Shown: positions 1-64,000 of the stretch, piece after piece | How the letters are laid out: each line of letters opens with the position of its first letter | Numbering within the stretch: position 1 is the stretch's first letter | Source of the DNA: Streptomyces dengpaensis | Lineage (GTDB): Bacteria; Actinomycetota; Actinomycetes; Streptomycetales; Streptomycetaceae | NCBI RefSeq assembly: GCF_002946835.1 | Contig: NZ_CP026654.1 | Location: forward strand, 12,610 to 76,609 | Direction of reading: 5' to 3' | DNA length: 64,000 nt | Position numbers and translations under genes: made by a program | The notes under the pieces: generated by a model | The model's input: the letters and a program-made list of their open reading frames with translations, nothing else | What the model was told of the DNA's origin: nothing | Databases searched by the model: none

Positions 1-764
1 GGCGCGGCGAGCAGCGGCAGGTCGCGGCGCCAGTCCTCGTGCGTGAGCAGCTGCTCGGACACCCACGCCATCAGGTCCGTCGCCGTGTGGGTCTGGAGTC
101 CGCAGGTGACGTGCAGGGAGCGGGTGCCCTGGTCGGCAGAGACCGCGTGCCACACGCCGCGCGGCACGTACAGCACGTCGCCCGGCCACAGGACCAGGTC
201 GGCGACCGGCTCGGTCGGCGCCTCGCCCGGGTCCTCGATGTCGCGGTACAGCGGGAACGGGCGGGTGGTGCCGTAGATCCTCCACCGCTTCGCGCCCTCC
301 AGCTGGACGACCACGGTGTCGTGATCGTCCCAGTGGACGCCGAAGCCCTCGGTGCTGGTCCACGACGCGTAGAGGTTCGCCTGCACGCGGGTACGGAGGT
401 CGCGCTCGATCGCTTCGCAGAGGCGGGCGAGGGGCGGGTGGAGTTCGTCGACGCTGTCCAGGGCGAGCGAGGCGCCCTCCTTCAGGCGCGCGTGCAGTTC
501 GGCCGGGTGGAGGCGGTGCCACACGGTGTGGCGGCGTGTGGCGACCGGTGTGGTGTAGCCGCCGACCAGCAGCGTCTCGCCGTCGCGGGACAGCCGCATG
601 CGCGGCGGTTCCAGGCGGTGGGCGGCCAGGATCTGGTTGAGGTCGTCCCAGGTCATGATCCCGGCGACATCGAGGGCGCCGGGTACGTGGCGGTGTTCGC
701 GGTGCAGTGCCTGGGCGAGGAATTCCTCCCCGCCCAGGCACGCCGCGATGGACGTGTGCGTCAT
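1..764 (-). CDS. JmjC/cupin-4 oxygenase, 3' end cut by window edge
   Basis: Reads from an ATG at 764 and runs off the left edge without a stop (254 residues visible). The middle shows the 2-oxoglutarate/Fe(II) site of the JmjC/Cupin_4 (ROXA-like) family: HWDDHD supplies the HxD pair, and the distal His lies in VPRGVWHAV, after the typical LWPGDVLYVPRG strand. Such enzymes hydroxylate protein side chains, for example Arg or His. A GGGAG site lies about 10 bases before the start. The gene is 20 bp downstream of a 49-aa peptide gene on the same strand, so the two are probably co-transcribed and the peptide is a possible substrate (inference). The family call is good; the substrate is unknown. 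Confidence 0.85.
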   Translation of the reverse strand, partial: MTHTSIAACLGGEEFLAQALHREHRHVPGALDVAGIMTWDDLNQILAAHRLEPPRMRLSRDGETLLVGGYTTPVATRRHTVWHRLHPAELHARLKEGASLALDSVDELHPPLARLCEAIERDLRTRVQANLYASWTSTEGFGVHWDDHDTVVVQLEGAKRWRIYGTTRPFPLYRDIEDPGEAPTEPVADLVLWPGDVLYVPRGVWHAVSADQGTRSLHVTCGLQTHTATDLMAWVSEQLLTHEDWRRDLPLLAA

Positions 765-784
765 CGCGTCAGGGCTCCCGCTCG

Positions 785-934
785 TCAGTCGTTGCCGTCG
801 CTCTTGCCGGTGCCGCCGCCGTCCGAGGGGATGGCGTTGCGGCCCCGGGCGGCGACGATCGCCCGGCGGGAGCGGACCAGGCCGCCGGTCGACGGCCCGG
901 ACGTGGCGGGCGGGGGCTGGACGGGACTCTGCAT
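785..934 (-). CDS. Small peptide (49 aa), possible RiPP precursor
   Basis: A 49-residue ORF beginning MQSPVQPPPATSG behind an excellent AGGAGGAGG site about 7 bases upstream of the ATG. The C-terminal half is basic then Gly/Asp-rich (RSRRAIVAARGRN, then GGGTGKSDGND) and has no Cys. It sits 20 bp upstream of a JmjC/cupin oxygenase and is divergent from an XRE-TPR regulator, an arrangement common for small modified peptides in Streptomyces. The ORF could start further upstream in the same frame (1042), but the ribosome site fixes 934. No family is recognised; the precursor role is inferred from size and neighbours only. Confidence 0.6.
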   Translation of the reverse strand: MQSPVQPPPATSGPSTGGLVRSRRAIVAARGRNAIPSDGGGTGKSDGND

Positions 935-1099
935 GAGGACCCTCCTCCTGATCGGTCGGCCGGGCCCTGGACGGCACGGCCGCGAACACCGCCAGTACAG
1001 CCACGGAAAGCCCTGGCGATAACCCCGTGACGGGGCCCCCACGGTGGGTATGGTCGTTGGGCTGACGCTTCGTCATTCCACGAGAGTTCTGGGGGACTT
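935..1099. promoter_or_regulatory. Divergent intergenic region between peptide gene and XRE regulator
   Basis: This 165-bp gap separates two divergently read genes and must hold both promoters. No clear -10/-35 pair or long palindrome stands out. The neighbouring regulator has a helix-turn-helix and would be the obvious candidate to bind here. Confidence 0.4.
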
Positions 1100-2428
1100 G
1101 TGGACGACTTACCGCCGTCACCCGCCCAAGTGCCGCACCACCTGCTGACCGACCCGGTGTTCGTCCGGGCCCTGCGCGCGCGGGACTTCACCACCGTGTT
1201 CGCCATGGCCCACGACGCGGGTATCTCCTTCAACCGGATCGCGGAGGCGTGCGCGCTCAAGGCCGAGCGGGTCAGCCAGACCGCCCGGGGCATCACATCT
1301 GTCACCGCCCTCACGACTGTCGAGCGAATCGCCGACGGACTGCGCATTCCCGGTGCCCTACTGGGGCTTGCTGCGCAACCCTGGGAAGACACCGCCGTTC
1401 TCAGCACGGAGTCCGACCATGGAGAAGATCCGATGAAGCGCCGCAACCTGCTGCGTGGCGCGCTGGCCGCCGGCCTCACCGCTCCGGCCCTCGCCGCGCT
1501 CACCGCCGCCCGGACCGACGTCGACCAGACCCTCTCCCCCGACGTTCCCCAGGACCTGGCCGACCTCGAGGCCGCTGCCGAGAGCTACGGGTACGGCTAC
1601 CACGGGCAGCAGCCCACCCGCGTCCTGGCCGACCTCGTCACGGACTTCACGACCCTGCGCCCGCTGCTCACCGTCCCGCAGCCCGCTCCCGTCCGGGCGC
1701 GTCTGTGCCGGACGGCCGGGCAGATGGCCGGGATGACGGCGATCGTGCTGCACGACCTGGGCAGCCGCCGCGAAAGCCGCTCGTGGTTCGGTACCGCCGC
1801 CCGGGCCGCCGCCGAATCCGGCGACGACCAGCTGCACGCATGGGTGCTGGCCAGGGAGGCGATGGTGCCGCTCAACTACGGCGCACCGAGGGCAGCGGCA
1901 GAGCTCGCCGACCGGGCCCGGCTTGCCGCCGGTACCCGGCCGACCGCCGCCGCTGTGCTGGCGGCGGCCGTCGCCGCCCGGGCCTACGCCCTCAACCACC
2001 AGAGCGAACAGGCCCGCGCCGCGCTCACCGCCGCCGACGCCCTCATGAACCGGCTCCCCGCCTCCGAGCGGTCGGACACCTGGCTGACGTACGGCGAGCA
2101 GAAGCACCACGTCCACCTCAGCCACGCCTTCACCACCCTCGGGGATACCCGCCGCGCCCGGGAGAGCCAGCAGCGGGCGCTGGAGCTGTCCGCGCCGACC
2201 AGCAGCATGACGCGCACCCTGCTGAACATCGACGCGGCGGCGTGCTCCCATCACGACGGCGACACCGAGCAGGCGTGCCGTCGTACGGTCGACGCCCTCA
2301 CCGCGCTGCCCGCCGGCTTCCGCACCGGCCTGGTCCGCCGCCGCGCCCTGGACCTGTTCGAGGCGATCCCCGCCCAGTGCCACCGCGAGCGCGCTGTACG
2401 GGAACTACGCGACGTCGTAGCCGGTTGA
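1100..2428 (+). CDS. XRE-type HTH regulator with TPR-like C-terminus
   Basis: The GTG start at 1100 follows a GGGGGA site. Residues about 20-80 form a helix-turn-helix (ARDFTTVFAMAHDAGISFN, then ERVSQTARGI). A twin-Arg-like internal stretch (MKRRNLLRGALAAGLTAPA) follows at about 112. This segment is often seen inside Streptomyces HTH-TPR regulators and should not be read as an export signal here. The remainder is Ala-rich helical repeats typical of TPR signal-sensing regulators. It is divergent from the peptide/oxygenase pair and probably controls it. Its last 24 bp overlap the end of the convergent gene at 2405-2911. Confidence 0.8.
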   Translation: MDDLPPSPAQVPHHLLTDPVFVRALRARDFTTVFAMAHDAGISFNRIAEACALKAERVSQTARGITSVTALTTVERIADGLRIPGALLGLAAQPWEDTAVLSTESDHGEDPMKRRNLLRGALAAGLTAPALAALTAARTDVDQTLSPDVPQDLADLEAAAESYGYGYHGQQPTRVLADLVTDFTTLRPLLTVPQPAPVRARLCRTAGQMAGMTAIVLHDLGSRRESRSWFGTAARAAAESGDDQLHAWVLAREAMVPLNYGAPRAAAELADRARLAAGTRPTAAAVLAAAVAARAYALNHQSEQARAALTAADALMNRLPASERSDTWLTYGEQKHHVHLSHAFTTLGDTRRARESQQRALELSAPTSSMTRTLLNIDAAACSHHDGDTEQACRRTVDALTALPAGFRTGLVRRRALDLFEAIPAQCHRERAVRELRDVVAG

Positions 2429-2911
2429 CAACGACCGCTCCCACAGGGGGCGGGCCTTGCCGGTCCCCTCGCAGTGGAAGCACTGGCCGCCCCCTGGTGT
2501 GCTGCGGGCGCCGATGGTGCCAATGGAGTCCCGCAGGAGCTGGGTGAGGCCTGCGACGTGGCCGGTGTGCAGCGGCAGTTCCTCTCGCACGGCGATCATG
2601 AGCTCCAGTGCGACGTCGGGCACGAGAGCGTACTCGCCGAACCCGCTGCCCTTGTCGAGGTCGTGCGCCACCGTGCCGAGTACGTCGCGAAGGCTGCGCA
2701 CCGGCTCTCCCTCGAACAGTTCCACCCGCGCAGAGAGGACGATGTCCTCCGGCTTCACGATCGATAGCCGTGCCGCCGGCCGCTCGAACGGCCAGCCGAG
2801 GCCGACCGGATCGGGATGGGTTGCGTGGAGACGGGCCATCGCGTGCCACAGGTCGCCCGGGTCGCCGTTTCTGGCCGGCGCTTCCTTGTTCTGCTGCTTG
2901 CTGGGCCTCAT
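2405..2911 (-). CDS. Hypothetical protein with one CxxC
   Basis: 168 aa, starting MRPSKQQNKEAPARN. The body reads as a compact globular protein (PEDIVLSARVELFEGEPV, VALELMIAVREELPLHTGH). A short C-terminal CFHCEGTGKA resembles half of a DnaJ-type zinc knuckle. No family is recognised. It converges on, and overlaps by 24 bp, the regulator at 1100-2428. Confidence 0.65.
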   Translation of the reverse strand: MRPSKQQNKEAPARNGDPGDLWHAMARLHATHPDPVGLGWPFERPAARLSIVKPEDIVLSARVELFEGEPVRSLRDVLGTVAHDLDKGSGFGEYALVPDVALELMIAVREELPLHTGHVAGLTQLLRDSIGTIGARSTPGGGQCFHCEGTGKARPLWERSLSTGYDVA

Positions 2912-3077
2912 GGCTGCCTTCCGGTTGATGACGTCGGAGTACCTGAGTACGCCGTCGCCAGGGCACGGTGTGCGCCCTGGGCCTTGTCATCCCGCCGGGT
3001 GGCGCGGCGACTTCGGGAGCCGTCCCGCCGGGCGCCCCCGCGACTTTGGCTGCGTCTTGGAGGCGCCCGGGTCAGGT

Positions 3078-4130
3078 CTACTTCCGCACCGGACGGCCGA
3101 CGGTCCACAGGTCGCCGGGAGCGCGGACGAACGCGCCGTGGTCCTGCATGTCCCGCTTCAGCTGCGCGGCGGAGATGATGTGGCCGCGCCGGGCGAGCGC
3201 GTCACGCAGCTCGCCGGGCGTCAGGGGTCGGCCGCAGCGCGCGAGGTACCGGGCCGCGAGCTGCTCGCGGGTGGGATAGACCGGCGGCTCCACCACCAGG
3301 AGCGAGTCGCTGAGCGCCCGGTGCTCGGTCATCCCGGCTTCCGCCAACTCCAGCAGCGGCTTCGCCACACCCCCTGCCTGCGACAGGCGACGTCTCCAGT
3401 TGTCGCGGGTCAGGTAGCCCTGGCGGTGGCACCACCACAGCAGCCCGCCCACGGCGGCCGTCGTGGCCAGCGGGTTGTTCGCGGCGAGGACCACCAGGCG
3501 GTGAACGCCGGCACCGAACAGCTGGAACGCGATGTCGATGAGTTCCAGCGCGTTCGCGGCGGTGGCCTCCAGGCCGGCCAGGCGCAGCATGCACTCCGCG
3601 ACGGGGATCCAGTCGATGACGGCGAGCCCGAAGCGGGAGAAGACGCTGTCCTTGGAGACGATGACGCACGGTCCCAGGAACTCCGCGAGCGCCATGGTGG
3701 GCGCGTCGTCCGGGTCGCCCCGGTGCCGCTTCGGCATCTCCCGGTCGACCCGCAGGATGTGGCGGGTCTGCGGGGCCAGGTGATCGCGGATCTCCAGGTC
3801 GACCACGCGAAGGGCAGGCAGGATCTGCTCATTGAGTACGCGGCGTGCCTGCCGTTCCGGCGCCTCGTGGTCGGCGGCCACCTTGGCGAGGTGTTCGTCG
3901 ATTTCGCCGGGGATGTGCGCGGCGATGTACGGGGTGGCGCGGCCGGTGACGGCCAGCGCGGTGACCCGGTCCGGTCGGCCGCCGTGCTTGGCCAGGGCGC
4001 AGGCTTCGACCAGCAGCGCGTTGGTGTCGAGGACGGGCAGCAGCATCCGCCGGTCCAGCACCATCGGGTTGAACGCCGACCCGGAGGGGATCAGCAGGGG
4101 CGGTGCCGCATCGGCACGGTCGAGCGTCAT
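3078..4130 (-). CDS. PIN-domain protein with C-terminal winged-helix-like region
   Basis: 350 aa. The acidic residues expected of a PIN-fold nuclease are visible: D in LLPVLDTNALLVEA near residue 35, E in IPGEIDEH, and D/D in the VIVSKDSVFSR strand. PIN proteins are metal-dependent RNases, often toxins. Here the protein is long and has a C-terminal tail (PTREQLAARYLARCGRPLT, ALARRGHIISAAQLKRDM) that looks like a small helical DNA/RNA-binding region. No antitoxin-sized partner is adjacent. The next gene upstream in the same direction encodes a P-loop kinase, 71 bp away. Family call fair, role unknown. Confidence 0.75.
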   Translation of the reverse strand: MTLDRADAAPPLLIPSGSAFNPMVLDRRMLLPVLDTNALLVEACALAKHGGRPDRVTALAVTGRATPYIAAHIPGEIDEHLAKVAADHEAPERQARRVLNEQILPALRVVDLEIRDHLAPQTRHILRVDREMPKRHRGDPDDAPTMALAEFLGPCVIVSKDSVFSRFGLAVIDWIPVAECMLRLAGLEATAANALELIDIAFQLFGAGVHRLVVLAANNPLATTAAVGGLLWWCHRQGYLTRDNWRRRLSQAGGVAKPLLELAEAGMTEHRALSDSLLVVEPPVYPTREQLAARYLARCGRPLTPGELRDALARRGHIISAAQLKRDMQDHGAFVRAPGDLWTVGRPVRK

Positions 4131-4201
4131 GGATCAAGTGTGATCGCCGCCACTGACATCCGTGCGGGATTTTCGGGCCCGGACCGCCTGGTGACAGGTC
4201 C

Positions 4202-4717
4202 TCAGCGCCCGTCGGCCGTCAGCTGGAGCACGGCCGTATGGCCCTCGCCGACCAGGGCGGGCAACGCCGCGGTGATGGCCGCGTGCTGACGCGCCACGTC
4301 CGCGTCGGGCACCTGTCGCTGCCGCAGCCCCTGGCGGGCCAGGCACGTCGGGAGGGACGCCCTCAGTACGAGGACGACGGTGCCCATGCCGTGCGCGGCA
4401 GCGATGGCGCGTACGGCGGCGCGGCGCTCGGGCTGGCAGTGGGTGCCGTCCACGATCGCCTGTCTCCCGGCGGCGCAGTGGTCTTCCAGTTCCGCCCACG
4501 CCGCTGCCAGCGCCCGCTCGCCGACCGGTTCGGTGCCGGTGTCGCCGCCGGTGAGGCGCTGGTGGCTGTCGTAGGAGACGACCACGGCGCCCGTCGCCGC
4601 GGCGAGCCGTGCGGCGAGGGTGGACTTGCCCGACCCGCTGGCGCCCATCAGCAGTACGCACCGGCCGGGCCCCATCTCGCCGATTACGCAGGCCAGTTCC
4701 TGGGAGAGGATGCTCAT
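4202..4717 (-). CDS. Small P-loop kinase / AAA ATPase
   Basis: 171 aa. A textbook Walker A (GASGSGKST) sits at about 25-33, and an aspartate-bearing strand follows (IVDGTHCQPERR). This matches the polynucleotide-kinase/zeta-like family of small P-loop phosphotransferases, related to the longer kinase at 24528-25526. A likely role is nucleic-acid end or small-molecule phosphorylation. It is divergent from the phosphodiesterase gene at 4809, so the ~90-bp gap between them holds two promoters. Confidence 0.78.
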   Translation of the reverse strand: MSILSQELACVIGEMGPGRCVLLMGASGSGKSTLAARLAAATGAVVVSYDSHQRLTGGDTGTEPVGERALAAAWAELEDHCAAGRQAIVDGTHCQPERRAAVRAIAAAHGMGTVVLVLRASLPTCLARQGLRQRQVPDADVARQHAAITAALPALVGEGHTAVLQLTADGR

Positions 4718-4808
4718 GCCCCGCAGGATCGCGTGGCCGTGTAGCGCTTGTGTCGCACGGTCAGTCCCGGTCTGCTGCCTGCTGGCCGACTACACAGAGG
4801 AGATCTCC

Positions 4809-5636
4809 ATGCCCGTCCTGCGGGTTGTCACCTTCAACACGCTCTTCGGCGGGCACACGGACTCCGGGTTCGGGCCGGCCGACCGCTGGGACGGGCAGAT
4901 GGCGTTCCTGCGCTCCTTGAAACCGGACATCCTCGCCCTTCAGGAGTGCAACTTCTGGGAGGTACTGGGCAGGCAGCGCCTACACCGTGCGGTCCGCCAG
5001 CTGGGCATGGCCCGCGGCTTCCTCGCGGAGGCCAACGTCACGACGGCCGGCCACCGCTTCCACTCTGCGATCCTGCTCAGCAGCAGGGTGGCCGTCGATG
5101 CCGAGGACGCGGACCGTGCTCGCTACCACCACGTCATGGGCTGGGCGAACCTGCGACTGGCGGGCGTGGAGCTGGAGTTGCGCAACCTGCACCTGGACCC
5201 GTCCGACCCGCGCAACCGGGCGCGGGAGGTCGGCCCGCTGAAGTTCCTCGCCGGTCCCGGGCGGAAGTCGCTGATCGTCGGGGACATGAACTCCATCGGG
5301 CTCGGCTTCCCCGAGCCGGACTGGACACGGCTGCCGCCGCACCTGCTCGACTGCCATCTGCGGCCCCCCGGCCACGGCCCCGAGCAGATCGCCGACCGGG
5401 AGGCGGTGGAGCTGCTCGCCCGCGCCGGGTTCGTCGACGCCGCCGCCCGCTTCGGCCAGGAGACGGTTCCCACAGCCGCGTTCGGCGTGGACGACGTGCC
5501 GCGCCGCCAGGACCTCATCTTGGCGAGCCCGGCCCTGGCCCCCACTCTGGTCGACTACCGGGTGTACAAGGAGGCCGTGGACGGCGGGCTGTCGGACCAC
5601 GCCGCCGTGGTCGCTGACTTCGACCTGACCGTGTGA
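4809..5636 (+). CDS. Endonuclease/exonuclease/phosphatase (EEP) family hydrolase
   Basis: 275 aa, starting MPVLRVVTFNTLFGG. The GAGGAGATCTCC site just before 4809 fixes this start over the longer upstream ORF. EEP landmarks appear in order: VTFNTLF, ILALQECNFW (metal-binding Glu), GDMNSIG (Asp/Asn pair), RRQDLIL and GLSDHAAVVADF (catalytic Asp-His). The family includes DNase I-like nucleases and phosphodiesterases; no signal peptide is seen, so it probably acts in the cytoplasm. It converges on the gene at 5650 with only 13 bp between stops. Confidence 0.88.
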   Translation: MPVLRVVTFNTLFGGHTDSGFGPADRWDGQMAFLRSLKPDILALQECNFWEVLGRQRLHRAVRQLGMARGFLAEANVTTAGHRFHSAILLSSRVAVDAEDADRARYHHVMGWANLRLAGVELELRNLHLDPSDPRNRAREVGPLKFLAGPGRKSLIVGDMNSIGLGFPEPDWTRLPPHLLDCHLRPPGHGPEQIADREAVELLARAGFVDAAARFGQETVPTAAFGVDDVPRRQDLILASPALAPTLVDYRVYKEAVDGGLSDHAAVVADFDLTV

Positions 5637-5649
5637 CGCCGCGCGCCGG

Positions 5650-6186
5650 TCAGGCGATGGGGTCGGCGCCGCTCAGGTGGTGGTGGGCGATCTGGTGCTT
5701 CGCCCACCGTGCCGCGTCCTTCATCAGGGTCCCGCCCGGCCACTGGTCCATGGAGGTCAGTTCCATCCCGCCGAAGCCCTGGGTGATCGGCTCCCGGTAC
5801 ACCGCGAGGTAGTGGAACAGGACGGACAGCTGCGAGTCGTCGTCCAGGTCGTGCCCGTGCTTCGTCAGCCCGGCGCGGACGGCGTCCTCGAGGGAGACAG
5901 CATCACCCGAGCCGGGCTGCGGGGCCGTGAGCGCGTCGACAATCTTGTCGACCGGGGCGTACTCCGGCCTGCTGATGCCGCCCACACCGGCGTAGAGGAC
6001 GAACGCGACGGTGGGCAGGGCGTGCACGAAGGGGCCGCTGCTGTAGTCCTTCGGCCACGCCGGTTCGAGCAGGGTGGCCGACCGGCGTACCGCCTGTTCC
6101 CACGACTCGTTCAGCCACTTCTTCTCCGTCGACACCGGGAAAGCCGTCTTCCCCGCCCGCCACCACAGATCCCGCAAGTCCGTCAT
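5650..6186 (-). CDS. Hypothetical protein
   Basis: 178 aa, starting MTDLRDLWWRAGKTAFPV. The ATG overlaps the stop of the upstream gene by 4 bp, so the two are translationally coupled. It is Trp-rich and acidic, with no motif I recognise. A longer upstream ORF in the same frame belongs to antisense reading of its neighbour and is not used. Confidence 0.65.
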   Translation of the reverse strand: MTDLRDLWWRAGKTAFPVSTEKKWLNESWEQAVRRSATLLEPAWPKDYSSGPFVHALPTVAFVLYAGVGGISRPEYAPVDKIVDALTAPQPGSGDAVSLEDAVRAGLTKHGHDLDDDSQLSVLFHYLAVYREPITQGFGGMELTSMDQWPGGTLMKDAARWAKHQIAHHHLSGADPIA

Positions 6187-6932
6187 GACGGCAAACCTAT
6201 GGCCTGCGCGGTTACCCCGTCCCGCGTCTTCGATGACGTTCGGGAGGGAGCCCTTCCGGGCGCGGTCGGCGCGGGCAGCCACCACGGGGGCGCAACCGGG
6301 GCGCGGGTGTTGGGCCAGTCCTCCAGCAGACGGTCGTCCTGATGGTCGTCCTCGTGACCGCGCTCTCGGTCGCAGTACCAGCGGCCCCGGCCAGAGGAGT
6401 GCATCGCCGGGCATGTCAGCTTCCCGCCGAACCGCACCCGGATCTCGTCCTCGATGCCGGGGGCCGGCTCCACGTCGAAGGAGGCCGTCTCCAGGGCGGA
6501 CACGACAGCCCGTACCGCGTTCAGCGCCGCCTCCGCTTCGGTATCGGCATCGGCATCGGGCCACACGCGCAGGAAGCCGCCGCGGTACACGTCCCGGGAG
6601 AATGCCGAGCCAGCGATGACGAACGGGTGCCGATGGCGACCGCCGAACAGGGCGCGCTCGATCAGCTCGTTCACGAACTCGTGCGGATCAACGAGAACGT
6701 AGCCGGTCCGCCGCAACGCACCGCCGCGGCCGTCCTCGTACGGGTGCAGGCGGCGGCCGTCGATATCGCGCGGACGCCGGCCGGTGACCGCGTCAGCGAT
6801 CCGGTACCGGTCCGTTCCACGGTCCCGCTCCAGGATCCGTACGTACCGGGGCGAGCCGCTCGCCGACGCGCACGACCGGTAGATCTGGCCGCGCTGCAGG
6901 TGGACCTGCGCGACCGGGAGTTCATCGTCCAC
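6183..6932 (-). CDS. Hypothetical protein, Cys/His pair near C-terminus
   Basis: 249 aa. The N-terminal part has the look of a small beta-barrel (LQRGQIYRSC, RYVRILERDRGTDRYRI). A C-terminal LTCPAMHSSGRGRWYCDRERGH has a Cys/His spacing that could bind a metal. Coupled to the downstream gene through an ATGA overlap. No family recognised. Confidence 0.62.
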   Translation of the reverse strand: MDDELPVAQVHLQRGQIYRSCASASGSPRYVRILERDRGTDRYRIADAVTGRRPRDIDGRRLHPYEDGRGGALRRTGYVLVDPHEFVNELIERALFGGRHRHPFVIAGSAFSRDVYRGGFLRVWPDADADTEAEAALNAVRAVVSALETASFDVEPAPGIEDEIRVRFGGKLTCPAMHSSGRGRWYCDRERGHEDDHQDDRLLEDWPNTRAPVAPPWWLPAPTAPGRAPSRTSSKTRDGVTAQAIGLPS

Positions 6933-7059
6933 AGCATCTCCGGGAGAGTGTTCAGCAGCGTCGAAACCCTATCGGCCCGGACCTGCCCGGAACTCCGGCT
7001 CGTGAGAGGCGTCCGGCTGTCGCAGCGAGCAGTCACCGGACCGGGCAGTCCCCGCACGG

Positions 7060-8538
7060 TCAGGCCCGCCGGCGGAACAGGCCCCGGAGCCCGCCAGGTT
7101 CCTGGCCGTCGTCCGCCTCCGGCTCCGCCGATACGGCCGCAGCCGCGCGGGCGGCTTCGGCAGCGGCCTGTTCACGGGCGACGTCGTCGGCGTGGCAGGC
7201 CGCGCACACGCCCAGGTCCCCCGCTTCCCACCGACGTCTGCGCATGCTGGTCTCCTCCCAGCGTTCGTCGGTGAACTTCGCCCCGCACCGCGTGCACACC
7301 GGCCGCTGCGCCTCCCGCTCAGCGTCCCGGCGCTGCTTCTCCTCCGCGTCGGCGCGGGCGGCTTGGCGGCGGTAGAGGGCGTCGCCGTCGGAGTTGTCGA
7401 GCGCGGCCGTCAGCGTCACTTCGCCCTCATGTCCCAGCCGCCGCCACACCGCCGCGTCCGCGCCGTGCTCCTGGAGCTGCTCCAGGGTGGTGACGACAAC
7501 GGGGACGGCCTGGCCGTAGTCGCGGGCAGTGATGCCCCGGTGGTAGGTGTCGTACCGGCGCGGTGCCCAGTAGCGTCGGCCGGCCTCCTCCAGCACGGCG
7601 ACCGTGTTGGCCACCTTCGCCTCCGTGGTGTCCGCGAACACGAACGCCACCGGCGCCAGGCCCTCCCGGCCGGTCGGCGGGTAGACCCGGCGCCACAGCC
7701 GCTTCTCGTGGTCGACGTGCTCGATCGCGTCCGGCCGGGAGCGGGCCAGGTCCGCGGTGTACTTGTCAGTGCCCGGCGGCAGCATTCGGCCCCACTGCCA
7801 GTACCGGCGCAGCTTGTGCACCAGGTCGTGGGCGTCCTCGCTGCGGCGGTCGATCTCCAGCAACATGACCGGCACTCCCGAGGCCGGCGCCCGCATCACC
7901 AGGTCGGCCCGCTGCACGTATCCGTTGCCGAGCCGGTGGGCGACCTCGGTCTGGAAGCCGAGCCGATGCCCGATCCCGGCGCGGTGCAGTTCGGCGGCAG
8001 TCGAGGTGACCGCCGCGGCGTGGTCGTCGTAGCTGCCGCCCAGCAGCGCGCCGGTGACGGGGTGGTACTTCTCCCTGCGCAGCACGGACACGCGTATGCC
8101 CTTCGGCTCCAGCAGCCGCTTCGCTTCCTGGTGTCCTCGGGCGGTGAGTACCCACACCTGACGCTGGTCGTCCTGTACGGACTCGATCCTCACCAGCTGG
8201 TGGTCCTGGAGATCAAGGAGGTTGTCCCGTGTCAGCTTGTCGTGCTGGTTGTCCGGTCGGGTCAGCTTCCACAGTTGGTCAGGAGTCGCTCTCTGAAAGA
8301 TCCCCAGTGCTTGTATCAGTTCCCTCCGCCTTGGCTCTGTCGAGTTCTTTCTATGTGTAGGACGCCTTTGGCTATGAGGGTTGTCGGAGCTACGACGACC
8401 CCTTGTCTGTTGGGGCTGGCCTGCGGAAACGCTCGATTCTCGGTGCTGGGGCGCGGAGGGGGTCATGGAGGGGTCTACGGAGGGGGTGTTGCGGGCGCGG
8501 TCACGGGCCTGTTCTGGCTCGCCAGCGGTGCTCGCCAC
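7060..8538 (-). CDS. Replication-relaxation family protein
   Basis: 492 aa from GTG at 8538, with CAGGAG 7 bases upstream. After a disordered, Ser/Arg-rich N-terminus, the winged-helix start (IQALGIFQRATPDQLWKL), the strand-rich core (VLTARGHQEAKRLL, HRLGFQTEVAHRLG, ADLVMRAP) and the acidic active-site-like segment (VPVMLLEIDRRSEDAHDLV) match the Replic_Relax proteins of actinobacterial plasmids and ICEs. The C-terminus adds a CxxC/CxxC zinc ribbon (CTRCGAKF, CAACHADD). Its exact biochemistry is not established; it is usually linked to plasmid replication or mobilisation. It is divergent from the gene at 8778. Confidence 0.82.
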   Translation of the reverse strand: MASTAGEPEQARDRARNTPSVDPSMTPSAPQHRESSVSAGQPQQTRGRRSSDNPHSQRRPTHRKNSTEPRRRELIQALGIFQRATPDQLWKLTRPDNQHDKLTRDNLLDLQDHQLVRIESVQDDQRQVWVLTARGHQEAKRLLEPKGIRVSVLRREKYHPVTGALLGGSYDDHAAAVTSTAAELHRAGIGHRLGFQTEVAHRLGNGYVQRADLVMRAPASGVPVMLLEIDRRSEDAHDLVHKLRRYWQWGRMLPPGTDKYTADLARSRPDAIEHVDHEKRLWRRVYPPTGREGLAPVAFVFADTTEAKVANTVAVLEEAGRRYWAPRRYDTYHRGITARDYGQAVPVVVTTLEQLQEHGADAAVWRRLGHEGEVTLTAALDNSDGDALYRRQAARADAEEKQRRDAEREAQRPVCTRCGAKFTDERWEETSMRRRRWEAGDLGVCAACHADDVAREQAAAEAARAAAAVSAEPEADDGQEPGGLRGLFRRRA

Positions 8539-8693
8539 GAGGTGCTCCTGGGCGGTGGGGCGGGCCGATCCCGCCGTTCACCTCCTACGGGTACGACGAA
8601 CGCCGACGGTGTGACGCCGTGATCCAGGGCTTTGCCGAGCCGTGATCACATCGTGAAGGTGCAGGTGGGAGGAGACTTCTCCCCCGTCCGGCT

Positions 8694-8719
8694 CCGGAAC
8701 TTATCCACAGGTGACCTGG
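8694..8719. promoter_or_regulatory. DnaA-box-like conserved motif, copy 1
   Basis: CCGGAA is followed two bases later by TATCCACAGGTGACCTGG. It contains a perfect TTATCCACA DnaA box (8701-8709) and a semi-palindromic CAGGTGACCTG. The same composite motif occurs upstream of the rep gene (46659) and the second tpg gene (56267). It lies 59 bp before the gene at 8778. Confidence 0.6.
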
Positions 8720-8777
8720 CAGAAGGTGATCGAAGACGTCGTGACCGGCACGGCGATCGCCCTGTGAGGAGCTGTCC

Positions 8778-9248
8778 ATGTCCCAGACCGCCGTTACTCC
8801 GTTGTTCGCCCCGATGACCCCGGACGCGGTACAGAGTGCCTTCAACTACCTGCGGGCCGTTGAGGCCGAAGATGCCGAAGCCGCAGCCGAGTTCGCGGCC
8901 CAAGCACCGGAGCTGACCCAGATGCTCCTGGACGTCGCCGAGCGCGTCATCATCCCCGTCACCGTCCTGATCCGTGACCGTGAGGAGATCCCGACCGCGA
9001 GCTCGTTCGCCCTGGCAGAGCTCGGAGGCGTCTTGCTGGACGCCCTGTGCTTCTGGCAGGGGAAGACCGGCCCGCAGGTGACCGAGTTCCTGGCCACCTC
9101 GATCATCCACTTCATCGAGCAGATCCTCGCGCAGGAGCACGAGACCGTCGGCGACGTCTTGCACCACCTGCATGACGTCGCCTTGGGCCAGTCCCTCGAT
9201 GCGCACCCCGCACCGGGTGCGCATCCGGTGCGCACCACCGACGTGTAG
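8778..9248 (+). CDS. Hypothetical helical protein
   Basis: 156 aa, strong GAGGAGCTG site before the ATG. The sequence is acidic and almost all helix (YLRAVEAEDAEAAAEFAAQ, TSIIHFIEQILAQEHE). No domain recognised. The last ~15 codons run into the GTGCGCA repeat cluster, giving a low-complexity tail (DAHPAPGAHPVRTTDV). This suggests the 3' end has been shaped by the repeats. Confidence 0.65.
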   Translation: MSQTAVTPLFAPMTPDAVQSAFNYLRAVEAEDAEAAAEFAAQAPELTQMLLDVAERVIIPVTVLIRDREEIPTASSFALAELGGVLLDALCFWQGKTGPQVTEFLATSIIHFIEQILAQEHETVGDVLHHLHDVALGQSLDAHPAPGAHPVRTTDV

Positions 9249-9690
9249 CGCGCACCGCGCCGGGCCGGTGCGGTGCGGTGCGGGTGGTGCGGACGATGCC
9301 GCGCATCGTCCGCACCACGGTGCGCACCACCCGCACTGCGCACCGCACCTGGTGCGCACCGGAATCCGGCCGGGCGCCTATATCACGCACCCCCTTGTCC
9401 GCGACCCGATCGGCGGTCGCAGCGAAAGCTGTCAAGGGGAAACGTGCTGGGTAGCGGACTCTGTCAAGGGGAAACGCGCCGCCGGACCGTGCCGACAAGG
9501 GGTCAGCCGGATGCCCTGCGCACCCGGATTCGGTGCGGTGCGCATCCGGTGCGGCGCGGTGCGCAGGACGATGCAGAACATCGCGCAGGTGCGCATCGAG
9601 TGCGGCGGGGAGAGTGAACTTCATCGCCGGTGCGCATCGAGTGCCCGGCATCGGATGCCGGGCATCGTGCGGTGCACTGCATCGTCACCA
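9199..9690. repeat. GTGCGCA repeat cluster, candidate oriT or iteron region
   Basis: About 490 bp between two genes, in which TGCGCACC / GGTGCGCA and close variants occur many times on both strands. It includes a perfect 35-bp hairpin (9284-9318) and two direct copies of TGTCAAGGGGAAACG at 9430 and 9462. It lies at the downstream end of the relaxase operon. No convincing gene is present. Dense inverted repeats next to a MobF gene fit an origin of transfer; an iteron or partition site is the alternative. Confidence 0.6.
9284..9318. repeat. Perfect 16-bp-arm hairpin with 3-nt loop
   Basis: Left arm GTGGTGCGGACGATGC, loop CGC, right arm its exact reverse complement. Flanking GGTGCGG-type repeats extend the potential pairing on both sides. 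No U-rich tract follows, so it looks like a DNA structure or protein-binding site rather than a terminator. Confidence 0.75.
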
Positions 9691-10011
9691 CAGCCATGCA
9701 CTGGAGTGCCGCAGCCGGGACAGGGCGCGCGCGTCGCGGCGGCTGGCCGCGCTGCCGATGCGGTTCCGCCGGGGGCGGGGCCGACGGGACTGCCCGGTGA
9801 AGAAGCGCCGGCGCCCCGCCCGCTGGAGGCGCTGGCGCTGCAGGTGCAGCCGCTTCTTCTTCTCCGCCTTCGTCAGCGGCTTGCGGGGCCGCTTCCAGAT
9901 CGGCTGCCATGGCGCTGGTGCCGGCCCGAGCACGGCGGCACGCTCCTGGGCGCCCTGCCGCATGCGGGCGAGGGCGGTTTCGATCCTCGGGTCGTCGGGC
10001 GAGATGGTCAT
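9685..10011 (-). CDS. Small basic protein after the relaxase
   Basis: 108 aa, starting MTISPDDPRIETALARM; the ATG overlaps the relaxase stop by 4 bp. The middle is very basic (KRPRKPLTKAEKKKRLHLQ, RQRLQRAGRRR), as in small DNA-binding accessory proteins. Translational coupling to the MobF relaxase suggests a relaxosome partner (inference). The last residues run into the repeat cluster. Confidence 0.6.
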   Translation of the reverse strand: MTISPDDPRIETALARMRQGAQERAAVLGPAPAPWQPIWKRPRKPLTKAEKKKRLHLQRQRLQRAGRRRFFTGQSRRPRPRRNRIGSAASRRDARALSRLRHSSAWLW

Positions 10012-11840
10012 CGGACTCCTCCGGTGGGTGTGTTCGGGCCCGGCGCAGGCTGGGCTCCGGGCTGCTGGGTGTGGGGTGCTGGGGCGGGCTGCGGCCGGGG
10101 GCCGTGTGCGGCGGCGCGACGGGCGGCGCCGTCCCGGAGCTTGGCGGCCATCTGGGCAGCGGCGGCCTCGATCAGGCGGCGGCTCTCCTCCACCGTGGCG
10201 ACGTCGGTCGTCTGCTCCTGGTCCAGGCCCGTCTTGCGGACCGCGCGCCCGGTACGGGCCTCGCCCCGGTCCCGCCTCGAGCGCGGCGGTGGTCCGGCGG
10301 GCACGGCGACGGTGTGCGGAAGGGAGCGGGAGCCGAGCCGGTGCGAGCGGCGCACCGCGTTCACGCGGGCGGTCAGGGCGCCGGCGGCGAGGCGGGCCTT
10401 GTCGTAGCGGGACGCCGACCGGGCACGGGTCAGCGGGCGGATCACAGCCTGGTCCTCGATGTCGTGCGGATACAGGGCGCGCAGATCGGCGGTCATCATC
10501 GTCTGGCCAGCCGGGCGGGTGTAGCCGTCGACAGCCGTCTGCACGATCTGTTCGTCCAGGCCGGGCTCGTGCGGGCGGCCACGCAGGATGTGGGCGAGGT
10601 GGCGCCGGGCTTCAGCGAGCAGGTGGTGGCGCTTGAACGCCCCGCGCATCACGTACACCACGGCGGTGATGTCGACGGCCGCCAGCGCTATGTCGACCAC
10701 CGGCCGCACCCGCGCCCACACCGCCGCAGCCGCCGCCCGCGCCCGTTCCGCCAGCCGGTACACCGTGTCCGCGCCGAACGCCCGGATCGCCGACTTCCGC
10801 CAGCCCTCGCGCAGCTCGGACAGCGACCGCGGCGCCTTGCGCTTCGGCGGGCGGGTCCGGTCAGCGGCCTGCCGGTCCAGCGCCTTGGCGGCCCGCTCCC
10901 CCGGCTGGTGCCCGTGCGTCTCTTCGTAGTCGGCGATGAGGATGGGCAGCGCGTCCGCGATCTGCTGACGGCGGGTCGACTGCCAGCCGATGAGCCGCTG
11001 GTCGATCCCCGCGATCTCAAGGACAGGCCTCCTGCCGGGCGTCACCTCGCGCGGCTCCCACGCCCACCCGAGCCGGGCGGACACCTCCTCCATGAAATAG
11101 AGGGTGTAGAGGGTGTCGGCCGCGACGATGTGCGTCAGCATCGAGTCCGCGGAGAAGTTGCCCCACGTCCCCTTCGTGTCCGGGCGCTGGGCACGGATGG
11201 AAATCACCGCATGATCGTGAAGTAGCGGTTTTGCGGCTCTGGACTCGTAGTGCCGGAAGATCGCGACGATCAGCCCGTCCTTCACCGGCTTGCGCTGCTT
11301 GCCGCCGCTCCCCCAGCGGATCTCCGCGACCGCCTTCTCCACCCACGCCAGCGTCTTGTCCCGGGCGATGTCCTGGCACAGCTCCAGCACCCGGCGGGTC
11401 GCGTCGTCCAGCAGCGCCCACGCGATCTGAGCGGTCGACGGCGCCCGGAACGTCAGATCCATGGCCAGCCAGGGCGACCGTTCCTTCGCGTTCTCGGTCT
11501 CCGGCGACTTGTTGTGCTCGATGGGCCTGCCCAGCACCGTCGCCCGCCGCGTCTCAGCCGGGCTCTTGCCCGCGTCCAGGAGCTCGCGCTCGATCCGGTC
11601 GGCGTCCGGGTGCCGGCCTTCCCCCAGGAGCAGTTCGGCCTGGCGCTCGGTCACCACGTCCCCGGCCGCCAGGCCGAGCGCGGCCAGGCCCCGGCCCTTC
11701 CAGATCCCGGGCGGGACACCCGCTTCGTCCTGGGCGTCGCGCAGTGGCTTGCCCGCCGGGCGGTGGCCGTCGCCGACCATCACGCCGTTGCAGTAGTAGG
11801 GCCACCCTCCCGGGCCGATCTTCGCTTCGCTGATTGTCAC
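10008..11840 (-). CDS. MobF/TrwC-family conjugative relaxase, helicase domain not apparent
   Basis: 610 aa. The N-terminal TrwC relaxase fold is clear: a Tyr pair at 15-16 (GGWPYY) for the nicking residue, WKGRGLAALGL, LTFRAPSTAQIAWALL, and the HUH metal site in PLLHDHAVIS (about 205-214). The enzyme would nick one strand at oriT and stay covalently attached through Tyr. Classical MobF proteins run 900-1900 aa with a C-terminal RecD-like helicase. Here no Walker A follows and the C-terminus is basic/Pro-rich, so it is relaxase-only. It is unusual beside an FtsK-type TraB, which moves double-stranded DNA. Confidence 0.85.
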   Translation of the reverse strand: MTISEAKIGPGGWPYYCNGVMVGDGHRPAGKPLRDAQDEAGVPPGIWKGRGLAALGLAAGDVVTERQAELLLGEGRHPDADRIERELLDAGKSPAETRRATVLGRPIEHNKSPETENAKERSPWLAMDLTFRAPSTAQIAWALLDDATRRVLELCQDIARDKTLAWVEKAVAEIRWGSGGKQRKPVKDGLIVAIFRHYESRAAKPLLHDHAVISIRAQRPDTKGTWGNFSADSMLTHIVAADTLYTLYFMEEVSARLGWAWEPREVTPGRRPVLEIAGIDQRLIGWQSTRRQQIADALPILIADYEETHGHQPGERAAKALDRQAADRTRPPKRKAPRSLSELREGWRKSAIRAFGADTVYRLAERARAAAAAVWARVRPVVDIALAAVDITAVVYVMRGAFKRHHLLAEARRHLAHILRGRPHEPGLDEQIVQTAVDGYTRPAGQTMMTADLRALYPHDIEDQAVIRPLTRARSASRYDKARLAAGALTARVNAVRRSHRLGSRSLPHTVAVPAGPPPRSRRDRGEARTGRAVRKTGLDQEQTTDVATVEESRRLIEAAAAQMAAKLRDGAARRAAAHGPRPQPAPAPHTQQPGAQPAPGPNTPTGGVR

Positions 11841-12007
11841 CCGGTCATGGAAACCCGCCCGTGACCTGCATAAAAGTGTGATCCGAGGTGCCTCCCGCAG
11901 GGCGGGAGGGCATCACCAGATTTTTGCCGCCGCGCCCGCCAGGCGGGCCGTCACGCAAGCCATGGACGGTAGCCCTGCCCTACGTCGGGACTACCGGCCG
12001 CGCTGAA
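11841..12007. promoter_or_regulatory. Intergenic region upstream of relaxase
   Basis: 167 bp between the relaxase start and the end of the HTH gene, with a short TCCCGC/GCGGGA hairpin near 11892-11910. It should carry the relaxase promoter; no clear -10 was picked out. Confidence 0.35.
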
Positions 12008-12457
12008 TCAGCTCACGCTGCGCAAGCTGTCCCGCAGGTATTCATGCACGGCTTCCTCAGGCACCCGGAGGGCCCGCCCCACACGGACAGCCGGAAGATG
12101 CCCATTGTGGACCAGGCGGTACACGGCAAGTTTCGAGGACCGCATGATGACGGCGACCTCAGCGACGGTGAGGAGCCGCCCGCCATGCCGCGGCTGGGGT
12201 GCATCCGGCTGTGCGGGCTCTTGCCGGGCGGCTGGTGCAGGCTGCTGTGCATTGGCCTGCGGCTGCGGACCGGGAGATCCGTCCGTGCCCACCTGTGTGG
12301 TGACTGGTCCGTCCTGGAAGGCGGGGGTGACTCGGGCCAGCGCGTCGACCAGTTGGTGGAGAAAGCCCTGGCGGGCAGGGCGCGATGTCGGCTGGAAGGC
12401 CGGGGTGCTGCGTGCGAGGGCGACGCAGAGCTGGGAGCTGAAGAAGTCACGCCGCAC
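12008..12457 (-). CDS. Excisionase/BldC-type HTH DNA-binding protein
   Basis: 149 aa from a GTG at 12457 behind AAGGAGG. The C-terminal ~55 residues are a canonical MerR/excisionase helix-turn-helix (LLTVAEVAVIMRSSKLAVY, RLVHNGHLPAVRVGRALRV, PEEAVHEYL). The first ~90 residues are a Gln/Pro-rich arm. Related proteins serve as Xis or BldC-like regulators. The start overlaps the end of the upstream membrane-protein gene by 11 bp. No integrase is visible in the window, so a regulatory or relaxosome role is more likely than excision. Confidence 0.78.
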   Translation of the reverse strand: MRRDFFSSQLCVALARSTPAFQPTSRPARQGFLHQLVDALARVTPAFQDGPVTTQVGTDGSPGPQPQANAQQPAPAARQEPAQPDAPQPRHGGRLLTVAEVAVIMRSSKLAVYRLVHNGHLPAVRVGRALRVPEEAVHEYLRDSLRSVS

Positions 12458-12869
12458 CAGGTCCTCCTTGCGCGGAAGCGTTGGCCGTCTGAGCGGGCAC
12501 GCCGGGGGCCGCTTGCGGCAGGGGTTCCACCGCCTGGTGGGCCAGGCCTTGCCGGAGGAACTGCTCAACGATCTTCGGGGCGGCTATCCCGACGGCGAGG
12601 GCACCCAGTGGACCGGCGACTTGAGCCGACGCGCCGAACGCGGCCGCCAGGCCCCCGCCCAATACGACCCGGATGACCACGGAGGCCAGGTAGGCGGTGA
12701 AGGCGACTTCGCCCTTCTTCCGCCAGGGGAAGTCTTTGACCCGGTGGATCGCGCGGTACAGGGCCAGGCTCTCCACCGAGGCCGCACCAGACAATCCCCA
12801 CAGCGCCGCCACCCACCACAGCACCAGAGACTCCCCTCCCCCGCCCGACACCGACCCGGCATCCGACAC
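12447..12869 (-). CDS. Small membrane protein
   Basis: 140 aa from a GTG with GGGGAG 9 bases upstream; an ATG at 12914 in the same frame is the alternative. Hydrophobic stretches at LVLWWVAALWGLSGAAS, YLASVVIRVVLGGGLAAAF and VAGPLGALAVGIAAP indicate two or three membrane segments, followed by a Pro/Ala-rich tail. It resembles the small Spd-like membrane proteins of Streptomyces plasmids but no specific family is claimed. Confidence 0.6.
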   Translation of the reverse strand: MSDAGSVSGGGGESLVLWWVAALWGLSGAASVESLALYRAIHRVKDFPWRKKGEVAFTAYLASVVIRVVLGGGLAAAFGASAQVAGPLGALAVGIAAPKIVEQFLRQGLAHQAVEPLPQAAPGVPAQTANASAQGGPGAA

Positions 12870-13273
12870 AGGATGCCGCTCCCCATCGGCAACCACGAGA
12901 GCGGCGACGGCCATATTCCCCAGCCAGCCGCCGGGATCCAGACAGATGGACCGCCTCCAGGCGGTGATCGCGCCGCTGATCCTGGGCGCTATGGCGACGG
13001 TTGACGACGTCGTGCGAATACTGCGGGACAGTCAGCCACCCACACCTCACCCGACGCGCCGACCCACAGCAGCCAACTCCACCGCCAACCAGCACACCCA
13101 CTGTCGCGGGAGGGCTGCGTCAACACGCGCTGTGGCAGCGTCATTTCGGGTGTCCACCTGTCGTCGGCGGTTCCTCGTTTCCCCAGCGGTACGCCCGCTG
13201 CGTGAGCCTCAACAGGTGATACGTGAGCCGACTTCCCTCGGAGCGAGCAGCGCGCCTAGTAAAGTTCGGCCGC
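12870..13273. other. Non-coding region upstream of parA
   Basis: About 400 bp between the divergent membrane-protein and parA genes. A short ACCGCC/GGCGGT hairpin lies near 12948-12966. No convincing gene is seen. The tail (AGTAAAG near 13259) could be a -10-like element just before the parA start. Confidence 0.4.
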
Positions 13274-14422
13274 ATGAGCATCCCGAGCCCCAGAGGAGAA
13301 CGAGAGAAGCTAATTACTGCTCTCGCTCCGAAGCTGCGTAGGCACCTGAAGATCCGCGCCTTTGAGCACGGAATGGACATCCAGGACGCGACCGAGCACG
13401 CCATCAAGGCCTGGTACGAAGCCGACGACGTCCCCGAAGTCGACACCGACGGAGCCAAGACCTGGGGGACGTTCCTCCCTGTCGGTGGCCCTGACGAGTT
13501 CAAGGCCGCCTGCTCGGAGCGCGGCATCACCTACGTGCAGGGGCTCGCGCAGGCGTTGACTCTGTGGCTCGGTAACCATCCCTCCCCCACGACCCCGTTG
13601 GTGTCGCAGCCGGTCGTGCGGGTCATAGTGGCCAACCAGAAGGGCGGCGTCGGCAAGACGTTCATCTCCTCCGGCATTGCCCAGGCTCTCGCGGAGGCTG
13701 GCCGTCGCGTCCTGATCATTGACTACGACCCGCAAGGGCACCTCACTGCCGAGCTCGGCTTCGAAGACCTCATGTACGAGGACGACGTCGAGACGCTGAT
13801 GATGCACATGGACGGCACCGCGAAGGGTGACATCCACGACCTGCTGGTCGCCTTGGACCAGGAGCGCTTCGGTGAGCGGCTGCACCTGCTTCCCGCGTCC
13901 GACGACGCGTTCCTCCGGGATGTCGCCCTGTCCAAGGTGAGCTTCAGCGAGGCCGCCTTGGAACGCGCTCTGGAGCCGCTGGAAGAGGACTACGACGTCA
14001 TCATCATCGACGGTCCGCCCAGCCTCGGTCTGAACATGGACACCGCCCTGTATTACGTGCGCCGCCGCGAGGGTGAACTAGCGGACCGATCAGGCGTCAT
14101 CACCCCGGTCTGGGCAAACAAGGCGTCCCACCGCGCCTTCCGCCTGCTGAAGTCCCAGAAGGACGACCTGTGCAAGAAGGGCCGGATCCAGGTCGACTAC
14201 CTGGGTCTGATCATCAACGCGTACGACAGCCGCCGCGGCAAGCTCGTCAAGGAGAACAAGGATGAGTGGGAGAAGAGCAGTTCCCCCGCTGTTCTGGCGG
14301 TGATCGGCGACCTGAAGGAAGGCCGCGAGGCCGCTGACGGCGAGATCCCGCTGCTTGAGTACGCACCGGACAGCGAACATGCGCAGGCAATGCGCGACCT
14401 GGCGAAGGAACTGGCGGTATGA
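13274..14422 (+). CDS. parA: ParA-family partition ATPase
   Basis: 382 aa. The deviant Walker A of ParA/Soj ATPases is exact (KGGVGKT at 123-129). It is followed by RVLIIDYDPQGHLT and the Walker B-like DVIIIDGPPSLG. ParA moves plasmid copies apart on the nucleoid by ATP-dependent binding, stimulated by ParB. The first ~100 residues (ALAPKLRRHLKIRAFEHGM) are an extra helical, possibly ribbon-helix-helix, DNA-binding domain, as in type Ia/Ib ParA proteins that autoregulate. An in-frame GTG at 13223 would add 17 residues. The stop overlaps parB by 4 bp. Confidence 0.9.
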   Translation: MSIPSPRGEREKLITALAPKLRRHLKIRAFEHGMDIQDATEHAIKAWYEADDVPEVDTDGAKTWGTFLPVGGPDEFKAACSERGITYVQGLAQALTLWLGNHPSPTTPLVSQPVVRVIVANQKGGVGKTFISSGIAQALAEAGRRVLIIDYDPQGHLTAELGFEDLMYEDDVETLMMHMDGTAKGDIHDLLVALDQERFGERLHLLPASDDAFLRDVALSKVSFSEAALERALEPLEEDYDVIIIDGPPSLGLNMDTALYYVRRREGELADRSGVITPVWANKASHRAFRLLKSQKDDLCKKGRIQVDYLGLIINAYDSRRGKLVKENKDEWEKSSSPAVLAVIGDLKEGREAADGEIPLLEYAPDSEHAQAMRDLAKELAV

Positions 14423-15528
14423 GGAACACCAGCAAGAAGAAGGACGGCCAGCCGCGGGTCACACGCGGCTTCAGCATGGATGAGGATGCGGCAGGCGGAG
14501 AGCAGGAATCTCCCCGGCGCATCCGGACGCGCACGCAGATCATGAACGGCGAGGGCAAGCGGCCCCCCGCTGCGGTGGAACTGAGGCTGCTGGCCCACAA
14601 CCCGTTCAACCCGCGCGAGCAGCTCACCAACATCGAAGAAACCGCGGAATCCCTGCGGGCTAAGGGACAGATCCAGCCCGTCACCGTGGCACGGCGAGCT
14701 GCCTTCCTGGCGGCGCACCCCGGGCAGGAAGACGCGCTTGGTGAAGCTGAGTACGTCGTCATCGACGGCAACCGGCGCCTGGCATCTGCCCATCTGGCCG
14801 GCCTCGAAGAGCTGCGGATCGACGTCAATGACGATCTCGCGGTGAGCGCTGCGGACATCCTGGAGTCCGCCCTGATTGCCAACATCCACCGCGAGGATGT
14901 GCCCCCGCTCGATCAGGCCCGAGCGATCCAGGAGCTGCTGGTCAAGCACAAAACGCAGGTGACGGTAGCCAAGCGGCTGGGCAAGACGGAAGCTTGGGTG
15001 TCCCAGCGTCTCGCCCTCCTTGAGCTCCCCGAAGACCTGCAGGAGAAGGTGGAGTCGAAAGAGCTGACGGTTAAGGACGGGCGCCGTATCGGGCGTCTGC
15101 CCAAGGATCAGCAGCGACCCGAGGCAGTCAAGGCTCTTAACCGGGTTAAGACCCCTCGCAAGCCGCGCGGTAAGGCCACCGCCCCTGTTGAGAGCGGCAC
15201 GCCGGTGCCGGAGAACACAGGCGCTGCTCTGCCCCACCAGGTGTCTACCGAAGGGGGGACGCCTGCGACCGCTCTTAACCCGGTTAAGACTCCCGCCCAA
15301 GATGCCGACTCTGACTCGGACGCGACGGAGCAGAGTGAGACCGGTGAGTCGAAGCGGCTGCCGTATGACGACGCCATCTACATCGTCCAGCACCTGCATA
15401 CGAAGATGACCACCGACAACTTCGTGCAGGGTGCGCGCTTCTGGATGGCAGTCCTGCACGATCAGCACCCTGAGGAGTACCGAGCGCTCCTGCTCGAACT
15501 GTCCCAGCAGGAGCAGCAGCCGGCCTGA
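14419..15528 (+). CDS. parB: ParB-family centromere-binding protein
   Basis: 369 aa, coupled to parA by ATGA. The ParB/Spo0J CTPase core (NPFNPREQLTNIEETAESL, YVVIDGNRRLASAHLAG, ESALIANIHREDVPPLDQA) is followed by the HTH (LGKTEAWVSQRLALLELP). The C-terminal linker contains the near-identical peptides LNRVKT and LNPVKT. These are coded by two 15-bp palindromes (15136 and 15274) that also occur just after the gene (15553) and look like its own parS sites. The last ~90 residues probably dimerise. Confidence 0.9.
   Translation: MRNTSKKKDGQPRVTRGFSMDEDAAGGEQESPRRIRTRTQIMNGEGKRPPAAVELRLLAHNPFNPREQLTNIEETAESLRAKGQIQPVTVARRAAFLAAHPGQEDALGEAEYVVIDGNRRLASAHLAGLEELRIDVNDDLAVSAADILESALIANIHREDVPPLDQARAIQELLVKHKTQVTVAKRLGKTEAWVSQRLALLELPEDLQEKVESKELTVKDGRRIGRLPKDQQRPEAVKALNRVKTPRKPRGKATAPVESGTPVPENTGAALPHQVSTEGGTPATALNPVKTPAQDADSDSDATEQSETGESKRLPYDDAIYIVQHLHTKMTTDNFVQGARFWMAVLHDQHPEEYRALLLELSQQEQQPA
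15136..15150. promoter_or_regulatory. parS-like palindrome 1 (inside parB)
   Basis: CTTAACC-G-GGTTAAG, a perfect 7-bp-arm palindrome with flanking CT/AC shared with the other two copies. It is AT-rich against a very GC-rich background, which argues for selection on the DNA. Confidence 0.7.
15274..15288. promoter_or_regulatory. parS-like palindrome 2 (inside parB)
   Basis: CTTAACC-C-GGTTAAG, preceded by GCT and followed by AC exactly as in copy 1; 138 bp from copy 1. Confidence 0.7.
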
Positions 15529-15552
15529 CCCGGGCACAGCCGCCGATCCACT

Positions 15553-15567
15553 CTTAACCCGGTTAAG
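15553..15567. promoter_or_regulatory. parS-like palindrome 3 (just after parB)
   Basis: CTTAACC-C-GGTTAAG, 25 bp past the parB stop and outside any gene, so its conservation is not explained by coding. Confidence 0.72.
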
Positions 15568-15610
15568 ACCCGCTCCCGCCAAACAGGGCCGAAGAACCCG
15601 GGAACGCAAA

Positions 15611-15651
15611 AAGGCCCGTACTCCCCGCCGTTCGCGGGGAGTACGGGCCTT
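15611..15651. terminator. Rho-independent-type hairpin after parB
   Basis: An 18-bp perfect stem (left arm AAGGCCCGTACTCCCCGC, 15611-15628) with a 5-nt loop. It is A-rich before and T-containing after, so it can work for parB and for the convergent gene ending at 15673. Confidence 0.88.
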
Positions 15652-15672
15652 CGTCATGCTCAGCCGTGTGCG

Positions 15673-16200
15673 TCAGGGTGCCCAGGCGGCGGGTGCTCCC
15701 TGGTCGGGATCGGGGACTCCGGCAGCGGTCACCGGAGCGGCGGGGTGCCGCATGGCGGTGATCGGGATGGCGCCGGGCTCAGAGGACGGAGCCCAGACCA
15801 CGCGCCAGGTGTCTTCCCACTCGCAGCCACAGGGATGATCCGGATGCGGATGCTTCAGGAACACCCCGAAAGTGTGAACGGCTCGCGGAATGCGGGGGGT
15901 GAGCGCCGAGGGGTCATCGCCGGGGTACAGGTGCAAGTTCCGCCAGCCGTACACGCGATCCATGTATGCGGCGGCGCCCTCGATGACATCAGCCCACCTG
16001 TGGCGCCCGAGCAGGACGAACGCGACCGGGTTGGGGCTGTCGTCGTTGTGAGCTTCGATGCCAGCGACGTACAGCCCTCGGTGGACGACGAACCCGTTGT
16101 CGGCCGCGTCTTTGCCTTCGGGGGTCCAGATGCCTTCGGCGGGGATCATCGTGCCGTCGTCGGCCTCGCTGGTCTCGATCTCGTACAGGGCCGTGGTCAC
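15673..16200 (-). CDS. Hypothetical protein, last gene of the minus-strand set
   Basis: 175 aa from GTG at 16200, overlapping the upstream stop by GTGA. The sequence (VTTALYEIETSEADDG, NGFVVHRGLYVAGIEAHND, VAFVLLGRHRWADVIEGAA) looks like a compact globular protein with a CGCEWEDTW segment. No family recognised. It ends next to the bidirectional terminator after parB. Confidence 0.65.
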   Translation of the reverse strand: MTTALYEIETSEADDGTMIPAEGIWTPEGKDAADNGFVVHRGLYVAGIEAHNDDSPNPVAFVLLGRHRWADVIEGAAAYMDRVYGWRNLHLYPGDDPSALTPRIPRAVHTFGVFLKHPHPDHPCGCEWEDTWRVVWAPSSEPGAIPITAMRHPAAPVTAAGVPDPDQGAPAAWAP

Positions 16201-16877
16201 ACCGACACCTCCCGGGCGATAGCGGCAGCCAGGAGCACGGCGGGGTCGGCCGCGTACGGGTCGTCGTAGCTCTCGTGGTCGCTGACGTCGAAGAGCGCCC
16301 CCTTCGCAACGACGCTGAAGCCGGGGATGACGGTGGCCGCCTTGCCCGCCAGTTCGGTGTTGAGGCGGTCGGCGTCGTGGTCGGCGAGCCAGGTCTGGTT
16401 GTAGGGACCGAGGCGGAGCACGACGTAGCCGGTGTTGTCCGGCCGCCGGGCTTCGACGTGTACGGCGTAGTTCGCAGCCGGCATGCCGACGTCGTCGGGG
16501 AGGTCCAGGCCTGCCGCGGCGTGGGTGAGCGGCGCGTAGGCCGGGTTCCACATGCCGAGGATCTTGTCCGTCTCGCAGCGCAGCCAGCCCAGCTTCCGGT
16601 AGCGGTCGCCGTAGGGCGTGTACAAGCCGCCGGGGTGCTGCAGGGCGATGGCGATGAGGTCGGGCCCGTGGTCGTCGCCGGGCCGGGTGTGGGCGCGTTC
16701 CACGAAGGGGCCGACTCGGACCGCGATGTCCTCGCAGCGGCCGGGGGTCCAGGGCTCCGCGTCGCGCAGCGCGGCGAGCATCGTGCGGAAGGCGTCGACG
16801 GCGGCCTGGTCCTCGGGGGTGAGGGCGCCGGGCGCGTGGCCGCAGCGGCGGAAACGGGGGACGGAGAGGCGCTTCAT
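16197..16877 (-). CDS. Hypothetical protein
   Basis: 226 aa, starting MKRLSVPRFRRCGHA. It overlaps both neighbours by 4 bp (ATGA at the start, GTGA at the end), so it is translated as part of a coupled chain. Mixed alpha/beta composition; segments YAVHVEARRPDNTGYVVLRL and VIPGFSVVAKGALFDVSDH suggest two beta-rich lobes. No motif recognised. Confidence 0.65.
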   Translation of the reverse strand: MKRLSVPRFRRCGHAPGALTPEDQAAVDAFRTMLAALRDAEPWTPGRCEDIAVRVGPFVERAHTRPGDDHGPDLIAIALQHPGGLYTPYGDRYRKLGWLRCETDKILGMWNPAYAPLTHAAAGLDLPDDVGMPAANYAVHVEARRPDNTGYVVLRLGPYNQTWLADHDADRLNTELAGKAATVIPGFSVVAKGALFDVSDHESYDDPYAADPAVLLAAAIAREVSV

Positions 16878-17656
16878 CGGGTGGGCTCCTGTTCGCGGGT
16901 GGGGTGGGGCCAGGGGAGGGCGAGGCCGTCGTCGGCGGTGCGGGGAACGAGGTGGCCGTGCAGGTGGAGCACGGTCTGCGTCGCGTTCGGGCCGCAGGAG
17001 GTGAGGTAGTTCCACTGGCCGCCCAGTTCCTGGGCGAGTTCGGCGGCGCGCAGCTGGACGGTGGCGGAGACGACCGGGTCGGTCGTGAAGTCCGCGACGT
17101 GGCCGTGCGGCAGGACCAGGAGGTGGCCGTCGGTACAGCCGCCGCTGCGGGGCCTGACCGCGAGGGCGTCGGCCCATTGCCGGACGATCGTCGCCGGGGC
17201 GCCGTCGTGGATGATCCGGCAGAACGGGCAGTCGGGGCGCGGGTGCTTGCGGGGTACCGGCGGCCGGTCGATGTGGTGGTGGGTGACCGCGACGGTGGCG
17301 CCGGCCTCTTGCATGCGCCGCCCGATCGCGTCGGCGATGGCGGGTGCCCGGTGGCGTCCGTACCAGCAGTTCACCAGGAGCTGGACCGGGTGGTAAGCGT
17401 CGGTCGCGGCGCGCAGGGCGGCGAGTTCGTGCACGGCGTCGTCGATGATGCGGGCCGCGCCCGGCGTCGCGAGGACGTAGTCGCGTACGTCGGCGTCCTG
17501 TCCGGTCTGGCGGGCGACGATGTCGGTGAGGGCCGGGTCGTCCGGCGGGTTCAGTAACTGGTTGGTGAGGTTGATGGCGAGGACGGCGGCTCGGTAGCGG
17601 GGCGGTGGCGGGTCCTGCCAGCGGGCGCCGAAGCTGTCGATGAACATGTCGTACAC
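16874..17656 (-). CDS. RapZ-C-like domain fused to a HIT-family domain
   Basis: 260 aa from GTG at 17656 behind GGAGG. The first half contains LLVNCWYGRHRAPAIADAI and VAVTHHHIDR, which resemble the GRHRS-type nucleotide/RNA-binding C-terminal domain of RapZ. The second half is a HIT domain: CPFCRIIHDGAPATIV at its start, GHLLVLPHGHV, and the catalytic triad in HLHGHLVPR. HIT proteins hydrolyse or transfer nucleotides from dinucleotides or AMP-linked substrates. The fusion is uncommon; it may act on RNA ends or modified nucleotides (inference). Confidence 0.78.
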   Translation of the reverse strand: MYDMFIDSFGARWQDPPPPRYRAAVLAINLTNQLLNPPDDPALTDIVARQTGQDADVRDYVLATPGAARIIDDAVHELAALRAATDAYHPVQLLVNCWYGRHRAPAIADAIGRRMQEAGATVAVTHHHIDRPPVPRKHPRPDCPFCRIIHDGAPATIVRQWADALAVRPRSGGCTDGHLLVLPHGHVADFTTDPVVSATVQLRAAELAQELGGQWNYLTSCGPNATQTVLHLHGHLVPRTADDGLALPWPHPTREQEPTR

Positions 17657-17737
17657 GGGGCCTCCAGGCTCGTGCGAGGTAGGGGTTGCGCGCGGCGGCC
17701 TCGCGGGCTGCGGGCCGCCGCGCGGGAGACGGTCGGG

Positions 17738-18631
17738 TCAGGGGGCGGCGAGGGCGGCGCACTGGTCCTGGCGGTGTTCGCTGGCCTCGAGGTCCGGCGC
17801 GGGTTCCGGGGAGTCATCGACGGGCCACTGGTGCCGGCAGTCGGGTGAGGGGCAGAGGTGTATGCGCTGCCCGGCCTCTTGGTCGTAGTCGAGTCCGCGG
17901 CTGGAGCGCCCGCAGGCCGGGCAGTGCACGGGGGCGCTGACGTCCTGGGTGTCGCCTTCCTGGGCGTACATCCACGTGAGGGGGAGAGCGCCAGGCGTGT
18001 CCTGCGGCACGCTGCGGAGCCGCCAGTCGGCTCGGGTGGGGTAGGCGACGAACCGGCCCCAGCCTTGGATGATGCTGTCGGCGAGGACGTGGCCGTCGAA
18101 CGCGCGCAGTCGCTGCCCGCAGATGTCCCGGTAGTAGGCGCTCGTGACGGCCAGGACCTCGCGGGCGGGCGGGTGACCGACGAAGACCAGGTCGCCGTCC
18201 TCCCCGAACTCGGTGACGAGCAGGCCCCGCAGGGTGAAGCTGACGTCGTCGCCGGTCGGGACGAACACGGCCGCGTCCACGTCGTATTCGGCCTCGGGGA
18301 TCGTGGCCGACGCCCAGATCCCGATGCCGTCCAGGACCGTGTCCAGCCGGTAGCGGGCGCCGTCGACGACCGGCTCGGTGCCCAGGGCGCGCGCCCACGC
18401 CGTGATGCCGTCGGTGTCGTGTTCCCCGAGACGCAGGATCAGGCTGTGCAGGGGGCGGCCCGGCTCGGGGCACATGCTGCTGGAGATCGCGAAGCCGGTC
18501 AGCGGCAGGTCGGGGTAGTCCAGCAGGAGGCGCCGGCCGATGGCGAGCTGCCCGTTCTCGCGGGACCCGTACCGCTCCAGCTGCGCCAGCAGTAGCTGGG
18601 CTCGCTCGGGTGCCGGTGGGCTGAGGGGCAT
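17738..18631 (-). CDS. Hypothetical protein with zinc-ribbon C-terminus
   Basis: 297 aa, ATG at 18631 with AAGGAG upstream. The C-terminal part has paired cysteines (HCPACGRSSRGLDYD, IHLCPSPDCRHQW) forming a probable zinc ribbon. The N-terminal two thirds are a beta-rich unknown domain. It is separated from dnaN by two strong hairpins, so it may be expressed at a lower level than dnaN. Confidence 0.66.
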   Translation of the reverse strand: MPLSPPAPERAQLLLAQLERYGSRENGQLAIGRRLLLDYPDLPLTGFAISSSMCPEPGRPLHSLILRLGEHDTDGITAWARALGTEPVVDGARYRLDTVLDGIGIWASATIPEAEYDVDAAVFVPTGDDVSFTLRGLLVTEFGEDGDLVFVGHPPAREVLAVTSAYYRDICGQRLRAFDGHVLADSIIQGWGRFVAYPTRADWRLRSVPQDTPGALPLTWMYAQEGDTQDVSAPVHCPACGRSSRGLDYDQEAGQRIHLCPSPDCRHQWPVDDSPEPAPDLEASEHRQDQCAALAAP

Positions 18632-18653
18632 CTGTGGCTCCTTGGTGGAAAGG

Positions 18654-18691
18654 GGAGCGCCGCGCCCGCAGGATGGCGGGCGCGGCGCTCC
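18654..18691. terminator. Hairpin downstream of dnaN (distal)
   Basis: 16-bp perfect stem, left arm GGAGCGCCGCGCCCGC, 6-nt loop. It lies just before the start of the next minus-strand gene and may act as a terminator or attenuator. Confidence 0.7.
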
Positions 18692-18716
18692 GGGTGTGTG
18701 ACCAGATGGGGTGGTG

Positions 18717-18756
18717 CTGCGGGGCGGCCGGAGCAGTGTCGACGGCCGCCCCGCAG
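18717..18756. terminator. Hairpin downstream of dnaN (proximal)
   Basis: 14-bp stem, left arm CTGCGGGGCGGCCG, 12-nt loop, about 35 bp past the dnaN stop. Confidence 0.65.
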
Positions 18757-18789
18757 GCAGGGTGGCGCCCGTGGCCCGGGCGGGGTGGT

Positions 18790-19932
18790 TCAGCCGCTGA
18801 TGCTGGTGAGGCGGATCGGCATGACCAGGCCTCGGAAGATGTCTGTCTGGTCGACGCCGTGCACGAGGGCGGGCTTGGTCGCGGTGGTGAAGTTGAACTG
18901 TGCGACGGGCCCGTCGATCTGCTGGAGCGTCTTGAGCAGCAGGCCCGGGTTGAAGGCGATGGTCAGCGGGTCGCCTTCGAGGTCGGCGTGGACCTGGTCG
19001 CGGCCGCGGCCCTTGTCGTCGGTGCCGGCGCGCACGGTGATCTGACCGTCGGTGACTTCGAGGACCATCGGGTCGGCCTTGCCCAGCAGCGGCTGGATGT
19101 GCTTGATGGCGTCGATTAGGGCCTCGGTGCCGGTGGTGGCGATGGACGCGAACTCGGTGGGGAACAGGGCGGCGTAGTTGGGGAGTTCGCCTTCGATGAG
19201 GCTGCTGGTGGCCCACCGGCCGGGGACGCTGATGGCGAACTGGGACTCGGTGAGGGTGAGTTCCGCCTTGTCGGCGTCGGCGAGGATGCGGGCGGCGTCG
19301 CGCACGGCATCGGCCGGTACGAGCGTGTTGCCCGCGACGCGGGGCTTGCCCTTGCCCTTGCCCTTGGGGGTCGGGTTGGGGGTCCAGGGCACGTCGGCGA
19401 CGTGGAACAAGTACCGGTCGGTCGCGGAGAGCACCATCGTCGTGTCGCTGAGGCCGAACTGGACGGCGGTCAGGGTCGCGATGGTTTCGTCGGTGGTGGA
19501 GGCCACCGCGACCCGGGCGGCGGCTGCGGCCAGGGCGGCGCCGTCGACCGTGCCGCTCGCGGAGGAGATCGTCGGCAGGGTCGGGTAGTCGTCCAGCGGC
19601 AGGGTCGGCAGAAGGATGTGCGCGGTGCCGCAGGACAGGGCGAGGTCGGTGCCGTCCAGGGCCAGGGTGGTGGGCTTGCCCTTGGGGAAGGCCTTGACGA
19701 TGTCGGTGAAGACGCGGCCGGGGACCAGGAGCGTGCCGGGCTCGGACACCTCGCAGTCTTCGCGGGCGCGGGCGGAGCGGTAGTAGTCGTACCCGGCGAG
19801 GGTCAGGGTGTTGTCGTCGGAGGCTTCGATCCGCATGCCAGCCAGGACCGGTGCGGGCGGGTTGCCGGGGATGGCGCGCAGCGCCCACTGGGCGGCGTCG
19901 GCGAGCTGGTCGGTGTCGATGGTGAGTTTCAT
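18790..19932 (-). CDS. dnaN: DNA polymerase III beta sliding clamp paralogue
   Basis: 380 aa, about the usual length of a bacterial beta clamp. Three-domain hallmarks are visible: an N-terminal MKLTIDTDQLADAAQWALRA, the central LSATDRYLFHVADVPW (close to the classic TDRYRL/V strand) and the C-terminal FNPGLLLKTLQQI, ending in VMPIRLTSISG in place of the usual MPMR.. tail. The clamp encircles DNA and tethers polymerase. A plasmid copy is unusual, because hosts have their own dnaN. It may favour plasmid replication or divert host polymerases. Flanked by strong hairpins on both sides. Confidence 0.88.
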   Translation of the reverse strand: MKLTIDTDQLADAAQWALRAIPGNPPAPVLAGMRIEASDDNTLTLAGYDYYRSARAREDCEVSEPGTLLVPGRVFTDIVKAFPKGKPTTLALDGTDLALSCGTAHILLPTLPLDDYPTLPTISSASGTVDGAALAAAAARVAVASTTDETIATLTAVQFGLSDTTMVLSATDRYLFHVADVPWTPNPTPKGKGKGKPRVAGNTLVPADAVRDAARILADADKAELTLTESQFAISVPGRWATSSLIEGELPNYAALFPTEFASIATTGTEALIDAIKHIQPLLGKADPMVLEVTDGQITVRAGTDDKGRGRDQVHADLEGDPLTIAFNPGLLLKTLQQIDGPVAQFNFTTATKPALVHGVDQTDIFRGLVMPIRLTSISG

Positions 19933-19968
19933 CAGGGCCTTTTCGTCGTGGCTGCGGGAGCGTGAAAG

Positions 19969-20012
19969 GGCCCGGGCGGGCCGCCTCGAGGTGGAGGCGG
20001 CCCGCCCGGGCC
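19969..20012. terminator. Hairpin between 20047 gene and dnaN
   Basis: A perfect 19-bp stem (left arm GGCCCGGGCGGGCCGCCTC) with a 6-nt loop. Extremely stable; it would limit read-through from the sigma-factor cluster into dnaN. Confidence 0.75.
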
Positions 20013-20046
20013 GGTCGATGCTGATGTGGGGCCGCGCGGTGGCGGC

Positions 20047-20796
20047 CTACTGGTCGTTGTCGTCGATGCCGGTGACGGGGATGTCGCCGAACAGGTCGTC
20101 CAGGGCGCGGGTGACCGCGAGGCGGTCCTCGGGCCGGGCCGCGTCCAGGACGTCCCGGGTGAGTTCGGTGAGGTCCAGTTCGTCGAAGTAGTCGGTGAGT
20201 TCGGCGATGGTCAGCGGGTCTAGGCCGATGCCGACCTGCGGGGGCAGGCTGTTCAGCGTGGCGAGCATGGCGTCGACCGCGTCGGCGAGTTTGTGCGTGC
20301 TGGCCGTGGTGACGTCGATGCTGTGGCAGTGGGCGACGTCCAGGCCGTGCAGGCCGACGGGCCCGATGTTGATGCGGATGTCGGGCTGCTCGCCCGTAGC
20401 GGGCTCGTAGGCGAGGCCCGCGAGGGCTTCGGCCAGGGCCTGGATCGCCCGGTCGCGGCCGCTGTGGTCGTCGGCCGGGCCCTCTGGCGGCTGCTCCTGG
20501 AGCGGTGCCTCCCACATGACTTCGACGGTGTCGACGTCCAGCCGGATACGGCCGTCGGCGGTGTCGGGGAGGGCGAGGTGGCCGGTGACGCGCAGCAGGT
20601 CGCTGGGCTGGCACTCGGTGAGCAGCGTGTTCGCGAGGTCCGGCAGGCTGGTGGTGCAGGGGATGACCGCCTCCTCCTCCGCCGCGCAGTCGGCGGGGGA
20701 GGAGATCAGCCGCCAGAAGGCGGTGCCGACGGCGTCGCCGGGCACGGCGGCGGTGTCGAGGTAGCCGGTGAGGGCGAACGGTATGCGCTCCATCAT
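20047..20796 (-). CDS. Hypothetical acidic protein coupled to sigma factor
   Basis: 249 aa. The double ATG (MMERIPFALTGYL) overlaps the stop of the sigma-factor gene by 4 bp, with GAGGAGGGC before it. The middle (VTGHLALPDTADGRIRLDV, IRINIGPVGLHGLDVAHCH) is beta-rich. The C-terminal half (LTDYFDELDLTELTRDVLD) is acidic helix. It could be a sigma partner, but it lacks the HxxxCxxC of zinc anti-sigma factors; unrecognised. Confidence 0.66.
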   Translation of the reverse strand: MMERIPFALTGYLDTAAVPGDAVGTAFWRLISSPADCAAEEEAVIPCTTSLPDLANTLLTECQPSDLLRVTGHLALPDTADGRIRLDVDTVEVMWEAPLQEQPPEGPADDHSGRDRAIQALAEALAGLAYEPATGEQPDIRINIGPVGLHGLDVAHCHSIDVTTASTHKLADAVDAMLATLNSLPPQVGIGLDPLTIAELTDYFDELDLTELTRDVLDAARPEDRLAVTRALDDLFGDIPVTGIDDNDQ

Positions 20797-21872
20797 CGTG
20801 TCGCCCTCCTCCTGCGCCCGGTGGCCTGGCGGCGCAGTGCGCGCGGCAGGGAGCTGACGGACCTGCGGTGCCGGGCTCGTGTGCGGGCCTGGTCGCGGGC
20901 GTCGGCGAGGCTGCACCCGTCGCACGGCTCGGTGCCGGCGGCCTCGTGGCAACGGTGGCCTTCCACGGTGCCGTGCAGGGCGGTAATGCCGTGGGCGGCG
21001 GCGAGCCGGTACAGGGTGTCGCCGACGATGCCGGTGCGCTGGGTGATGCTGCGTTCGGTGAGACCGTCGCGCAGCAGGACCAGCGCCACGGCCTGGCTGG
21101 CCGTGAGCGGGGTGAGCGCGGCGGGCATGGCGTCGGTCGCCATGGGGCGGGTCCTTCCGGAGTCCAGATGGTTGGAGGGCGCGGGCCGTCGCGGCGACGG
21201 GACACGCGGGGAGGCCTGCGGTGCTGCGCAGGCCTGCGAGGGGGAGTCGGAGCGGGAGCCGGACGCCGCCTCCAGCAGGGCGGCTTTGATCTCCGGGGTG
21301 CTCAGGTTCTGCAGCGCGCGTTCCTTGAGCATCTTGGCCGCGTACATGCTGCGGTCCATGCGCTCGCCGATCTCACCGAACGGCAGGTCGTGCCAGTAGC
21401 GCAGCCACAGGCACTCCCACTGGTCGGGTGTCAGCCCGGCCAGGGCCTTGCGGAGTTCGGCGAGGACGTCGGTCCTGGCGAGGTGCTCGGTGACCTGTTC
21501 GCCGATGTCGCCGACGGCCAGGTCCTGGTCGTACATGTCGCCCGTCGGGACCTCCCGCCGGTAGCGGGAGCTCTTGTAGTGATCGAGCAGCAGGTTGCGG
21601 GCGATCGTGGCCAGCCAGGCCCCGAAGTCGCTGCCGCGCCAGGTGAACGCACCGATCCGGGCCAGGGCCCGGACGAACACGTCGCCGGTCAGGTCCTCGC
21701 TCAGCTGCTGGTCGTGGGTGCGACGCAGCAGGTAGGTGTAGATCTGCGGCCGGTAGCGGGCGTACAGGACGCCGAACGCCTCGCGGTCGCCGCCGCGGGC
21801 CCGGTCGACGATGTCGGTCACCGGCTCCTCCGCCTCGGAAGTCCGCCGTGTCGTCGTATCTGTGGCAGTCAC
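20793..21872 (-). CDS. ECF-type sigma factor with extra C-terminal HTH region
   Basis: 359 aa from a GTG overlapping the previous stop. Residues about 20-190 are a group-IV sigma factor: region 2 (FGVLYARYRPQIYTYLLRR, DLTGDVFVRALARIGAF, WLATIARNLLLDHYKSSRY) and region 4 (ALAGLTPDQWECLWLRYWH, GEIGERMDRSMYAAKMLKE). After a Pro/Ser linker, the same frame continues into a second helix-turn-helix-like stretch (LTASQAVALVLLRDGLTER, GIVGDTLYRLAAAHGI) with a CDGCS. An ATG at 21142 with GGAAGGAC upstream could make this tail a separate ~116-aa protein. Confidence 0.82.
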   Translation of the reverse strand: MTATDTTTRRTSEAEEPVTDIVDRARGGDREAFGVLYARYRPQIYTYLLRRTHDQQLSEDLTGDVFVRALARIGAFTWRGSDFGAWLATIARNLLLDHYKSSRYRREVPTGDMYDQDLAVGDIGEQVTEHLARTDVLAELRKALAGLTPDQWECLWLRYWHDLPFGEIGERMDRSMYAAKMLKERALQNLSTPEIKAALLEAASGSRSDSPSQACAAPQASPRVPSPRRPAPSNHLDSGRTRPMATDAMPAALTPLTASQAVALVLLRDGLTERSITQRTGIVGDTLYRLAAAHGITALHGTVEGHRCHEAAGTEPCDGCSLADARDQARTRARHRRSVSSLPRALRRQATGRRRRATR

Positions 21873-22516
21873 GCGCCGGCCCCCGCGTTCGTGTCGGCCA
21901 GCCGACCGCTCAAGTGCGGGTTCGCATCGGTGATCCGCCGCAGCAGCTTCGGCGTGGGCTTCCACAGACGCTGGGAGCCGCGGGCCGGGACGGGCGTGGT
22001 CAGCCGCTGCACCCGAGCCAGCTCCCAGTGGAAGCAGCCCTCTTGGGACCAGCGCGTGCACTCGCCGTCGTCTGCATGGATGCCGGCGAGGTCGGCGACG
22101 GCGACCACCGCACCGCGCACCAGCTCGTAGTCGTCGTCCAGGGTCTCCCGTACGGCGCCCAGGGCCAGGGCCCGGAGGTCGACCTCGGATCCGGCGTGAA
22201 TGAGCAGGGTGCCGCGCCACCGAGTGGTCCACACCCTGTTCTCGATGCGCTTGGCGACCTGGTCGTCCTCGAGGGCGATCAGGTCCGACCAGGGCGGCCG
22301 GATGGTCAGGCACCGGATCGGGGTGAGGTCGTGATCCGGCGCGGTCTGGGGACGGCTGGAGACCATGGCGAGCGCCTCGAAGTTGGTGCGCTGCTGCTGA
22401 GGGGTCAGCGGCAGCGACCCGGCCGGGGTGCGGGTGCGGAAGTACTCGCCGGTGGGGATCGCTTCGCGGGACAGCCTGGCCAGCAGGGCGGTGTCCGCGA
22501 CGGAGGAGAGGGTCAT
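21869..22516 (-). CDS. ASCH-domain protein
   Basis: 215 aa. The ASCH (PUA-like) signature is seen from about residue 68: CLTIRPPWSDLI, AKRIENRVWTTRWRGTLLI, HAG, then VRGAVVAVADLAG and FHWELARVQRL. ASCH proteins bind RNA or modified nucleotides; some are nucleases or amidohydrolases. The gene is coupled on both sides by 4-bp overlaps to the sigma factor and the GGDEF protein, pointing to shared expression. Confidence 0.82.
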   Translation of the reverse strand: MTLSSVADTALLARLSREAIPTGEYFRTRTPAGSLPLTPQQQRTNFEALAMVSSRPQTAPDHDLTPIRCLTIRPPWSDLIALEDDQVAKRIENRVWTTRWRGTLLIHAGSEVDLRALALGAVRETLDDDYELVRGAVVAVADLAGIHADDGECTRWSQEGCFHWELARVQRLTTPVPARGSQRLWKPTPKLLRRITDANPHLSGRLADTNAGAGA

Positions 22517-23247
22517 CGCAGGTCCTCCGCAGCGAGGGGGTGGGCGGTGGTGCCCGTACGCCCGAGGCGCCGGCCGTTGACGCTCGGCTCGTTGGCGTGG
22601 TCGGGGGTGGCTATGCGGTACAGGCCAGTGCCCTCCCGCTTGTGCTCGTACATCGCGCCCTCGGCGCCGCGCAGCACGTACGTGTAGTCACGCGAGTGCA
22701 GGTCGCTGGGGCTGGACATGCCGATGGACACCGCGACGTCGACCGCCTGGCCGTCGACGTCAACGGGCTGGTGCAGCAGGTGGTGCAGCTGCTCCAGGCG
22801 CCGATCGCGGTCGATGACGGGGCATGTGAGGACGGCAGCGAACTCGTCACCGTGCAGACGTGCGGCGAGGCCGGTGTCGCCGACCCACTGCTCCAGGCGG
22901 GAGGCGATGGCGATGATCAGCGCGTTGCCGACGTCGTGCCCGAGAGTGTCGTTGACGGCCTTGAAATCGACCGCGTCCAGGAACACGAGCATCGTCTGGT
23001 CGCCGTGGTCGTGCAGGTGGCGGGTCGCGTGCTGGACGTAGCCGGGGCGGGAGTGCAGACCGGTGAGCTGGTCGCGGCGGGCGGCCTCCAGGCGCCGGGC
23101 GGCCTCCTCCAGGTGCTGGCGTTCGGCGGCCAGACGCCGGTGCAGCGTCGCGGCGTGAACAGCCCAGCCGGTCAACGGAAGTACGGCCGTGGTCAGGAAG
23201 AGTGCGCGCTGCCCGAACCGGGCGTGTGTGCGCAGGGCGGAGTCCAT
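22513..23247 (-). CDS. Membrane-anchored GGDEF-domain protein
   Basis: 244 aa, ATG at 23247 behind GGGAG. One membrane helix (ALFLTTAVLPLTGWAVHAA, about 15-33) and a coiled linker precede a GGDEF domain: DQLTGLHSRPGY, LDAVDFKAVNDTLGHDVGN and the active loop HGDEF at 132-136. The first Gly of GGDEF is His. AGDEF/SGDEF loops can be active, so diguanylate cyclase activity is possible but uncertain. No I-site RxxD is evident just upstream of the loop. In Streptomyces, c-di-GMP controls development through BldD. Confidence 0.84.
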   Translation of the reverse strand: MDSALRTHARFGQRALFLTTAVLPLTGWAVHAATLHRRLAAERQHLEEAARRLEAARRDQLTGLHSRPGYVQHATRHLHDHGDQTMLVFLDAVDFKAVNDTLGHDVGNALIIAIASRLEQWVGDTGLAARLHGDEFAAVLTCPVIDRDRRLEQLHHLLHQPVDVDGQAVDVAVSIGMSSPSDLHSRDYTYVLRGAEGAMYEHKREGTGLYRIATPDHANEPSVNGRRLGRTGTTAHPLAAEDLR

Positions 23248-23339
23248 ACTGAGGATCTCCCTCTCGTCTCGTACGGGATGGGTTGGGCCCGGGGCAGCCG
23301 TCGAAGCCGCCAAGCACGTGCGGCTGTCCCGGGGCGGAG

Positions 23340-23642
23340 CTACAGATCGAAGTCGCTGACGCGGAGCCAGCTGCACGGGTCGTTCCAGCGACCAGCCGTG
23401 GCGGAGAGCCAGTCGGGCTCCCAGCCGGGCCGGTAGCCGCGTGCTCCCCAGCCGTCCGGCCGCTTGCCGGGAATCTCGAATCCGGCCTCCTGAGCGGCGC
23501 GTGCCGCGTCGTAGACCTCGTGCGCGATCCGGACGGCTGAAGAGCGGCTGTCGGCGGGTCCGGTGAAGACGTGCACACCGCGCAGGCCAGGCTGGTCGGT
23601 GCTCTTGATCGGGACGTCGACCTCGAAGTAGGGCAGGCCCAT
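23340..23642 (-). CDS. Hypothetical protein, 100 aa
   Basis: Start MGLPYFEVDVPIKSTD, chosen because GAGGAG lies about 8 bases before this ATG. Contains a strand-helix pattern (GVHVFTGPADSRSSAVRIA, HEVYDAARAAQEAGFEIPG) and a Trp-rich C-terminus. No family recognised. Confidence 0.62.
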   Translation of the reverse strand: MGLPYFEVDVPIKSTDQPGLRGVHVFTGPADSRSSAVRIAHEVYDAARAAQEAGFEIPGKRPDGWGARGYRPGWEPDWLSATAGRWNDPCSWLRVSDFDL

Positions 23643-23689
23643 GACGCCCATCTCCTCTCGTGCTTCTCGTGGTTGAGGGGCCACTGCGA

Positions 23690-23725
23690 CCGCCCCGGAC
23701 CCGGCGGTTGCGGGGTCCGGGGCGG
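23690..23725. terminator. Hairpin between 23642 and 23750 genes
   Basis: Stem CCGCCCCGGACCC with its complement at 23713-23725, 13 bp, 10-nt loop; lies between two genes of the minus-strand set. Confidence 0.6.
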
Positions 23726-23749
23726 CACAGAGTGCGCTCAACTCGCGGG

Positions 23750-24064
23750 TCAGCGGATCGTTTCGAGCGCGTACCGCAGATGCGTGCGCGCCCGCGCCAG
23801 CCGATCGCGCTGGTCGGCCCCAGTGATGGTCAGCGCGTCGGTGAGGTGGCCGACCGCGTAGTCCAGTTCCTCGCCGGCGCGTTGCAGGTAGTCGACGCGG
23901 GCGGCGCCGAAGAAGTGCATGCCGCGCTCAACGAGGTCGATGAAGCCGGTCGGGGTGACGTCGCCCGGCTGCTCCTCACCGAGCAGCGCGGCGAGGTCCC
24001 TGCTGAAGCAGGCGATGAGCGCGGCGAACGTGTTGGTCGCGGCGGGCTGGACGGAAGCGGTCAC
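23750..24064 (-). CDS. Hypothetical helical protein, 104 aa
   Basis: GTG at 24064 with CGAGGAGG upstream. Entirely helical (TNTFAALIACFSRDLAALLG, LQRAGEELDYAVGHLTDAL). Unrecognised. Confidence 0.62.
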   Translation of the reverse strand: MTASVQPAATNTFAALIACFSRDLAALLGEEQPGDVTPTGFIDLVERGMHFFGAARVDYLQRAGEELDYAVGHLTDALTITGADQRDRLARARTHLRYALETIR

Positions 24065-24184
24065 GAGGGCCTCCTCGGTAGTCGAGTTGGATGGTGATGG
24101 GCCGGCCGGGGACCCCCGGCGTGGGTGTGATCGGTACGGAGGGCGCTCAGGCCGGACCGTGGGGATCGGCCTTGCTATTGCTGG

Positions 24185-24226
24185 CCTTCGGGCTCGGTTC
24201 CCTCGTGAGGGAGCCGAGCCCGAAGG
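24185..24226. terminator. Hairpin with GTGA loop
   Basis: Near-perfect ~18-bp stem (CCTTCGGGCTCGGTTCCCTC pairing with its complement, one mismatch) and a GTGA tetraloop, between the genes at 24250 and 24064. Confidence 0.68.
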
Positions 24227-24249
24227 CGGCGGTGCCGGGTGCGGGCTGG

Positions 24250-24531
24250 TCAGCTGGTGCTGCCGCCTTGGAGACGCTTCATCCGGTCGGCGATCGCCAG
24301 GAATTCGGCTCCGAGGTCCGCCGAGGCCAGGATCACGCGGAGGATCGAGGCGAAGCCGTCCCGCTCGATGGGGTTCAGGCGGTCCCACACGGCGTGCGCA
24401 TCGGTATGAACGCCGACGGCCTGGAGGTAGGCCTCCTCGGTGGTGACGGTGTACTCGGCACCGCACCGGCCGCACCGGTAGGTGGCCTGGTCCCAGCCGC
24501 AAGCAGCAGGGCTGTCAGGCTCGGTGGTCAT
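24250..24531 (-). CDS. Small zinc-finger-like protein
   Basis: 93 aa, ATG overlapping the kinase stop by 4 bp. An N-terminal YRCGRCGAEYTVTTEEAY is half a zinc ribbon; the rest is helical. Probably co-translated with the kinase. No family recognised. Confidence 0.65.
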   Translation of the reverse strand: MTTEPDSPAACGWDQATYRCGRCGAEYTVTTEEAYLQAVGVHTDAHAVWDRLNPIERDGFASILRVILASADLGAEFLAIADRMKRLQGGSTS

Positions 24532-25526
24532 CCGTGGACCGCCTCCATCGCCTGTGCCTCGAGGTCGGCGTGCCCCTCGGGGTCGTCCTCCTGGCCGCTG
24601 TTGTCGGCATGGTCGTCGGCCTCCTGGTCGACGTCGTCGAAGCCGCCGTGGACGGTGCAGACGATGTCGGGGTCCTGGTCGCGATCGCCGGTGAGCGCGC
24701 CCCACAGGTCGGTGACCGTGTAGGCCGGCGCCCACGCCTCGCCCTCGCATTCGTCGTCGAAGGGGCAGGGCAGCAGGACCTCGAAGCCGATGCTGCCCTC
24801 GCCGTCGATGTCCGTGCGCAGGGCGAGGTTGAGGTACTGCTGGCCGATGCGGATCTCCGCGACGCGGTCGTCTCCGGCGAGGCGGGAGCCGTCCTTCCAT
24901 CGCCACAACGGCATGAGTTCGGGACCGAAGAACCGGCGCGGCACGATCAGGTCGCCCAGGCCGTCGTCGCCGCCTTGTCCGAGCTCCCGGATCCGGATGT
25001 TGCTGATCTGCTCCAGGAGCGGCTCCAGCCGGTACAAGGTGTCGGAGAAGAAGACTTCGTTGAAGCCCTCCGAGCGCAGGTTCGGGTGGGCGGCGACCAT
25101 GGCCCGGTGCTGGTCGGTGACCACACTGTCGGGCACGGCCCGGTTGGCGGGCCGGGGCTGCTGCCGCTCGATGCACACGGGCAGCGGGGTGGAGACGAGA
25201 ACCGCGATGACCGGCATGTTGTGCTGCTTCGCCGCGTCGACCAGCAGGGCCCTGTCCTTGGCGAGGACGGAAGTGGCGTCCACGACCGTGTTCAGGCCTC
25301 GGGCCATCCTGCGGTTGACGATCAGGAGCATCGCGTCGACGGCGTCGGCCGTGGCGCTCTGATCACCACAGTCGTCGGACATGACGCCCCTGAGACTGTC
25401 GAGGCTGACGACCTGGTGGGGCGGCCAGGTCGCGGCGAGCGTGGACTTCCCGGAGCCAGATGCGCCGATCAGCACCACGAGCGCGTTCTTCGGCAGGTCC
25501 GGGTAGAGAGGTGCGGGCGCGGTCAT
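24528..25526 (-). CDS. Polynucleotide-kinase-like P-loop protein
   Basis: 332 aa. Walker A GASGSGKSTL at about 20-29, VVSLDSLRGVMSDDCGDQS (the SxD.R...D segment of T4 Pnkp-type kinases), TVVDATSVLAKDR and VLVSTPLPVCIERQQPRPAN match the kinase domain of bacterial Pnkp/AAA_33 proteins. The C-terminal ~150 residues are beta-rich (EIRIGQQYLNLALRTDIDG) and unrecognised. Substrate likely RNA/DNA 5' ends or a small molecule. Coupled to genes on both sides. Confidence 0.8.
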   Translation of the reverse strand: MTAPAPLYPDLPKNALVVLIGASGSGKSTLAATWPPHQVVSLDSLRGVMSDDCGDQSATADAVDAMLLIVNRRMARGLNTVVDATSVLAKDRALLVDAAKQHNMPVIAVLVSTPLPVCIERQQPRPANRAVPDSVVTDQHRAMVAAHPNLRSEGFNEVFFSDTLYRLEPLLEQISNIRIRELGQGGDDGLGDLIVPRRFFGPELMPLWRWKDGSRLAGDDRVAEIRIGQQYLNLALRTDIDGEGSIGFEVLLPCPFDDECEGEAWAPAYTVTDLWGALTGDRDQDPDIVCTVHGGFDDVDQEADDHADNSGQEDDPEGHADLEAQAMEAVHG

Positions 25527-25867
25527 TCGGCTTCTCCTTGGGGGTCAAGGACGCGGGTCGCCCAGTACAGGCGGAGGGCAACGCCCTCGGTGAGCAGTTC
25601 GGCTGCGTCGTTCAGCGGAGCGGAGGTGTCGCCGTCGCCGTCCTCGTTGAGGCGGTCGGCGGTCTGTGCGCAGCGGGTGAACAGCTGCGCGAGCTTGCCG
25701 AGGACGCCGTCTTGTGGGTCGGCCTCGCTGTGGAACTCGCGGAGGGTCTCCGCGAGTTCGGCGGCGGTGACGTCGTCGCCGGTGAGGTCGTCCTCGATCT
25801 GCTGGAGGGCGAGCATCGCGATGCCCGCCGACGCGCGGACGCGGTCGACACGGGTTCGGGCGGTCAC
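25523..25867 (-). CDS. Hypothetical helical protein, 114 aa
   Basis: All-helical (AGIAMLALQQIEDDLTGDD, DAAELLTEGVALRLYWATR). The stop overlaps the kinase start by 4 bp. Unrecognised. Confidence 0.65.
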   Translation of the reverse strand: MTARTRVDRVRASAGIAMLALQQIEDDLTGDDVTAAELAETLREFHSEADPQDGVLGKLAQLFTRCAQTADRLNEDGDGDTSAPLNDAAELLTEGVALRLYWATRVLDPQGEAE

Positions 25868-25877
25868 GGCTGGCCCG

Positions 25878-26342
25878 TCAGATCAGCGAGCCGCCGGCGG
25901 CGGCCAGCAGCAGAGTGAGGGCGACAAGCGACAGGTCGACCGCGCGCCGCAGGTGGGTGAACTTCCGTACGGCGAGGGTGGACAGAACTCGGATGCGGGC
26001 GGCGCGGGTATCGCCGTCCATACAGCTGCGGATCTCGTCTTCGTCCAGGCGCGCCCAGTGCGGGAAGGACGCCCGATCGTCGCCGCGCAGGCGAGGCCTG
26101 ACGACCAGGAGCAGCAGCACGGCGGCCGTGCCCAGGGCGAGGACGGCGAGCGCGCCGAAGACCTTCGTCACCGGCGGCAGGTCCTTGTCGGCGACGGATG
26201 CGAGACCGGCGAGGACGGCGCCGTTGAAGGCGAGCAGTAAGGACGCCTTGCCGTCCGTGCGTCCGATCTCACTAGCGACAGAAGCGAAGGCGGTGTCCAG
26301 GTTCTTGTCGATGGTGGAGGCGGGGGCCGTGAACGTCGTCAT
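25878..26342 (-). CDS. Pycsar-effector-like membrane protein
   Basis: 154 aa with three hydrophobic segments: SLLLAFNGAVLAGLASV (about 35-51), VFGALAVLALGTAAVLLLLVV (about 62-82) and LSLVALTLLLAAAGGSL (about 136-152). The opening GRTDGKASLLLAFNG is the typical start of the Pycsar effector (PycTM) domain. PycTM proteins respond to cCMP or cUMP and damage the inner membrane during phage infection. No nucleotidyl cyclase (PycC) is recognised nearby; the only cyclase-like gene is the GGDEF protein 2.6 kb downstream. It may therefore be an orphan or have a different trigger. Confidence 0.75.
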   Translation of the reverse strand: MTTFTAPASTIDKNLDTAFASVASEIGRTDGKASLLLAFNGAVLAGLASVADKDLPPVTKVFGALAVLALGTAAVLLLLVVRPRLRGDDRASFPHWARLDEDEIRSCMDGDTRAARIRVLSTLAVRKFTHLRRAVDLSLVALTLLLAAAGGSLI

Positions 26343-26371
26343 GCGCGGGGTTCTCCTTGCGGAACGTGGGT

Positions 26372-26402
26372 GGGGCGGCCCGCGTGGTGTGCGGGCCGCC
26401 CC
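26372..26402. terminator. Hairpin between 26428 and Pycsar-like genes
   Basis: 12-bp stem GGGGCGGCCCGC, 7-nt loop. Confidence 0.6.
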
Positions 26403-26427
26403 GGGGTGGCTTCGGGTGGGTCAAAGG

Positions 26428-26712
26428 TCAGAACGGCGGTTCGTCCGGCCAGGGGTCACGGACGGGCAAGAGCCGGAGAGTCCGTGTCGGCCGGTCCCAG
26501 CACCAGCACAACTCCCCGCCCGGGTAGAGACCTTCGGACCACCAGCCGCCCTCGCCACGGCAGTCCGGGCAGCCCGGGCGAGGCCGGGGGGAGAGCCGGA
26601 TGGCGTTCCGGGAGACGGTCAGCTCCCAGGCGTCGGCCTTGAGTGCGACGGCGGCCGCCGTCGCCGTGAGCGAAACGGCGGCCACGAGCAGCAGCGCGGT
26701 TCGGGCGCGCAC
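26428..26712 (-). CDS. Small membrane-anchored Cys-rich protein
   Basis: 94 aa from GTG at 26712, 4 bp after the upstream stop. N-terminal TALLLVAAVSLTATAAAVAL is a membrane segment or uncleaved signal. The rest holds CPDCRGEGGWW and LCWCWD, a probable zinc or redox site. Unrecognised. Confidence 0.6.
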   Translation of the reverse strand: MRARTALLLVAAVSLTATAAAVALKADAWELTVSRNAIRLSPRPRPGCPDCRGEGGWWSEGLYPGGELCWCWDRPTRTLRLLPVRDPWPDEPPF

Positions 26713-26716
26713 CGTG

Positions 26717-27274
26717 TCAGTTCCGGGGCGGGTGCGGCAGGACCAGGAACTGGGTGCCCGTGCCGCTGGTGGTGGGCCGGGCGACCAGGAAGTCGGGCTC
26801 ATCCTGTACGAGCCGGAGCATCTTCATCTTGATGAAGTCCGCCGGACGCTGGAGGTCGACACGGTCCGCGTGGAAGTCGCTGAGGTAGACGTAGTGGCGG
26901 TTGGTGCCGCCCATGCGCAGGCTCTGCAGCCGGGCGCGCACGATCTGCGCGGCCTGGTCGTCGTCGGGCGCGGCCGGGATGCCCCGGTCCATCGCGCGGC
27001 AGCTGGCCGCGTGCGTGTTGGCGAGGTCGGCGGCCTCTTTCTCCGCCAGTCGGCTGCTGTGGCTGCTTTTGACTGCGCGGTAGGTGCAGCCGAGGCAGGC
27101 AGTGGCGAAGGACGACGTTCCTCGGTCGCCGTCGGCGGTGTAGACGAGGACGATCGCGCCCTCTCGTTCTCCGACGGCGCCGCGGTAGCGCTGGACGACG
27201 GTCGTGCCGTCCGGCGTCCACGTCGCCGTGTCCAGTACGGCGGGACGGCGGGCGAACAGGGTGGTCAAGGCCAT
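26717..27274 (-). CDS. Hypothetical protein
   Basis: 185 aa; ATG at 27274 (MALTTLFARRPA) preferred over an in-frame upstream TTG because GAAGGAG lies 8 bases before it. Contains ACLGCTYRAV and a distant SCRAM that could share a metal. The C-terminal half has RLQSLRMGGTNRHYVYLSDF. Unrecognised. Confidence 0.64.
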   Translation of the reverse strand: MALTTLFARRPAVLDTATWTPDGTTVVQRYRGAVGEREGAIVLVYTADGDRGTSSFATACLGCTYRAVKSSHSSRLAEKEAADLANTHAASCRAMDRGIPAAPDDDQAAQIVRARLQSLRMGGTNRHYVYLSDFHADRVDLQRPADFIKMKMLRLVQDEPDFLVARPTTSGTGTQFLVLPHPPRN

Positions 27275-27304
27275 GAGTGATGTCTCCTTCAAGCGACTCG
27301 TTGA

Positions 27305-27784
27305 TCAGGCAGCCAGACCGTGTGCGGTCGGCTCCGGGTAGGTCATGACGGTGTCGGGACTGGGCTCGTAGCCCTTGTCACACGGCTCGCACTGGCCCTG
27401 GGTGCGCAGCGGGAGGCACGCGTAGTACCGGATTCGGCACGTGGGGCATGTCTGCCTCGCGGCCATCGCCCGGTCCAGAGCCATCTCCTGGGCGAGGGTG
27501 GGTGTCCGTTTGGGAACCGCCAGGTCGACGCGGTACAGCCACGCCCACCGGTTCCCGCCCCGGCATATGAGCCGGGCGACGGGGTCGTGGCCGCCGGGGC
27601 TCAGGCCCATCGCCCGTAACTGGCGGCGGGTGGCGAGGCCGGTCTCCGGGACGGGCCCCTTGCCGCGTGCTGCGGCGCGCACGGCCACGGCGCTGGGGGC
27701 CTGGTTGTTGCCGAACTCCGGGAAGCCGTCGTCGTCGTAGAGGTCGACGTCGACCAGGTCGTCATCGTCCGGGCTGTCCATCAC
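27305..27784 (-). CDS. RRQRL-motif zinc-binding protein
   Basis: 159 aa. The sequence TRRQLRAMGLSPGGHDPVA, followed by WLYRVDLAVPKR and two CxxC pairs (CPTCRIRYYACLP, QCEPCDKG), matches the RRQRL-motif zinc-binding proteins common on Streptomyces plasmids, with RRQL in place of RRQRL. Function unknown. The start overlaps a 35-aa leader-like ORF. Confidence 0.78.
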   Translation of the reverse strand: MMDSPDDDDLVDVDLYDDDGFPEFGNNQAPSAVAVRAAARGKGPVPETGLATRRQLRAMGLSPGGHDPVARLICRGGNRWAWLYRVDLAVPKRTPTLAQEMALDRAMAARQTCPTCRIRYYACLPLRTQGQCEPCDKGYEPSPDTVMTYPEPTAHGLAA

Positions 27785-27888
27785 GCGCTCCAGGCGCCGG
27801 AGAGTCGGCGGGGCCGCTGCGGGTAGCGGGGTCCGGGACGGTGGGGGCGGGGCCGGCCGATCCGGCGGCGCGGTCGGGGGATGAGCAC
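27781..27888 (-). CDS. 35-aa Arg/Pro-rich peptide
   Basis: GTG at 27888 behind GGAGGAG; VLIPRPRRRIGRPRPHRPG then RRLSGAWSA. Its stop overlaps the next start (ATGA), so it may simply couple translation of the RRQRL gene. Too short for the usual gene finders; could be fortuitous. Confidence 0.4.
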   Translation of the reverse strand: MLIPRPRRRIGRPRPHRPGPRYPQRPRRLSGAWSA

Positions 27889-27992
27889 GTGCGATCTCCT
27901 CCAGACGTCGGTGGACAGCAAGCAGCGCGCCCCGCCGGCGCGGGTGCGTCGGCAGGGCGCGGGGTGGTGCTGGTGGCCGGTCGGCCTGTCCG

Positions 27993-28025
27993 GTCCTCGC
28001 CCACCACGAGCGGGTGGGCGAGGAC
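27993..28025. terminator. Hairpin module A (copy 1)
   Basis: 13-bp stem GTCCTCGCCCACC / complement, inside a ~60-bp block (GGCCTGTCCGGTC... to ...AGGCGGAGC) that recurs at 28992-29050. Confidence 0.68.
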
Positions 28026-28055
28026 CAGGCGGAGCAACCGGACGGTGAGGGAAAG

Positions 28056-28730
28056 TCAGCGGCTGGCAGAGTCGGCCGGTCGGGTGCTGCTCGCCCACGG
28101 GTTTTCCGGGTCGTGCTGGCGCTGGCCGGTGAGGAAGTCGAGCGTGACCCACAGTCGTTCGCCCGGGGTCCCGTACTCGGGGGCGATGATCGAGACGTAT
28201 GTGCCGGTGCTGACCTCGCGGTAGAGGTCGCGGTCCAGCCCTGGCCACTGAATGGCCATGTCCGCGCGGCTGATTCGTCCGCCGAACGCGGTCATGGCCT
28301 CGCCGTCGCGGGTGGTGGCGACGACGGGCTCCTCCTGGACACCGCCATCGGGGCGGTAGTCGTTGATCCGGACGAACAGCCCGGCGGCGTACGCGGCGTC
28401 GACCAGGCGGTGGAACAGCGTGGGGTCGGTGACCACCAGCTCGACTGCGGCGCGCTGCTCCCACCACAGACCGTCCGCACCAGTGCCGGCGAAACCGGGC
28501 TGCGAGCAGGTGGTGACGTATCCGGCCCGGCACAGGGCGGCGAGGCTGGGCACCAGGTGCGCGGTCTCATCGTCGGGGCCGTAGCGCGGCTGGTAGCCGG
28601 GGCGGGAAGCGATCTTCCCCTCCAGCCAGAGGGCCATCAGCTCACTGAGGTCGCTGATGGTCCGGGCGGACCGCCAGCGGCGCCGGTCGGAGCGGCTCAT
28701 CCACGGGAGTTTGATGTCCACGGCTGTCAC
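28056..28730 (-). CDS. DUF6919-like protein
   Basis: 224 aa from GTG at 28730 (GTGA overlap with the upstream stop). SRSDRRRWRSARTISDLSEL, GKIASRPGYQPRYG, LVPSLAALCRAGYVTTCSQP and ERLWVTLDFLTG match the DUF6919 proteins of Streptomyces; function unknown. The longer upstream reading in this frame covers other genes antisense and is not real. Confidence 0.78.
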   Translation of the reverse strand: MTAVDIKLPWMSRSDRRRWRSARTISDLSELMALWLEGKIASRPGYQPRYGPDDETAHLVPSLAALCRAGYVTTCSQPGFAGTGADGLWWEQRAAVELVVTDPTLFHRLVDAAYAAGLFVRINDYRPDGGVQEEPVVATTRDGEAMTAFGGRISRADMAIQWPGLDRDLYREVSTGTYVSIIAPEYGTPGERLWVTLDFLTGQRQHDPENPWASSTRPADSASR

Positions 28731-28939
28731 CGCCCGGTCGTCGTGGCCGACGGGCTCGGGGAGGGGCTGGCGGGCTGGCCGTCCGCGCTGGTGTGGGAGC
28801 CGAGCACGATCGCGAGGACCGCCGCGGCGGCCAGCGCGAGGCGCTTGAGCAGCGACAGCTTCGGCTTGGCCGGGGCGGCGGTCTGCGCGGGGATGAACCA
28901 GCCGTACACCGGCTTCGGGGTCTGGGTGTTCTGCGGCAT
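28727..28939 (-). CDS. Small single-pass membrane protein
   Basis: 70 aa, MPQNTQTPKPVYGWFIPAQ, one hydrophobic helix (LALAAAAVLAIVLG) then a Ser/Pro tail. Coupled to the DUF6919 gene. Confidence 0.66.
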   Translation of the reverse strand: MPQNTQTPKPVYGWFIPAQTAAPAKPKLSLLKRLALAAAAVLAIVLGSHTSADGQPASPSPSPSATTTGR

Positions 28940-29003
28940 GACGAATCTCCTTGCGCGGCAGGGGGACTGGGGTGTTGGTGCGTGAGGCCGGACGGCCTGT
29001 CCG

Positions 29004-29040
29004 GTCTTCGCCCACCGCGCCGGAGCGGGTGGGCGAGGAC
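29004..29040. terminator. Hairpin module A (copy 2)
   Basis: GTCTTCGCCCACC pairs with GGTGGGCGAGGAC (one G-T); near-copy of the module at 27993, placed downstream of the gene at 29060. Confidence 0.65.
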
Positions 29041-29059
29041 CAGGCGGAGCGTCCGGAGG

Positions 29060-29818
29060 TCAGTCCCGGAAGGGGCAGCCGTTGTGCTGGTCGGCGGGCG
29101 CGGCCGGGGGTTGCACCGGGACGTGGATCTCGGGCTGGACGGTGATCTCCACCGGGCGGGCGGCGGGGCGGCGCAGGGTCAGGCCGCGCATCGCGAACGC
29201 GGAGAGGAACGTCCAGGCGAGAACGGCGAGGGCGACCGCGACGGGGCGGCTGGTGTCCGGGGTGGCCGTCCAGACCATGAACACGGTGGCCGCGCCGTGT
29301 GCGGTCCACATGGCGCGCACTCCGTTGTTCCGGGAGAGGTAGCCGAGGACCAGGGCGACGATGCCGGTGAGCAGCCACAGCGTGTAGACGGTGGAGCCTT
29401 CGACCGGGAGGCCGGCCGCGTGCTGCGCGATGTACGTGCGCACCGGCTGGTCGACGACGGCGAACACCCCGCTGGAGGTGTCGACGCCGACCTGCACCTT
29501 GGGCACGGCGGTGAGCAGCTGGTGCAGCGCCTCGAGGACGACTTCGCCGGCGGCCTTGGCCATCAGCACGACGAAGGAGACTCCGGCCACCATCAGGACG
29601 GCGCGGAGCCAGGGGGCCATGTGCCGGAAGCCGGCCTCGGGGACGCTGAGCACGTCCTCCCACATCGTGTACAGGACGCCGTTCTCTTCCCACGCGGTGT
29701 CCCACCAGGCGCGCAGCGCGGCGAACCGCGGCTTCTTGGGCGGCGCCTTCGGGAAGGGCACCGGGAGGTAGGCGAGCTCCTGGTGGTTCTGGCCGGGGGT
29801 GTGGTCGTGGGACTGCAC
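29060..29818 (-). CDS. Multi-pass membrane protein, spread/transfer type
   Basis: 252 aa from GTG at 29818 with TTGGAG upstream. Hydrophobic segments WLRAVLMVAGVSFVVLMA, TLWLLTGIVALVLGYL, AATVFMVWTA and VAVALAVLAWTFLSAFA predict about four or five passes, with a Pro-rich cytoplasmic tail. Its position at the edge of the tra region fits a Spd-like protein that helps plasmid spread in mycelium (inference). Confidence 0.68.
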   Translation of the reverse strand: MQSHDHTPGQNHQELAYLPVPFPKAPPKKPRFAALRAWWDTAWEENGVLYTMWEDVLSVPEAGFRHMAPWLRAVLMVAGVSFVVLMAKAAGEVVLEALHQLLTAVPKVQVGVDTSSGVFAVVDQPVRTYIAQHAAGLPVEGSTVYTLWLLTGIVALVLGYLSRNNGVRAMWTAHGAATVFMVWTATPDTSRPVAVALAVLAWTFLSAFAMRGLTLRRPAARPVEITVQPEIHVPVQPPAAPADQHNGCPFRD

Positions 29819-30052
29819 GGGGCAACTCCAAGGTGTTGGTGGGGTGTTCACGGAGCGTGCGAGTGGGCCAGGCGGTGAGCGGCGGGCCCGGAGGCGACGG
29901 CTGCGGCCGGCGGGCAGATCCGGGATGCCGAGGTCGATGACCATGGCCGCGTCTGGATCGGCTGCGACTGGCTGTGCGGCCGGAGGGCCTGTCCCGCACC
30001 CGAAGCCCGGCCTGTCGGCGGGGTGTCGGATACGGGGCAGGGCGTCCGGAGT

Positions 30053-30565
30053 TCAGCGGACGTCGTTGCGGGTGCGGGAGAAAATGCCGCGCTGGTTGCT
30101 GGTGTTGTTGATCTCGGTGTTCTGGGTGACCGAGCCCTCGTACACGTTGTTGGTGACGGCGCTGCGGGCCTTGCTGATCGCGCCGCCGATCGCGGTGACG
30201 GCCATGGCGAAACCCGCGAAGGGCAGGGTCACCATCAGCACGCCGTTGAGCGTGACCGAGGCGAGGCCGTTGAGGACCAGCCAGGCGCAGCAGCCGAGAC
30301 CGACGGACCCGGCGCCGACGCCGATGCTCGCGACGGCGATCCCGGCAGCCCAGGCGGGCACGATCCGCTTGTCGTCCTGATGGACGGGCGGGGTGTTGCC
30401 GTAGGCGGGCAGCGGGGTGTCGTCGCGGAACGACGTCGGCATGTGCCGTACGGGGGGCGTCTGGGGCCCGTAGAACGACCGCGCCATGATCCGCTCGGCT
30501 TCGGCCTTGGCTTCGTCTTCGGTCAGCGGGCGGGTGATGTGGTCGAAGTTCACGGTGTTCTCCAT
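30053..30565 (-). CDS. Spd-like membrane protein
   Basis: 170 aa, MENTVNFDHITRPLTEDEA. Two hydrophobic segments (AWAAGIAVASIGVGAGSVGL, GVLMVTLPFAGFAMAVTAIG) and an Asn/Thr-rich tail (NNVYEGSVTQNTEINNTSN). Similar small proteins sit next to traB in Streptomyces integrative plasmids. No firm family. Confidence 0.66.
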   Translation of the reverse strand: MENTVNFDHITRPLTEDEAKAEAERIMARSFYGPQTPPVRHMPTSFRDDTPLPAYGNTPPVHQDDKRIVPAWAAGIAVASIGVGAGSVGLGCCAWLVLNGLASVTLNGVLMVTLPFAGFAMAVTAIGGAISKARSAVTNNVYEGSVTQNTEINNTSNQRGIFSRTRNDVR

Positions 30566-30581
30566 CCGGGCAGATGCGGGG

Positions 30582-30614
30582 GCGCCCTCCCTGCCGGGGT
30601 GGCGGGGAGGGCGC
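30582..30614. terminator. Hairpin module B (copy 1)
   Basis: 10-bp stem GCGCCCTCCC / GGGAGGGCGC; a near-copy of the surrounding block occurs at 30876. Confidence 0.6.
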
Positions 30615-30634
30615 GGGGTGGGGGAGTGGGGCGG

Positions 30635-30826
30635 TTATCCGATGCTGCTGAGCATTCCGGCGAGGCTGCTGATGCCGTTGGTGATGGCGGGGGCGATGCC
30701 GGTGGAGGCGAGGGTGAAGCCGAACAGGACGGCGGCGAGGGCGGGCCAGATACGCAGGTAGCCGGTGCGGAGCAGGATCAGCACGGCGATTCCGGCGAGG
30801 ACGACCAGGGAGACGGTCAGCGCCAC
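30635..30826 (-). CDS. Small two-pass membrane protein
   Basis: 63 aa from GTG at 30826 with GAAGGAG 9 bases upstream. VSLVVLAGIAVLILLRTGYL and ALAAVLFGFTLASTG are two membrane helices. Size and position match SpdA/Spd-type proteins immediately downstream of traB. Confidence 0.66.
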   Translation of the reverse strand: MALTVSLVVLAGIAVLILLRTGYLRIWPALAAVLFGFTLASTGIAPAITNGISSLAGMLSSIG

Positions 30827-30875
30827 GGTGGGCAACTCCTTCGGGAGGGGCGGTGTAGGTGACGGCGATGCGGGG

Positions 30876-30908
30876 GCGCCCTCCCTGCCGTGGCGGCGGG
30901 GAGGGCGC
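30876..30908. terminator. Hairpin module B (copy 2), after traB
   Basis: Same 10-bp stem as the copy at 30582, about 50 bp past the traB stop. Confidence 0.62.
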
Positions 30909-30960
30909 AGGGGGTGCGGGAGTGGGGGCGCCCCGGGGGTGGGTCTCGGGGCGCCCGTGA

Positions 30961-32394
30961 TCACATGGGCAGGCTGATCAGGCCGGAGGCGTCCTTCGGG
31001 GCGAGCTTTTCCTCGCCGCGCAGGGTGCTGACCGTGGTGCGCACGGAGCCGCGCTTCGCGTCCTTCCCGCCGTCCTCATCGAGGGCGGCAAGGAGGTCTG
31101 CCTCGGACAGGGGGCCAGAGTCAAGCGCCGCGAGGATCCGTTCCTTGAGCGTCTTCGGCATCGCCGGCAGCGACTCGGGCTCGCCTTCGTCGCCCTCGCC
31201 GTACTCCAGGCCGTCGCTGTCCTCCGCCGCCTGGCCGCCCTTGCCGTCCTTGGGCGGCGGGTAGATCAGCTTCAGGGGCTTGCCCGGGGGCGGCGCGGAC
31301 CCGTAGAGCTGCCGGATCACCGGGTCGAACCCCTCGTGCGGCGAGAGCGAGCCGACGAGGAAGAAGCGCGCCACCGACGTCGGCCGGGCCGACGTCAGGT
31401 GGTAGCACATGCCCTGGCTGTTCGGCTTCTCCTTGCTGCGGTCAACGGGCGCTCCCCATCGCTGAATACGACGGGCGGCACCGAGGATCTTCGGGATGGG
31501 CTGAAGGTTTTCACCGGTCGGCAGCAGGCCGTCGCCAACGAGCGAGGCCATCATCTGCGAGCTCCACCTGAGAAGGATGACCTCGCCTTCCTTCAACATG
31601 GCCCTCAATGTGTCGCTGCCACCGAGTTCGTCAAGGTGCCCGGCCTGCGCCGCGAGCACGATGCCGATGCCGACGCTGCGCCCGGTCCGACCGATTTCCT
31701 TGATCAGCCGTGCCGCCTCGGCCCGGAACGGGCTGCCCTTTTCGAGCAGGCGGTTGGCTTCGTCGATGACGACGTACTCGAGCGGGTCCGGGTTGTTGAT
31801 CAGGAAGCCCGAGCGGCCCATGTCGGCGTACCGGTTGAACCGCTCTTCGGCCTTCGCGACGGCGGCCCGCAGCAGGCCCATGGCCTCTTTGAGTGTCCGT
31901 ACGTGCGTGGCGACGTTGCCCTTCGCCTCGGGTACGGACTGCCCGCCCTTGAGGTCGGCGAGGTGCACGACGATCCCGTTGCGCTTGCACGCGGCGAGGA
32001 ACGCCTGAAGGGCACGGCTCTTACCGGCGCCGGTCGTGCCGAAGATGATGATGCGCTGCGCGTTGCCGGTCTCGGGGTCGTGCACCCGCATCCGCAGCGG
32101 CTCGCCGTCGTAGTACGAGCCGATACGGATGCAGCCGTTCTCGTCCAGCTGAAGGTCTTCGAGGGTGATCGCGCGCATCTTCGCGAGCGGGTTCACGGGG
32201 AAGACGCGGACGACGGCCTGGCGGCCCCGCCCCTGCTCGAAGATCACGCGGCTGGGGTCGTCGACCTCCAGGAGGTCGCACAGGGCGTCATGGTCGGCGC
32301 CCTTCACGCCGCCCGGCCTGGTGCGCAGCATGTACTCGCGCATCACCTCCTGCTTTTCCTCAACGTGCTTCTTCGCGAGGGCTGCCGGGGTCAC
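30961..32394 (-). CDS. traB: FtsK/SpoIIIE-type conjugative DNA translocase (TraB)
   Basis: 477 aa. Walker A GTTGAGKS at 119-126, VVHLADLKGGQSV, Walker B VVIDEANRLLEKG near 208 and GIGIVLAAQAGH give an FtsK-family motor. The C-terminal ERILAALDSGPLSEADLLA is a winged helix, equivalent to FtsK gamma, for binding clt repeats. TraB hexamers move double-stranded plasmid DNA between Streptomyces hyphae. The usual N-terminal membrane part is missing and seems to be the separate protein encoded immediately upstream (32391-33251, 4-bp overlap). Confidence 0.88.
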   Translation of the reverse strand: MTPAALAKKHVEEKQEVMREYMLRTRPGGVKGADHDALCDLLEVDDPSRVIFEQGRGRQAVVRVFPVNPLAKMRAITLEDLQLDENGCIRIGSYYDGEPLRMRVHDPETGNAQRIIIFGTTGAGKSRALQAFLAACKRNGIVVHLADLKGGQSVPEAKGNVATHVRTLKEAMGLLRAAVAKAEERFNRYADMGRSGFLINNPDPLEYVVIDEANRLLEKGSPFRAEAARLIKEIGRTGRSVGIGIVLAAQAGHLDELGGSDTLRAMLKEGEVILLRWSSQMMASLVGDGLLPTGENLQPIPKILGAARRIQRWGAPVDRSKEKPNSQGMCYHLTSARPTSVARFFLVGSLSPHEGFDPVIRQLYGSAPPPGKPLKLIYPPPKDGKGGQAAEDSDGLEYGEGDEGEPESLPAMPKTLKERILAALDSGPLSEADLLAALDEDGGKDAKRGSVRTTVSTLRGEEKLAPKDASGLISLPM

Positions 32395-33251
32395 GGGTGG
32401 AGCTCCTTCGACATGTCGTACTCGTTGATCTCGGTGAGGGTCACGCCGGGCAGCGCGGACCGGCCGATCTCCGCCCAGACGTCGTCGTCGGGCGCCGGGC
32501 CCGCCTCAGGCTTGGGGCCGATCAGCAGCATCGCGAATCCGGCGCCATGCCCGGGGATCGCCTGCATCTCAAGCAGTTCCTCGGGCACGTTCATCAGGGC
32601 CGACAGGCGCTTGATCTTGATGTCGGGTACGGGCTCGCCCTTCTCAATCGCGGTGAGCGCGACGGCGACGCGGCGCCGGTCCTCGATCGCCCGCACCGCG
32701 ATCACGCGCGTGCCCTCCGCGACGCCGTCCTTCTTCGCCGCGTTCAGGGCCCACCACCGGCCCGCCGGATCGTCGGGAATCGCGATGGCGACCTCGGCTT
32801 CGGCGCCCGTGCCGTCTCCGTCGCCCTCGGTGTCCTCGGTCTCGATGACGGGCTCGGGCCACTTCGCGACGCGCTTGGCGAGCTTCCCGGGGCGCAGCCA
32901 CCACACTCCGGCCGTCCACAGCACGGCGACGCCGCCCTGGACCAGGCGGCCCTCGGTTGCGTCCCACGCGAGCTCGGTGATGAGGTTGGAGACGAGCACG
33001 GTGTGCGGCGTCAGGTAGATCGTGTAGACGATCGGCTTCTTCATCGGGTGGGCGAGCTGGAAGCGGGGCGACAGGAACGCCCCGCCCAGTCCGGCCGCGA
33101 TCGTGGTGAGGATCGCGGGCAGGGTGCCGGCGTCGGTGAACAGCCCCGCCGTCATGGCGCTGCCGCCCGCGAGGGTCGCGAGCCGGCCGACGCCGCTGAC
33201 TGCGGCCGAACCGGCGCGGCGGGTGGTCTGGATGTACGTGCGCAGCGGCAT
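32391..33251 (-). CDS. Membrane partner of TraB (split N-terminal part)
   Basis: 286 aa, ATG at 33251 with AAAGGAG about 9 bases upstream (the GTG nearer the site is rejected). Hydrophobic stretches LATLAGGSAMTAGLF, ILTTIAAGLGGAFLS, TVLVSNLITELAW and LVQGGVAVLWTAGVWWL would anchor it. The cytoplasmic C-terminus is alpha/beta (VAVALTAIEKGEPVPDIKI). Coupled to traB by ATGA, so the two probably form one complex replacing a full-length TraB. Confidence 0.72.
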   Translation of the reverse strand: MPLRTYIQTTRRAGSAAVSGVGRLATLAGGSAMTAGLFTDAGTLPAILTTIAAGLGGAFLSPRFQLAHPMKKPIVYTIYLTPHTVLVSNLITELAWDATEGRLVQGGVAVLWTAGVWWLRPGKLAKRVAKWPEPVIETEDTEGDGDGTGAEAEVAIAIPDDPAGRWWALNAAKKDGVAEGTRVIAVRAIEDRRRVAVALTAIEKGEPVPDIKIKRLSALMNVPEELLEMQAIPGHGAGFAMLLIGPKPEAGPAPDDDVWAEIGRSALPGVTLTEINEYDMSKELHP

Positions 33252-33329
33252 CGCCGGCACTCCTTTCAGGTATGCGGAAGGCGCCCGGCCCCTCGTGCGG
33301 GGGCCGGGCGCCTTCAGGGGCGGATTCGG

Positions 33330-33884
33330 TCAGCGGTTGCTGTACCACTCACGTTCGGCGACGTCGGCGGTGCCGGACTGCATCGCCTCGTTCACGTCGC
33401 CGTAGTCGCTCTCGTGGTCACGGGCCGCGTTGTCGAACTCGGTCGACATCTCAGCCGCCTCAGCGGAGAGCGCGTCGGCGAGGGCGAGGGACTCCCGCAT
33501 CGTGGCTGCCGCGTCATGGTGCGAGGAGGTGACCGAGTCGTCGACGGCCAGCGACGCGGCGACGTCGGCAAGCCCGTCGACGGTCTGCGCGCAGTCCTCC
33601 ACGTACGAGTACGCGCCCTTCACGGCCTGCGAGAGCATCCGCATCGCCACCGCCGCGATCCCAAGGCGCGCGATGACGAGCATGAACGTCATCACGTCCG
33701 CGATGACGTCGACGATCCGGCCCCCGTTCAGCGGGGTGACCTCGCCGCCTTCGGCCGGTGCGTCCGTACCCTCGCCCGGGGCGGGCAGGTCGGACGCACC
33801 GGACGCGGTGACCTCCGCGCTGGTCTGCACGTTGGTCGGTTCGATCGCGCCTCCGCTCCCGGAGGCTTCGACTTCAGTGCTCAT
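33330..33884 (-). CDS. Transfer-region protein with one membrane helix
   Basis: 184 aa. Acidic N-terminus, a hydrophobic stretch (IVDVIADVMTFMLVIARLGI) and a long helical C-terminus (TMRESLALADALSAEAAEM). Lies 2 bp after the stop of the upstream long Gly/Lys-rich gene. Unrecognised; part of the tra set by position. Confidence 0.66.
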   Translation of the reverse strand: MSTEVEASGSGGAIEPTNVQTSAEVTASGASDLPAPGEGTDAPAEGGEVTPLNGGRIVDVIADVMTFMLVIARLGIAAVAMRMLSQAVKGAYSYVEDCAQTVDGLADVAASLAVDDSVTSSHHDAAATMRESLALADALSAEAAEMSTEFDNAARDHESDYGDVNEAMQSGTADVAEREWYSNR

Positions 33885-33886
33885 GG

Positions 33887-35878
33887 TCAGGCCCCGCTTC
33901 GGTCGTGGTACTCGCGCTCAGCCGGTGCGACGTGCCCGGCTTCCTTCACCCGGTCGGCGCGCAGCTTGTCGGCTTCGACGGCGGTGTCGCGCGCCGTCAG
34001 GATCGCCTCGGAGGCGCGCGGCAGGGAGTCCCGCAACGCCTCAGCCTTGTCCTGCACGCTGCCGGCCCGCTCCATGAGGCGGATGCACCACATCACGAGG
34101 ACGCCGGGCACCTTCTTCTCGATGCACATCGCGTAGAGCGATTCGAGCCCGGACTTCAGGCCCTCGCACTTCGCGGCAACGAGGTTCATGTGATCGACGC
34201 CCTGAAGGATCTGCTCACCCATCTCTTCGTCGGACTCGATCAGGTCGTACACGGTCAGTTCCGCGTCGACGAACTGGGTGTCGCCGACCTCGCCGACTGC
34301 AACGGCTGTACCCATGACGATCGGGCTCTCTTTCGGTACGGATCGGGTGGGCGTGACCTGACCGGACGATCCGGCGGGCAGCTCCCTGCGACCTGCGGTG
34401 ATACCGGCGGGCTGACGTCGCCGCGGTTCGGGCCGGATGACCTCGACCTCGACCTTGTAGGTGACGTCCCAGCCGGGCGGGGGGCGCAGCCACTCGCCGT
34501 CGCCGCCGGGCATCGACCCGGGGTCGGTCGTGGTGCGGCCCTTCCTGCGCCGCCGACCCGTCCTCGGTCCCGTCGTGCTCCCCTTCGGCTTCGGATTCCG
34601 GCGCCCGCTGCGTGGCTTCTTCGTCCGGGGCGGCTTCGGCGTCTTCTTCGTCCCACCCTTCGAACTGGTCGGCTTGGGCTTCTTGGTCAGGTCGACCTTC
34701 TGGGTCGGGGTCGGCTTCGGTTTCTTGGTCAGGTCGACCTTCTGGGTCGGGGTCGGCTTGGGCTTCTTAGTCAGGTCGACCTTCGAGGTCGGCTTCGGCG
34801 GCGGGGTCGGGGTCGGGGTCGGCTTGGGCTTCTTGGTCAGGTCGACCTTCGAGGTCGGCTTCGGCGTCTTTGGGCTAGTGCCGCCGGCCTTCTCGCGTTC
34901 GCGCTTCGCCTTCCGCTTCTCGGCCCTCCGCTTGCGCCGGTCGGCGGCCTCGGCTGCCGCTTCCTTCCGGGCCGCCGCGCGGTCGGCCAGGTCGGCCTTG
35001 CGCTCATCGGCCGTCGCCTGACGCCCGGCCTTCGCTTCGTCGTTCTTGCGCTGCTGGCGGCCGGTCGCGAGCTTTCCGAGCGTGCCCGGGGACCTCTTCG
35101 CACCGCTCGTTGAGCCCCTGCTCGATCCCGAGCCCGGCCCCGACGATCCGGTGCCGCCTCCGGCCGCGCCCTTCGAGCCCTTGCCCGATGAGCCCGGCCC
35201 CGAGGTACGCGAGCCGCCGCCAGCAGGTCCGTTCTTCGAACCCTTCGGACCCGCGCCCGCACCCGTGCCGCGGCCGCCGGCCCCGGCAGATCCGTTAGCC
35301 GAGCTGCCCCGGCCGCCGCCCTTCGGGGAGGGCCTCTGCTGCTGCCCGAAGGTGCCGCGCCCCGAGCCTCCGCCGGCGCCGGACCCGCCCGAGCGACCGC
35401 CGCCGCCCTTGCCGGTCGCGCCGCGTCCGAACTCGGGCCCGGACTGCGCGCCCTTCTTCGCACCGGCCGCCGCGTTGGTGACCTTCTGCTTGTCGGCCGC
35501 CTCGCGCGCCTTGTCGGCGACGGCGTCGTGATGCTCGCGCCGCGCCTTCAGATAGTTCGCCACCGACCACGTGCCGCGCAGCGCCGCGACGGCGATCGCC
35601 GCCATCGTGACCATCGCCATCGAGGCCGTCGCGCGGGCCGGTGTTCCGGTTCCGCTTGAGGCATTGGCGACCATCTGTGGGGCGACGTCGTCGGGGTCGA
35701 CGGTGCTCGAATCGTCGTCGTCACCGGGGGTCGGGAACGGCAGGAAGAAGTCGGGCGGAGGGGCCAGGTCACCGGCTTCCGGCGGGGGTGGAACCCCGTC
35801 GTCGGGAGCGCCGCCGGGGGGCGCCAGGTTGAGCATGGGGAGCGTGATGACGTCCGCGCCCCGACCGTCGTCGGTCAT
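33887..35878 (-). CDS. Large low-complexity transfer-region protein with Lys/Pro tandem repeats
   Basis: 663 aa, GAGG 8 bases before ATG. One possible membrane helix near residue 90 (MAMVTMAAIAVAALRGTW). Then a long Gly/Ser-rich linker, a basic helix (AADRRKRRAEKRKAKRERE) and four tandem copies of KVDLTKKPKPTPT (DNA 34672-34860). The final ~170 residues fold differently (VDAELTVYDLIESDEEMGE, LYAMCIEKKVPGVLVMWCI). The repeats resemble surface-spanning or DNA-coating linkers. Annotated relatives are often called ATP/GTP-binding, but no P-loop is visible here. Confidence 0.7.
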   Translation of the reverse strand: MTDDGRGADVITLPMLNLAPPGGAPDDGVPPPPEAGDLAPPPDFFLPFPTPGDDDDSSTVDPDDVAPQMVANASSGTGTPARATASMAMVTMAAIAVAALRGTWSVANYLKARREHHDAVADKAREAADKQKVTNAAAGAKKGAQSGPEFGRGATGKGGGGRSGGSGAGGGSGRGTFGQQQRPSPKGGGRGSSANGSAGAGGRGTGAGAGPKGSKNGPAGGGSRTSGPGSSGKGSKGAAGGGTGSSGPGSGSSRGSTSGAKRSPGTLGKLATGRQQRKNDEAKAGRQATADERKADLADRAAARKEAAAEAADRRKRRAEKRKAKREREKAGGTSPKTPKPTSKVDLTKKPKPTPTPTPPPKPTSKVDLTKKPKPTPTQKVDLTKKPKPTPTQKVDLTKKPKPTSSKGGTKKTPKPPRTKKPRSGRRNPKPKGSTTGPRTGRRRRKGRTTTDPGSMPGGDGEWLRPPPGWDVTYKVEVEVIRPEPRRRQPAGITAGRRELPAGSSGQVTPTRSVPKESPIVMGTAVAVGEVGDTQFVDAELTVYDLIESDEEMGEQILQGVDHMNLVAAKCEGLKSGLESLYAMCIEKKVPGVLVMWCIRLMERAGSVQDKAEALRDSLPRASEAILTARDTAVEADKLRADRVKEAGHVAPAEREYHDRSGA
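34672..34860 (-). repeat. Tandem coding repeat, four copies
   Basis: TTCTTGGTCAGGTCGACCTT (plus strand) recurs four times, giving the peptide KVDLTKKPKP. Uneven spacing and variable PTPT tails point to slippage-driven expansion. Confidence 0.8.
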
Positions 35879-35999
35879 CTTTTCGTCCTCACTTGACGTA
35901 ACCGCCCGCCTCGCGTACGCGCGCGCGTGACGCGCGCGTGTGGCAACAGCCGGAGCGGCCGGATTCCTTGATTTGAACGTTGATTTTGAACGCGGAGAG

Positions 36000-36206
36000 T
36001 TACGAGCCGAAGCCCTGCTCCTTCAGGTACTTGCCGAGTTGGTCGGCCATTGACGCCCACATCGGATCGTCGTCGGGAAGGTGCGCTCGGGCCGCGTCGA
36101 GGAGGACGACGACCCGGTCGCGAGGTGTGGCCGCCCCGTTGATCCGGGGCGACCACAGCTCGAAGGTGAGGCGCTTCGTCCGCGCGGGATCTTTGCCCGG
36201 CATCAC
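36000..36206 (-). CDS. Small hypothetical protein
   Basis: 68 aa, MMPGKDPARTKRLTFELWS; start overlaps the upstream stop by 4 bp. Basic N-terminus, helical rest (DRVVVLLDAARAHLPDDD). Unrecognised. Confidence 0.62.
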   Translation of the reverse strand: MMPGKDPARTKRLTFELWSPRINGAATPRDRVVVLLDAARAHLPDDDPMWASMADQLGKYLKEQGFGS

Positions 36207-36673
36207 GCGCCCTTGTTGAGGTGCGCGAAGAACGGGTGCGGGTCCTCAGCGGGTTCCGCTTTCGGCGCAGGTGCGTCGATCTGCGGCTGCCCGCCGCCGG
36301 CCTTCAGCTCTTTCAGGCGCTGCCGCTCGGCTTCCTTCTCGGCCCGCTTCTCGGGCAGTTCCTCGTAGCTGCGCCGGTACCGCGCGCTGTACGTGGTGAG
36401 CTGGACGATCACGTCCTCGAGGTCGGCGACGACCTTCTCGAGCGGCCGGACCGTGTGGTGCGCCCGCAGTTTCGCCTGAAACGGCAGGTCACCGGGCAGC
36501 TTGTCGGCCTCTTTCAGGTCGGCCTCGATCTCGGCGAGCAGGGCCTTCGACTCTGCGAGCAGGGGGGCGAGGTACTGCCGGCGCTGCTCGATGAACACGC
36601 GTCGCTTCTCCGGGCCTTCCGCAAGCAGGTCAGGCGTCCACACGCCTTTGTTGGGCTTCCTCGTCTCGCTCAT
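36203..36673 (-). CDS. Coiled-coil protein
   Basis: 156 aa, AAAGGAG before ATG. Charged heptads (ALLAEIEADLKEADKLPGD, RRSYEELPEKRAEKEAERQ) indicate a coiled coil. Coupled to the 68-aa gene. Role in transfer inferred only from position. Confidence 0.66.
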   Translation of the reverse strand: MSETRKPNKGVWTPDLLAEGPEKRRVFIEQRRQYLAPLLAESKALLAEIEADLKEADKLPGDLPFQAKLRAHHTVRPLEKVVADLEDVIVQLTTYSARYRRSYEELPEKRAEKEAERQRLKELKAGGGQPQIDAPAPKAEPAEDPHPFFAHLNKGA

Positions 36674-36814
36674 CAGGGTTTTGCTCCTTTACAGGGTGGT
36701 GCGATCCGGATCGGGGGAGGCTTGGGGCGGCGTTTCGGCGCCTTCACCGCGTCCCCGAGTTGTCAGCAGCAGCTCGGGGGCCGGTGGAACCGTCGAAACA
36801 GCGGTTCGTGCAGG

Positions 36815-38536
36815 TCACTGCCCGGGGCGGTAGCCGCTGGCGAGCAGTTCGGCCGCCTCCTGGCGGTACTTCGAGGCCGTGTCCGTGGAGGACACCGCCG
36901 TCTCGCGCTGGACGTCGGCGATCGAGACCACCCGGGACAGCGCGGGGTGGATTTCGTCCGTGCCCAGGCCGACCGTCACCAGGCCGGCCGCGAGCGCCAT
37001 GCGCGCGACCTTGCGGACCGCCCGCTCGCGCGAGGTGAGCTTCGCCTCGTCTTCCATTTCGACCGCGCGCCGCTCGACTTCGGCGACGGCGAGCCGCGTT
37101 TCGGCAGCAGCCATCTCCGTTTCGGCCTCGCGCAGCCGGGCGGCCTGGACGTTGGCGTCAGCAGCCGCCCTGCGGTCGTTCTCCTGCGCCGCCAGCCGGT
37201 CGGCTTCGGCAGCGCGGCGGCGCGTTTCGGCAGCGGCCATCTCCGTTTCGGCAGCACGCCGATCGGCTTCGGCAGCACGCTCGCGAGCCTCAGCGATCTC
37301 CGCCGTCTCGATCGCCTGTGCCTCCGCCGCGGCGACCCGGTCGGCCTCCGCCGCTGCCTTCCGCTTCTCCGCCGCGCGCCGCTCCAGTTCGGCCGTTTCC
37401 AGGTCGGCGGCAGCCGCCGTGCGGCGCTCCTGGGCTTCCTTGCGCTCCGCCTCCGCCTCACGGGCGCGGGCTTCGGCGACCAGGGCGGTTTCCAGCGCCT
37501 TCTCCTCCAGCTCAGCGGCCCGCTCTGCGGCGCTGGCCTGGGCTCGGGCGTAGGCGCGGGCCTGAGCGGTCGTGCCTTCCACCCGGGCGCGGACGGCTTC
37601 GAGTTCGCCGCCTGCCTCCAGCCGGTCGGCTTCGGCCTTCTTCTGCGCGACCTCCCGCCGCGTCTCCGCGTCCAGGTGCCGGCGCTCGGCTTCCTCCGCC
37701 CGCTCCTCAGCCTGGCGTTCCTGCTGCTCAGGCATCGCGAGGGCCTGCGCGACGGTGTAGCCGTAGGCGGCCATCTTCATCGGCAGCCGCTCATCCTCGG
37801 ACGCCTTGTTCAGGTCGCCCTTGTACTTGCGCTTGAGCCACTGCTCGTAGGCGGTGAGGTCCTGCTGACGGCGGATCATCTCCGGGTAGGAGGTGACCCC
37901 GTACAGCCTCATCCGGCGGTAGAACTTCGGGGTCGCCAGCGGGGCGAGGATCCAACGGTGCAGCGGGATGCGGTCGGCGTGCGTACCCGCTTCGAGCTGC
38001 GCCTTCTTGATGAACAGCCGCCGTGCCGCCTCCACGCCGATCACGAAGAGGACCGGCATGACGCCGTGCGAGGCGGACTGGACCGGGTCGTTGCCGACCG
38101 CCCCCTGCGAGGACGCGTTGAACCACACGGTGGCGCCAGTCATGCCGTGCGCGGCCATCCGCAGCACCGGCCACGGGATGCCCTTGAGGATCAGGTACAG
38201 GTCCAGGGCCAGGAACGCCAGGATCGAAGCGTCCACGCCGATCGGGAACCAGGGCGCGAGGCCCTCGCTGAATCCCCAGCTCAAAGCAACTTTGGCGAGG
38301 GTGTCGTACGACATAGCGAAGCCGATGGCGCCGACCAGCGTGCCGAAGACCGCTGCGACGTACGGCAGGGCGGCCGTGAAGCGGTCCCGCTTGGGCTTGA
38401 TCCGGTTCCGCTTCCGTGTCTCCGAAACGCCCCCGGCCGCTCCCGAAACGAACTCGGGTGCGTCCGAAACGGCGGTCGGCGTCCTCGAAACAGGGGTGTC
38501 GGGTGCCGCAGTCTGCGGCATGTCGGTGATCGTCAT
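36815..38536 (-). CDS. DUF2637 membrane protein with long coiled-coil rod (SpdB-like)
   Basis: 573 aa, CCGGAGG before ATG. Residues about 50-160 are DUF2637: FTAALPYVAAVFGTLVGAI, WFPIGVDASILAFLALDLY, LRMAAHGMTGATVWFNASS and a fourth helix ending VIGVEAARRLFI, four membrane passes. From about 280 to 520 the chain is an Ala/Glu/Arg coiled coil with 7-residue periodicity (AETEMAAAETRRRAAEADR). DUF2637 proteins accompany TraB in Streptomyces elements and are thought to help spread. The N-terminus carries VS-heptads coded by a phased DNA repeat (see 38422). Confidence 0.82.
   Translation of the reverse strand: MTITDMPQTAAPDTPVSRTPTAVSDAPEFVSGAAGGVSETRKRNRIKPKRDRFTAALPYVAAVFGTLVGAIGFAMSYDTLAKVALSWGFSEGLAPWFPIGVDASILAFLALDLYLILKGIPWPVLRMAAHGMTGATVWFNASSQGAVGNDPVQSASHGVMPVLFVIGVEAARRLFIKKAQLEAGTHADRIPLHRWILAPLATPKFYRRMRLYGVTSYPEMIRRQQDLTAYEQWLKRKYKGDLNKASEDERLPMKMAAYGYTVAQALAMPEQQERQAEERAEEAERRHLDAETRREVAQKKAEADRLEAGGELEAVRARVEGTTAQARAYARAQASAAERAAELEEKALETALVAEARAREAEAERKEAQERRTAAAADLETAELERRAAEKRKAAAEADRVAAAEAQAIETAEIAEARERAAEADRRAAETEMAAAETRRRAAEADRLAAQENDRRAAADANVQAARLREAETEMAAAETRLAVAEVERRAVEMEDEAKLTSRERAVRKVARMALAAGLVTVGLGTDEIHPALSRVVSIADVQRETAVSSTDTASKYRQEAAELLASGYRPGQ
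38422..38492. repeat. Phased 8-bp repeat array I (21-bp period)
   Basis: CCGAAACG at 38422, 38443 and 38464 plus TCGAAACA at 38485: four units at exactly 21-bp steps, within the first codons of the DUF2637 gene. Array II continues upstream of its start. Candidate TraB-recognition (clt) or operator site; could also be a coding heptad (VSxxxxx). Confidence 0.6.
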
Positions 38537-38558
38537 GAGGGCCTCCGGAGGGGGTCGT

Positions 38559-38798
38559 TCAGGGGGTGGGCGAAACGGTGGGGGCCGCTCCCGAAACGCG
38601 GGCGGCTGCTCCCGAAACGGCGGTCGGCGGAGCCGAAATCGGCCCCGAGGGGCCGTTGCCTTCCCGGAGCGGGCCGTGCTGAAAAGCCGTCGCCCGTGGT
38701 GCGGGCGGCGGGTCCGGGGGAGTGCTGGGGGGCGGGATCGAAACTGTCCGTGGCTCCCGCCGGGCGGGAGCGAAAGGGACTGTCCGACTCCCCGTCAC
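38559..38798 (-). CDS. Possible 79-aa Pro/Ala-rich protein
   Basis: MTGSRTVPFAPARREPRTV to VSGAAPTVSPTP. Its C-terminal VSGAA heptads mirror those in the next gene but in a different frame. No clear ribosome site; may be an artefact of the phased repeat and high GC. Confidence 0.3.
   Translation of the reverse strand: MTGSRTVPFAPARREPRTVSIPPPSTPPDPPPAPRATAFQHGPLREGNGPSGPISAPPTAVSGAAARVSGAAPTVSPTP
38570..38640. repeat. Phased 8-bp repeat array II (21-bp period)
   Basis: GCGAAACG at 38570, CCGAAACG at 38591 and 38612, CCGAAATC at 38633, again exactly 21 bp apart, 34 bp and more upstream of the DUF2637 start codon. Confidence 0.6.
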
Positions 38799-38853
38799 CG
38801 CCCGACCCGGCCCGCCGTGGTGCGGCGGTCGGTGCGAGCGGATCAGGCAGTCG

Positions 38854-39114
38854 TCAGGCCGTGATCGCGAGGGGACGGTGCGGGTCGATGACCCGGCCGT
38901 CGGGGAGCAGCTCGCCGGTGTCGTCGAAAACCACGACGTCGTTGCACAGCAGGCTCCAGCCCTGCTCCGGGTGGCCGGCCACGACGCGGGCGGCCTCCGC
39001 CGCCGGGCTGTCGGCCGACGGGCACTTCGGGGTGTGCGTGCACAGCGAGTCCGGCAGCCGGGTGGTGCCGGTGGCGGTCGTCGCGGTGTCGAGCTGGGTG
39101 GTCGTCGTGCCCAT
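38854..39114 (-). CDS. DUF5999 family protein
   Basis: 86 aa. CTHTPKCPSADSPAAEAAR, VVAGHPEQGWSLLCNDVVVF and DTGELLPDGRVIDPHRP are the hallmark strings of DUF5999, a small cytoplasmic Streptomyces family of unknown function, often on plasmids. AGGGAGG before ATG. Confidence 0.85.
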   Translation of the reverse strand: MGTTTTQLDTATTATGTTRLPDSLCTHTPKCPSADSPAAEAARVVAGHPEQGWSLLCNDVVVFDDTGELLPDGRVIDPHRPLAITA

Positions 39115-39160
39115 CAGGGCCTCCCTGGGCTGTCGGTCCGGGCTGTCCGGCTCCCCGTCA

Positions 39161-39203
39161 CCGCCCGTCCCGGCCGCCGTGGTGCGGCGGCCGGGACGGG
39201 CGG
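39161..39203. terminator. Hairpin after WhiB gene
   Basis: 18-bp perfect stem CCGCCCGTCCCGGCCGCC, 7-nt loop. The surrounding ~70 bp (CTCCCCGTCACCGCCCG ... GCGGATCAGGCAG) recurs at 38788-38850 after the DUF5999 gene. Confidence 0.72.
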
Positions 39204-39225
39204 ATCAGGCAGCCGCCAGAACGGA

Positions 39226-39549
39226 TCAGGCGGAGGCGTTGCGGGCGCGCTGGCGGTCGCGGGCCTCACGGCGCTTGATGCGGCGGCGCTCGTTCTCGCT
39301 CATGCCGCCCGACACGCCGTGCGTCTGGCCGGTCTCCAGCGTCCAGGCGGCGCACGTCTCCAACACGGGGCACCTGCGGCAGACCGCCTTGGCCTCATCA
39401 ATCTGGAGCAGCGCCGGGCCGGTGTTGCCGATGGGGAAGAACAGCTCGGGGTCCTCCTGGGCGCAAGCGCCCCGGGCCCGCCAGTTGCTGTTGACCGGCA
39501 GGTCGGCGGAGGGGGACTGGGCGGTGCGTACGATGGAAGAGCGGTTCAT
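39226..39549 (-). CDS. WhiB-family (Wbl) iron-sulfur regulator
   Basis: 107 aa, MNRSSIVRTAQ, GGGAGG before ATG. The four cluster-binding cysteines C29, C57, C60 and C66 (GACAQEDPELFFP, AVCRRCPVLETCAAW) are present, followed by the turn GVSGG (usually GVWGG) and a basic DNA-contacting tail RRRIKRREARDRQR. Wbl proteins bind a [4Fe-4S] cluster and partner with the main sigma factor; plasmid copies can affect host development or redox response. The Trp-to-Ser change in the turn is worth noting. Confidence 0.88.
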   Translation of the reverse strand: MNRSSIVRTAQSPSADLPVNSNWRARGACAQEDPELFFPIGNTGPALLQIDEAKAVCRRCPVLETCAAWTLETGQTHGVSGGMSENERRRIKRREARDRQRARNASA

Positions 39550-39584
39550 CAGGGCCTCCCAGAAGGTCCGTTGTTGTGTACGAG

Positions 39585-39614
39585 ACAGCCCCAGGGCGGC
39601 CACCCTGGGGCTGT
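39585..39614. terminator. Hairpin upstream of WhiB gene
   Basis: 12-bp stem ACAGCCCCAGGG, 6-nt loop, just before the WhiB ribosome site; could end transcription from the small-ORF cluster. Confidence 0.65.
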
Positions 39615-39715
39615 GTGCGTTCTAGCGACGGCCGGACGGCCAGAGCGGGGTGACATCCCGACGCTCTCCGCCGGCCCCGCCCGGTGAGGGCGGAGACGAC
39701 GGGCAATGCCGGAGG

Positions 39716-39904
39716 TCAGCGGCGCTGCTGCTTCTGCCGGGCCTGGTAGGCGTCCTGGAGCCGGGCGAAGCGCTCGTGGATCGGCGCCCCGCCCACGCAC
39801 TCCTGACCGTCCTGGCAGGCCTCGCAGTTGGTGGTGTGCTCGGTGGAGTCCTGGAACGCCTTCATGTAGCGGACGTACAGGTCATCCGTCTGACGGGCGG
39901 TCAT
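39716..39904 (-). CDS. Small Cys-containing protein, 62 aa
   Basis: MTARQTDDLYVRYMKAFQD, CEACQDGQEC, then a helical basic tail. CxxC...C could bind a metal. ATG overlaps the upstream micro-ORF stop. Confidence 0.62.
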   Translation of the reverse strand: MTARQTDDLYVRYMKAFQDSTEHTTNCEACQDGQECVGGAPIHERFARLQDAYQARQKQQRR

Positions 39905-39990
39905 CGGCGGTTGTCCTCCGACCGCTTGTTCTGCTCCGCGTTCTTCCGCGAGAGCTCCGCGCGCTCCGCGTCAGTCAGGCTGGTGATCAC
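39901..39990 (-). CDS. 29-aa micro-ORF
   Basis: GTG at 39990 behind GGGAGG; ITSLTDAERAELSRKNAEQ. 4-bp overlaps on both sides (GTGA and ATGA) make it part of a coupled chain with the 58-aa and 62-aa ORFs. Confidence 0.5.
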   Translation of the reverse strand: MITSLTDAERAELSRKNAEQNKRSEDNRR

Positions 39991-40163
39991 GCCGCCACCT
40001 CCCAACCGGCAAGCGCCGGGGCGGTGTTGGGCAGGAGCACCAGGACGACGTCGACGCGGACGGCGTCCTCGGGCTCGTAGCCCTCGGCTTCGTCCTCTTC
40101 CTCGATGTCGTCGATGATCCCGGCCCGCGGCTTCAGCGCGGAGCGTGCCATGCTGTTCTGCAT
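39987..40163 (-). CDS. 58-aa acidic peptide
   Basis: MQNSMARSALKPRAGIIDD then an acidic run (IEEEDEAEGYEPED) and a hydrophobic end (VDVVLVLLPNTAPALAGW). GGAGG five bases before ATG. Absent from ordinary ORF lists because of its size. First member of the coupled micro-ORF chain. Confidence 0.58.
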   Translation of the reverse strand: MQNSMARSALKPRAGIIDDIEEEDEAEGYEPEDAVRVDVVLVLLPNTAPALAGWEVAA

Positions 40164-40185
40164 CAGGTCCTCCAGACAGGTCCTG

Positions 40186-40220
40186 GACAGCCCCCGGGAT
40201 CCCTAGTCCCTGGGGCTGTC
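40186..40220. terminator. Hairpin upstream of 58-aa ORF
   Basis: GACAGCCCC / GGGGCTGTC with further pairing inside; related in sequence to the hairpin at 39585. Confidence 0.6.
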
Positions 40221-40245
40221 GCCGTTCTGGCTGCCGTACGAGCAG

Positions 40246-40292
40246 CCACGGCCCCGGCCGACCCGAGGTAATCGGGTCGGCCGGGGCCGTGG
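40246..40292. terminator. 21-bp perfect hairpin after 40311 gene
   Basis: The left arm begins CCACGGCCCCGGCC; 21 paired bases around a 5-nt loop. The first 14 bases of the stem and the preceding CCGTACGAGCAG are repeated at 40905-40960. Confidence 0.82.
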
Positions 40293-40310
40293 TCGATCGT
40301 GCGACGCTGG

Positions 40311-40865
40311 TCAGACGGCGCCGGCCGGAAGAGCGCGGGACACGAAGCCCTTCGCCTTCTGGAGGATCGGCGCGGGAATGCCGTGCCGGACTCCGACCTC
40401 CTCAACCTCTGCGTCGCTGAGGCCGTAGTACATCGAGGCACCGTTCACGTAGATCGACAGCGCCTCGTAGTTTTCGTCCGGGAGGGCACCGCCGTTCTGC
40501 GTGACGATGTCGGCGAACTGCGGAAGCGCGCGGTTGAGAACGGTGAAGGCGTAGGCCCTGTCCTCCGGCCCAGGCCCGGCCTTACCGGCCTCACCCGCAT
40601 CCGGCTGCTCCTGGACCATCCGAGGGCGGGCCTCCAGCTCGGCAACCCGCTCCTCGGCACGCGTCGCCCGGGAGTCTGCGACCTTGTACGCCTCCTGCGC
40701 CGCCTTCCGGGCGAGACGAGCGACATTCAGTTCGCCGGTCAGGCGCTGTACCTCGCCGTCCTTCGCCTCAACGCTCGCGGCCTGGGCGACGACTTCCTCC
40801 TCGGCACGGGTGAGCTTGTCGCGTAACGCGTCGGCGGTTGTGCGTCGTACAAACGGCAGCTTCAT
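40311..40865 (-). CDS. Coiled-coil hypothetical protein
   Basis: 184 aa, GAAGGGGA before ATG. MKLPFVRRTTADALRDKLT leads into a coiled coil to about residue 80, then a globular C-terminus (YAFTVLNRALPQFADIVTQ, LSDAEVEEVGVRHGIPAP). Unrecognised. Confidence 0.66.
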   Translation of the reverse strand: MKLPFVRRTTADALRDKLTRAEEEVVAQAASVEAKDGEVQRLTGELNVARLARKAAQEAYKVADSRATRAEERVAELEARPRMVQEQPDAGEAGKAGPGPEDRAYAFTVLNRALPQFADIVTQNGGALPDENYEALSIYVNGASMYYGLSDAEVEEVGVRHGIPAPILQKAKGFVSRALPAGAV

Positions 40866-40916
40866 GCGGCTGTCCCCTTCATGTTGCTGTTCGACTCGGC
40901 TGGTCCGTACGAGCAG

Positions 40917-40960
40917 CCACGGCCCCGGCCTTCCCGCGTACGGGATGGCCGGGGCCGTGG
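40917..40960. terminator. Hairpin after 40979 gene
   Basis: 14-bp outer stem identical to that at 40246 plus a 5-bp inner stem (TCCCG/CGGGA). Repeated terminator module. Confidence 0.75.
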
Positions 40961-40978
40961 TCGTTCGTGCGTGGCGGT

Positions 40979-41590
40979 TCAGCGCGCGGGGCGCTTGGGG
41001 TGAAGCGTGGTCAGCGGGACCAGCGGGCTGCCCAGCGGGGCGTCACCGGCGGGCAGCTGCGCGCGCCGGGTGTCGGCGTCGCGTACCGCCGTCTCCGTCG
41101 ACGCCCACTTCATCTCCCGCAGCAGCCACAGCGCCCGACCGTCACCGGGCTCGTCATCCGTCGGCGCCGTCTGCTTCTGCGCGGCGATCTGGCTGACGGC
41201 CGGGGCCAGCGCGACCTTCGGCTTCCGCAGCACGGTGGTCTTGCGGCGGTGAACGGTCTCCGAGTTGCCGTCCTCCAGGCGCTCCTGCCACTTCTTGACC
41301 GTCATGTCGACGGTGACCAGGCGGTTGCTGCCCAGGCGGCAGCGGACGGCCGCGTCCTTGCCCGCCAGGCCCGTGTCGTGCGGCACCACCTTGGGCCTCT
41401 TGGTCTGGAGGCCGCTGATCGGCACCCACGTCTTGCAGTCGGGGCAGATCAGCGACGCGCAGGCCGGACGCAGATCGACCTGGTGAGGCTTGAGGGTGGA
41501 GATGACGAGCGCCGGGCGGGCGTTGACGGTGCGGGAGCGGGTCCGGCTCCGGCGGGGGCGGGCGGTGCGCTCAAGGGTCGAAGCTGACAT
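40979..41590 (-). CDS. Hypothetical basic protein with CxxC
   Basis: 203 aa, AAGGAG before ATG. Arg-rich N-terminus (RTARPRRSRTRSRTVNA), ACASLICPDCKTWVPI, then VTVDMTVKKWQERLED. Possibly nucleic-acid binding; no family recognised. Confidence 0.64.
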   Translation of the reverse strand: MSASTLERTARPRRSRTRSRTVNARPALVISTLKPHQVDLRPACASLICPDCKTWVPISGLQTKRPKVVPHDTGLAGKDAAVRCRLGSNRLVTVDMTVKKWQERLEDGNSETVHRRKTTVLRKPKVALAPAVSQIAAQKQTAPTDDEPGDGRALWLLREMKWASTETAVRDADTRRAQLPAGDAPLGSPLVPLTTLHPKRPAR

Positions 41591-41943
41591 CTGGACTCCT
41601 TATGGACGGAGTGGCAGGGAGCGCGTCGCGATGCTCTCTCTGCCCTCCGGGCCGCACGGCACGAGGCCGGCGTCCCGTAGGACAGACAGCGCACAGCGCT
41701 GCGACGTGCACACAGTCGTCGCGGCCGTCAGGCTCCGGAGGAGTTCGATGGTGCTCTCGCGCCCTCAGCGAGCTGAGGACTACTCCGGCCGCCCCGAGGG
41801 GCGGACGACTACTGCGGTCTTGCTTTTGCGGTGCTCCCAGAGGATCACCGCGTCTTACTTACCTCAGGTTGCCTGAGGTATCCTCAGGTGTCAAGCAGTA
41901 TGGTGAGGTACCCTCAGGCCAAGAAGCGACCGAAGGAGGCGAA
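41591..41943. promoter_or_regulatory. Divergent control region of the GntR gene
   Basis: 353 bp without a gene between divergent 41590 and 41944 genes. The last 80 bp hold repeated CCTCAGG/CCTGAGG half-sites (see 41861). A small GCCGCCCC/GGGGCGG hairpin lies near 41790. Confidence 0.6.
41861..41920. promoter_or_regulatory. GntR-type operator cluster
   Basis: ACCTCAGG-TTG-CCTGAGGT is a perfect 8-bp-arm palindrome (41861-41879). TCCTCAGG (41881) and GGTGAGGTACCCTCAGG (41902-41918) add further half-sites, directly upstream of the regulator start. Confidence 0.72.
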
Positions 41944-42702
41944 ATGCCCGAGCCACCGCGAGCCGACAACCGGCCGCCGTATACGCGCATCGCGAGTCAC
42001 TACCGCGACCTCATCAGCTCCGGGGAGCTCGCGCGGGGCGTCCTGCTGCCGAGCATCAGTGCCCTGGCAGCCGAGTGGGGTGTCAGCACGGCCACGGCCG
42101 ACCGGGCGATGAAACTGCTGCGTGATGAGCAACTCGTTCGGGGCATCAAGGGAGTTGGCACCGAGGTTCTGGGACTCCCCGTTTCGCTCTCCACCGGCTC
42201 CGACCGCCACGACCGCAGCACCAAGACGCAGTCGACGTGGGGCACCGGCGAGAAGTCGAGCGGGCACACAGCCGGCATAGTCGCCGCTCCCGACGACATC
42301 GCAAGCGTGCTGGGCATCGCTCCTGGTGACGACGTGATCCGCCGAAGCCGTGTCTACCGGGATGCGCATGGCATCGTCGCTCATTCGACCTCCTGGATCC
42401 CGGCCGAATTCGCGCAGGTGTTGCCCGAGTTGGCGGAGAGTGTGCGCCTCAAGGGCGGGCTGTCGCTGGACCTGATTGCCCGGGCCACCGGACGGCAGGT
42501 GGCGCGGCGTATGCATGAGGAAGGCGCTCGCATCGCCACCGCGCAGGACCTCGAGCTCCTGGAGCTGGAGACCGGTACGGTCGCGGCGATCCTGGTGCTG
42601 ACCGCGAGATTCTTGGACGCCGACGGCGAGGTGCTGGAGTTCGGGGTCGACTTGGGTGCTCCGGGCCGTACACGCCGCTTCACCTCGGAGGAGGAGCGGT
42701 GA
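41944..42702 (+). CDS. GntR/UTRA-family regulator (KorSA-like)
   Basis: 252 aa, AAGGAGG before ATG. Winged helix at about 10-75 (YTRIASHYRDLISSGELAR, ISALAAEWGVSTATADRAM, KLLRDEQLVRGIKGVGT). The UTRA effector domain follows (ASVLGIAPGDDVIRRSRVY, ELETGTVAAILVLTARFLD). KorSA-type members repress transfer/replication genes of Streptomyces plasmids and themselves. The CCTCAGG palindrome upstream is its likely operator. GTGA overlap with the next gene. Confidence 0.86.
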   Translation: MPEPPRADNRPPYTRIASHYRDLISSGELARGVLLPSISALAAEWGVSTATADRAMKLLRDEQLVRGIKGVGTEVLGLPVSLSTGSDRHDRSTKTQSTWGTGEKSSGHTAGIVAAPDDIASVLGIAPGDDVIRRSRVYRDAHGIVAHSTSWIPAEFAQVLPELAESVRLKGGLSLDLIARATGRQVARRMHEEGARIATAQDLELLELETGTVAAILVLTARFLDADGEVLEFGVDLGAPGRTRRFTSEEER

Positions 42703-43409
42703 CCAGCCGCGACACCGTTCTCCTGGACGACGACGTCGTCCACTGCCTTGAGACCCGCCTCGGTAGCCTCCTGCGAGCCGAGGCGTCCGACATTCTGACC
42801 TTGGAAGGACGATTCGAGATCCGCCGCATCTCTGCAGCCCTGGCCGGTCGTCCGGGGCCCGCGCCTCGCGCCATCCTCATGTCGGCGATGCCTGGCGCTG
42901 GCAAGACGGCCCTCGCTCTGACTCTGGAGCAGGCTGGCTTCCGGCGTCTCTGCCCGGATGAGGAGATGTTCCGCCGCTATGGCCACTACGGAAGGGACTT
43001 CCCGCGCGGCGAGTTCCGCGTCCGGGAGGCGCCCGTCCTCAAAGACATTGCCCTGGAACTCCAGGAGTCGCTGCAATCCGGCCGCGACACCGTGGTCGAC
43101 CACGGATTCTGGACTCCGGAGGAACGCGCCCAATGGGCGGCGACCGCCATGGAAGCTGGCGGCGTACCCGTTCTCGTCTACCTGCCCGTGCCCCACGAGG
43201 TGCGCTGGGAGAGGATCCGGGAGCGCAACACCCAATCGCTGGTCGACCCAAATGCGATCGAATTCAGCGAGGAAGACCTGCTGAGGTTCGCAGGCCGATT
43301 CCACCCGCCGACCGCCGACGAACCGCACATCGTCTACGACGGCCATCCCGAGAGCCTGCTGGCCGAACTTCGCCGTACGCGTCCGTCCACTGATGGCGGC
43401 CTCCATTGA
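42699..43409 (+). CDS. P-loop kinase, zeta-toxin/AAA_33-like
   Basis: 236 aa, coupled to the GntR gene by GTGA. Walker A sits in ILMSAMPGAGKTALALTLE; CPDEEMFRRYGHYGRDFPR and DTVVDHGFWTPEERAQW, then VYLPVPHEVRWERIRERN, match AAA_33 kinases. GntR plus such kinase pairs recur in Streptomyces; the kinase may modify a small signal molecule or nucleotide read by UTRA (inference). Confidence 0.8.
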   Translation: MTSRDTVLLDDDVVHCLETRLGSLLRAEASDILTLEGRFEIRRISAALAGRPGPAPRAILMSAMPGAGKTALALTLEQAGFRRLCPDEEMFRRYGHYGRDFPRGEFRVREAPVLKDIALELQESLQSGRDTVVDHGFWTPEERAQWAATAMEAGGVPVLVYLPVPHEVRWERIRERNTQSLVDPNAIEFSEEDLLRFAGRFHPPTADEPHIVYDGHPESLLAELRRTRPSTDGGLH

Positions 43410-43480
43410 CCTCTACCTCCCACGTGCATCACCGAGCACTTCTTGACCATGACCGTGCTCGGTTGATGTCGCTACGGAAA

Positions 43481-43527
43481 GTGACATCAGGGGGTGACAT
43501 TCGGAATGTCACCCCCACTTGTCACCT
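43481..43527. promoter_or_regulatory. Nested GTGACA/TGTCAC palindrome
   Basis: The 27-bp core is GGGGGTGACATTC, G, then its exact complement (43490-43516). Flanked by GTGACATCA (43481) and TTGTCACC (43519), giving four half-sites. Could terminate the kinase gene or be an operator for the XRE gene at 43647. Confidence 0.66.
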
Positions 43528-43646
43528 CCGCGCGATCAAGGGGCCGTGCCATGCTCGGCCGCAGAAGGGCCGGCTTCCGCTCCGTGAGCATCACCCTGTC
43601 GGGGCACAGGCTGCGCCGCAGGACCGTACGGGGAAGGGGATCGGCG

Positions 43647-44882
43647 ATGACTGCTGACGAGCGTCCGGACTGGGCACGTCGGATGGTTGAGGAGCGGCTT
43701 GCGCGGGAGTGGTCGCAGCCCGACGCGGTGCGCGCCATGATGGCCCGCCTCCCCGAGGACCAGGCCGTGAGCGAGCAGGACCTGTTGCGCCAGTGGAAGC
43801 GGTGGGAGGCCGGCGAGGCTCAGCCGTCGAAGTATCGGTCGGTGATCGCTCAGACCTTCGGCACGACCACGGGCGCGTTCTTCCCCGAGAAGAGCCGCCG
43901 TGATGGGCGATCTGAGATCTTGCAGGTCAGCGGTATGGACACCGTGGACATCATCGCCCGGCTGCGTGCGTCCGATGTGGACGTGGCGACGTTGGACGCG
44001 CTAAGGATCACGGCCGATCGGCTGTGCTGCGAGTACGCGTACATGCCGGCCGACCAGTTGCTCCTGGAAGGAAAGGCCTGGCTGGCGCGGGTCGTTGGCC
44101 TCCAGCACCAGCGGGTGAGCCTGGCGCAGCACCGCGAGATCATTGCCCTTGCTGGGAAGCTCTCGCTCCTGGTCGGCTGTGTCGAGTACGACTCCGGCCG
44201 GCCGCGCGATGCCGAAGCCACCCGTCAGGCCGCGCTGATGCTCGGTCAGGAGTCGGGGGAGCTGAGCGTGCAGGGCTGGGCGCACGAGATGCGTGCCTGG
44301 TTCGCGCTGACGCGGGGCGACTACCGCGGTGTCATCGCCGCCGCGGACGCCGGCATCTCAGTCGCGCCGAACGAGAGCGTCGCCGCGCAGCTGTATGCAC
44401 AGAAGGCCAAGGCATGGGCGCGGCTGGGGGACCGATCTCAGACGGAGGTCGCGCTCGATCAGGGGCGGCAGCTCCTGGAGCGTCTCCCGTACCCGGAGAA
44501 CATCGAGAACCACTTCGTCGTCGACCCGGGCAAGTACGACTTCTACCGCATGGACGCGCTGAGGAAGTCGGGCGAGAACCGGCTCGCGGAGCAGCTGGCC
44601 AACGAGGTGATCCGGGCCGGGACGGACTTCGACGGTACGGAACGCTCACCCATGCGGAACGCGGAGGCGCGAGTGACCCTCGGTGTCGTCGCGGCCCGTG
44701 AGGGCGATCTCGACACAGCGCTCGCGTACGGGGAGAAGGCACTCGCCGGCGACCGGAAGTCCTTGCCGTCGCTCGCGATGGTGGCCGCCGATCTCGGGCA
44801 GGCTCTCCAGTCCCGCTACGCGCACGCCTCCGAGGCGCAGGCTTTCGTCGCTCACCTTCGCGAGCTTCGGGGTGGCCAGTGA
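43647..44882 (+). CDS. XRE-family regulator with TPR repeats
   Basis: 411 aa, start MTADERPDWARRM with GGAAGGGG upstream; the longer ORF reading is rejected. HTH-like region at about 10-75 (WSQPDAVRAMMARLPEDQA, LRQWKRWEAGEAQPSKYRS). TPR-type helices to the end (AQHREIIALAGKLSLLVGC, EMRAWFALTRGDYRGVIAA). Common Streptomyces HTH-TPR regulator. No coding partner immediately downstream. Confidence 0.8.
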   Translation: MTADERPDWARRMVEERLAREWSQPDAVRAMMARLPEDQAVSEQDLLRQWKRWEAGEAQPSKYRSVIAQTFGTTTGAFFPEKSRRDGRSEILQVSGMDTVDIIARLRASDVDVATLDALRITADRLCCEYAYMPADQLLLEGKAWLARVVGLQHQRVSLAQHREIIALAGKLSLLVGCVEYDSGRPRDAEATRQAALMLGQESGELSVQGWAHEMRAWFALTRGDYRGVIAAADAGISVAPNESVAAQLYAQKAKAWARLGDRSQTEVALDQGRQLLERLPYPENIENHFVVDPGKYDFYRMDALRKSGENRLAEQLANEVIRAGTDFDGTERSPMRNAEARVTLGVVAAREGDLDTALAYGEKALAGDRKSLPSLAMVAADLGQALQSRYAHASEAQAFVAHLRELRGGQ

Positions 44883-45175
44883 CATCAAGCCGACGGTCCG
44901 ACGTATCGGCTCTGCGGCCTCCAGGCGGGATCGGCCAGAGCGCTTGTACGTTCCTACCGGAAGCCCCTCTTCCTGGTGCATCGGGCGTTGATCGTGAATG
45001 CTGTTCTGGTCCTCTGCTTCCCGTCAGGCGGGCGGCCAACTGGGAAAGTTGCCCGCTGGACGGGAGATCCGGCGAATCCGGCATAACCCTCTTGGCGAAT
45101 CCGGAAAAGTCTGTTCGGATCATGGGCACCACGAGCGCGACCTGCGCGTTCGTAGACGACAACGGGCCGAAGACG

Positions 45176-45820
45176 TCATCGGGGAGGTGCGGCGAACGGA
45201 TGGGCCAGATGCCGGGGAGCGTCGTCGTACGTCTTCTCCGCGTCGGTGCGGCGTGGCCGCAGTGCACGGAGGGCGGCCTGGAGGGTCGGCTCGTAGTCCT
45301 TCGGGTCCCAGCCGGCCGGGGCAGTGACCTTCGTACGGAGTCGCTCGGGCGTGCCGACACGGTGGATCTTGCAGTCGACGAACGGGATGAGGCCGTATCG
45401 ACGGGCGTGCAGAAGGACCGGCTTGCCGGTCTTGACGATGTCGATGACCTCGAGGCGGGCGACTTCACCCAGAAGGTAGACGTGGCCGTTCGCGCCGCGC
45501 TTGGTGGGGCCGACGACGACCAGGCCGTCGAAGGTCGGCGCCAGCTCCTTCCACTTCTGCGCGTAGTTCTCCGGGGTGAAGACGTCGTCGAACTGCAGCA
45601 GCTCCACACCGGGGAGCCTGTGGCGGATCTTCGCGAGCCGTTCGTCCCACTGCGGGCGTCGCGCGATGTGCGGCGAGGCGCAGACGTAGACGCGAACGGG
45701 ATCGCCGGGCTTCCGGGCTGCGCGGACCTTCTCCATGGCGGCGACGTACGCGCGCTGCTGCGCGGCCGTCGCGTATGTGGCCGGAAGGATGTCCACAGGG
45801 GAGTCAGGCATGCCGCTCAT
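45176..45820 (-). CDS. Hypothetical Rossmann-like protein
   Basis: 214 aa (ATG at 45820; an in-frame GTG at 45856 is possible). VRVYVCASPHIARRPQWDE, VELLQFDDVFTPENYAQKW, FDGLVVVGPTKRGANGHVY and EVIDIVKTGKPVLLHA give an alternating strand-helix order like nucleoside 2-deoxyribosyltransferase or TIR-like folds. No catalytic set is certain. Unassigned. Confidence 0.66.
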   Translation of the reverse strand: MSGMPDSPVDILPATYATAAQQRAYVAAMEKVRAARKPGDPVRVYVCASPHIARRPQWDERLAKIRHRLPGVELLQFDDVFTPENYAQKWKELAPTFDGLVVVGPTKRGANGHVYLLGEVARLEVIDIVKTGKPVLLHARRYGLIPFVDCKIHRVGTPERLRTKVTAPAGWDPKDYEPTLQAALRALRPRRTDAEKTYDDAPRHLAHPFAAPPR

Positions 45821-45968
45821 CTTGCCCTGAGCCACCGTCAGCCCACGTTCCAGCACCGCGAGATGCCCCTCTCACACACGCCTCGCCGACTCGCCCACGC
45901 CCCCCTCTACGCGAAGCGTGATCAACGGGGTAAGGTGGCTGCGATCAAGATCTATCTGAATATGGAAA

Positions 45969-45997
45969 ACCCCGGCGCTTTGGCAAGCACCGGGGGT
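45969..45997. repeat. Bulged hairpin in rep leader
   Basis: ACCCCGG and CCGGGG flank a GCTT-TGGC-AAGC inner hairpin; stable RNA or DNA element in an otherwise gene-free stretch. Confidence 0.55.
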
Positions 45998-46029
45998 GTA
46001 GAGAACCTGATTGGAGGTCCTCGGTGTTC

Positions 46030-46173
46030 ATGGCACCACTGTACCCGTGGGCCTTCGCCCGCACACAAGATCCCCGCCGCATCCGCGATCACTCGCGATG
46101 CACGTCAGCGGGGTTTTCTCGCGTTCCCGCGCACCCCGACCAGCCCTCCGCAGAGGGGGTTGAGATGACCTAG
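46030..46173 (+). CDS. Possible 47-aa ORF
   Basis: MAPLYPWAFARTQDPRRIRD, GGAGG 12 bases upstream of ATG, ending VEMT. Preceded by the hairpin at 45969. Weak; could be chance. Confidence 0.22.
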   Translation: MAPLYPWAFARTQDPRRIRDHSRCTSAGFSRVPAHPDQPSAEGVEMT

Positions 46174-46624
46174 GTCTGGGGCGGCTTCGCCGCCGGGACG
46201 CTCAGCTACCCAGGTGACTCGCAATCACCCCGGCTGACGCCCCATCTGTCTCCGGAAGGTTTCGCACGCCCTCCGAAGGGATTGTCCGTCCGGTTCGCAC
46301 CCGGCCGAACAGTTCGATCTCTGGTTCTAGCCGAACCACAAAGCACCACGAGGGGGGCTTCGTCATGCCCACCTTCCTAGAAGGAGGACGTCGTCATTCT
46401 GCACGACCGCGCGGGCTTTCGCCAGCCCGCTTATGCCTGTTTCATGCGTTTTTGCGCGCCCGTGGCGTCCGGTCTGGCTCAATCTCACAGCCCGATTCGC
46501 CCGGTACATCCCGCTCTTCGGGGCAGCTTTGCGATCTCACGCACGTCCGGTGTCACACGGAACTCGATTTCGACACCCGTAGAAGGTGTGCACCTCTCTG
46601 TCCCGGCTCCCGTCGCGCCCGCAT

Positions 46625-46647
46625 CCGGAACCGTCATCCACAGGCCT
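46625..46647. promoter_or_regulatory. DnaA-box-like conserved motif, variant copy
   Basis: CCGGAACCGTCATCCACAGG; same order of elements as the better copy 34 bp downstream. Confidence 0.5.
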
Positions 46648-46658
46648 GCTGCTGCTCG

Positions 46659-46684
46659 CCGGAATCTATCCACAGGTGACCTGG
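46659..46684. promoter_or_regulatory. DnaA-box-like conserved motif, copy 2
   Basis: CCGGAA, then TATCCACAGGTGACCTGG, matching copy 1 at 8694 in 24 of 26 positions. Lies 49 bp before the rep start. Confidence 0.62.
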
Positions 46685-46733
46685 TCCATGGTCGCCGGAT
46701 GGATCATGTCCTGACGTCCCTTCGGGGTGCCCG

Positions 46734-48227
46734 ATGAGCGCCGTGGCGGCACCGGCCGCCGCGACGATTCCCACTGCGCGTTCGTCGGTCGACGACGTCG
46801 CGGTCTCCGTGTTGCCCGCGTTGTACGTGCCGGAGGCGTCGCAGTGGCTGTCGACGTCGACGGGCCGGATCGCGCTGGACGGCTACTCGTGGATGCAGGC
46901 GGTCCACTGGGTCGCCGGGTCCGGGCTGTACCGGCCGCGGCGGTACCGGTCGCACGGGCCGCGCTCATTCGGGCCGACGACCGTGCGCGTCGCCCAGGAG
47001 CTCGCGCAGCTGTTCCCGTGCCGTCCGGGCATCGAGTACCTGGTGCGCCGCACCGGCCTGTCCGAGCGGTCGGTGGAGTACCACCTGGGGATGCTGCGGG
47101 AGGCTGGGCTGCTCGCGTACATCGTGCGCGGGACCCGGGTGTCCGGCGAGACGGCGCAGGCGAGCGAGTTCGCGCGGATGATCCCGACCGAGTTCGACGC
47201 CGCGCTGGGGATCCGCACGGTGCTGCGGGATGAGAAGGCGCCCGCGTACACGCGTGCGGTGACCGGGATCGCGGAGGCCGGCCGGGAGCTGATGGCCAAG
47301 CTGGCGAAGAAGGCCGCCCGGAAGGTCCGCAAGCCGCGCTCGAAGACGTCGTCGAAGGCCCCTGCGAGGGGTGCCCGGAAGGGTGCTGACCAGGGGGTTG
47401 TGACGGCTGTTTCGGATGAGGTCCGTTGCACCCCAATGCAGGTCGGTACCTCAGCGCTTTCGACTGCCGGTACTACTTCTCTCCCCCCTGAGAGCAAGCT
47501 CGCAAGCGGGGTCAGCAAGTCCCCCACCCCGAAGAAGTCCAAGGCCGGCGGTCGCCGGAAGCTGAACACAGTCGGCCGCCGCTACCAGCTGGCCCGCGAG
47601 CTCACCCAGGAGCTGGACTGGCTGCGCGGCTGCTCGGTGCCCCGGATCGCCTGGGTAGCCCGCAGCGTCGCTGATGCCGGATGGACCGTGACCGACGTGA
47701 AGGCCTGGCTGCACTTCCGCGGCGAGGCGGCCCACGTCCGTCGGGGCTCCGGCCTGCTCGCCGTGCTGCTCGCCAACGCGGTGACGGTCCTGGACACCCC
47801 CGCCAAGCGTGCCGACGCCATCGAGCAGTGGCGCGGCGCCCAGGAGGCCGCCCGGCGTGACCGCATCCGGCAGGTCCGCGCCCGCACCGAGCGGTACGAC
47901 GGCGACTGGCGGGCCCCGGTCAGCCGCTCCGTCCAGCTCGAGGTCGAGGCCGCTATCGCCCAGGTCAGGGAAATGGAGCACGGCGGCCGCCACCAGGACC
48001 AGGACCACGCCGTCGACGGCCAGGACGCGGGACTGGAGCTTGGCGGCGAAGAGCTCGCCGCGCTGATCGCCACAGCCGAGGGCGAGCTGATGCAGGGCGA
48101 GACGACGCTGATCGACGGCTTCGACAAGGAGACGGCGCTGCGGATCTTCGGCGAGGAACTGATGCGCACCGCCCGCCGGATCGAACGCCTCGCCAACAGC
48201 TCGCTGACAACCATCCGACACCGGTAG
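46734..48227 (+). CDS. Candidate plasmid replication initiator (HTH)
   Basis: 497 aa. After ALYVPEASQWLSTSTGRIA and YSWMQAVHWVAGSGLYRPR comes a winged helix-turn-helix (VAQELAQLFPCRPGIEYLV, RTGLSERSVEYHLGMLREA). A low-complexity hinge follows (about 195-280). A C-terminal helical domain (RYQLARELTQELDWLRGCS, IAWVARSVADAGWTVTDVK) resembles the tail of replication HTH proteins. The hinge is coded by an ~86-bp element (47426-47511) also found as an inverted pair at 60.2/60.6 kb. Position before a DciA-like gene and after DnaA-box motifs supports a Rep role. Some Streptomyces linear plasmids carry iterons within rep. Not proven. Confidence 0.65.
   Translation: MSAVAAPAAATIPTARSSVDDVAVSVLPALYVPEASQWLSTSTGRIALDGYSWMQAVHWVAGSGLYRPRRYRSHGPRSFGPTTVRVAQELAQLFPCRPGIEYLVRRTGLSERSVEYHLGMLREAGLLAYIVRGTRVSGETAQASEFARMIPTEFDAALGIRTVLRDEKAPAYTRAVTGIAEAGRELMAKLAKKAARKVRKPRSKTSSKAPARGARKGADQGVVTAVSDEVRCTPMQVGTSALSTAGTTSLPPESKLASGVSKSPTPKKSKAGGRRKLNTVGRRYQLARELTQELDWLRGCSVPRIAWVARSVADAGWTVTDVKAWLHFRGEAAHVRRGSGLLAVLLANAVTVLDTPAKRADAIEQWRGAQEAARRDRIRQVRARTERYDGDWRAPVSRSVQLEVEAAIAQVREMEHGGRHQDQDHAVDGQDAGLELGGEELAALIATAEGELMQGETTLIDGFDKETALRIFGEELMRTARRIERLANSSLTTIRHR
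47426..47511. repeat. 86-bp element inside rep (copy R1)
   Basis: Begins TTGCACCCCA, has GTAC at position 21 and CCCCCTGAGAGC near 58, ending GCTCGCAAGCGGGG. Same marks at matching spacing occur in the two copies at 60179 and 60521. It codes for a non-conserved hinge, so DNA-level function is likely. Confidence 0.68.
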
Positions 48228-48236
48228 GAGGCCCAC

Positions 48237-49103
48237 ATGACCGAGACGATCAACCCCACCGAGCAGACCAGCACCAACACGCCGGAGGTGTCCGGCGTCG
48301 ACCTCGCCCGGGTCGCCCTGCGCCAGGCCAGGGAGGCCGCCAAGAAGCGCGGCGACAGCGAGGCCCGCGCCCCGCGCCGCCGCCAGCAGACAGCCGTACG
48401 GCGCGACGGCCGGGAGCCGAGCGGGTTCGCAGCGGTTCTCCAGGGCTTGATGGCCGACCGGGCCTGGGAGGTTCCGGCCGCGGGCGGCACCGTCATGGAC
48501 CGCTGGCCCGACATCGCGGCCGCCATCTCCCCGAAGCTGCCCAGCCACGTCAGTGCCGTCGCCTACAACCCGGCGGCCCGGCAGCTGGACCTGCGCCCCG
48601 ACTCGCCCGCCTACGCCACCCAGCTCCGGCTCATCACCGCCCGGATCATCGCCACGGCGAACAACGCGGTCGGCACCGACGCCGTGCACACCATCCGCGT
48701 CCTGCCCTCCGGCGCCGCCCCCGCACCCCGTACGGCGCAGCCCGCCCCGGCGGCAGCGGCGACGTCCGAGGCGCCGGTGAAGACCCGGGAGACGGCATCC
48801 GCGGGCTACCACCAGGCCCTCGCCGCCCACCAGACCGCCGCGCCCCCCAGCCGCATCGACCCGGGCATCGCGGAGGCAGTCGCCCGGCAGACCCGCGCGA
48901 TGCGTGCGCTCAGCCAGCGTGCCTTCCCCGAGCCGCCGGACGACGCGCCAGCCACGATCGAGATGGCCCGTGCCCAGCGCCGCCGCCAGGCCGCAGCGAC
49001 CGAGGCCGCCGCCCTGCGCCGGGCCCGGCAAGAGCGCGCGGCCCGGAAGTCCGGGACGTCGGCCGACGCCCCGGAGTCGGCTTCGCTGCGGACCACGGCC
49101 TGA
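48237..49103 (+). CDS. DciA/DUF721-family helicase-loader-like protein
   Basis: 288 aa, GGAGG before ATG, 9 bp after rep. SGVDLARVALRQAREAAKK, GFAAVLQGLMADRAWEVPA, VMDRWPDIAAAISPKLPSH and LDLRPDSPAYATQLRLITA follow the order of the DciA fold normally encoded next to recF/gyrB. DciA loads DnaB at the origin in bacteria lacking DnaC. A plasmid copy placed directly after a rep-like gene suggests a dedicated initiator plus loader pair. The C-terminal third is an Arg/Ala helix. Confidence 0.82.
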   Translation: MTETINPTEQTSTNTPEVSGVDLARVALRQAREAAKKRGDSEARAPRRRQQTAVRRDGREPSGFAAVLQGLMADRAWEVPAAGGTVMDRWPDIAAAISPKLPSHVSAVAYNPAARQLDLRPDSPAYATQLRLITARIIATANNAVGTDAVHTIRVLPSGAAPAPRTAQPAPAAAATSEAPVKTRETASAGYHQALAAHQTAAPPSRIDPGIAEAVARQTRAMRALSQRAFPEPPDDAPATIEMARAQRRRQAAATEAAALRRARQERAARKSGTSADAPESASLRTTA

Positions 49104-49213
49104 GCCCAACTCGTAGATCAGAACCCCCTGTTACTGGTGGTTGTCCCGGCGTAGCGTTACGGGTACACGACTGGTACACCGTGCGTCGCGTTGCGCACCG
49201 AGAAGGGGGAGCC
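49104..49213. promoter_or_regulatory. Promoter region of kinase-DnaJ gene
   Basis: 110 bp; ACTGGTGG, TAGCGTTACGG and two GGTACAC-type strings (49160 and 49171) are present. No certain promoter call. Confidence 0.35.
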
Positions 49214-50398
49214 GTGCAAGCAGGGACCGTGCTGGACGGCCGCTACCGGCTGATCGAGCCAGTCGGCGCGGGCGGGTTCGGGCAGGTCTGGCGAGCACAC
49301 GACCCGAGGGTCGACCGCCTGGTGGCGGTCAAGGTCCTCACCAGCGACGGCAGCACGGACCACGACCGGCAGGTGGCCCGGTTCGCCCGCGAGGCCGCGG
49401 TCGCCGGCGGCCTGTCCCATCCGCACATCGTCACCGTGCACGACTTCGGCTCCGCCGTACGCCACGGACGGCCGTACGCGTACCTGGTGATGCAGCTGCT
49501 CCCCGGCAAGTCCCTCAGCGCCGTCCTCGAGGCCGGCCAACTGCCCCTGCCGACGGCCCTGTACGCGGCGTCGTGTGTCGCCGACGCCCTGGACGCCGCG
49601 CACGAGGCGGGCCTCACCCACCGGGACATCAAGCCGTCCAACATCATGGTCCGGGACGACGGCGAGGCAACGGTCGTGGACTTCGGCATCACCAAGGGGA
49701 GCAACGACGCACGGCACGACATCACCACCACCGGCGTCCTGATCGGCACCCCCGCCTACATGGCGCCCGAGGCGCTGTCCGGCTCCTTCGACCACCGCTC
49801 CGACCTGTACTCACTCGGATGCGTGCTCTTCGAGGCGGTCACCGGCCGCCGGCCTTTCACCGGCACGTCCTGGCAGCTGATCAACCAGCACCTCAAAGAG
49901 CCGCCCGCCCTGCTGCGCACCCTGCGCCCGGACGCCCCTGTGGAACTGGAACGGCTGGTCAGCCGCCTCCTGGCCAAGAACCCCGCCCAGCGGCCGGACA
50001 GCGCGGATGAGGTCTATGACCTCCTCGAAGAGATCAACGACAGCTACTTCGGTGACACCCGGCCCATCAGCGCGCCTCCGTCCAGCCGCGGAGCCGACAT
50101 CACGTCCGAGGTCCACCTCCACCCGGACGAAGCCACCGCCGGTGCGGTCATCCCGCTGCGCCTGACCGCCCGCGAGACCTGCCTCGCCTGCGCCCCCCGA
50201 GGGGACGAGACGAGGGTGCTGGCCTGTACCGCGTGCAAGGGGGAGGGCCGGATCGTCCGCGATCAGCGCACCCTCAAGGTCCGTATCCCCGCTGGCGTCA
50301 AGGACGGGCAGAAGGTCCGGCTCAGGGAACTGGGCGCCCCGGGACAGCACGGAGGGGCGCCCGGGGACCTGTACGTCACCGTGCACGTCACCAGCTGA
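49214..50398 (+). CDS. Ser/Thr protein kinase fused to DnaJ C-terminal domain
   Basis: 394 aa, GTG at 49214 with AAGGGGGAG; an earlier in-frame GTG (49181) is less likely. Complete Hanks kinase: GAGGFGQVW (18-26), VAVK (K40), HRDIKPSN (136-143), VVDFG (154-158), GTPAYMAPEAL, DLYSLGCVLFEAVTGRRPF. After about 300 it becomes a DnaJ tail: CLAC and CTACKGEGRIV (half zinc-finger), then RIPAGVKDGQKVRLRELGA and GDLYVTVHV (C-terminal barrel). No J-domain or membrane helix, so a soluble kinase-chaperone hybrid. Confidence 0.88.
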   Translation: MQAGTVLDGRYRLIEPVGAGGFGQVWRAHDPRVDRLVAVKVLTSDGSTDHDRQVARFAREAAVAGGLSHPHIVTVHDFGSAVRHGRPYAYLVMQLLPGKSLSAVLEAGQLPLPTALYAASCVADALDAAHEAGLTHRDIKPSNIMVRDDGEATVVDFGITKGSNDARHDITTTGVLIGTPAYMAPEALSGSFDHRSDLYSLGCVLFEAVTGRRPFTGTSWQLINQHLKEPPALLRTLRPDAPVELERLVSRLLAKNPAQRPDSADEVYDLLEEINDSYFGDTRPISAPPSSRGADITSEVHLHPDEATAGAVIPLRLTARETCLACAPRGDETRVLACTACKGEGRIVRDQRTLKVRIPAGVKDGQKVRLRELGAPGQHGGAPGDLYVTVHVTS

Positions 50399-50422
50399 CC
50401 GAAGGCAGCGGGACGGGATCGG

Positions 50423-50716
50423 CTACTCGCGCTGAGCGACGTCCTCGGGCCTGGGCTGGTACCGGATCTCGTGCGGGTGGCCGCTGTAGTTGACGGTCAC
50501 CGTGTGCTGCAGGACGTCGTCCTCGGCGTCGTAGAAGACCTGCTCAACCACCAGGCAGTGCCGCTCGGTGGAGATGCCGAAGTCCCGCGCCTCCTCGGCG
50601 TTCACGAACCGGGCCATGGAGCCGGTGGCCACCCGCACCGTGCCCGGGGGCGCGTTCGGAGGCAGCACCGGTGTGGCGTCCGGAGGCAGCCAGTCGTTCT
50701 CGTCTTGCTCAGCCAT
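50423..50716 (-). CDS. Hypothetical protein, 97 aa
   Basis: MAEQDENDWLPPDATPVLP, then a beta-rich body (HCLVVEQVFYDAEDDVLQH, TVTVNYSGHPHEIRYQP). Looks like a small GntR-effector or UTRA-like fragment but without support. Two bp downstream of the RHH-like gene. Confidence 0.64.
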   Translation of the reverse strand: MAEQDENDWLPPDATPVLPPNAPPGTVRVATGSMARFVNAEEARDFGISTERHCLVVEQVFYDAEDDVLQHTVTVNYSGHPHEIRYQPRPEDVAQRE

Positions 50717-50718
50717 GA

Positions 50719-50943
50719 CTACCTGTCCTCCGTGAGCTGGTCGACGTCGGTGGGCGGCGCCGCAGCCAGCTCGGGGCGTTCGGGAAAGTCGGTGTCAGGT
50801 CGGCCGACGTACCACTCGATGTAGCGGCGCAGTTCGGCGGAGCGGTCGGTGCTCTTGCGCGCGGTGGCGGTCTCGAAGTCCTTCCACAGCTGGTCGTCGA
50901 CGCCGCGTACGCCGCGCAGTTTCTCCTTGTGCTGATTGGCCAT
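50719..50943 (-). CDS. Small CopG/RHH-like DNA-binding protein
   Basis: 74 aa, ATG at 50943; MANQHKEKLRGVRGVDDQL, KDFETATARKSTDRSAELR and RYIEWYVG fit a ribbon-helix-helix protein. Two palindromes upstream (50960 and 50997) are its likely operators, making it an autorepressor controlling both itself and the divergent gene. Confidence 0.68.
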   Translation of the reverse strand: MANQHKEKLRGVRGVDDQLWKDFETATARKSTDRSAELRRYIEWYVGRPDTDFPERPELAAAPPTDVDQLTEDR

Positions 50944-50959
50944 GAGGGAATCTTCCCCG

Positions 50960-50973
50960 GGTGGTTGACCACC
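50960..50973. promoter_or_regulatory. Operator palindrome 1
   Basis: GGTGGTT-GACCACC, 14 bp, 37 bp from its twin. Confidence 0.7.
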
Positions 50974-50996
50974 CGTCAAGGGTGTGTCACATTGAA

Positions 50997-51010
50997 GGTG
51001 GTTAACCACC
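50997..51010. promoter_or_regulatory. Operator palindrome 2
   Basis: GGTGGTTAACCACC, perfect 14-bp palindrome between the divergent genes at 50943 and 51029. Confidence 0.72.
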
Positions 51011-51028
51011 CAGGATCAGGGAGGATTC

Positions 51029-51778
51029 ATGACACAGCCCACCATCACCCACCGCGCCAACGAGGCGGCCCGCACCGCCGACCGGGAGACCGCTGAGGCC
51101 TTCGCGAACCTGCTGCGGGATCTGCTCGGGGTGACCCCCGACATGCCCCGCTTCCACCAGGGCCGTGACCAGCACCGTCGTGCCGACCAGCTCATCCGCC
51201 GTGCCCGCGAGCGCGTCCAGGGCCAGGTTCCGCTGGAGAGCGACGACGCTGTCGCGGCCGGCTACAGCGCCGCCTGCGCGTGGCACCGGTTCATCTACCT
51301 GGAGAAGGCCACCGGCGCGGCCCTGGAGTACGTGCAGAACCTCACTCCCTGGGCGTTCTGCCAGTTCCTGGGCGACCTGGTGGCGGCCGGCGTGAAGACC
51401 GGCCGCGCGCAGGACAGGTTCTTCTGCGAACTCGCCACCCGCGTGACCACCGCGGCCCGGGTCCGGTCCGAGGCCCCGCCTGCCGAGCGGCTCGCCCAGC
51501 AGCGCACCGAGATCCTGCACCTCGCCGACCGGCCGCACCTGAGCGACCACTTCACGACGATCGCCCCGTACAGCGTGTGGATCACGTACCGCCTGGAGGC
51601 CGGCGCCTCGGAGCACACCTGGGAGGCCGCCGTCTCCGGCTACCGCGTCCTGCCGAACAAGGTCGTCGACATGGACGCGGCCAGCATCACGCTGCGCAGC
51701 ACGAACCCCTTCGACCTGGAGGCCACGCCCGAGTGGCTGACGGACCTGATCGAGAAGTACGCCCCGAGCTCCTGGTAG
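51029..51778 (+). CDS. Hypothetical protein
   Basis: 249 aa, GGGAGG before ATG. Helical N-terminus (AEAFANLLRDLLGVTPDMP, ADQLIRRARERVQGQ) and a beta-rich C-terminus (YSVWITYRLEAGASEHTW). No family. Followed by a very strong terminator. Confidence 0.66.
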   Translation: MTQPTITHRANEAARTADRETAEAFANLLRDLLGVTPDMPRFHQGRDQHRRADQLIRRARERVQGQVPLESDDAVAAGYSAACAWHRFIYLEKATGAALEYVQNLTPWAFCQFLGDLVAAGVKTGRAQDRFFCELATRVTTAARVRSEAPPAERLAQQRTEILHLADRPHLSDHFTTIAPYSVWITYRLEAGASEHTWEAAVSGYRVLPNKVVDMDAASITLRSTNPFDLEATPEWLTDLIEKYAPSSW

Positions 51779-51781
51779 CCC

Positions 51782-51824
51782 CGAACGGCGAACCCCCGGC
51801 CGCGCGCCGGGGGTTCGCCGTTCG
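51782..51824. terminator. 19-bp perfect hairpin
   Basis: Left arm CGAACGGCGAACCCCCGGC, 5-nt loop, exact complement on the right; directly after the gene at 51029. Confidence 0.88.
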
Positions 51825-51860
51825 ACCGACCAACTCGCCCCGGACCAGGGAGACATGACC

Positions 51861-52328
51861 ATGGAACTCGCCTCTTCCGCCGTCGCCGCCGTGATCGCAC
51901 TACTGGCGACCGTGCTGGGTTTCCGTCTGCAGGAGCGGTCCGCCGCCCGCCGTGACGGGGTTGCCCAGCAGGCGCAGCAGCGCGCGGAACTGCGTCAGGT
52001 GTTCGTCCGCTTCCTCGCCCGGCTCGCCGCGATGCGCCGTCTGCAGGGTGATCGCTCCGTATTGCGGGAGGCCGACGCGTCCGAGGCGGAGCAGGCGGCG
52101 GCGAAACAGGCCGCGCTGGAAGCGCGCACCGCCGTGGGCGAGGCCCTGACCGAGCTCCAGCTGATGACCGACGACCCGCACGTCCTGGAGCTCGCCGCCC
52201 GCGTCGTCGACGTCACCTTCACCCTGCACGAGGCCCCCGACCGGGCCGACCGCGACCAGCGGGGCGACCTCGCCCGGGCCGCGCACAACGCATTCGTCGC
52301 CGCAGCCGGCCGTCTCGTACGGGCCTGA
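51861..52328 (+). CDS. Single-pass membrane protein with helical body
   Basis: 155 aa; ATG at 51861 preferred (AGGGAG 8 bases upstream). N-terminal SSAVAAVIALLATVLGF is a membrane anchor; the rest is an Ala/Arg/Glu helix (RAELRQVFVRFLARLAAMR). Unrecognised. Confidence 0.64.
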   Translation: MELASSAVAAVIALLATVLGFRLQERSAARRDGVAQQAQQRAELRQVFVRFLARLAAMRRLQGDRSVLREADASEAEQAAAKQAALEARTAVGEALTELQLMTDDPHVLELAARVVDVTFTLHEAPDRADRDQRGDLARAAHNAFVAAAGRLVRA

Positions 52329-52334
52329 CCTGCC

Positions 52335-52350
52335 GGGGGCGGTTGCCCCC
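52335..52350. terminator. Short hairpin before tap
   Basis: GGGGGC-GGTT-GCCCCC, 6-bp stem, 6 bp past the upstream stop. Confidence 0.6.
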
Positions 52351-52378
52351 GTAGCGGCATGATCAAATAGGCTATGTT

Positions 52379-52413
52379 CGCGATCCGTACGCATTTGGTA
52401 CGCGATCCGTACG
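52379..52413. promoter_or_regulatory. tap promoter direct repeats
   Basis: CGCGATCCGTACG occurs twice, 22 bp apart (52379 and 52401), followed by TATACT (52422-52427) as a likely -10. Two helical turns between copies suggest a dimeric regulator. Confidence 0.62.
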
Positions 52414-52447
52414 GTTCACGCTATACTTGAGAGACAGGAGGTGTTCC

Positions 52448-54703
52448 ATGTCCGAGTTGTTCGACCGAGTCGACGCACTGGTTGCGTCCCGGTCCCCGCT
52501 GCCGCCACCGGCGGAGCGCAAGCGGCTGCGTACCGCGCACGGCCTGACCCTGGATGAGGTCGCGACCGCACTGGAGGTGCGCCGGGCGACCGTCAGCGGC
52601 TGGGAGTCCAGCACCAAGGCGACCGAGCCGCGGGGCAAGGAGCGTGAGGCATACGCCCGTCTGCTCAAGCACCTCGCGGAGCTCTACCCCGCTGATGCCA
52701 ACGCCCCAACACCCGCCCAGGACACGGCCGTTCCCGCGACGTTCGCGAGTGCTCCCGCCCCGGCGCCGGAAGCGCGGACTCTGTCCACAGGTCCAGCCCC
52801 CGAGGCTGCGGCCATGACGACTGAACAGAACACTCCGTCCCGTCCGGCCACCGCTCCGGCCGCCGCGTCGCGTCCGGCGCCCGCCGCCAGGCCGACGTCG
52901 TCGACGTCGCGTCGCCCGGCCTCGAGGAAGGCGGCCCCGGCGAACACCCCGGCCGGTGCCGATCCGCGCTTCACCAACGGTCCGCTCGCCGTCGTGGACG
53001 TCGACGCCGACGGGCAGGCCTTCGCGTACTGCGTCGGCGGCCTGGTCCTGGACGTGCCCGCCAAGTCCCTCCCGTCCCTGGTCGACTGGACGCTGAAGGA
53101 GGCCCTGCTCGGTCAGCCGAAGCTGTCCGGCCCGGGCAAGGACGCCGACCCGCTGATCGTCCTCACCGAGTCCGCGCTGGAGCGCTACGGCCTGCCGGTC
53201 GCCCTCTCCGAGGAAGAGCGGCACGCCGGGCGGATCCCGGAGGGCCACAAGGTCATCAAGCAGCTGGTCCGTGCGGAGTGGCAGCTGACGAAGCGCGGGT
53301 TCGGGCCGTGGGCGCGGATCTACCGCCCGGCCACCGGTTCGGAGCGGGCCTGCGTGCAGCTGTGCATCCCGTCGTGGAACGCGCTCGATCCCCGCAGCTG
53401 GGGCCACGCCGGGCAGTTGGCGCCGGCGGACCTCGCCCGGCTCCTGGGTGTGTACGCGTCCCGGGTGATGACGCCGCGCGGTTCGACCGCCGTCACCAGC
53501 CTGGAGCTGATGACCGGCTTCCACCCGCCGACCCGCGCCTCGGAGCCGGATGCCGACGGCAAGCGGCACTCCGAGCACAACCCCGGCTCGCTGGGGAAGG
53601 ACGCGATCGACCCGATGGACTGGCCGCCGTGCGAGGTCCCCGACGGTCACCCGGTCCTGAAGGATCTGCCGCGCTTCCACACGCGGACCCCGGCGGAGAA
53701 GCTGTTCGAGGAGGCGTACGACTGGGCGCGGCCGTTCACCGACGTCGAATACACCCGTCGGCATCTGGTGGGCATCGACGTGAACATGGCGTTCGCCGCC
53801 GGAGCCAACGGGTTGACCGTCGGTCTCGGTGCGCCGACGCAGGTGAAGGCGCCGGTGTTCGATGCGAAGCTGCCCGGTGCGTGGCTGGTGGACCTCAGCC
53901 ATGTGGACCTGTCGAGGGTGAAGGTCGGCAAGGACAAGTGGGTGGACCTGGACGGCAGTCTGCTGCCGAGCCCCTTCACGCCGTCGGGCGAGCGTCCGAC
54001 GGGTCCGGCCTGGTACGCGACGCCGACCGTGGCGTACGCGGTGGAGCTCGGCTACGACGTCACGCCCATCGAGGCGTGGGTGCGTTACGACTCCGGCCGC
54101 TACCTGGACTCCTGGTACAACCGCCTGCGTGACGCCTTCCTCGCCACCATGGCCGACCTCGGCGTCCATGCGGACACGGACCCGGCCGACTTCCTGACGG
54201 CGATGTCCGGCTGGCGCCAGCGCGACCCGGAGCTGGCGATCGTCGTGGACGCGGTCAAGGGCACCGTGAAGGGCGGCCTGGGCAAGCTGCGCGAGCGGCC
54301 CCGGGGCGAGGGCTGGAAGTCCGGCGAGCCGTGGCGGGCGCTGTCCCGGCCGACGTGGCGGCCGGACATCCGGGCGGCGGTCATCTCCCGTACCCGGATC
54401 AACCTCCACCGCAAGATCGTCAGGCATGCGGCGTTCACCGGGCAGTACCCGGTGGCGATCCTCTCCGACTGCGTCGTGTACGCGGTCGACGGCGAATCAC
54501 CGCTGGACTTCCTGCCCTACAAGGACGGCAAGCCGCTGCCGGGCGGCTTCAAGCTCGGCATCAACCCCGGCCTGGTGAAGTGGGAGGGCACCCAGGAGCT
54601 GCTGTGGGGCGAAGGCGTCCGCGAGCAGTTCAACGCGCCGGAACTCAACCTGGCCCGGTACATCAAGGACGGCACCGTCACCAACGTCGACAACGGGGAG
54701 TAG
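52448..54703 (+). CDS. tap: Telomere-associated protein Tap
   Basis: 751 aa, close to the ~740 of known Tap; ATG chosen after AGGAGGTGTTCC. N-terminal XRE helix-turn-helix (RLRTAHGLTLDEVATALEV, RRATVSGWESSTKATEP). Pro/Ala linker, then the large Tap body (DVDADGQAFAYCVGGLVLD, TRRHLVGIDVNMAFAAGAN, LSHVDLSRVKVGKDKWVDL, YPVAILSDCVVYAVDG). Tap binds the 3' overhang of Streptomyces telomeres and recruits the terminal protein Tpg, whose gene follows 7 bp later. This is direct evidence for a linear replicon. Confidence 0.92.
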   Translation: MSELFDRVDALVASRSPLPPPAERKRLRTAHGLTLDEVATALEVRRATVSGWESSTKATEPRGKEREAYARLLKHLAELYPADANAPTPAQDTAVPATFASAPAPAPEARTLSTGPAPEAAAMTTEQNTPSRPATAPAAASRPAPAARPTSSTSRRPASRKAAPANTPAGADPRFTNGPLAVVDVDADGQAFAYCVGGLVLDVPAKSLPSLVDWTLKEALLGQPKLSGPGKDADPLIVLTESALERYGLPVALSEEERHAGRIPEGHKVIKQLVRAEWQLTKRGFGPWARIYRPATGSERACVQLCIPSWNALDPRSWGHAGQLAPADLARLLGVYASRVMTPRGSTAVTSLELMTGFHPPTRASEPDADGKRHSEHNPGSLGKDAIDPMDWPPCEVPDGHPVLKDLPRFHTRTPAEKLFEEAYDWARPFTDVEYTRRHLVGIDVNMAFAAGANGLTVGLGAPTQVKAPVFDAKLPGAWLVDLSHVDLSRVKVGKDKWVDLDGSLLPSPFTPSGERPTGPAWYATPTVAYAVELGYDVTPIEAWVRYDSGRYLDSWYNRLRDAFLATMADLGVHADTDPADFLTAMSGWRQRDPELAIVVDAVKGTVKGGLGKLRERPRGEGWKSGEPWRALSRPTWRPDIRAAVISRTRINLHRKIVRHAAFTGQYPVAILSDCVVYAVDGESPLDFLPYKDGKPLPGGFKLGINPGLVKWEGTQELLWGEGVREQFNAPELNLARYIKDGTVTNVDNGE

Positions 54704-54710
54704 GTAGGAG

Positions 54711-55268
54711 ATGAGCCTGTTCGGGGACGGCCTGGACGCCGCGGTGCAGAAGGCGTTCACCCGCCCGGCGCCCAAGAGCGCGGGCCCGCAGATGCGCTAC
54801 CTGGTCAAGCAGTTGGGGGGCACCAAGGCGGTCGCTCAGATGCTGCGGGTCTCCCAGCGCACCGTGGAGCGGTACGTGAAGGACCAGATCAAGAAGCCGC
54901 GCGCCGACCTCGCCGCCCGCCTGGAGCGCGAAGTGAAGGCACGGTGGCAGCCGCAGATCCGGGCGAAGGCCCGCGAGAAGGCGGCGACCACCGGCGGCAT
55001 CGTCATCGACACCCGCGCACGCATGGGCTACACCGCGCCGATCGGGTCCACGGACCAGGACCGCATCCGGCACCTGACCATCGCCCTGCCGCCCCGCTAC
55101 GCCGCGCGCCTCTTCGACGCCCAGGAGTCCGGCGCCACCGAGCAGCAGCTGAAGGAGATCGCGGCCGAAGCGCTCAAGGAGGTGTACTTCCAGGACAACG
55201 GCCGCCGCGCCGGCCAGCTGGAGGAGGTGCGCCTCACGGACATCGAGCACTTGGAGTTCGATCTTTAG
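54711..55268 (+). CDS. tpg: Telomere terminal protein Tpg
   Basis: 185 aa, the usual Tpg length. Hallmarks: FTRPAPKSAGPQMRYLVKQ, helix-turn-helix KAVAQMLRVSQRTVERYVK, RWQPQIRAKAREKAATTGG and the C-terminal TIALPPRYAARLFDAQESG. Tpg is covalently linked to the 5' ends and primes end patching with Tap. A strong terminator follows. Confidence 0.93.
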   Translation: MSLFGDGLDAAVQKAFTRPAPKSAGPQMRYLVKQLGGTKAVAQMLRVSQRTVERYVKDQIKKPRADLAARLEREVKARWQPQIRAKAREKAATTGGIVIDTRARMGYTAPIGSTDQDRIRHLTIALPPRYAARLFDAQESGATEQQLKEIAAEALKEVYFQDNGRRAGQLEEVRLTDIEHLEFDL

Positions 55269-55289
55269 AAGCCGTTGCCCGAACAGCCC

Positions 55290-55319
55290 GCGAGCCCGGA
55301 CCGATTGGTCCGGGCTCGC
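55290..55319. terminator. Terminator after tap-tpg
   Basis: 13-bp stem GCGAGCCCGGACC, GATT loop, 21 bp past the tpg stop. Confidence 0.85.
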
Positions 55320-55360
55320 TTGCGTATCCGCTCGGGGGGTCGGTGTGCCCGGGCACCGGC

Positions 55361-56179
55361 TCAGTGCGCCGGGCCGGGCAGGATGCCACGGATGACCAGC
55401 TGCCGCCCGTAGGGAGTGGGCAGGTCCTGCATCTGAACGCCGGTGCGCAGCGGCTTCACCGAGAAGCAGAAGCCCTTGATCGGACCGTGGCAGATGAACC
55501 CCAGCGGCGTGGGGATGCCGATGCCGTCGGGGGAGAGGGTGAAGCCGAGCCCGGCGTAGAAGTCCGTCAGCTCCGGCTCGTGCGTGACGTACAGGATGGC
55601 CGCGCCGAACTTCCCCTGCTCGTGGGCGCCGGCCGCGCGCTCCACGTCGGCCACCAGGGCGCGGGCGATGCCCTTGCCACGCCACGCTTCGACCACCGCG
55701 AGGGAGTCCAGGGTGGCGACCAGTCCAGCAATGATGTGCGCGTTGGGTGACCCCAAGAGCATGGGATGGGTGAACGCCCACGCCGCCGGCAGCGCCATCG
55801 TGCCGCCGACCAGCGCGCCGGATTCGGCCTCCTGCACCGCGCGGACGCGGGTGTACTTGTCGGCGTCGAGGCTCTGGCGGATCGCGGTGGGAAGCTGCCG
55901 CCAGGAGCCATCGGGGTTGTCCGGGTCGGCCAGCCGCATCACGGGCTCCAACGCGGACGCGTCGGCTGGCGTCGCGTCCCGGACCACCACGCCGTCCGGC
56001 AACGCCGGGACGCTCACGGGGATGATCTCCCCTGGCTGCACCGCGACACCGGTCCTGGGGGACGTGGCGGCGTACATGCGCTCGCCCATCACGTTCCCCG
56101 AGAACAAGCGCTCCTCCTCGCGGCGCGCCGGATTCCCCGACCGCCGGGCGCCCTTGCGCGCCCCGTTCCGCTTCCCCAC
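55361..56179 (-). CDS. GNAT-family acetyltransferase
   Basis: 272 aa from GTG at 56179 with GGGGAGG. Very basic start (GKRNGARKGARRSGNPARR). GNAT core at about 140-220: LDSLAVVEAWRGKGIARAL (acetyl-CoA loop RGKGIA) and ILYVTHEPELTDFYAGLGF. Lies between the two tpg genes on the opposite strand. Substrate unknown. Confidence 0.82.
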   Translation of the reverse strand: MGKRNGARKGARRSGNPARREEERLFSGNVMGERMYAATSPRTGVAVQPGEIIPVSVPALPDGVVVRDATPADASALEPVMRLADPDNPDGSWRQLPTAIRQSLDADKYTRVRAVQEAESGALVGGTMALPAAWAFTHPMLLGSPNAHIIAGLVATLDSLAVVEAWRGKGIARALVADVERAAGAHEQGKFGAAILYVTHEPELTDFYAGLGFTLSPDGIGIPTPLGFICHGPIKGFCFSVKPLRTGVQMQDLPTPYGRQLVIRGILPGPAH

Positions 56180-56266
56180 GGCGTTCCTCCCCTTGTCACC
56201 GCAAACCTCCCCCACCCGGCGCCCTCCTAACACCCGGCGCTGGCAGACGACTTGGGGCCGCCGTGC

Positions 56267-56291
56267 CCGGAATCTGTCCACAGGCGATCCG
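56267..56291. promoter_or_regulatory. DnaA-box-like conserved motif, copy 3
   Basis: CCGGAA, TCTGTCCACAGG, CGATCCG; CTGTCCACA differs by one base from TTGTCCACA. 15 bp before the second tpg start. Confidence 0.55.
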
Positions 56292-56306
56292 TGATCCCTA
56301 GGAGAC

Positions 56307-56897
56307 ATGAGCGATCACGAGCAGCAGCAGCCGGCCCCGCGCCGCAACAGCTTCCTGGACGCCCTCAAGCGGGCGGAGCGCAAGGTGTTCACCCGGCCCG
56401 CGCCGAAATCCGCGAAGGCTCAGATCGAATTCCTCTACACGCGGGCCAAGCGGTCGACGAAGGCCCTCGCCGAACAGCTGGGCGTCTCGCCCCGTACCGT
56501 GCAGCGCTACCGCGCCGGGCAGCAGACGAAGCCTCAGAAGAGGCTCCAGGCGGCCCTGGTGGAGGAGACCGAATCCCAGTGGCAACCGCAGGTCAGGGCA
56601 CAGGCGCGGGAGCGCGCGGCGACGACCGGCGGTATGCAGGTGGAGGTCTACGCCTACTTCGGATTCGAGTGCACGGGGAGCTCGGACGACGGCCGCGAGC
56701 GGTTCATCAGCACGTCGATCTCGCCCGTCTACGCCGCTGAGATCCTCCGTCTGCAGGAAGCCGGTGCGACGGAGGAAGACCTGCATCCGGTCGTCGCGGA
56801 GGCCATCACCGAGTCCTATTTCACGGAATGGGGCTCCCGAGCCCAGGGGCTCCGAGCGGATTTCACGCACGTCCGGTCGATAGAGATCGAGTTCTGA
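56307..56897 (+). CDS. Second Tpg-like terminal protein
   Basis: 196 aa. It shares with the first Tpg the strings VFTRPAPKSAKAQIEFLYT, STKALAEQLGVSPRTVQRY and WQPQVRAQARERAATTGG, then AAEILRLQEAGATEEDL. About one third to one half identical by eye. Has its own promoter with a DnaA-box-like motif; no second tap. Could cap one telomere type or replace the first under other conditions. Confidence 0.85.
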   Translation: MSDHEQQQPAPRRNSFLDALKRAERKVFTRPAPKSAKAQIEFLYTRAKRSTKALAEQLGVSPRTVQRYRAGQQTKPQKRLQAALVEETESQWQPQVRAQARERAATTGGMQVEVYAYFGFECTGSSDDGRERFISTSISPVYAAEILRLQEAGATEEDLHPVVAEAITESYFTEWGSRAQGLRADFTHVRSIEIEF

Positions 56898-57000
56898 CCA
56901 CACGGAATTCAGGGCCTGCTATAAACCTTATTCACGGGCCGCCGCACAGCGCTCTGGCGGCGGCCCGCTCCTTACTCCGCACCCCGAATGCGAGGCCCTG

Positions 57001-57786
57001 ATGAGCACCCCCTGGACCCGGCGCAGTGTCCGCCGGCCTCTCGCCGCTCGCGTGGCGGCGCCCCGCGAGCCAGCCGACCCCGCACGCATCGGACGGCGGG
57101 TCGTGCGTCGCCGGGCGACGGGGATGTCGGCGGCCGACGTCGCGTCGGCCCTCGATGACGCCCGCTTCGACGCGCGGCAGGACTCGCGGCACGAGCACCT
57201 GGCCGACGACGAACGCGGTCGCGCGGAACTTGCGGAGTGGGAGCGCATCGGGCAGCTGCTCGCCGACGCGGCCCCGGACGCGGCCTACGACCCCGGCGTC
57301 GACGTCGTCGTCCAGGAGGAGCTCGCCGCCGACGCCGCGGCCGCCGCCGTCCGGGAAGCCGAGCTGCGCGAAGCCCAGCGGATCGCCGCCCGGGCCGATG
57401 AGCTCCAGGCGCTGCGCGAGCTGGGCACGCTGGAGCAGACCGAGCCCCGTGAGGGCGACGAAGCTGTCCGGGACGAACTCACCCGCCGCGCCGGGTCGTA
57501 TGTGCAGCAGGACGTCGACGCGTGGTTCGCCCACGCCCTGGCCGCGCGCCTCGGGCACTACCGTGACCCGGCCGCCCGCGAAGCAGCCGCCGGTCTCCTG
57601 TCTCCGTCGGTCCTTGCCCACGCTGCGCTGCTCGCCGAACTCGCCCGCCTGGTCCCGGCCGCGGACACCGGGCAGCTGGCGTTCGCGGCCCGGCTCGCCA
57701 CCGCTGAACCCGAAGCCGCGGCTTCCCTCGCCGCGTTCCTCACCCGCGCCACCGAGTCGGCCGGCTCCGCGGGGAGCGCGTCATGA
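57001..57786 (+). CDS. Hypothetical Ala/Glu-rich helical protein
   Basis: 261 aa, GAGG before ATG. Basic N-terminus, then long amphipathic helices (AAVREAELREAQRIAARAD). Overlaps the next gene by 4 bp. Unrecognised. Confidence 0.64.
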   Translation: MSTPWTRRSVRRPLAARVAAPREPADPARIGRRVVRRRATGMSAADVASALDDARFDARQDSRHEHLADDERGRAELAEWERIGQLLADAAPDAAYDPGVDVVVQEELAADAAAAAVREAELREAQRIAARADELQALRELGTLEQTEPREGDEAVRDELTRRAGSYVQQDVDAWFAHALAARLGHYRDPAAREAAAGLLSPSVLAHAALLAELARLVPAADTGQLAFAARLATAEPEAAASLAAFLTRATESAGSAGSAS

Positions 57787-58052
57787 GCGGGCACCAGGAG
57801 CACGGCGCCGTCGTCGCGGTCTGGACGGAGCACAGCGCCATCGGGCACCACTACGAGGAACTGCTCGCCGATGGGAAGGTCCTCGCGTGGACCGAGCCCC
57901 CGTTCGGCGAGACGGGCCACCCCGGCGAGGACGATCCCGACTACAACCCGGTCTGCCACTGCCCGGGCCCGACGCCGCGGGCCTTCTGTATGGAGTGCGC
58001 CGGCTGCGCCGACTGCGATCAGTGCCGCTGCCCCCGGCCGACTCTCCTGTGA
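57783..58052 (+). CDS. Small Cys-rich protein
   Basis: 89 aa, ATGA-coupled. Seven Cys near the C-terminus (CHCPGPTPRAFCMECAGCAD, CDQCRCPRP) make a likely zinc knuckle. Unrecognised. Confidence 0.66.
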   Translation: MSGHQEHGAVVAVWTEHSAIGHHYEELLADGKVLAWTEPPFGETGHPGEDDPDYNPVCHCPGPTPRAFCMECAGCADCDQCRCPRPTLL

Positions 58053-58220
58053 CCTCACCCTCTGCAATCTCACAGGTCTCACAGGTCCCCGGGCGAAACC
58101 TGTGACATCCCGGGGCACCGGCCGCCGGAAACGCCCTATTCAACCTGTTTACCTGTGAGCCCGGAACCCTGTTCTCCCAGGCAGGCGCGTTCCTGCGAGG
58201 TGACCTGTGACCCTGTGACG
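58046..58220. repeat. CACAGGT/ACCTGTG half-site cluster
   Basis: CCTGTGAC at 58046, CTCACAGGT twice in 17 bp (58069 and 58078), AACCTGTGA (58098), ACCTGTGAG (58151) and GACCTGTGACCCTGTGACG (58203). It uses the same CAGGT/ACCTG core as the DnaA-box motifs. In the 415-bp gene-free stretch 58053-58467. Confidence 0.6.
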
Positions 58221-58255
58221 CAGCGGGGAGCCGAACCCTCATGTGATCACCGAAA

Positions 58256-58324
58256 GTGACTGTCACGCTGTCACGCTCGGGTTGTCACGTTCACCCGATC
58301 GGGTGTCACATCGCGCTGTCACGC
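58256..58324. repeat. TGTCAC direct-repeat array
   Basis: TGTCACG at 58261, 58269, 58283 and 58317, TGTCACA at 58304, preceded by inverted GTGAC at 58256. Five copies in about 65 bp of non-coding DNA; iteron-like. Confidence 0.65.
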
Positions 58325-58467
58325 TGTCCGTACGGCCCGAAAACACGGGCTCAAGGGCCGATTTCGGGGCTCGGGCCGATCAACGTGACGCGGTTCCGGG
58401 GCGGCTACGGTGCGCGTTCGTCCCGGATCGCCTGCCCGGGTGGCGGGCTCACTGGGAGAATCCCCGG

Positions 58468-58800
58468 GTGACCACCACGAACACCGCCACCACAGGCGAG
58501 CTCTACGCCCAGGCCCTCCAGGACACCGCCGACCGCCCGGGGCAGTGCGTCGTGCCGTGGGGCGTGTGCCCCGAGCACGGCGCCACGCTGAAGGCGAGCG
58601 GGAACCGCACCTCGTGCATGGACGTCGCCTGCTTCAACTCGTGGGAGTACGACCGGCTGGACGCTCCGTGCCCGGAGCCGGCCACCCACACCGTCCAGGT
58701 CGACGGCGCCAGCGGCGGGTACGCCGTGTGCGACGGGCACGCGCTGACCGCCCGCGCGCACATCACCAACGGCCAGGTCGTGCCCGGCCTCCCTGCCTGA
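58468..58800 (+). CDS. Small Cys-containing protein
   Basis: 110 aa from GTG at 58468 with GGGAG. CVVPWGVCPEHGATLKASG, CMDVACFNSWEY and YAVCDGHA give several metal-binding candidates. Unrecognised; sits between two repeat clusters. Confidence 0.62.
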   Translation: MTTTNTATTGELYAQALQDTADRPGQCVVPWGVCPEHGATLKASGNRTSCMDVACFNSWEYDRLDAPCPEPATHTVQVDGASGGYAVCDGHALTARAHITNGQVVPGLPA

Positions 58801-58812
58801 ACAGTCCGGCCG

Positions 58813-58894
58813 ATCTGTGTCATCTGTGTCATCGACCCCCTGTTTTCCCAGGTGGGCATGGTCATCTGTGTCACTGTTCAGCTGATCTGTGTCA
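58813..58894. repeat. ATCTGTGTCA repeat array
   Basis: Four exact copies at 58813, 58822, 58864 and 58885 (steps 9, 42, 21), interleaved with a TTTTCCCAGGTGG that recurs at 58964. In the ~320-bp gene-free stretch 58801-59120, which also holds CCTGGGTCCCTGGGTC-type repeats near 58936 and 59006. Confidence 0.65.
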
Positions 58895-59120
58895 TCGCGC
58901 GGCTGGCCCCCAGCTCCCCAGCGCCCGGCCCGGAACCTGGGTCCCTGGGTCCTGGGTCCGGTGTTTTCCCAGGTGGACTCGGAACGTGCCGGGAGCTGGA
59001 TCCACCTGGGTCCCTGGGTCTTGCACCCTCGTGCGAGCCGGTTCGTCCGGAGTGGTCCCCAGGGCCCGGGGCGGCCGATACCGTGGGAGCAGACGCCAGT
59101 TCTGCCCTCTGGAGCCCTCG

Positions 59121-59357
59121 ATGAGCGAACAGCCGGCCGCCCCCGCCGACCACGCCCGGCCGCAGCTGGAGCCCGCGGCAGCCGACGCGGTCCGCGCGTA
59201 CGCGGCCAGGACCCGCGAGAACGCCGACCAGTTCGCCGCCGTCCTGGAGGACATCGCGGAGAACGGGCTGCCCTCGGTGGAGGACTGCACGCCGTGGGAG
59301 GAGCTGCGCGAGACCCACCTCGCTCGGCTCGCCTCGCAGCGCCCGGCCGTCGCCTGA
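59121..59357 (+). CDS. Possible antitoxin, 78 aa
   Basis: MSEQPAAPADHARPQLEPA, then a helical body (AAARTRENADQFAAVLEDI is close to the reading AYAARTRENADQFAAVLED) and WEELRETHLARLA. GGAG before ATG. The stop overlaps the next start by 1 bp (TGATG). Acidic and helical like many antitoxins of ParE/RelE pairs. Confidence 0.55.
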   Translation: MSEQPAAPADHARPQLEPAAADAVRAYAARTRENADQFAAVLEDIAENGLPSVEDCTPWEELRETHLARLASQRPAVA

Positions 59358-59629
59358 TGGCCCCGCAGCACGGCCCCCGCCGCGCCCGGATCGTCTTCTC
59401 GGACTCCGCCGCGAAGCAGCTGGAGAACATCAGCAGCGAGTCGGAGATCCACGCCCTGGACCGCGCCCTGGTCGTCGTCTCCGTCGACCCGGACGTCGGC
59501 GAGCCGATCCCCGGCGACGCCGCCGGCCCCCAGCTGCGCCAGTACGCCGACGAAGTCGAGCGCGTACGCCTCTTGTACTGGGTGAGTGCCCTTCGCACCG
59601 TCGTGGTCGTCGCGTACATCGAAGTCTGA
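59357..59629 (+). CDS. RelE/ParE-like toxin candidate, 90 aa
   Basis: ARIVFSDSAAKQLENISSE, EIHALDRALVVVSVDPDVG and VERVRLLYWVSALRTVVVV match the helix-helix-strand order of the RelE/ParE fold, including the basic central strand and hydrophobic last strand. Immediately downstream of an acidic 78-aa ORF. Catalytic residues are not certain. Confidence 0.6.
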   Translation: MAPQHGPRRARIVFSDSAAKQLENISSESEIHALDRALVVVSVDPDVGEPIPGDAAGPQLRQYADEVERVRLLYWVSALRTVVVVAYIEV

Positions 59630-59646
59630 GCAGCGAAGGAGCCGCA

Positions 59647-60192
59647 GTGCCGTCCATCGTCCAGGAGCTCTCCGGTCACCGCGATCTCGGCGGTCTGCGC
59701 ACGGTGGTGGAGTGCCCCTTCAAGGCCACCGTGCTCCGCGAAGGCCCGGCGCAGGACTCCGGGCCGGGCGCGTCCTGGCTCGCGTACCTGTGCCCCGTGC
59801 ACGTCGTGGACCTGGACGGGTGGCCCGGCGCCACGGACCACGCCGACAACGGCACGATGCCGTGCGGCACCGTGCTCGACTACCGCTCCGGCGAACAACT
59901 CCTCCAGTCGCACGCCGACCTGTGGCTGACGCCCCTGACTGGCGTCGACCCGGCCGCGTACGGCGGTGTGTGGTCCGAGGTCCTGGACCAGGCCGACCGC
60001 GTGCTGGTTGCCCGGGTCGAAGTGGCTTCGGCCGCCGGCGAGGAGAGCCCGTTGCAGGACATGCTGGTGATGACGGACGTGGCTCGGAAGGCCGCCGCCA
60101 GGGGCGACCTCGGGGTGGCGACAACATCCCTCACGTACTGCGAGACGCTCGCCATGCGCCTGCGGCACGACGGCGGTCTTGCACCCCATTAG
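59647..60192 (+). CDS. Hypothetical protein ending in a long inverted repeat
   Basis: 181 aa, GAAGGAG before GTG. VVECPFKATVLREGPAQDS, WLAYLCPVHVVDLDGWPG and VLVARVEVASAAGE are readable; unrecognised. Its last five codons and TAG stop lie inside the left arm of the 60.2/60.6 kb inverted repeat. Confidence 0.65.
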   Translation: MPSIVQELSGHRDLGGLRTVVECPFKATVLREGPAQDSGPGASWLAYLCPVHVVDLDGWPGATDHADNGTMPCGTVLDYRSGEQLLQSHADLWLTPLTGVDPAAYGGVWSEVLDQADRVLVARVEVASAAGEESPLQDMLVMTDVARKAAARGDLGVATTSLTYCETLAMRLRHDGGLAPH

Positions 60193-60254
60193 TGGTTAGT
60201 ACTGATAGTGCTTCTGGTGCAGGTTGTAGATCCTTCCCCCTGAGAGCGGAGCTC
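60177..60254 (+). repeat. Long inverted repeat, left arm (copy R2)
   Basis: 78 bp, starting TCTTGCACCCCA and ending CCCCCTGAGAGCGGAGCTC; about 70 of 78 positions match the reverse complement of 60521-60597. Also aligns with the element inside rep (47426). Confidence 0.82.
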
Positions 60255-61030
60255 GCAGAACGGGATCCGATGATCTGCCCACACCTGCGACGACGACCTG
60301 CCAGCATCCCGTGCACATGATCCTTCCCGGCCCCGTACGGCCGTCTGCGGCGTTCTAAGGCCCTCCGGGCTCCCGAGCGACGATCAAGACCCTCAAAGGC
60401 GCTCACAGCGCCGCACAGCGCTTCGAGGGCCCCGCGGTGCCTCTGATCCCCTCGGAGCGGTTCACGATCGTCTTGCCGTCGTCGTCCCGTCGCGCTGGTG
60501 CTCTCGGCTGCTCCCGGACCGAGCTCTGCTCTCAGGGGGAAGGATCTACAACCCGCACAGAACCGCTATCTGTACTAACCACTATTGGGGTGCAAGATTC
60601 GTCGCCGATGGCCCCCGTCCTCGAGGGGCGCTGGTGCTCCTGGTGAAGTCCGCCGTTGGTGCCGGTTGCCGTGTGCAGCGGCCTTGCACCCTTCCCGGCC
60701 TGCACGGTGCAGCGGCGTTGCGCAACGGGCTGCTGCTCCTGGTGGTGAAGGGTGCAAGGTCGGCTGCTGCTCGGGGGTCGGGGCCTGTGGCGCAGTATTC
60801 GCACGACCCGTGCGGCCCAAGGGTGCTGCACGGGCAGCAGGCTGGCCTCGGTCGGGCAGCAGCGGGTAGCAACGGGCCCCGGCGAGTTCCCGCTCCCGCG
60901 CGCTGCAACGGGAGTGCCGACCGTCGCGACCGGGACCTGGTCGTGCTGCTCTGCTGCACCGAAACGGTTCACCCGCTGCTCCCGGTTGCTGCTCTCGCTG
61001 CACAGTCGGCAGTCCGTGCAGCGGGCCGTT
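60193..61030. other. Gene-free region with inverted and TTGCACCC repeats
   Basis: 838 bp with no credible gene on either strand. Apart from the 77/78-bp inverted pair, it contains extra TTGCACCC/GGGTGCAA octamers (60684 and 60750) and many GCAGCAG, GTGCAGCGGC and CAACGGG strings. A plausible replication-control or stable-RNA locus. Confidence 0.6.
60521..60597 (-). repeat. Long inverted repeat, right arm (copy R3)
   Basis: 77 bp; reverse complement of the left arm with one gap and about seven changes. The 266-bp spacer carries no gene; no obvious target duplication flanks the pair. Confidence 0.82.
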
Positions 61031-61474
61031 TCACGCGTTCGGGTCGTCTGCGCGGGAGCCGGGGTGGGGCGGCCAGATGGTGCGGGCCCGGCCCGTTCCG
61101 CGGCAGTGCCGGCACTGCCCGGTGATGCCGCGCTCGCCGTCCAGGCCACACTCGTTCGCGGTCGTGAGTTCGGCGAGGGCGGTCAGCCCGCGCACGAGTC
61201 GGGTGTCCAACGGCAGCGTGCCGACGTCCCGGCCGATCGACACCGTCAGGTAGCTGGGCTCCGGTCCGTACCCCGCGAGCTCCGCCTCGATGAGCGCGGG
61301 GAGCTCCGCGGTGAGCAGCTGCATGAGCAGGTCCTCGGAGAGCCGGCGCCCGGCGAGCGGGACGCGGGTGCGGTGCCCGAGGTCGTCGGCGTCCAGCACG
61401 GACAGGAAGACCGTCGCGGTGTCCTCGCGCACCGGCCTGGGTGCGAGCGGGTGGGTGGCCACCACCGTGGTCAA
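61031..61474 (-). CDS. Hypothetical protein with C-terminal CxxC pair
   Basis: 147 aa (TTG at 61474; GTG at 61465 has better spacing from GGAGG). TATVFLSVLDADDLGHRTR, YLTVSIGRDVGTLPL, then CGLDGERGITGQCRHCRGTG, a DnaJ-like zinc knuckle. Unrecognised. Confidence 0.6.
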   Translation of the reverse strand: MTTVVATHPLAPRPVREDTATVFLSVLDADDLGHRTRVPLAGRRLSEDLLMQLLTAELPALIEAELAGYGPEPSYLTVSIGRDVGTLPLDTRLVRGLTALAELTTANECGLDGERGITGQCRHCRGTGRARTIWPPHPGSRADDPNA

Positions 61475-61725
61475 CGCCCTCCACAGCGTACGCGTCGGAG
61501 TCCGTCTCGATCAGCATCTCCACCTCGGGGTCCAGCACGGTCTCCTCCAACGGGGTACGGGTCGGCAGTGCCAGCAGCCTCACCGACCCTGGCGTCCCGC
61601 AGGCCCGTACGCCCCAGGACAGCGCCGACGCTCCCGCCTGGCGGGCAGAAACCTGTGATCCGCTCCCGCCACGCGACTGCGAGGACCGACAGGACGACCG
61701 TGGCCGCACCCCGCTCGCCTGCTGC

Positions 61726-61742
61726 TTTCCCCTCCAGGGGAA
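61726..61742. promoter_or_regulatory. TTTCCCC palindrome, site 1
   Basis: TTTCCCCTCCAGGGGAA, followed by CGTTGTACGCG. Confidence 0.75.
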
Positions 61743-61893
61743 CGTTGTACGCGTACTGCAGCACTCGCGACCGCGCCGTTCCCGATGCCGGGAGCCGGCC
61801 CGCGCGGGTCTCGGCAGACGCCGTTCACTGCTCGTGCAGCAGACCGCCCGCTGCAACACGCTGCACGCGCGCTGCACGCTCACGACCTGCGGA

Positions 61894-61910
61894 TTTCCCC
61901 TCTGGGGGAA
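61894..61910. promoter_or_regulatory. TTTCCCC palindrome, site 2
   Basis: TTTCCCCTCTGGGGGAA, followed by CGTTGTACGCG and, like site 1, by CTGCAGCAC. Confidence 0.75.
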
Positions 61911-61992
61911 CGTTGTACGCGCTCTGCAGCACTTCGGGGTGCAGAGCGTGCAGCGCTACCGCTGGTGCTGCCGGTCGGCCACCAGCAGCGAC

Positions 61993-62009
61993 TTTCCCTT
62001 GGAGGGGAA
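61993..62009. promoter_or_regulatory. TTTCCCC palindrome, site 3
   Basis: TTTCCCTTGGAGGGGAA, followed by CGGTGTTCACG. Confidence 0.66.
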
Positions 62010-62105
62010 CGGTGTTCACGGTTCGGGCGAGGCTGTCGGGGAGGTGCAGGTCAGCACGTGTGCCGCAGGCCTCGGGATCGCCCAGAAGCGCACGTCTACC
62101 AGCGG

Positions 62106-62122
62106 ATTCCCTTCTGTGGGAA
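62106..62122. promoter_or_regulatory. TTTCCCC palindrome, site 4
   Basis: ATTCCCTTCTGTGGGAA, degenerate, followed by CGATGTACGCG. Confidence 0.62.
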
Positions 62123-62215
62123 CGATGTACGCGCCCCGGCGGGAAGGCCATGGACACAGCTACGGCGCCGCACCGTAGGGGGTGCGGCGCCGTGTCGCCG
62201 GGTCTGGGGGCCGGG

Positions 62216-62593
62216 TCAGGAGGCGTGAAGCTGCCTGACGGTGGCCAGGGGGGCGTCGGTGTCGTCCGCGGGGCCGGGCGCCGACGGTAGGCCGGTCGCC
62301 TTGGTGCCGAGTCGGTAGAACTTCACGCCGACGGCGGTGTAGGCGAGCTGGAGCCAGCCGTTCTCGGCGAGCCGGCCGATGCTGCGGGAGGCGCTGGTGG
62401 TGCTCAGGCCAACCAGCTTGCCGATGTCCGTGGCCGTGCTGCGCACCGGGTCCCCGATCGGGACGGCGGTGGCGTAGAACATGAGGACCTTGAGGTCGGC
62501 GCCCTGCTTGAGCTGGGACCGCAGAAGAAGGCCGTTGAGCTCGGCGGCCTCCATGAAGCGCGGGGCGAACGGCTCAGCCATAGGCGAGGTCAT
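62216..62593 (-). CDS. Winged-helix DNA-binding protein, downstream member of pair
   Basis: 125 aa, GAAGGAGG before ATG, ATGA overlap with the upstream gene. ELNGLLLRSQLKQGADLKV, TATDIGKLVGLSTTSASRS and IGRLAENGWLQLAYTAVGV are a MarR/RepL-like winged helix. Palindromic sites lie on both sides of the two-gene unit. Could be a replication regulator or initiator. Confidence 0.74.
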   Translation of the reverse strand: MTSPMAEPFAPRFMEAAELNGLLLRSQLKQGADLKVLMFYATAVPIGDPVRSTATDIGKLVGLSTTSASRSIGRLAENGWLQLAYTAVGVKFYRLGTKATGLPSAPGPADDTDAPLATVRQLHAS

Positions 62594-63063
62594 GACGCCT
62601 CCTTCTTCTTCGCCGGCGGGCAAGTGGTCGACGGGTGACGTGCGTGCTTCGTGGCGTTGCGCTGCTGCCCCGAGGTGCCGTCGTACGCCGCCCGGGGGTT
62701 CATCTTGTAGAACTTCACCCGGCCCACCGTCTCCGCCTCCAGGAGGTAGCCCCCTCGATGAAGGTTACCCACTGACGTGCTCACCGCGTTGGGACGCAAC
62801 TCCAGGTTGATGCCGATCTCGCGGAAGCTCTCCCGCAGCGGCTCGTCTCCGGGCGGCGAGTGGAACAGGTAGTAGCTCCACACCAGCTTGTCGTTCTTGG
62901 TGTACCCGCTGTCCTTCTCGTACAGCGCCTTGCCCAGCTTCTTGCTCGCGTTCACGTGCCGGCCGCCGCCGCTCCACGAGAAGGCCTTGTCGTCCTTGTC
63001 GAGCAGCTCCAGCTGGAGGTACTCGCCGGTACTTGTGTTGGCTGCTGGCCTTGCCCGGCCCAT
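62590..63063 (-). CDS. Winged-helix (RepL-like) protein, upstream member of pair
   Basis: 157 aa, GAGGAG before ATG. YLQLELLDKDDKAFSWSGG, DKLVWSYYLFHSPPGDEPL, FREIGINLELRPNAVSTSV, GNLHRGGYLLEAETVGRVK and FYKMNPRAAY follow the order of RepL-type initiators (winged helix ending in Y.xNP), but an ordinary regulator is possible. Three palindromes sit 20-140 bp upstream of its start. Confidence 0.74.
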   Translation of the reverse strand: MGRARPAANTSTGEYLQLELLDKDDKAFSWSGGGRHVNASKKLGKALYEKDSGYTKNDKLVWSYYLFHSPPGDEPLRESFREIGINLELRPNAVSTSVGNLHRGGYLLEAETVGRVKFYKMNPRAAYDGTSGQQRNATKHARHPSTTCPPAKKKEAS

Positions 63064-63082
63064 ACCGCTCCTCACCTCGGGC

Positions 63083-63099
63083 TTTCCCCCAGAGGGGAA
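63083..63099. promoter_or_regulatory. TTTCCCC palindrome, site 5
   Basis: TTTCCCCCAGAGGGGAA, followed by CGATGTACGCG; 20 bp upstream of the gene starting at 63063. Confidence 0.75.
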
Positions 63100-63128
63100 C
63101 GATGTACGCGCCCTGACCGTAACGGGCG

Positions 63129-63145
63129 TTTCCCCTAGAGGGGAA
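63129..63145. promoter_or_regulatory. TTTCCCC palindrome, site 6
   Basis: TTTCCCCTAGAGGGGAA. Confidence 0.75.
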
Positions 63146-63184
63146 TCCGCCACGCCGAACCTGCCCGGAATCACCACATGATCA

Positions 63185-63201
63185 TTTCCCCCCTAGGGGA
63201 A
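63185..63201. promoter_or_regulatory. TTTCCCC palindrome, site 7
   Basis: TTTCCCCCCTAGGGGAA; CCCCTAGGGG core is a perfect palindrome. Confidence 0.75.
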
Positions 63202-63720
63202 AGGTGCGTCCGGATTGATACTCAACTAGCCCTCAGCGATACATCACATGGCCGCTGAGCTGCGACGATTCAAGATCGCTCTAGACGTATCCATCCCACC
63301 GTCACCAGGTGCCGGCCGGACCCGGACGTGGCTGAGGCGGCTTCGCGCGCGGCTCCGTGGGCCCGTGCGGGCCGTGGAGGGCAGCAGCGGCTCTGAGTCT
63401 CGGGTGGTGCCGACCGTGACGAACGACAAGCATCAGCAGGCGGGGCTGGTGTCTGTGGCGGGTTCCGCCGCCCGGCCCGGGGGCCGTTCGGCTCCGGTGC
63501 CTCCGCACGCCGGAATTCCGACTTTCCCCCATCCGGGGTTCCGTTCTTCGGCTGAGGTCCGCAGCTTCCCAATTCGTGATTCCTCGCGTGGATTGATGGA
63601 AGGGAATTCACCCGCTGACGCCTTATCAAAAGACGCAGCCGCAATAGTTAGTTGGGGGGTGTCCCGTGTTTCCGCCAACGGTACATGCTGCATCAACCTG
63701 ATGCACGCGCTACACTAGAA

Positions 63721-64000
63721 CCTGACACGAACGAGCGACCCCCACCCCCGTAGCCAGCCCCGCCCGCGCCAGCGAGCCCCAAGGTTCTGGAGGCGCAGCC
63801 GGAAGGGCCGTCAGGCGGGGGAGCGCAGCGGACCCGCCCAGAGTCCGCAGGACTCCCCAACTCCCCAACGAAAGGCCCGACTAGCCGCACCTGATACCCC
63901 ATCAGTCGCCCGGCGCGCACCGCGCGCCCGCCGCGCCGCGCAGCGGCCGGCCCCACCGGATCCTGGAGCGCAGCGAAGGGATCCGCCCACGCATCGCGTG
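63721..64000. repeat. Telomere-like palindrome cluster
   Basis: Short palindromes with GCA loops: GAGTCC-GCA-GGACTC (63841-63855) and GCCGC-GCA-GCGGC (63935-63947). Others are GGATCC pairs at 63958 and 63979 around GGAGCGCAGCG, and CACGC-ATC-GCGTG ending exactly at 64000. Streptomyces telomeres are built of such hairpins. No gene is seen. Confidence 0.72.

What the first reader, a model, noticed from the sequence alone, without database searches (positions are those of the whole stretch)
61726..63201. Seven copies of a 17-bp palindrome around a pair of winged-helix proteins
TTTCCCC-N3-GGGGAA-type palindromes occur at 61726, 61894, 61993, 62106, 63083, 63129 and 63185; four are followed by CG(T/A)TGTACGCG. 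They flank a coupled two-gene unit of RepL/MarR-like winged-helix proteins, 0.8-2.3 kb from the telomere-like end. This density suggests iterons or a regulon hub, perhaps a subtelomeric replication or copy-control system.
Basis: partly seen in the sequence, partly recalled or inferred. Interest (0 to 1): 0.82.

Follow-up and report, generated by a model that had tools for sequence, protein, structure and literature searches.

The report
Plasmid-end protein pair with matching palindromes
Near one end of a linear Streptomyces plasmid, two related DNA-binding proteins are encoded between two groups of matching palindromes; other linear plasmids share this layout, some with extra palindromes that match the proteins of other plasmid types, which may be a way for plasmids to sense or control one another.

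Summary
Seven TTCCCC-N4-GGGGAA palindromes (spacer 4, not 3) flank two overlapping winged-helix genes 0.8-2.3 kb from a Streptomyces linear-plasmid end. Elsewhere in the 8.7-Mb assembly the extended motif occurs only on a second linear plasmid, C2, plus one two-mismatch chromosomal hit.

Two further results. (1) Palindrome sequence tracks pair type: A here, B (TGTTCT-N8-AGAACA) in pFRL1, C in C2, TTGCCTATAGGCAA on circular plasmids, usually two or more copies before gene 1. A and B pairs mostly also have copies beyond gene 2. (2) That distal array can be mixed: six of six C-type and three of seven A-type loci scanned hold sites of another type there, while regions before gene 1 hold only their own.

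I read this as an autoregulated RepL1/RepL2-type maintenance locus whose distal array may also bind other plasmids' proteins. Against: an internal rep-like gene with DciA lies near the GC-skew extremum, no DnaA boxes are nearby, and the window's own array has only type A. Nothing was tested experimentally.

The parts
62590..63063 (-). gene 1, 157 aa winged-helix protein, RepL1-like
   Evidence: homologues on linear plasmids; hhalign to a RepL1 set 99.8%, E 1.2e-28, 149 columns; AlphaFold2 winged-helix core, mean pLDDT 63.9
62216..62593 (-). gene 2, 125 aa winged-helix protein, RepL2-like, paralogue of gene 1
   Evidence: hhalign to a RepL2 set 98.7%, E 2.2e-16, 82 columns; to the gene 1 family 99.0%; AlphaFold2 mean pLDDT 82.8
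63083..63099 (+). upstream palindrome 1, with CGATGTACGCG
63129..63145 (+). upstream palindrome 2
63185..63201 (+). upstream palindrome 3
61726..61742 (+). array palindrome 1, with CGTTGTACGCG
61894..61910 (+). array palindrome 2, with CGTTGTACGCG
61993..62009 (+). array palindrome 3, degenerate right flank
62106..62122 (+). array palindrome 4, weakest arms, with CGATGTACGCG
62162..62193 (-). terminator-like hairpin just after gene 2
   Evidence: inverted repeat I24; similar hairpins after gene 2 in several relatives
63150..63300 (.). AT-rich stretch upstream of gene 1
   Evidence: AT 0.45-0.46; 99.9th percentile of 100-base windows in the first 60 kb is 0.47
60600..60870 (.). conserved non-coding stretch, found 2-4 kb from the ends of many linear plasmids
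   Evidence: 40 of 67 records listed; some listed places are internal
63651..64000 (.). right terminal inverted repeat (outer 66 bases missing)
46734..48227 (+). internal candidate initiator gene about 0.9 kb from the cumulative GC-skew maximum; its HTH match is below cut-off
48237..49103 (+). DciA-family (helicase-loader-like) gene
   Evidence: Pfam DciA 33.4 bits, cut-off 24

Best explanation
The locus is a RepL1/RepL2-type plasmid maintenance module near the plasmid end. Shown: two paralogous winged-helix genes, three palindromes before gene 1, four beyond gene 2, and the same layout on other linear plasmids. Inferred: the two proteins bind the palindromes. Binding before gene 1 represses the operon (one palindrome lies about 20 bp before its start codon) and marks an origin in the adjoining AT-rich stretch; binding beyond gene 2 gives a second contact region that limits or couples initiation, as in iteron-type copy control. 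The array may also bind proteins of other plasmids.
For: Profile homology to pairs annotated RepL1/RepL2 by depositors. Palindromes track pair type: A pairs have A sites; six of six distant pairs read have two or more TTGCCTATAGGCAA-type sites (up to 2 mismatches) near gene 1; B pairs have B sites on both sides in 12 of 12 distinct loci, though ten of these loci were found through searches for B sites; C sites lie upstream in four of five C-type loci where that side was scanned. In seven aligned arrays 78% of site columns and 27% of flank columns are invariant. A 36.9-kb linear plasmid with a C-type pair has no tblastn relative (E 1e-3) of C3's internal rep-like or DciA genes. C2 and C3 share 84%/83% identical internal rep-like and DciA proteins but have unlike terminal pairs.
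Against: C3 has an internal rep-like gene plus DciA near its cumulative skew maximum. No DnaA box at one mismatch within 59-64 kb. Winged-helix folds are generic. NBC_00663 (62% identity to gene 1) shows no A site within one mismatch in 6.6 kb; NBC_00028 has two upstream sites and no array seen. A sites also sit at ends with no pair nearby. The rep-like gene also finds no relative on NBC_01136, which does have DciA, so its absence from the 36.9-kb plasmid is weak evidence.
Confidence: 0.55

Rival explanations
1. The pair is an ordinary autoregulated MarR-like repressor pair without a replication role; the palindromes are operators.
For: One palindrome lies about 20 bp from the start codon; weak, sub-threshold MarR/Crp-type Pfam matches for gene 2; generic winged-helix fold.
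Against: The gene beyond the array is not shared: the window's gene at 61031-61474 finds no relative in the other loci compared, and on C2 the predicted neighbour is read towards the array. Many relatives are annotated as replication proteins, though annotation is not proof.
Confidence: 0.2
2. The pair and sites are a partition (centromere) system, like winged-helix TubR with its iterated sites.
Against: The neighbouring gene 61031-61474 has no Pfam match, and C3 has ParA/ParB genes at 13223-15528. TubR is one of many similar-scoring winged-helix folds.
Confidence: 0.1
3. The array sites are bound by a host or other plasmid protein rather than by the pair; mixed arrays reflect that factor or past exchange of modules.
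For: A sites lie next to four pair types and at ends without a nearby pair. The flank CGATGTAC is conserved in the array but at only one of the three upstream positions.
Against: In B-type loci the upstream and array palindromes differ from type A together, which a single common factor does not explain.
Confidence: 0.15

Closest known systems
RepL1/RepL2 replication-initiation pair (annotation on S. hygroscopicus pSHJG1; S. rochei pSLA2-L from recall)
   Same: Overlapping gene pair, homology of both proteins, non-coding upstream region with repeats.
   Different: Here near a plasmid end and with a second palindrome array beyond gene 2; in six distant-pair loci on other plasmids no own-type site was seen beyond gene 2. 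Experimental status of pSLA2-L is recalled; the paper is not held.
Terminal pair of linear plasmid pFRL1 (NC_010851)
   Same: Winged-helix-type pair 1.1-2.2 kb from the end, three upstream and two downstream palindromes, shared conserved non-coding stretch.
   Different: Different protein subtype and palindrome (TGTTCT-N8-AGAACA). That pFRL1 has two mapped internal origins is recalled only.
Firmicute RepL (PF05732)
   Same: Plasmid replication proteins with a winged helix (recalled); C2-type gene 1 passes the Pfam cut-off in three of three tested.
   Different: The window's proteins do not match the model.
Iteron-controlled theta plasmids of Streptomyces (pWTY27, pFP11, SCP2; passages of PMC3583192 seen)
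   Same: Rep proteins bind repeats or non-coding sequence beside the rep genes.
   Different: Sites here are spaced palindromes on both sides of the genes; the proteins are small winged-helix paralogues.

Membership tests
RepL1/RepL2 pair | Gene 1 homologous to annotated RepL1 | tested here: met
   hhalign 99.8%, E 1.2e-28, 149 columns
RepL1/RepL2 pair | Gene 2 homologous to annotated RepL2 | tested here: met
   hhalign 98.7%, E 2.2e-16, 82 columns
RepL1/RepL2 pair | Overlapping genes with repeats upstream | tested here: met
RepL1/RepL2 pair | Supports autonomous replication | not testable with these tools
   needs a plasmid assay
Firmicute RepL (PF05732) | Profile match above cut-off | tested here: not met
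   no RepL match for either window protein at E 0.1
Classical iteron origin | Closely spaced tandem direct repeats | tested here: not met
   spacings 46, 56, 99, 113, 168 bp
Classical iteron origin | DnaA boxes nearby | tested here: not met
   none at one mismatch to TTGTCCACA (recalled consensus) in 59-64 kb
TubR-type partition | Partner NTPase beside the DNA-binding gene | tested here: not met
   nearest predicted gene, 61031-61474, has no Pfam match; ORFs on the telomere side were not scanned one by one
TubR-type partition | TubR fold | tested here: inconclusive

The most novel reading that the evidence does not exclude
Linear Streptomyces plasmid ends carry a multi-recognition array: besides sites for the plasmid's own winged-helix pair, it holds sites for pairs of other plasmid types, so co-resident linear plasmids can bind, limit or serve one another's ends. 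In this genome the A-type pair on C3 would bind the two A sites in the array of C2.
Probability: 0.35. Interest if true: 0.82.

Novelty: new variant of a known kind. Interest (0 to 1): 0.66.

Why it matters
It would give a testable sequence code for how linear plasmids of Streptomyces control copy number and tolerate or exclude each other, and would help to explain why unlike protein pairs occupy the same place near the ends. The palindrome-to-pair rule also allows terminal modules to be subtyped from sequence.

Tried and rejected
RNA element: Rfam gives two hits, both below gathering score. Translated repeats: some repeats fall in one open frame, but spacing is not kept in multiples of three across plasmids. 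Start-codon reading of CG(A/T/G)TG: in 40 listed array sites the base is A 32, T 6, G 2, never C (one row is shifted by one base); the following sequence is not conserved, so this was dropped. Operator of the third gene: that gene is not shared in the loci compared. Phage origin: no phage record matches gene 1 at E 0.01. PDB sequence search: best E 0.025. Literature: ten searches showed no paper on this pair in their listings, several of which were capped; the pFRL1-related and pSLA2-L originals that I asked for are not held. This is no proof of absence from print. Passages of nine papers were seen by term search (one search matched nothing); no paper was read whole. Co-residence tables (capped lists) suggested that plasmids of one strain carry unlike pairs, but two replicons of NBC_01243 hold similar pairs at the same spacing, so I do not rely on it.

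Ascertainment: sites were found by scans allowing few arm mismatches, so their perfection is partly selected. Nine B-type loci came from a B-site search (1 of 392 genomes hit the reversed control) and two more from an A-B pattern, of which one is also the unnamed contig of L066. Left out of the 12 B-type loci: L088, which has only a 44-residue fragment of gene 2.

Full report
Observation. The seven palindromes are present at the stated places. The unit is TTCCCC-N4-GGGGAA; 61993 has one arm mismatch and 62106 is weakest. They are strongly enriched over shuffles. In the assembly, the extended motif is confined to this locus and the end of plasmid C2, apart from one two-mismatch chromosomal hit. 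It occurs in 10 of 392 Streptomyces genomes, with no reversed-pattern control hits. In 6 of those 10 a winged-helix pair lies in the DNA read (G000, G014, G149, G178, G321, G335); in G141, G292 and G358 none was seen nearby, and in G155 the contig starts at the sites.

Setting. The window is bases 12610-76609 of contig C3 (76,609 bp). C3 begins with CCCGCGGAGCGGG at the left and lacks the outer 66 bases at the right. C2 (92,208 bp) has CCCGCGGAGCGGG at both ends.

The genes. Gene 1 (62590-63063, minus) and gene 2 (62216-62593, minus) overlap. Pfam gives only sub-threshold winged-helix matches for gene 2 and none for gene 1. AlphaFold2 gives a confident winged helix for gene 2 (mean pLDDT 82.8) and a winged-helix core with uncertain ends for gene 1 (63.9). 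The two families are paralogous (hhalign 99.0%). Gene 1 aligns over 149 columns with a four-member set headed by the protein annotated RepL1 on pSHJG1 (99.8%, E 1.2e-28), gene 2 over 82 columns with the matching RepL2 set (98.7%, E 2.2e-16). The labels are the depositors'; I recall experimental work on the pSLA2-L pair but could not read it.

Layout in close relatives (A-type). Of ten A-type loci read, eight have three A sites before gene 1 (window, L009, L010, L011, L012, L013, L071, L072), one has two (L014) and one, NBC_00663 (L028), has none within one mismatch. Of 26 upstream sites tabulated, 25 have perfect arms, with variable centres; the scan that found them allowed one mismatch. The three positions carry different conserved right flanks. 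In the eight loci with three upstream sites, two to four further sites lie beyond gene 2; there the right half GGGGAACGATGTAC is better kept than the left. On four complete records the sites lie within about 2.3 kb of an end. In NBC_01298 two copies face each other about 8-12 kb from the record end, and in NBC_00028 the pair is about 5 kb in.

Palindrome follows pair. Six of six pairs about 43-46% identical to gene 1 that I read, on circular and linear plasmids, have two or more TTGCCTATAGGCAA-type sites (up to 2 mismatches) near gene 1. pFRL1-type pairs have TGTTCT-N8-AGAACA (type B) both before gene 1 and beyond gene 2 in 12 of 12 distinct loci (pFRL1, L066, L083, L084, L092, L093, L094, L098, L099, L101, L102, L103); some loci are cut short, and most were found through B-containing patterns. 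The B pattern occurs in 19 of 392 genomes, its reversed control in 1; of the 19 loci, 9 have a pFRL1-type pair, 4 another pair or fragment, 6 none within the DNA held. C2-type pairs, whose gene 1 passes the Pfam RepL cut-off in three of three tested, have ATGTGTCA-N4-TGACACAT-type sites (up to 3 mismatches) upstream in C2, L070, L074 and L082, but not in L030; in L086 that side is not held. The SAP1 pair has TATCACCC/GGGTGATA palindromes upstream. This co-variation is the main reason to think that the pairs bind these sites; no binding was tested.

Mixed arrays. Regions before gene 1 held only the pair's own type among A, B and C. A further element, G (ACGGTA-N10-TACCGT-like), accompanies B sites there. 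Beyond gene 2 the picture differs. Six of six C-type loci examined (L019, L030, L070, L074, L082, L086) have at least one A or B site; in L074 the A sites are degenerate, and in L086 the B sites might belong to another pair-like gene further on. Three of seven A-type loci scanned have a B site (L009, L010, L072) and four do not (window, L011, L013, L071). Of four B-type loci with the array largely held, L066, L083 and L084 have A sites and pFRL1 has none. A, B and G recur in a repeated order about 125 bp long in L083 and L078, the latter being the same contig as L066 by its length and coordinates. In 268,319 bases of internal plasmid DNA the same scans give A 1, B 0, C 0. In seven aligned arrays (three A-type, two C-type, one B-type, one of unknown pair) 78% of 58 site columns are invariant against 27% of 120 flank columns; the arrays were chosen because they hold sites, so this is partly built in. 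A scan of one genome per species (GTDB 220) for adjacent A and B sites gave seven loci, all Streptomyces. The window's own array contains A sites only.

Mechanism. I favour an autoregulated RepL1/RepL2-type maintenance module: binding before gene 1 represses the operon and marks an origin-like AT-rich stretch (AT about 0.46), while the distal array gives a second binding region for copy control. For a replication role: the homology; a 36.9-kb linear plasmid with a C-type pair and no tblastn relative of C3's internal rep-like or DciA genes, though an unrelated initiator could exist among its hypothetical genes, and the rep-like gene is too divergent to be found even on NBC_01136, which has DciA; and C2 and C3 coexisting with 84%/83% identical internal proteins but unlike terminal pairs. 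Against: the internal locus on C3 lies near the cumulative skew maximum at C3 58.4 kb (with a simple home-made gene caller), no DnaA boxes are found nearby, and papers seen in passages place Streptomyces linear-plasmid origins centrally (PMC3583192; PMC13152386).

Bold reading. The arrays may be shared docking sites for the pairs of several plasmid types, letting co-resident linear plasmids limit, exclude or serve one another. The prediction here is direct: C3's pair binds C2's A sites at C2 89,525 and 89,648. The duller alternatives are relics of module exchange, or an unrelated factor that binds A sites.

Verdict. A new variant of a known kind: a terminal RepL1/RepL2-like module with cognate palindromes on both sides, and an unexpected mixed array at related ends.

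Noticed in passing
60177-60597: Two adjoining pairs of about 40-base inverted repeats (90-95% complementary) enclose about 264 bases, like a small transposon remnant; pFRL1 has a long inverted repeat at 2625-3101 with a similar CCCCCTGAGAGC stretch.
   Followed up: no
L012 10548-14024 (NZ_CP108417, about 96.1-99.6 kb): Two copies of the pair face each other, as if two plasmid ends were fused or an assembly folded back; L071 also has an extra inverted site.
   Followed up: no
C2 and C3, internal rep-like and DciA genes: Two plasmids in one genome share 84%/83% identical internal rep-like and DciA proteins yet coexist.
   Followed up: partly
60600-60870: Non-coding stretch conserved 2-4 kb from the ends of many linear plasmids, including SAP1 and pFRL1.
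   Followed up: partly
   Followed up: partly
L019 9422-9453: A perfect 32-base palindrome, CGCGGAACATCGCAGATCTGCGATGTTCCGCG; related sequences occur at other plasmid ends.
   Followed up: partly
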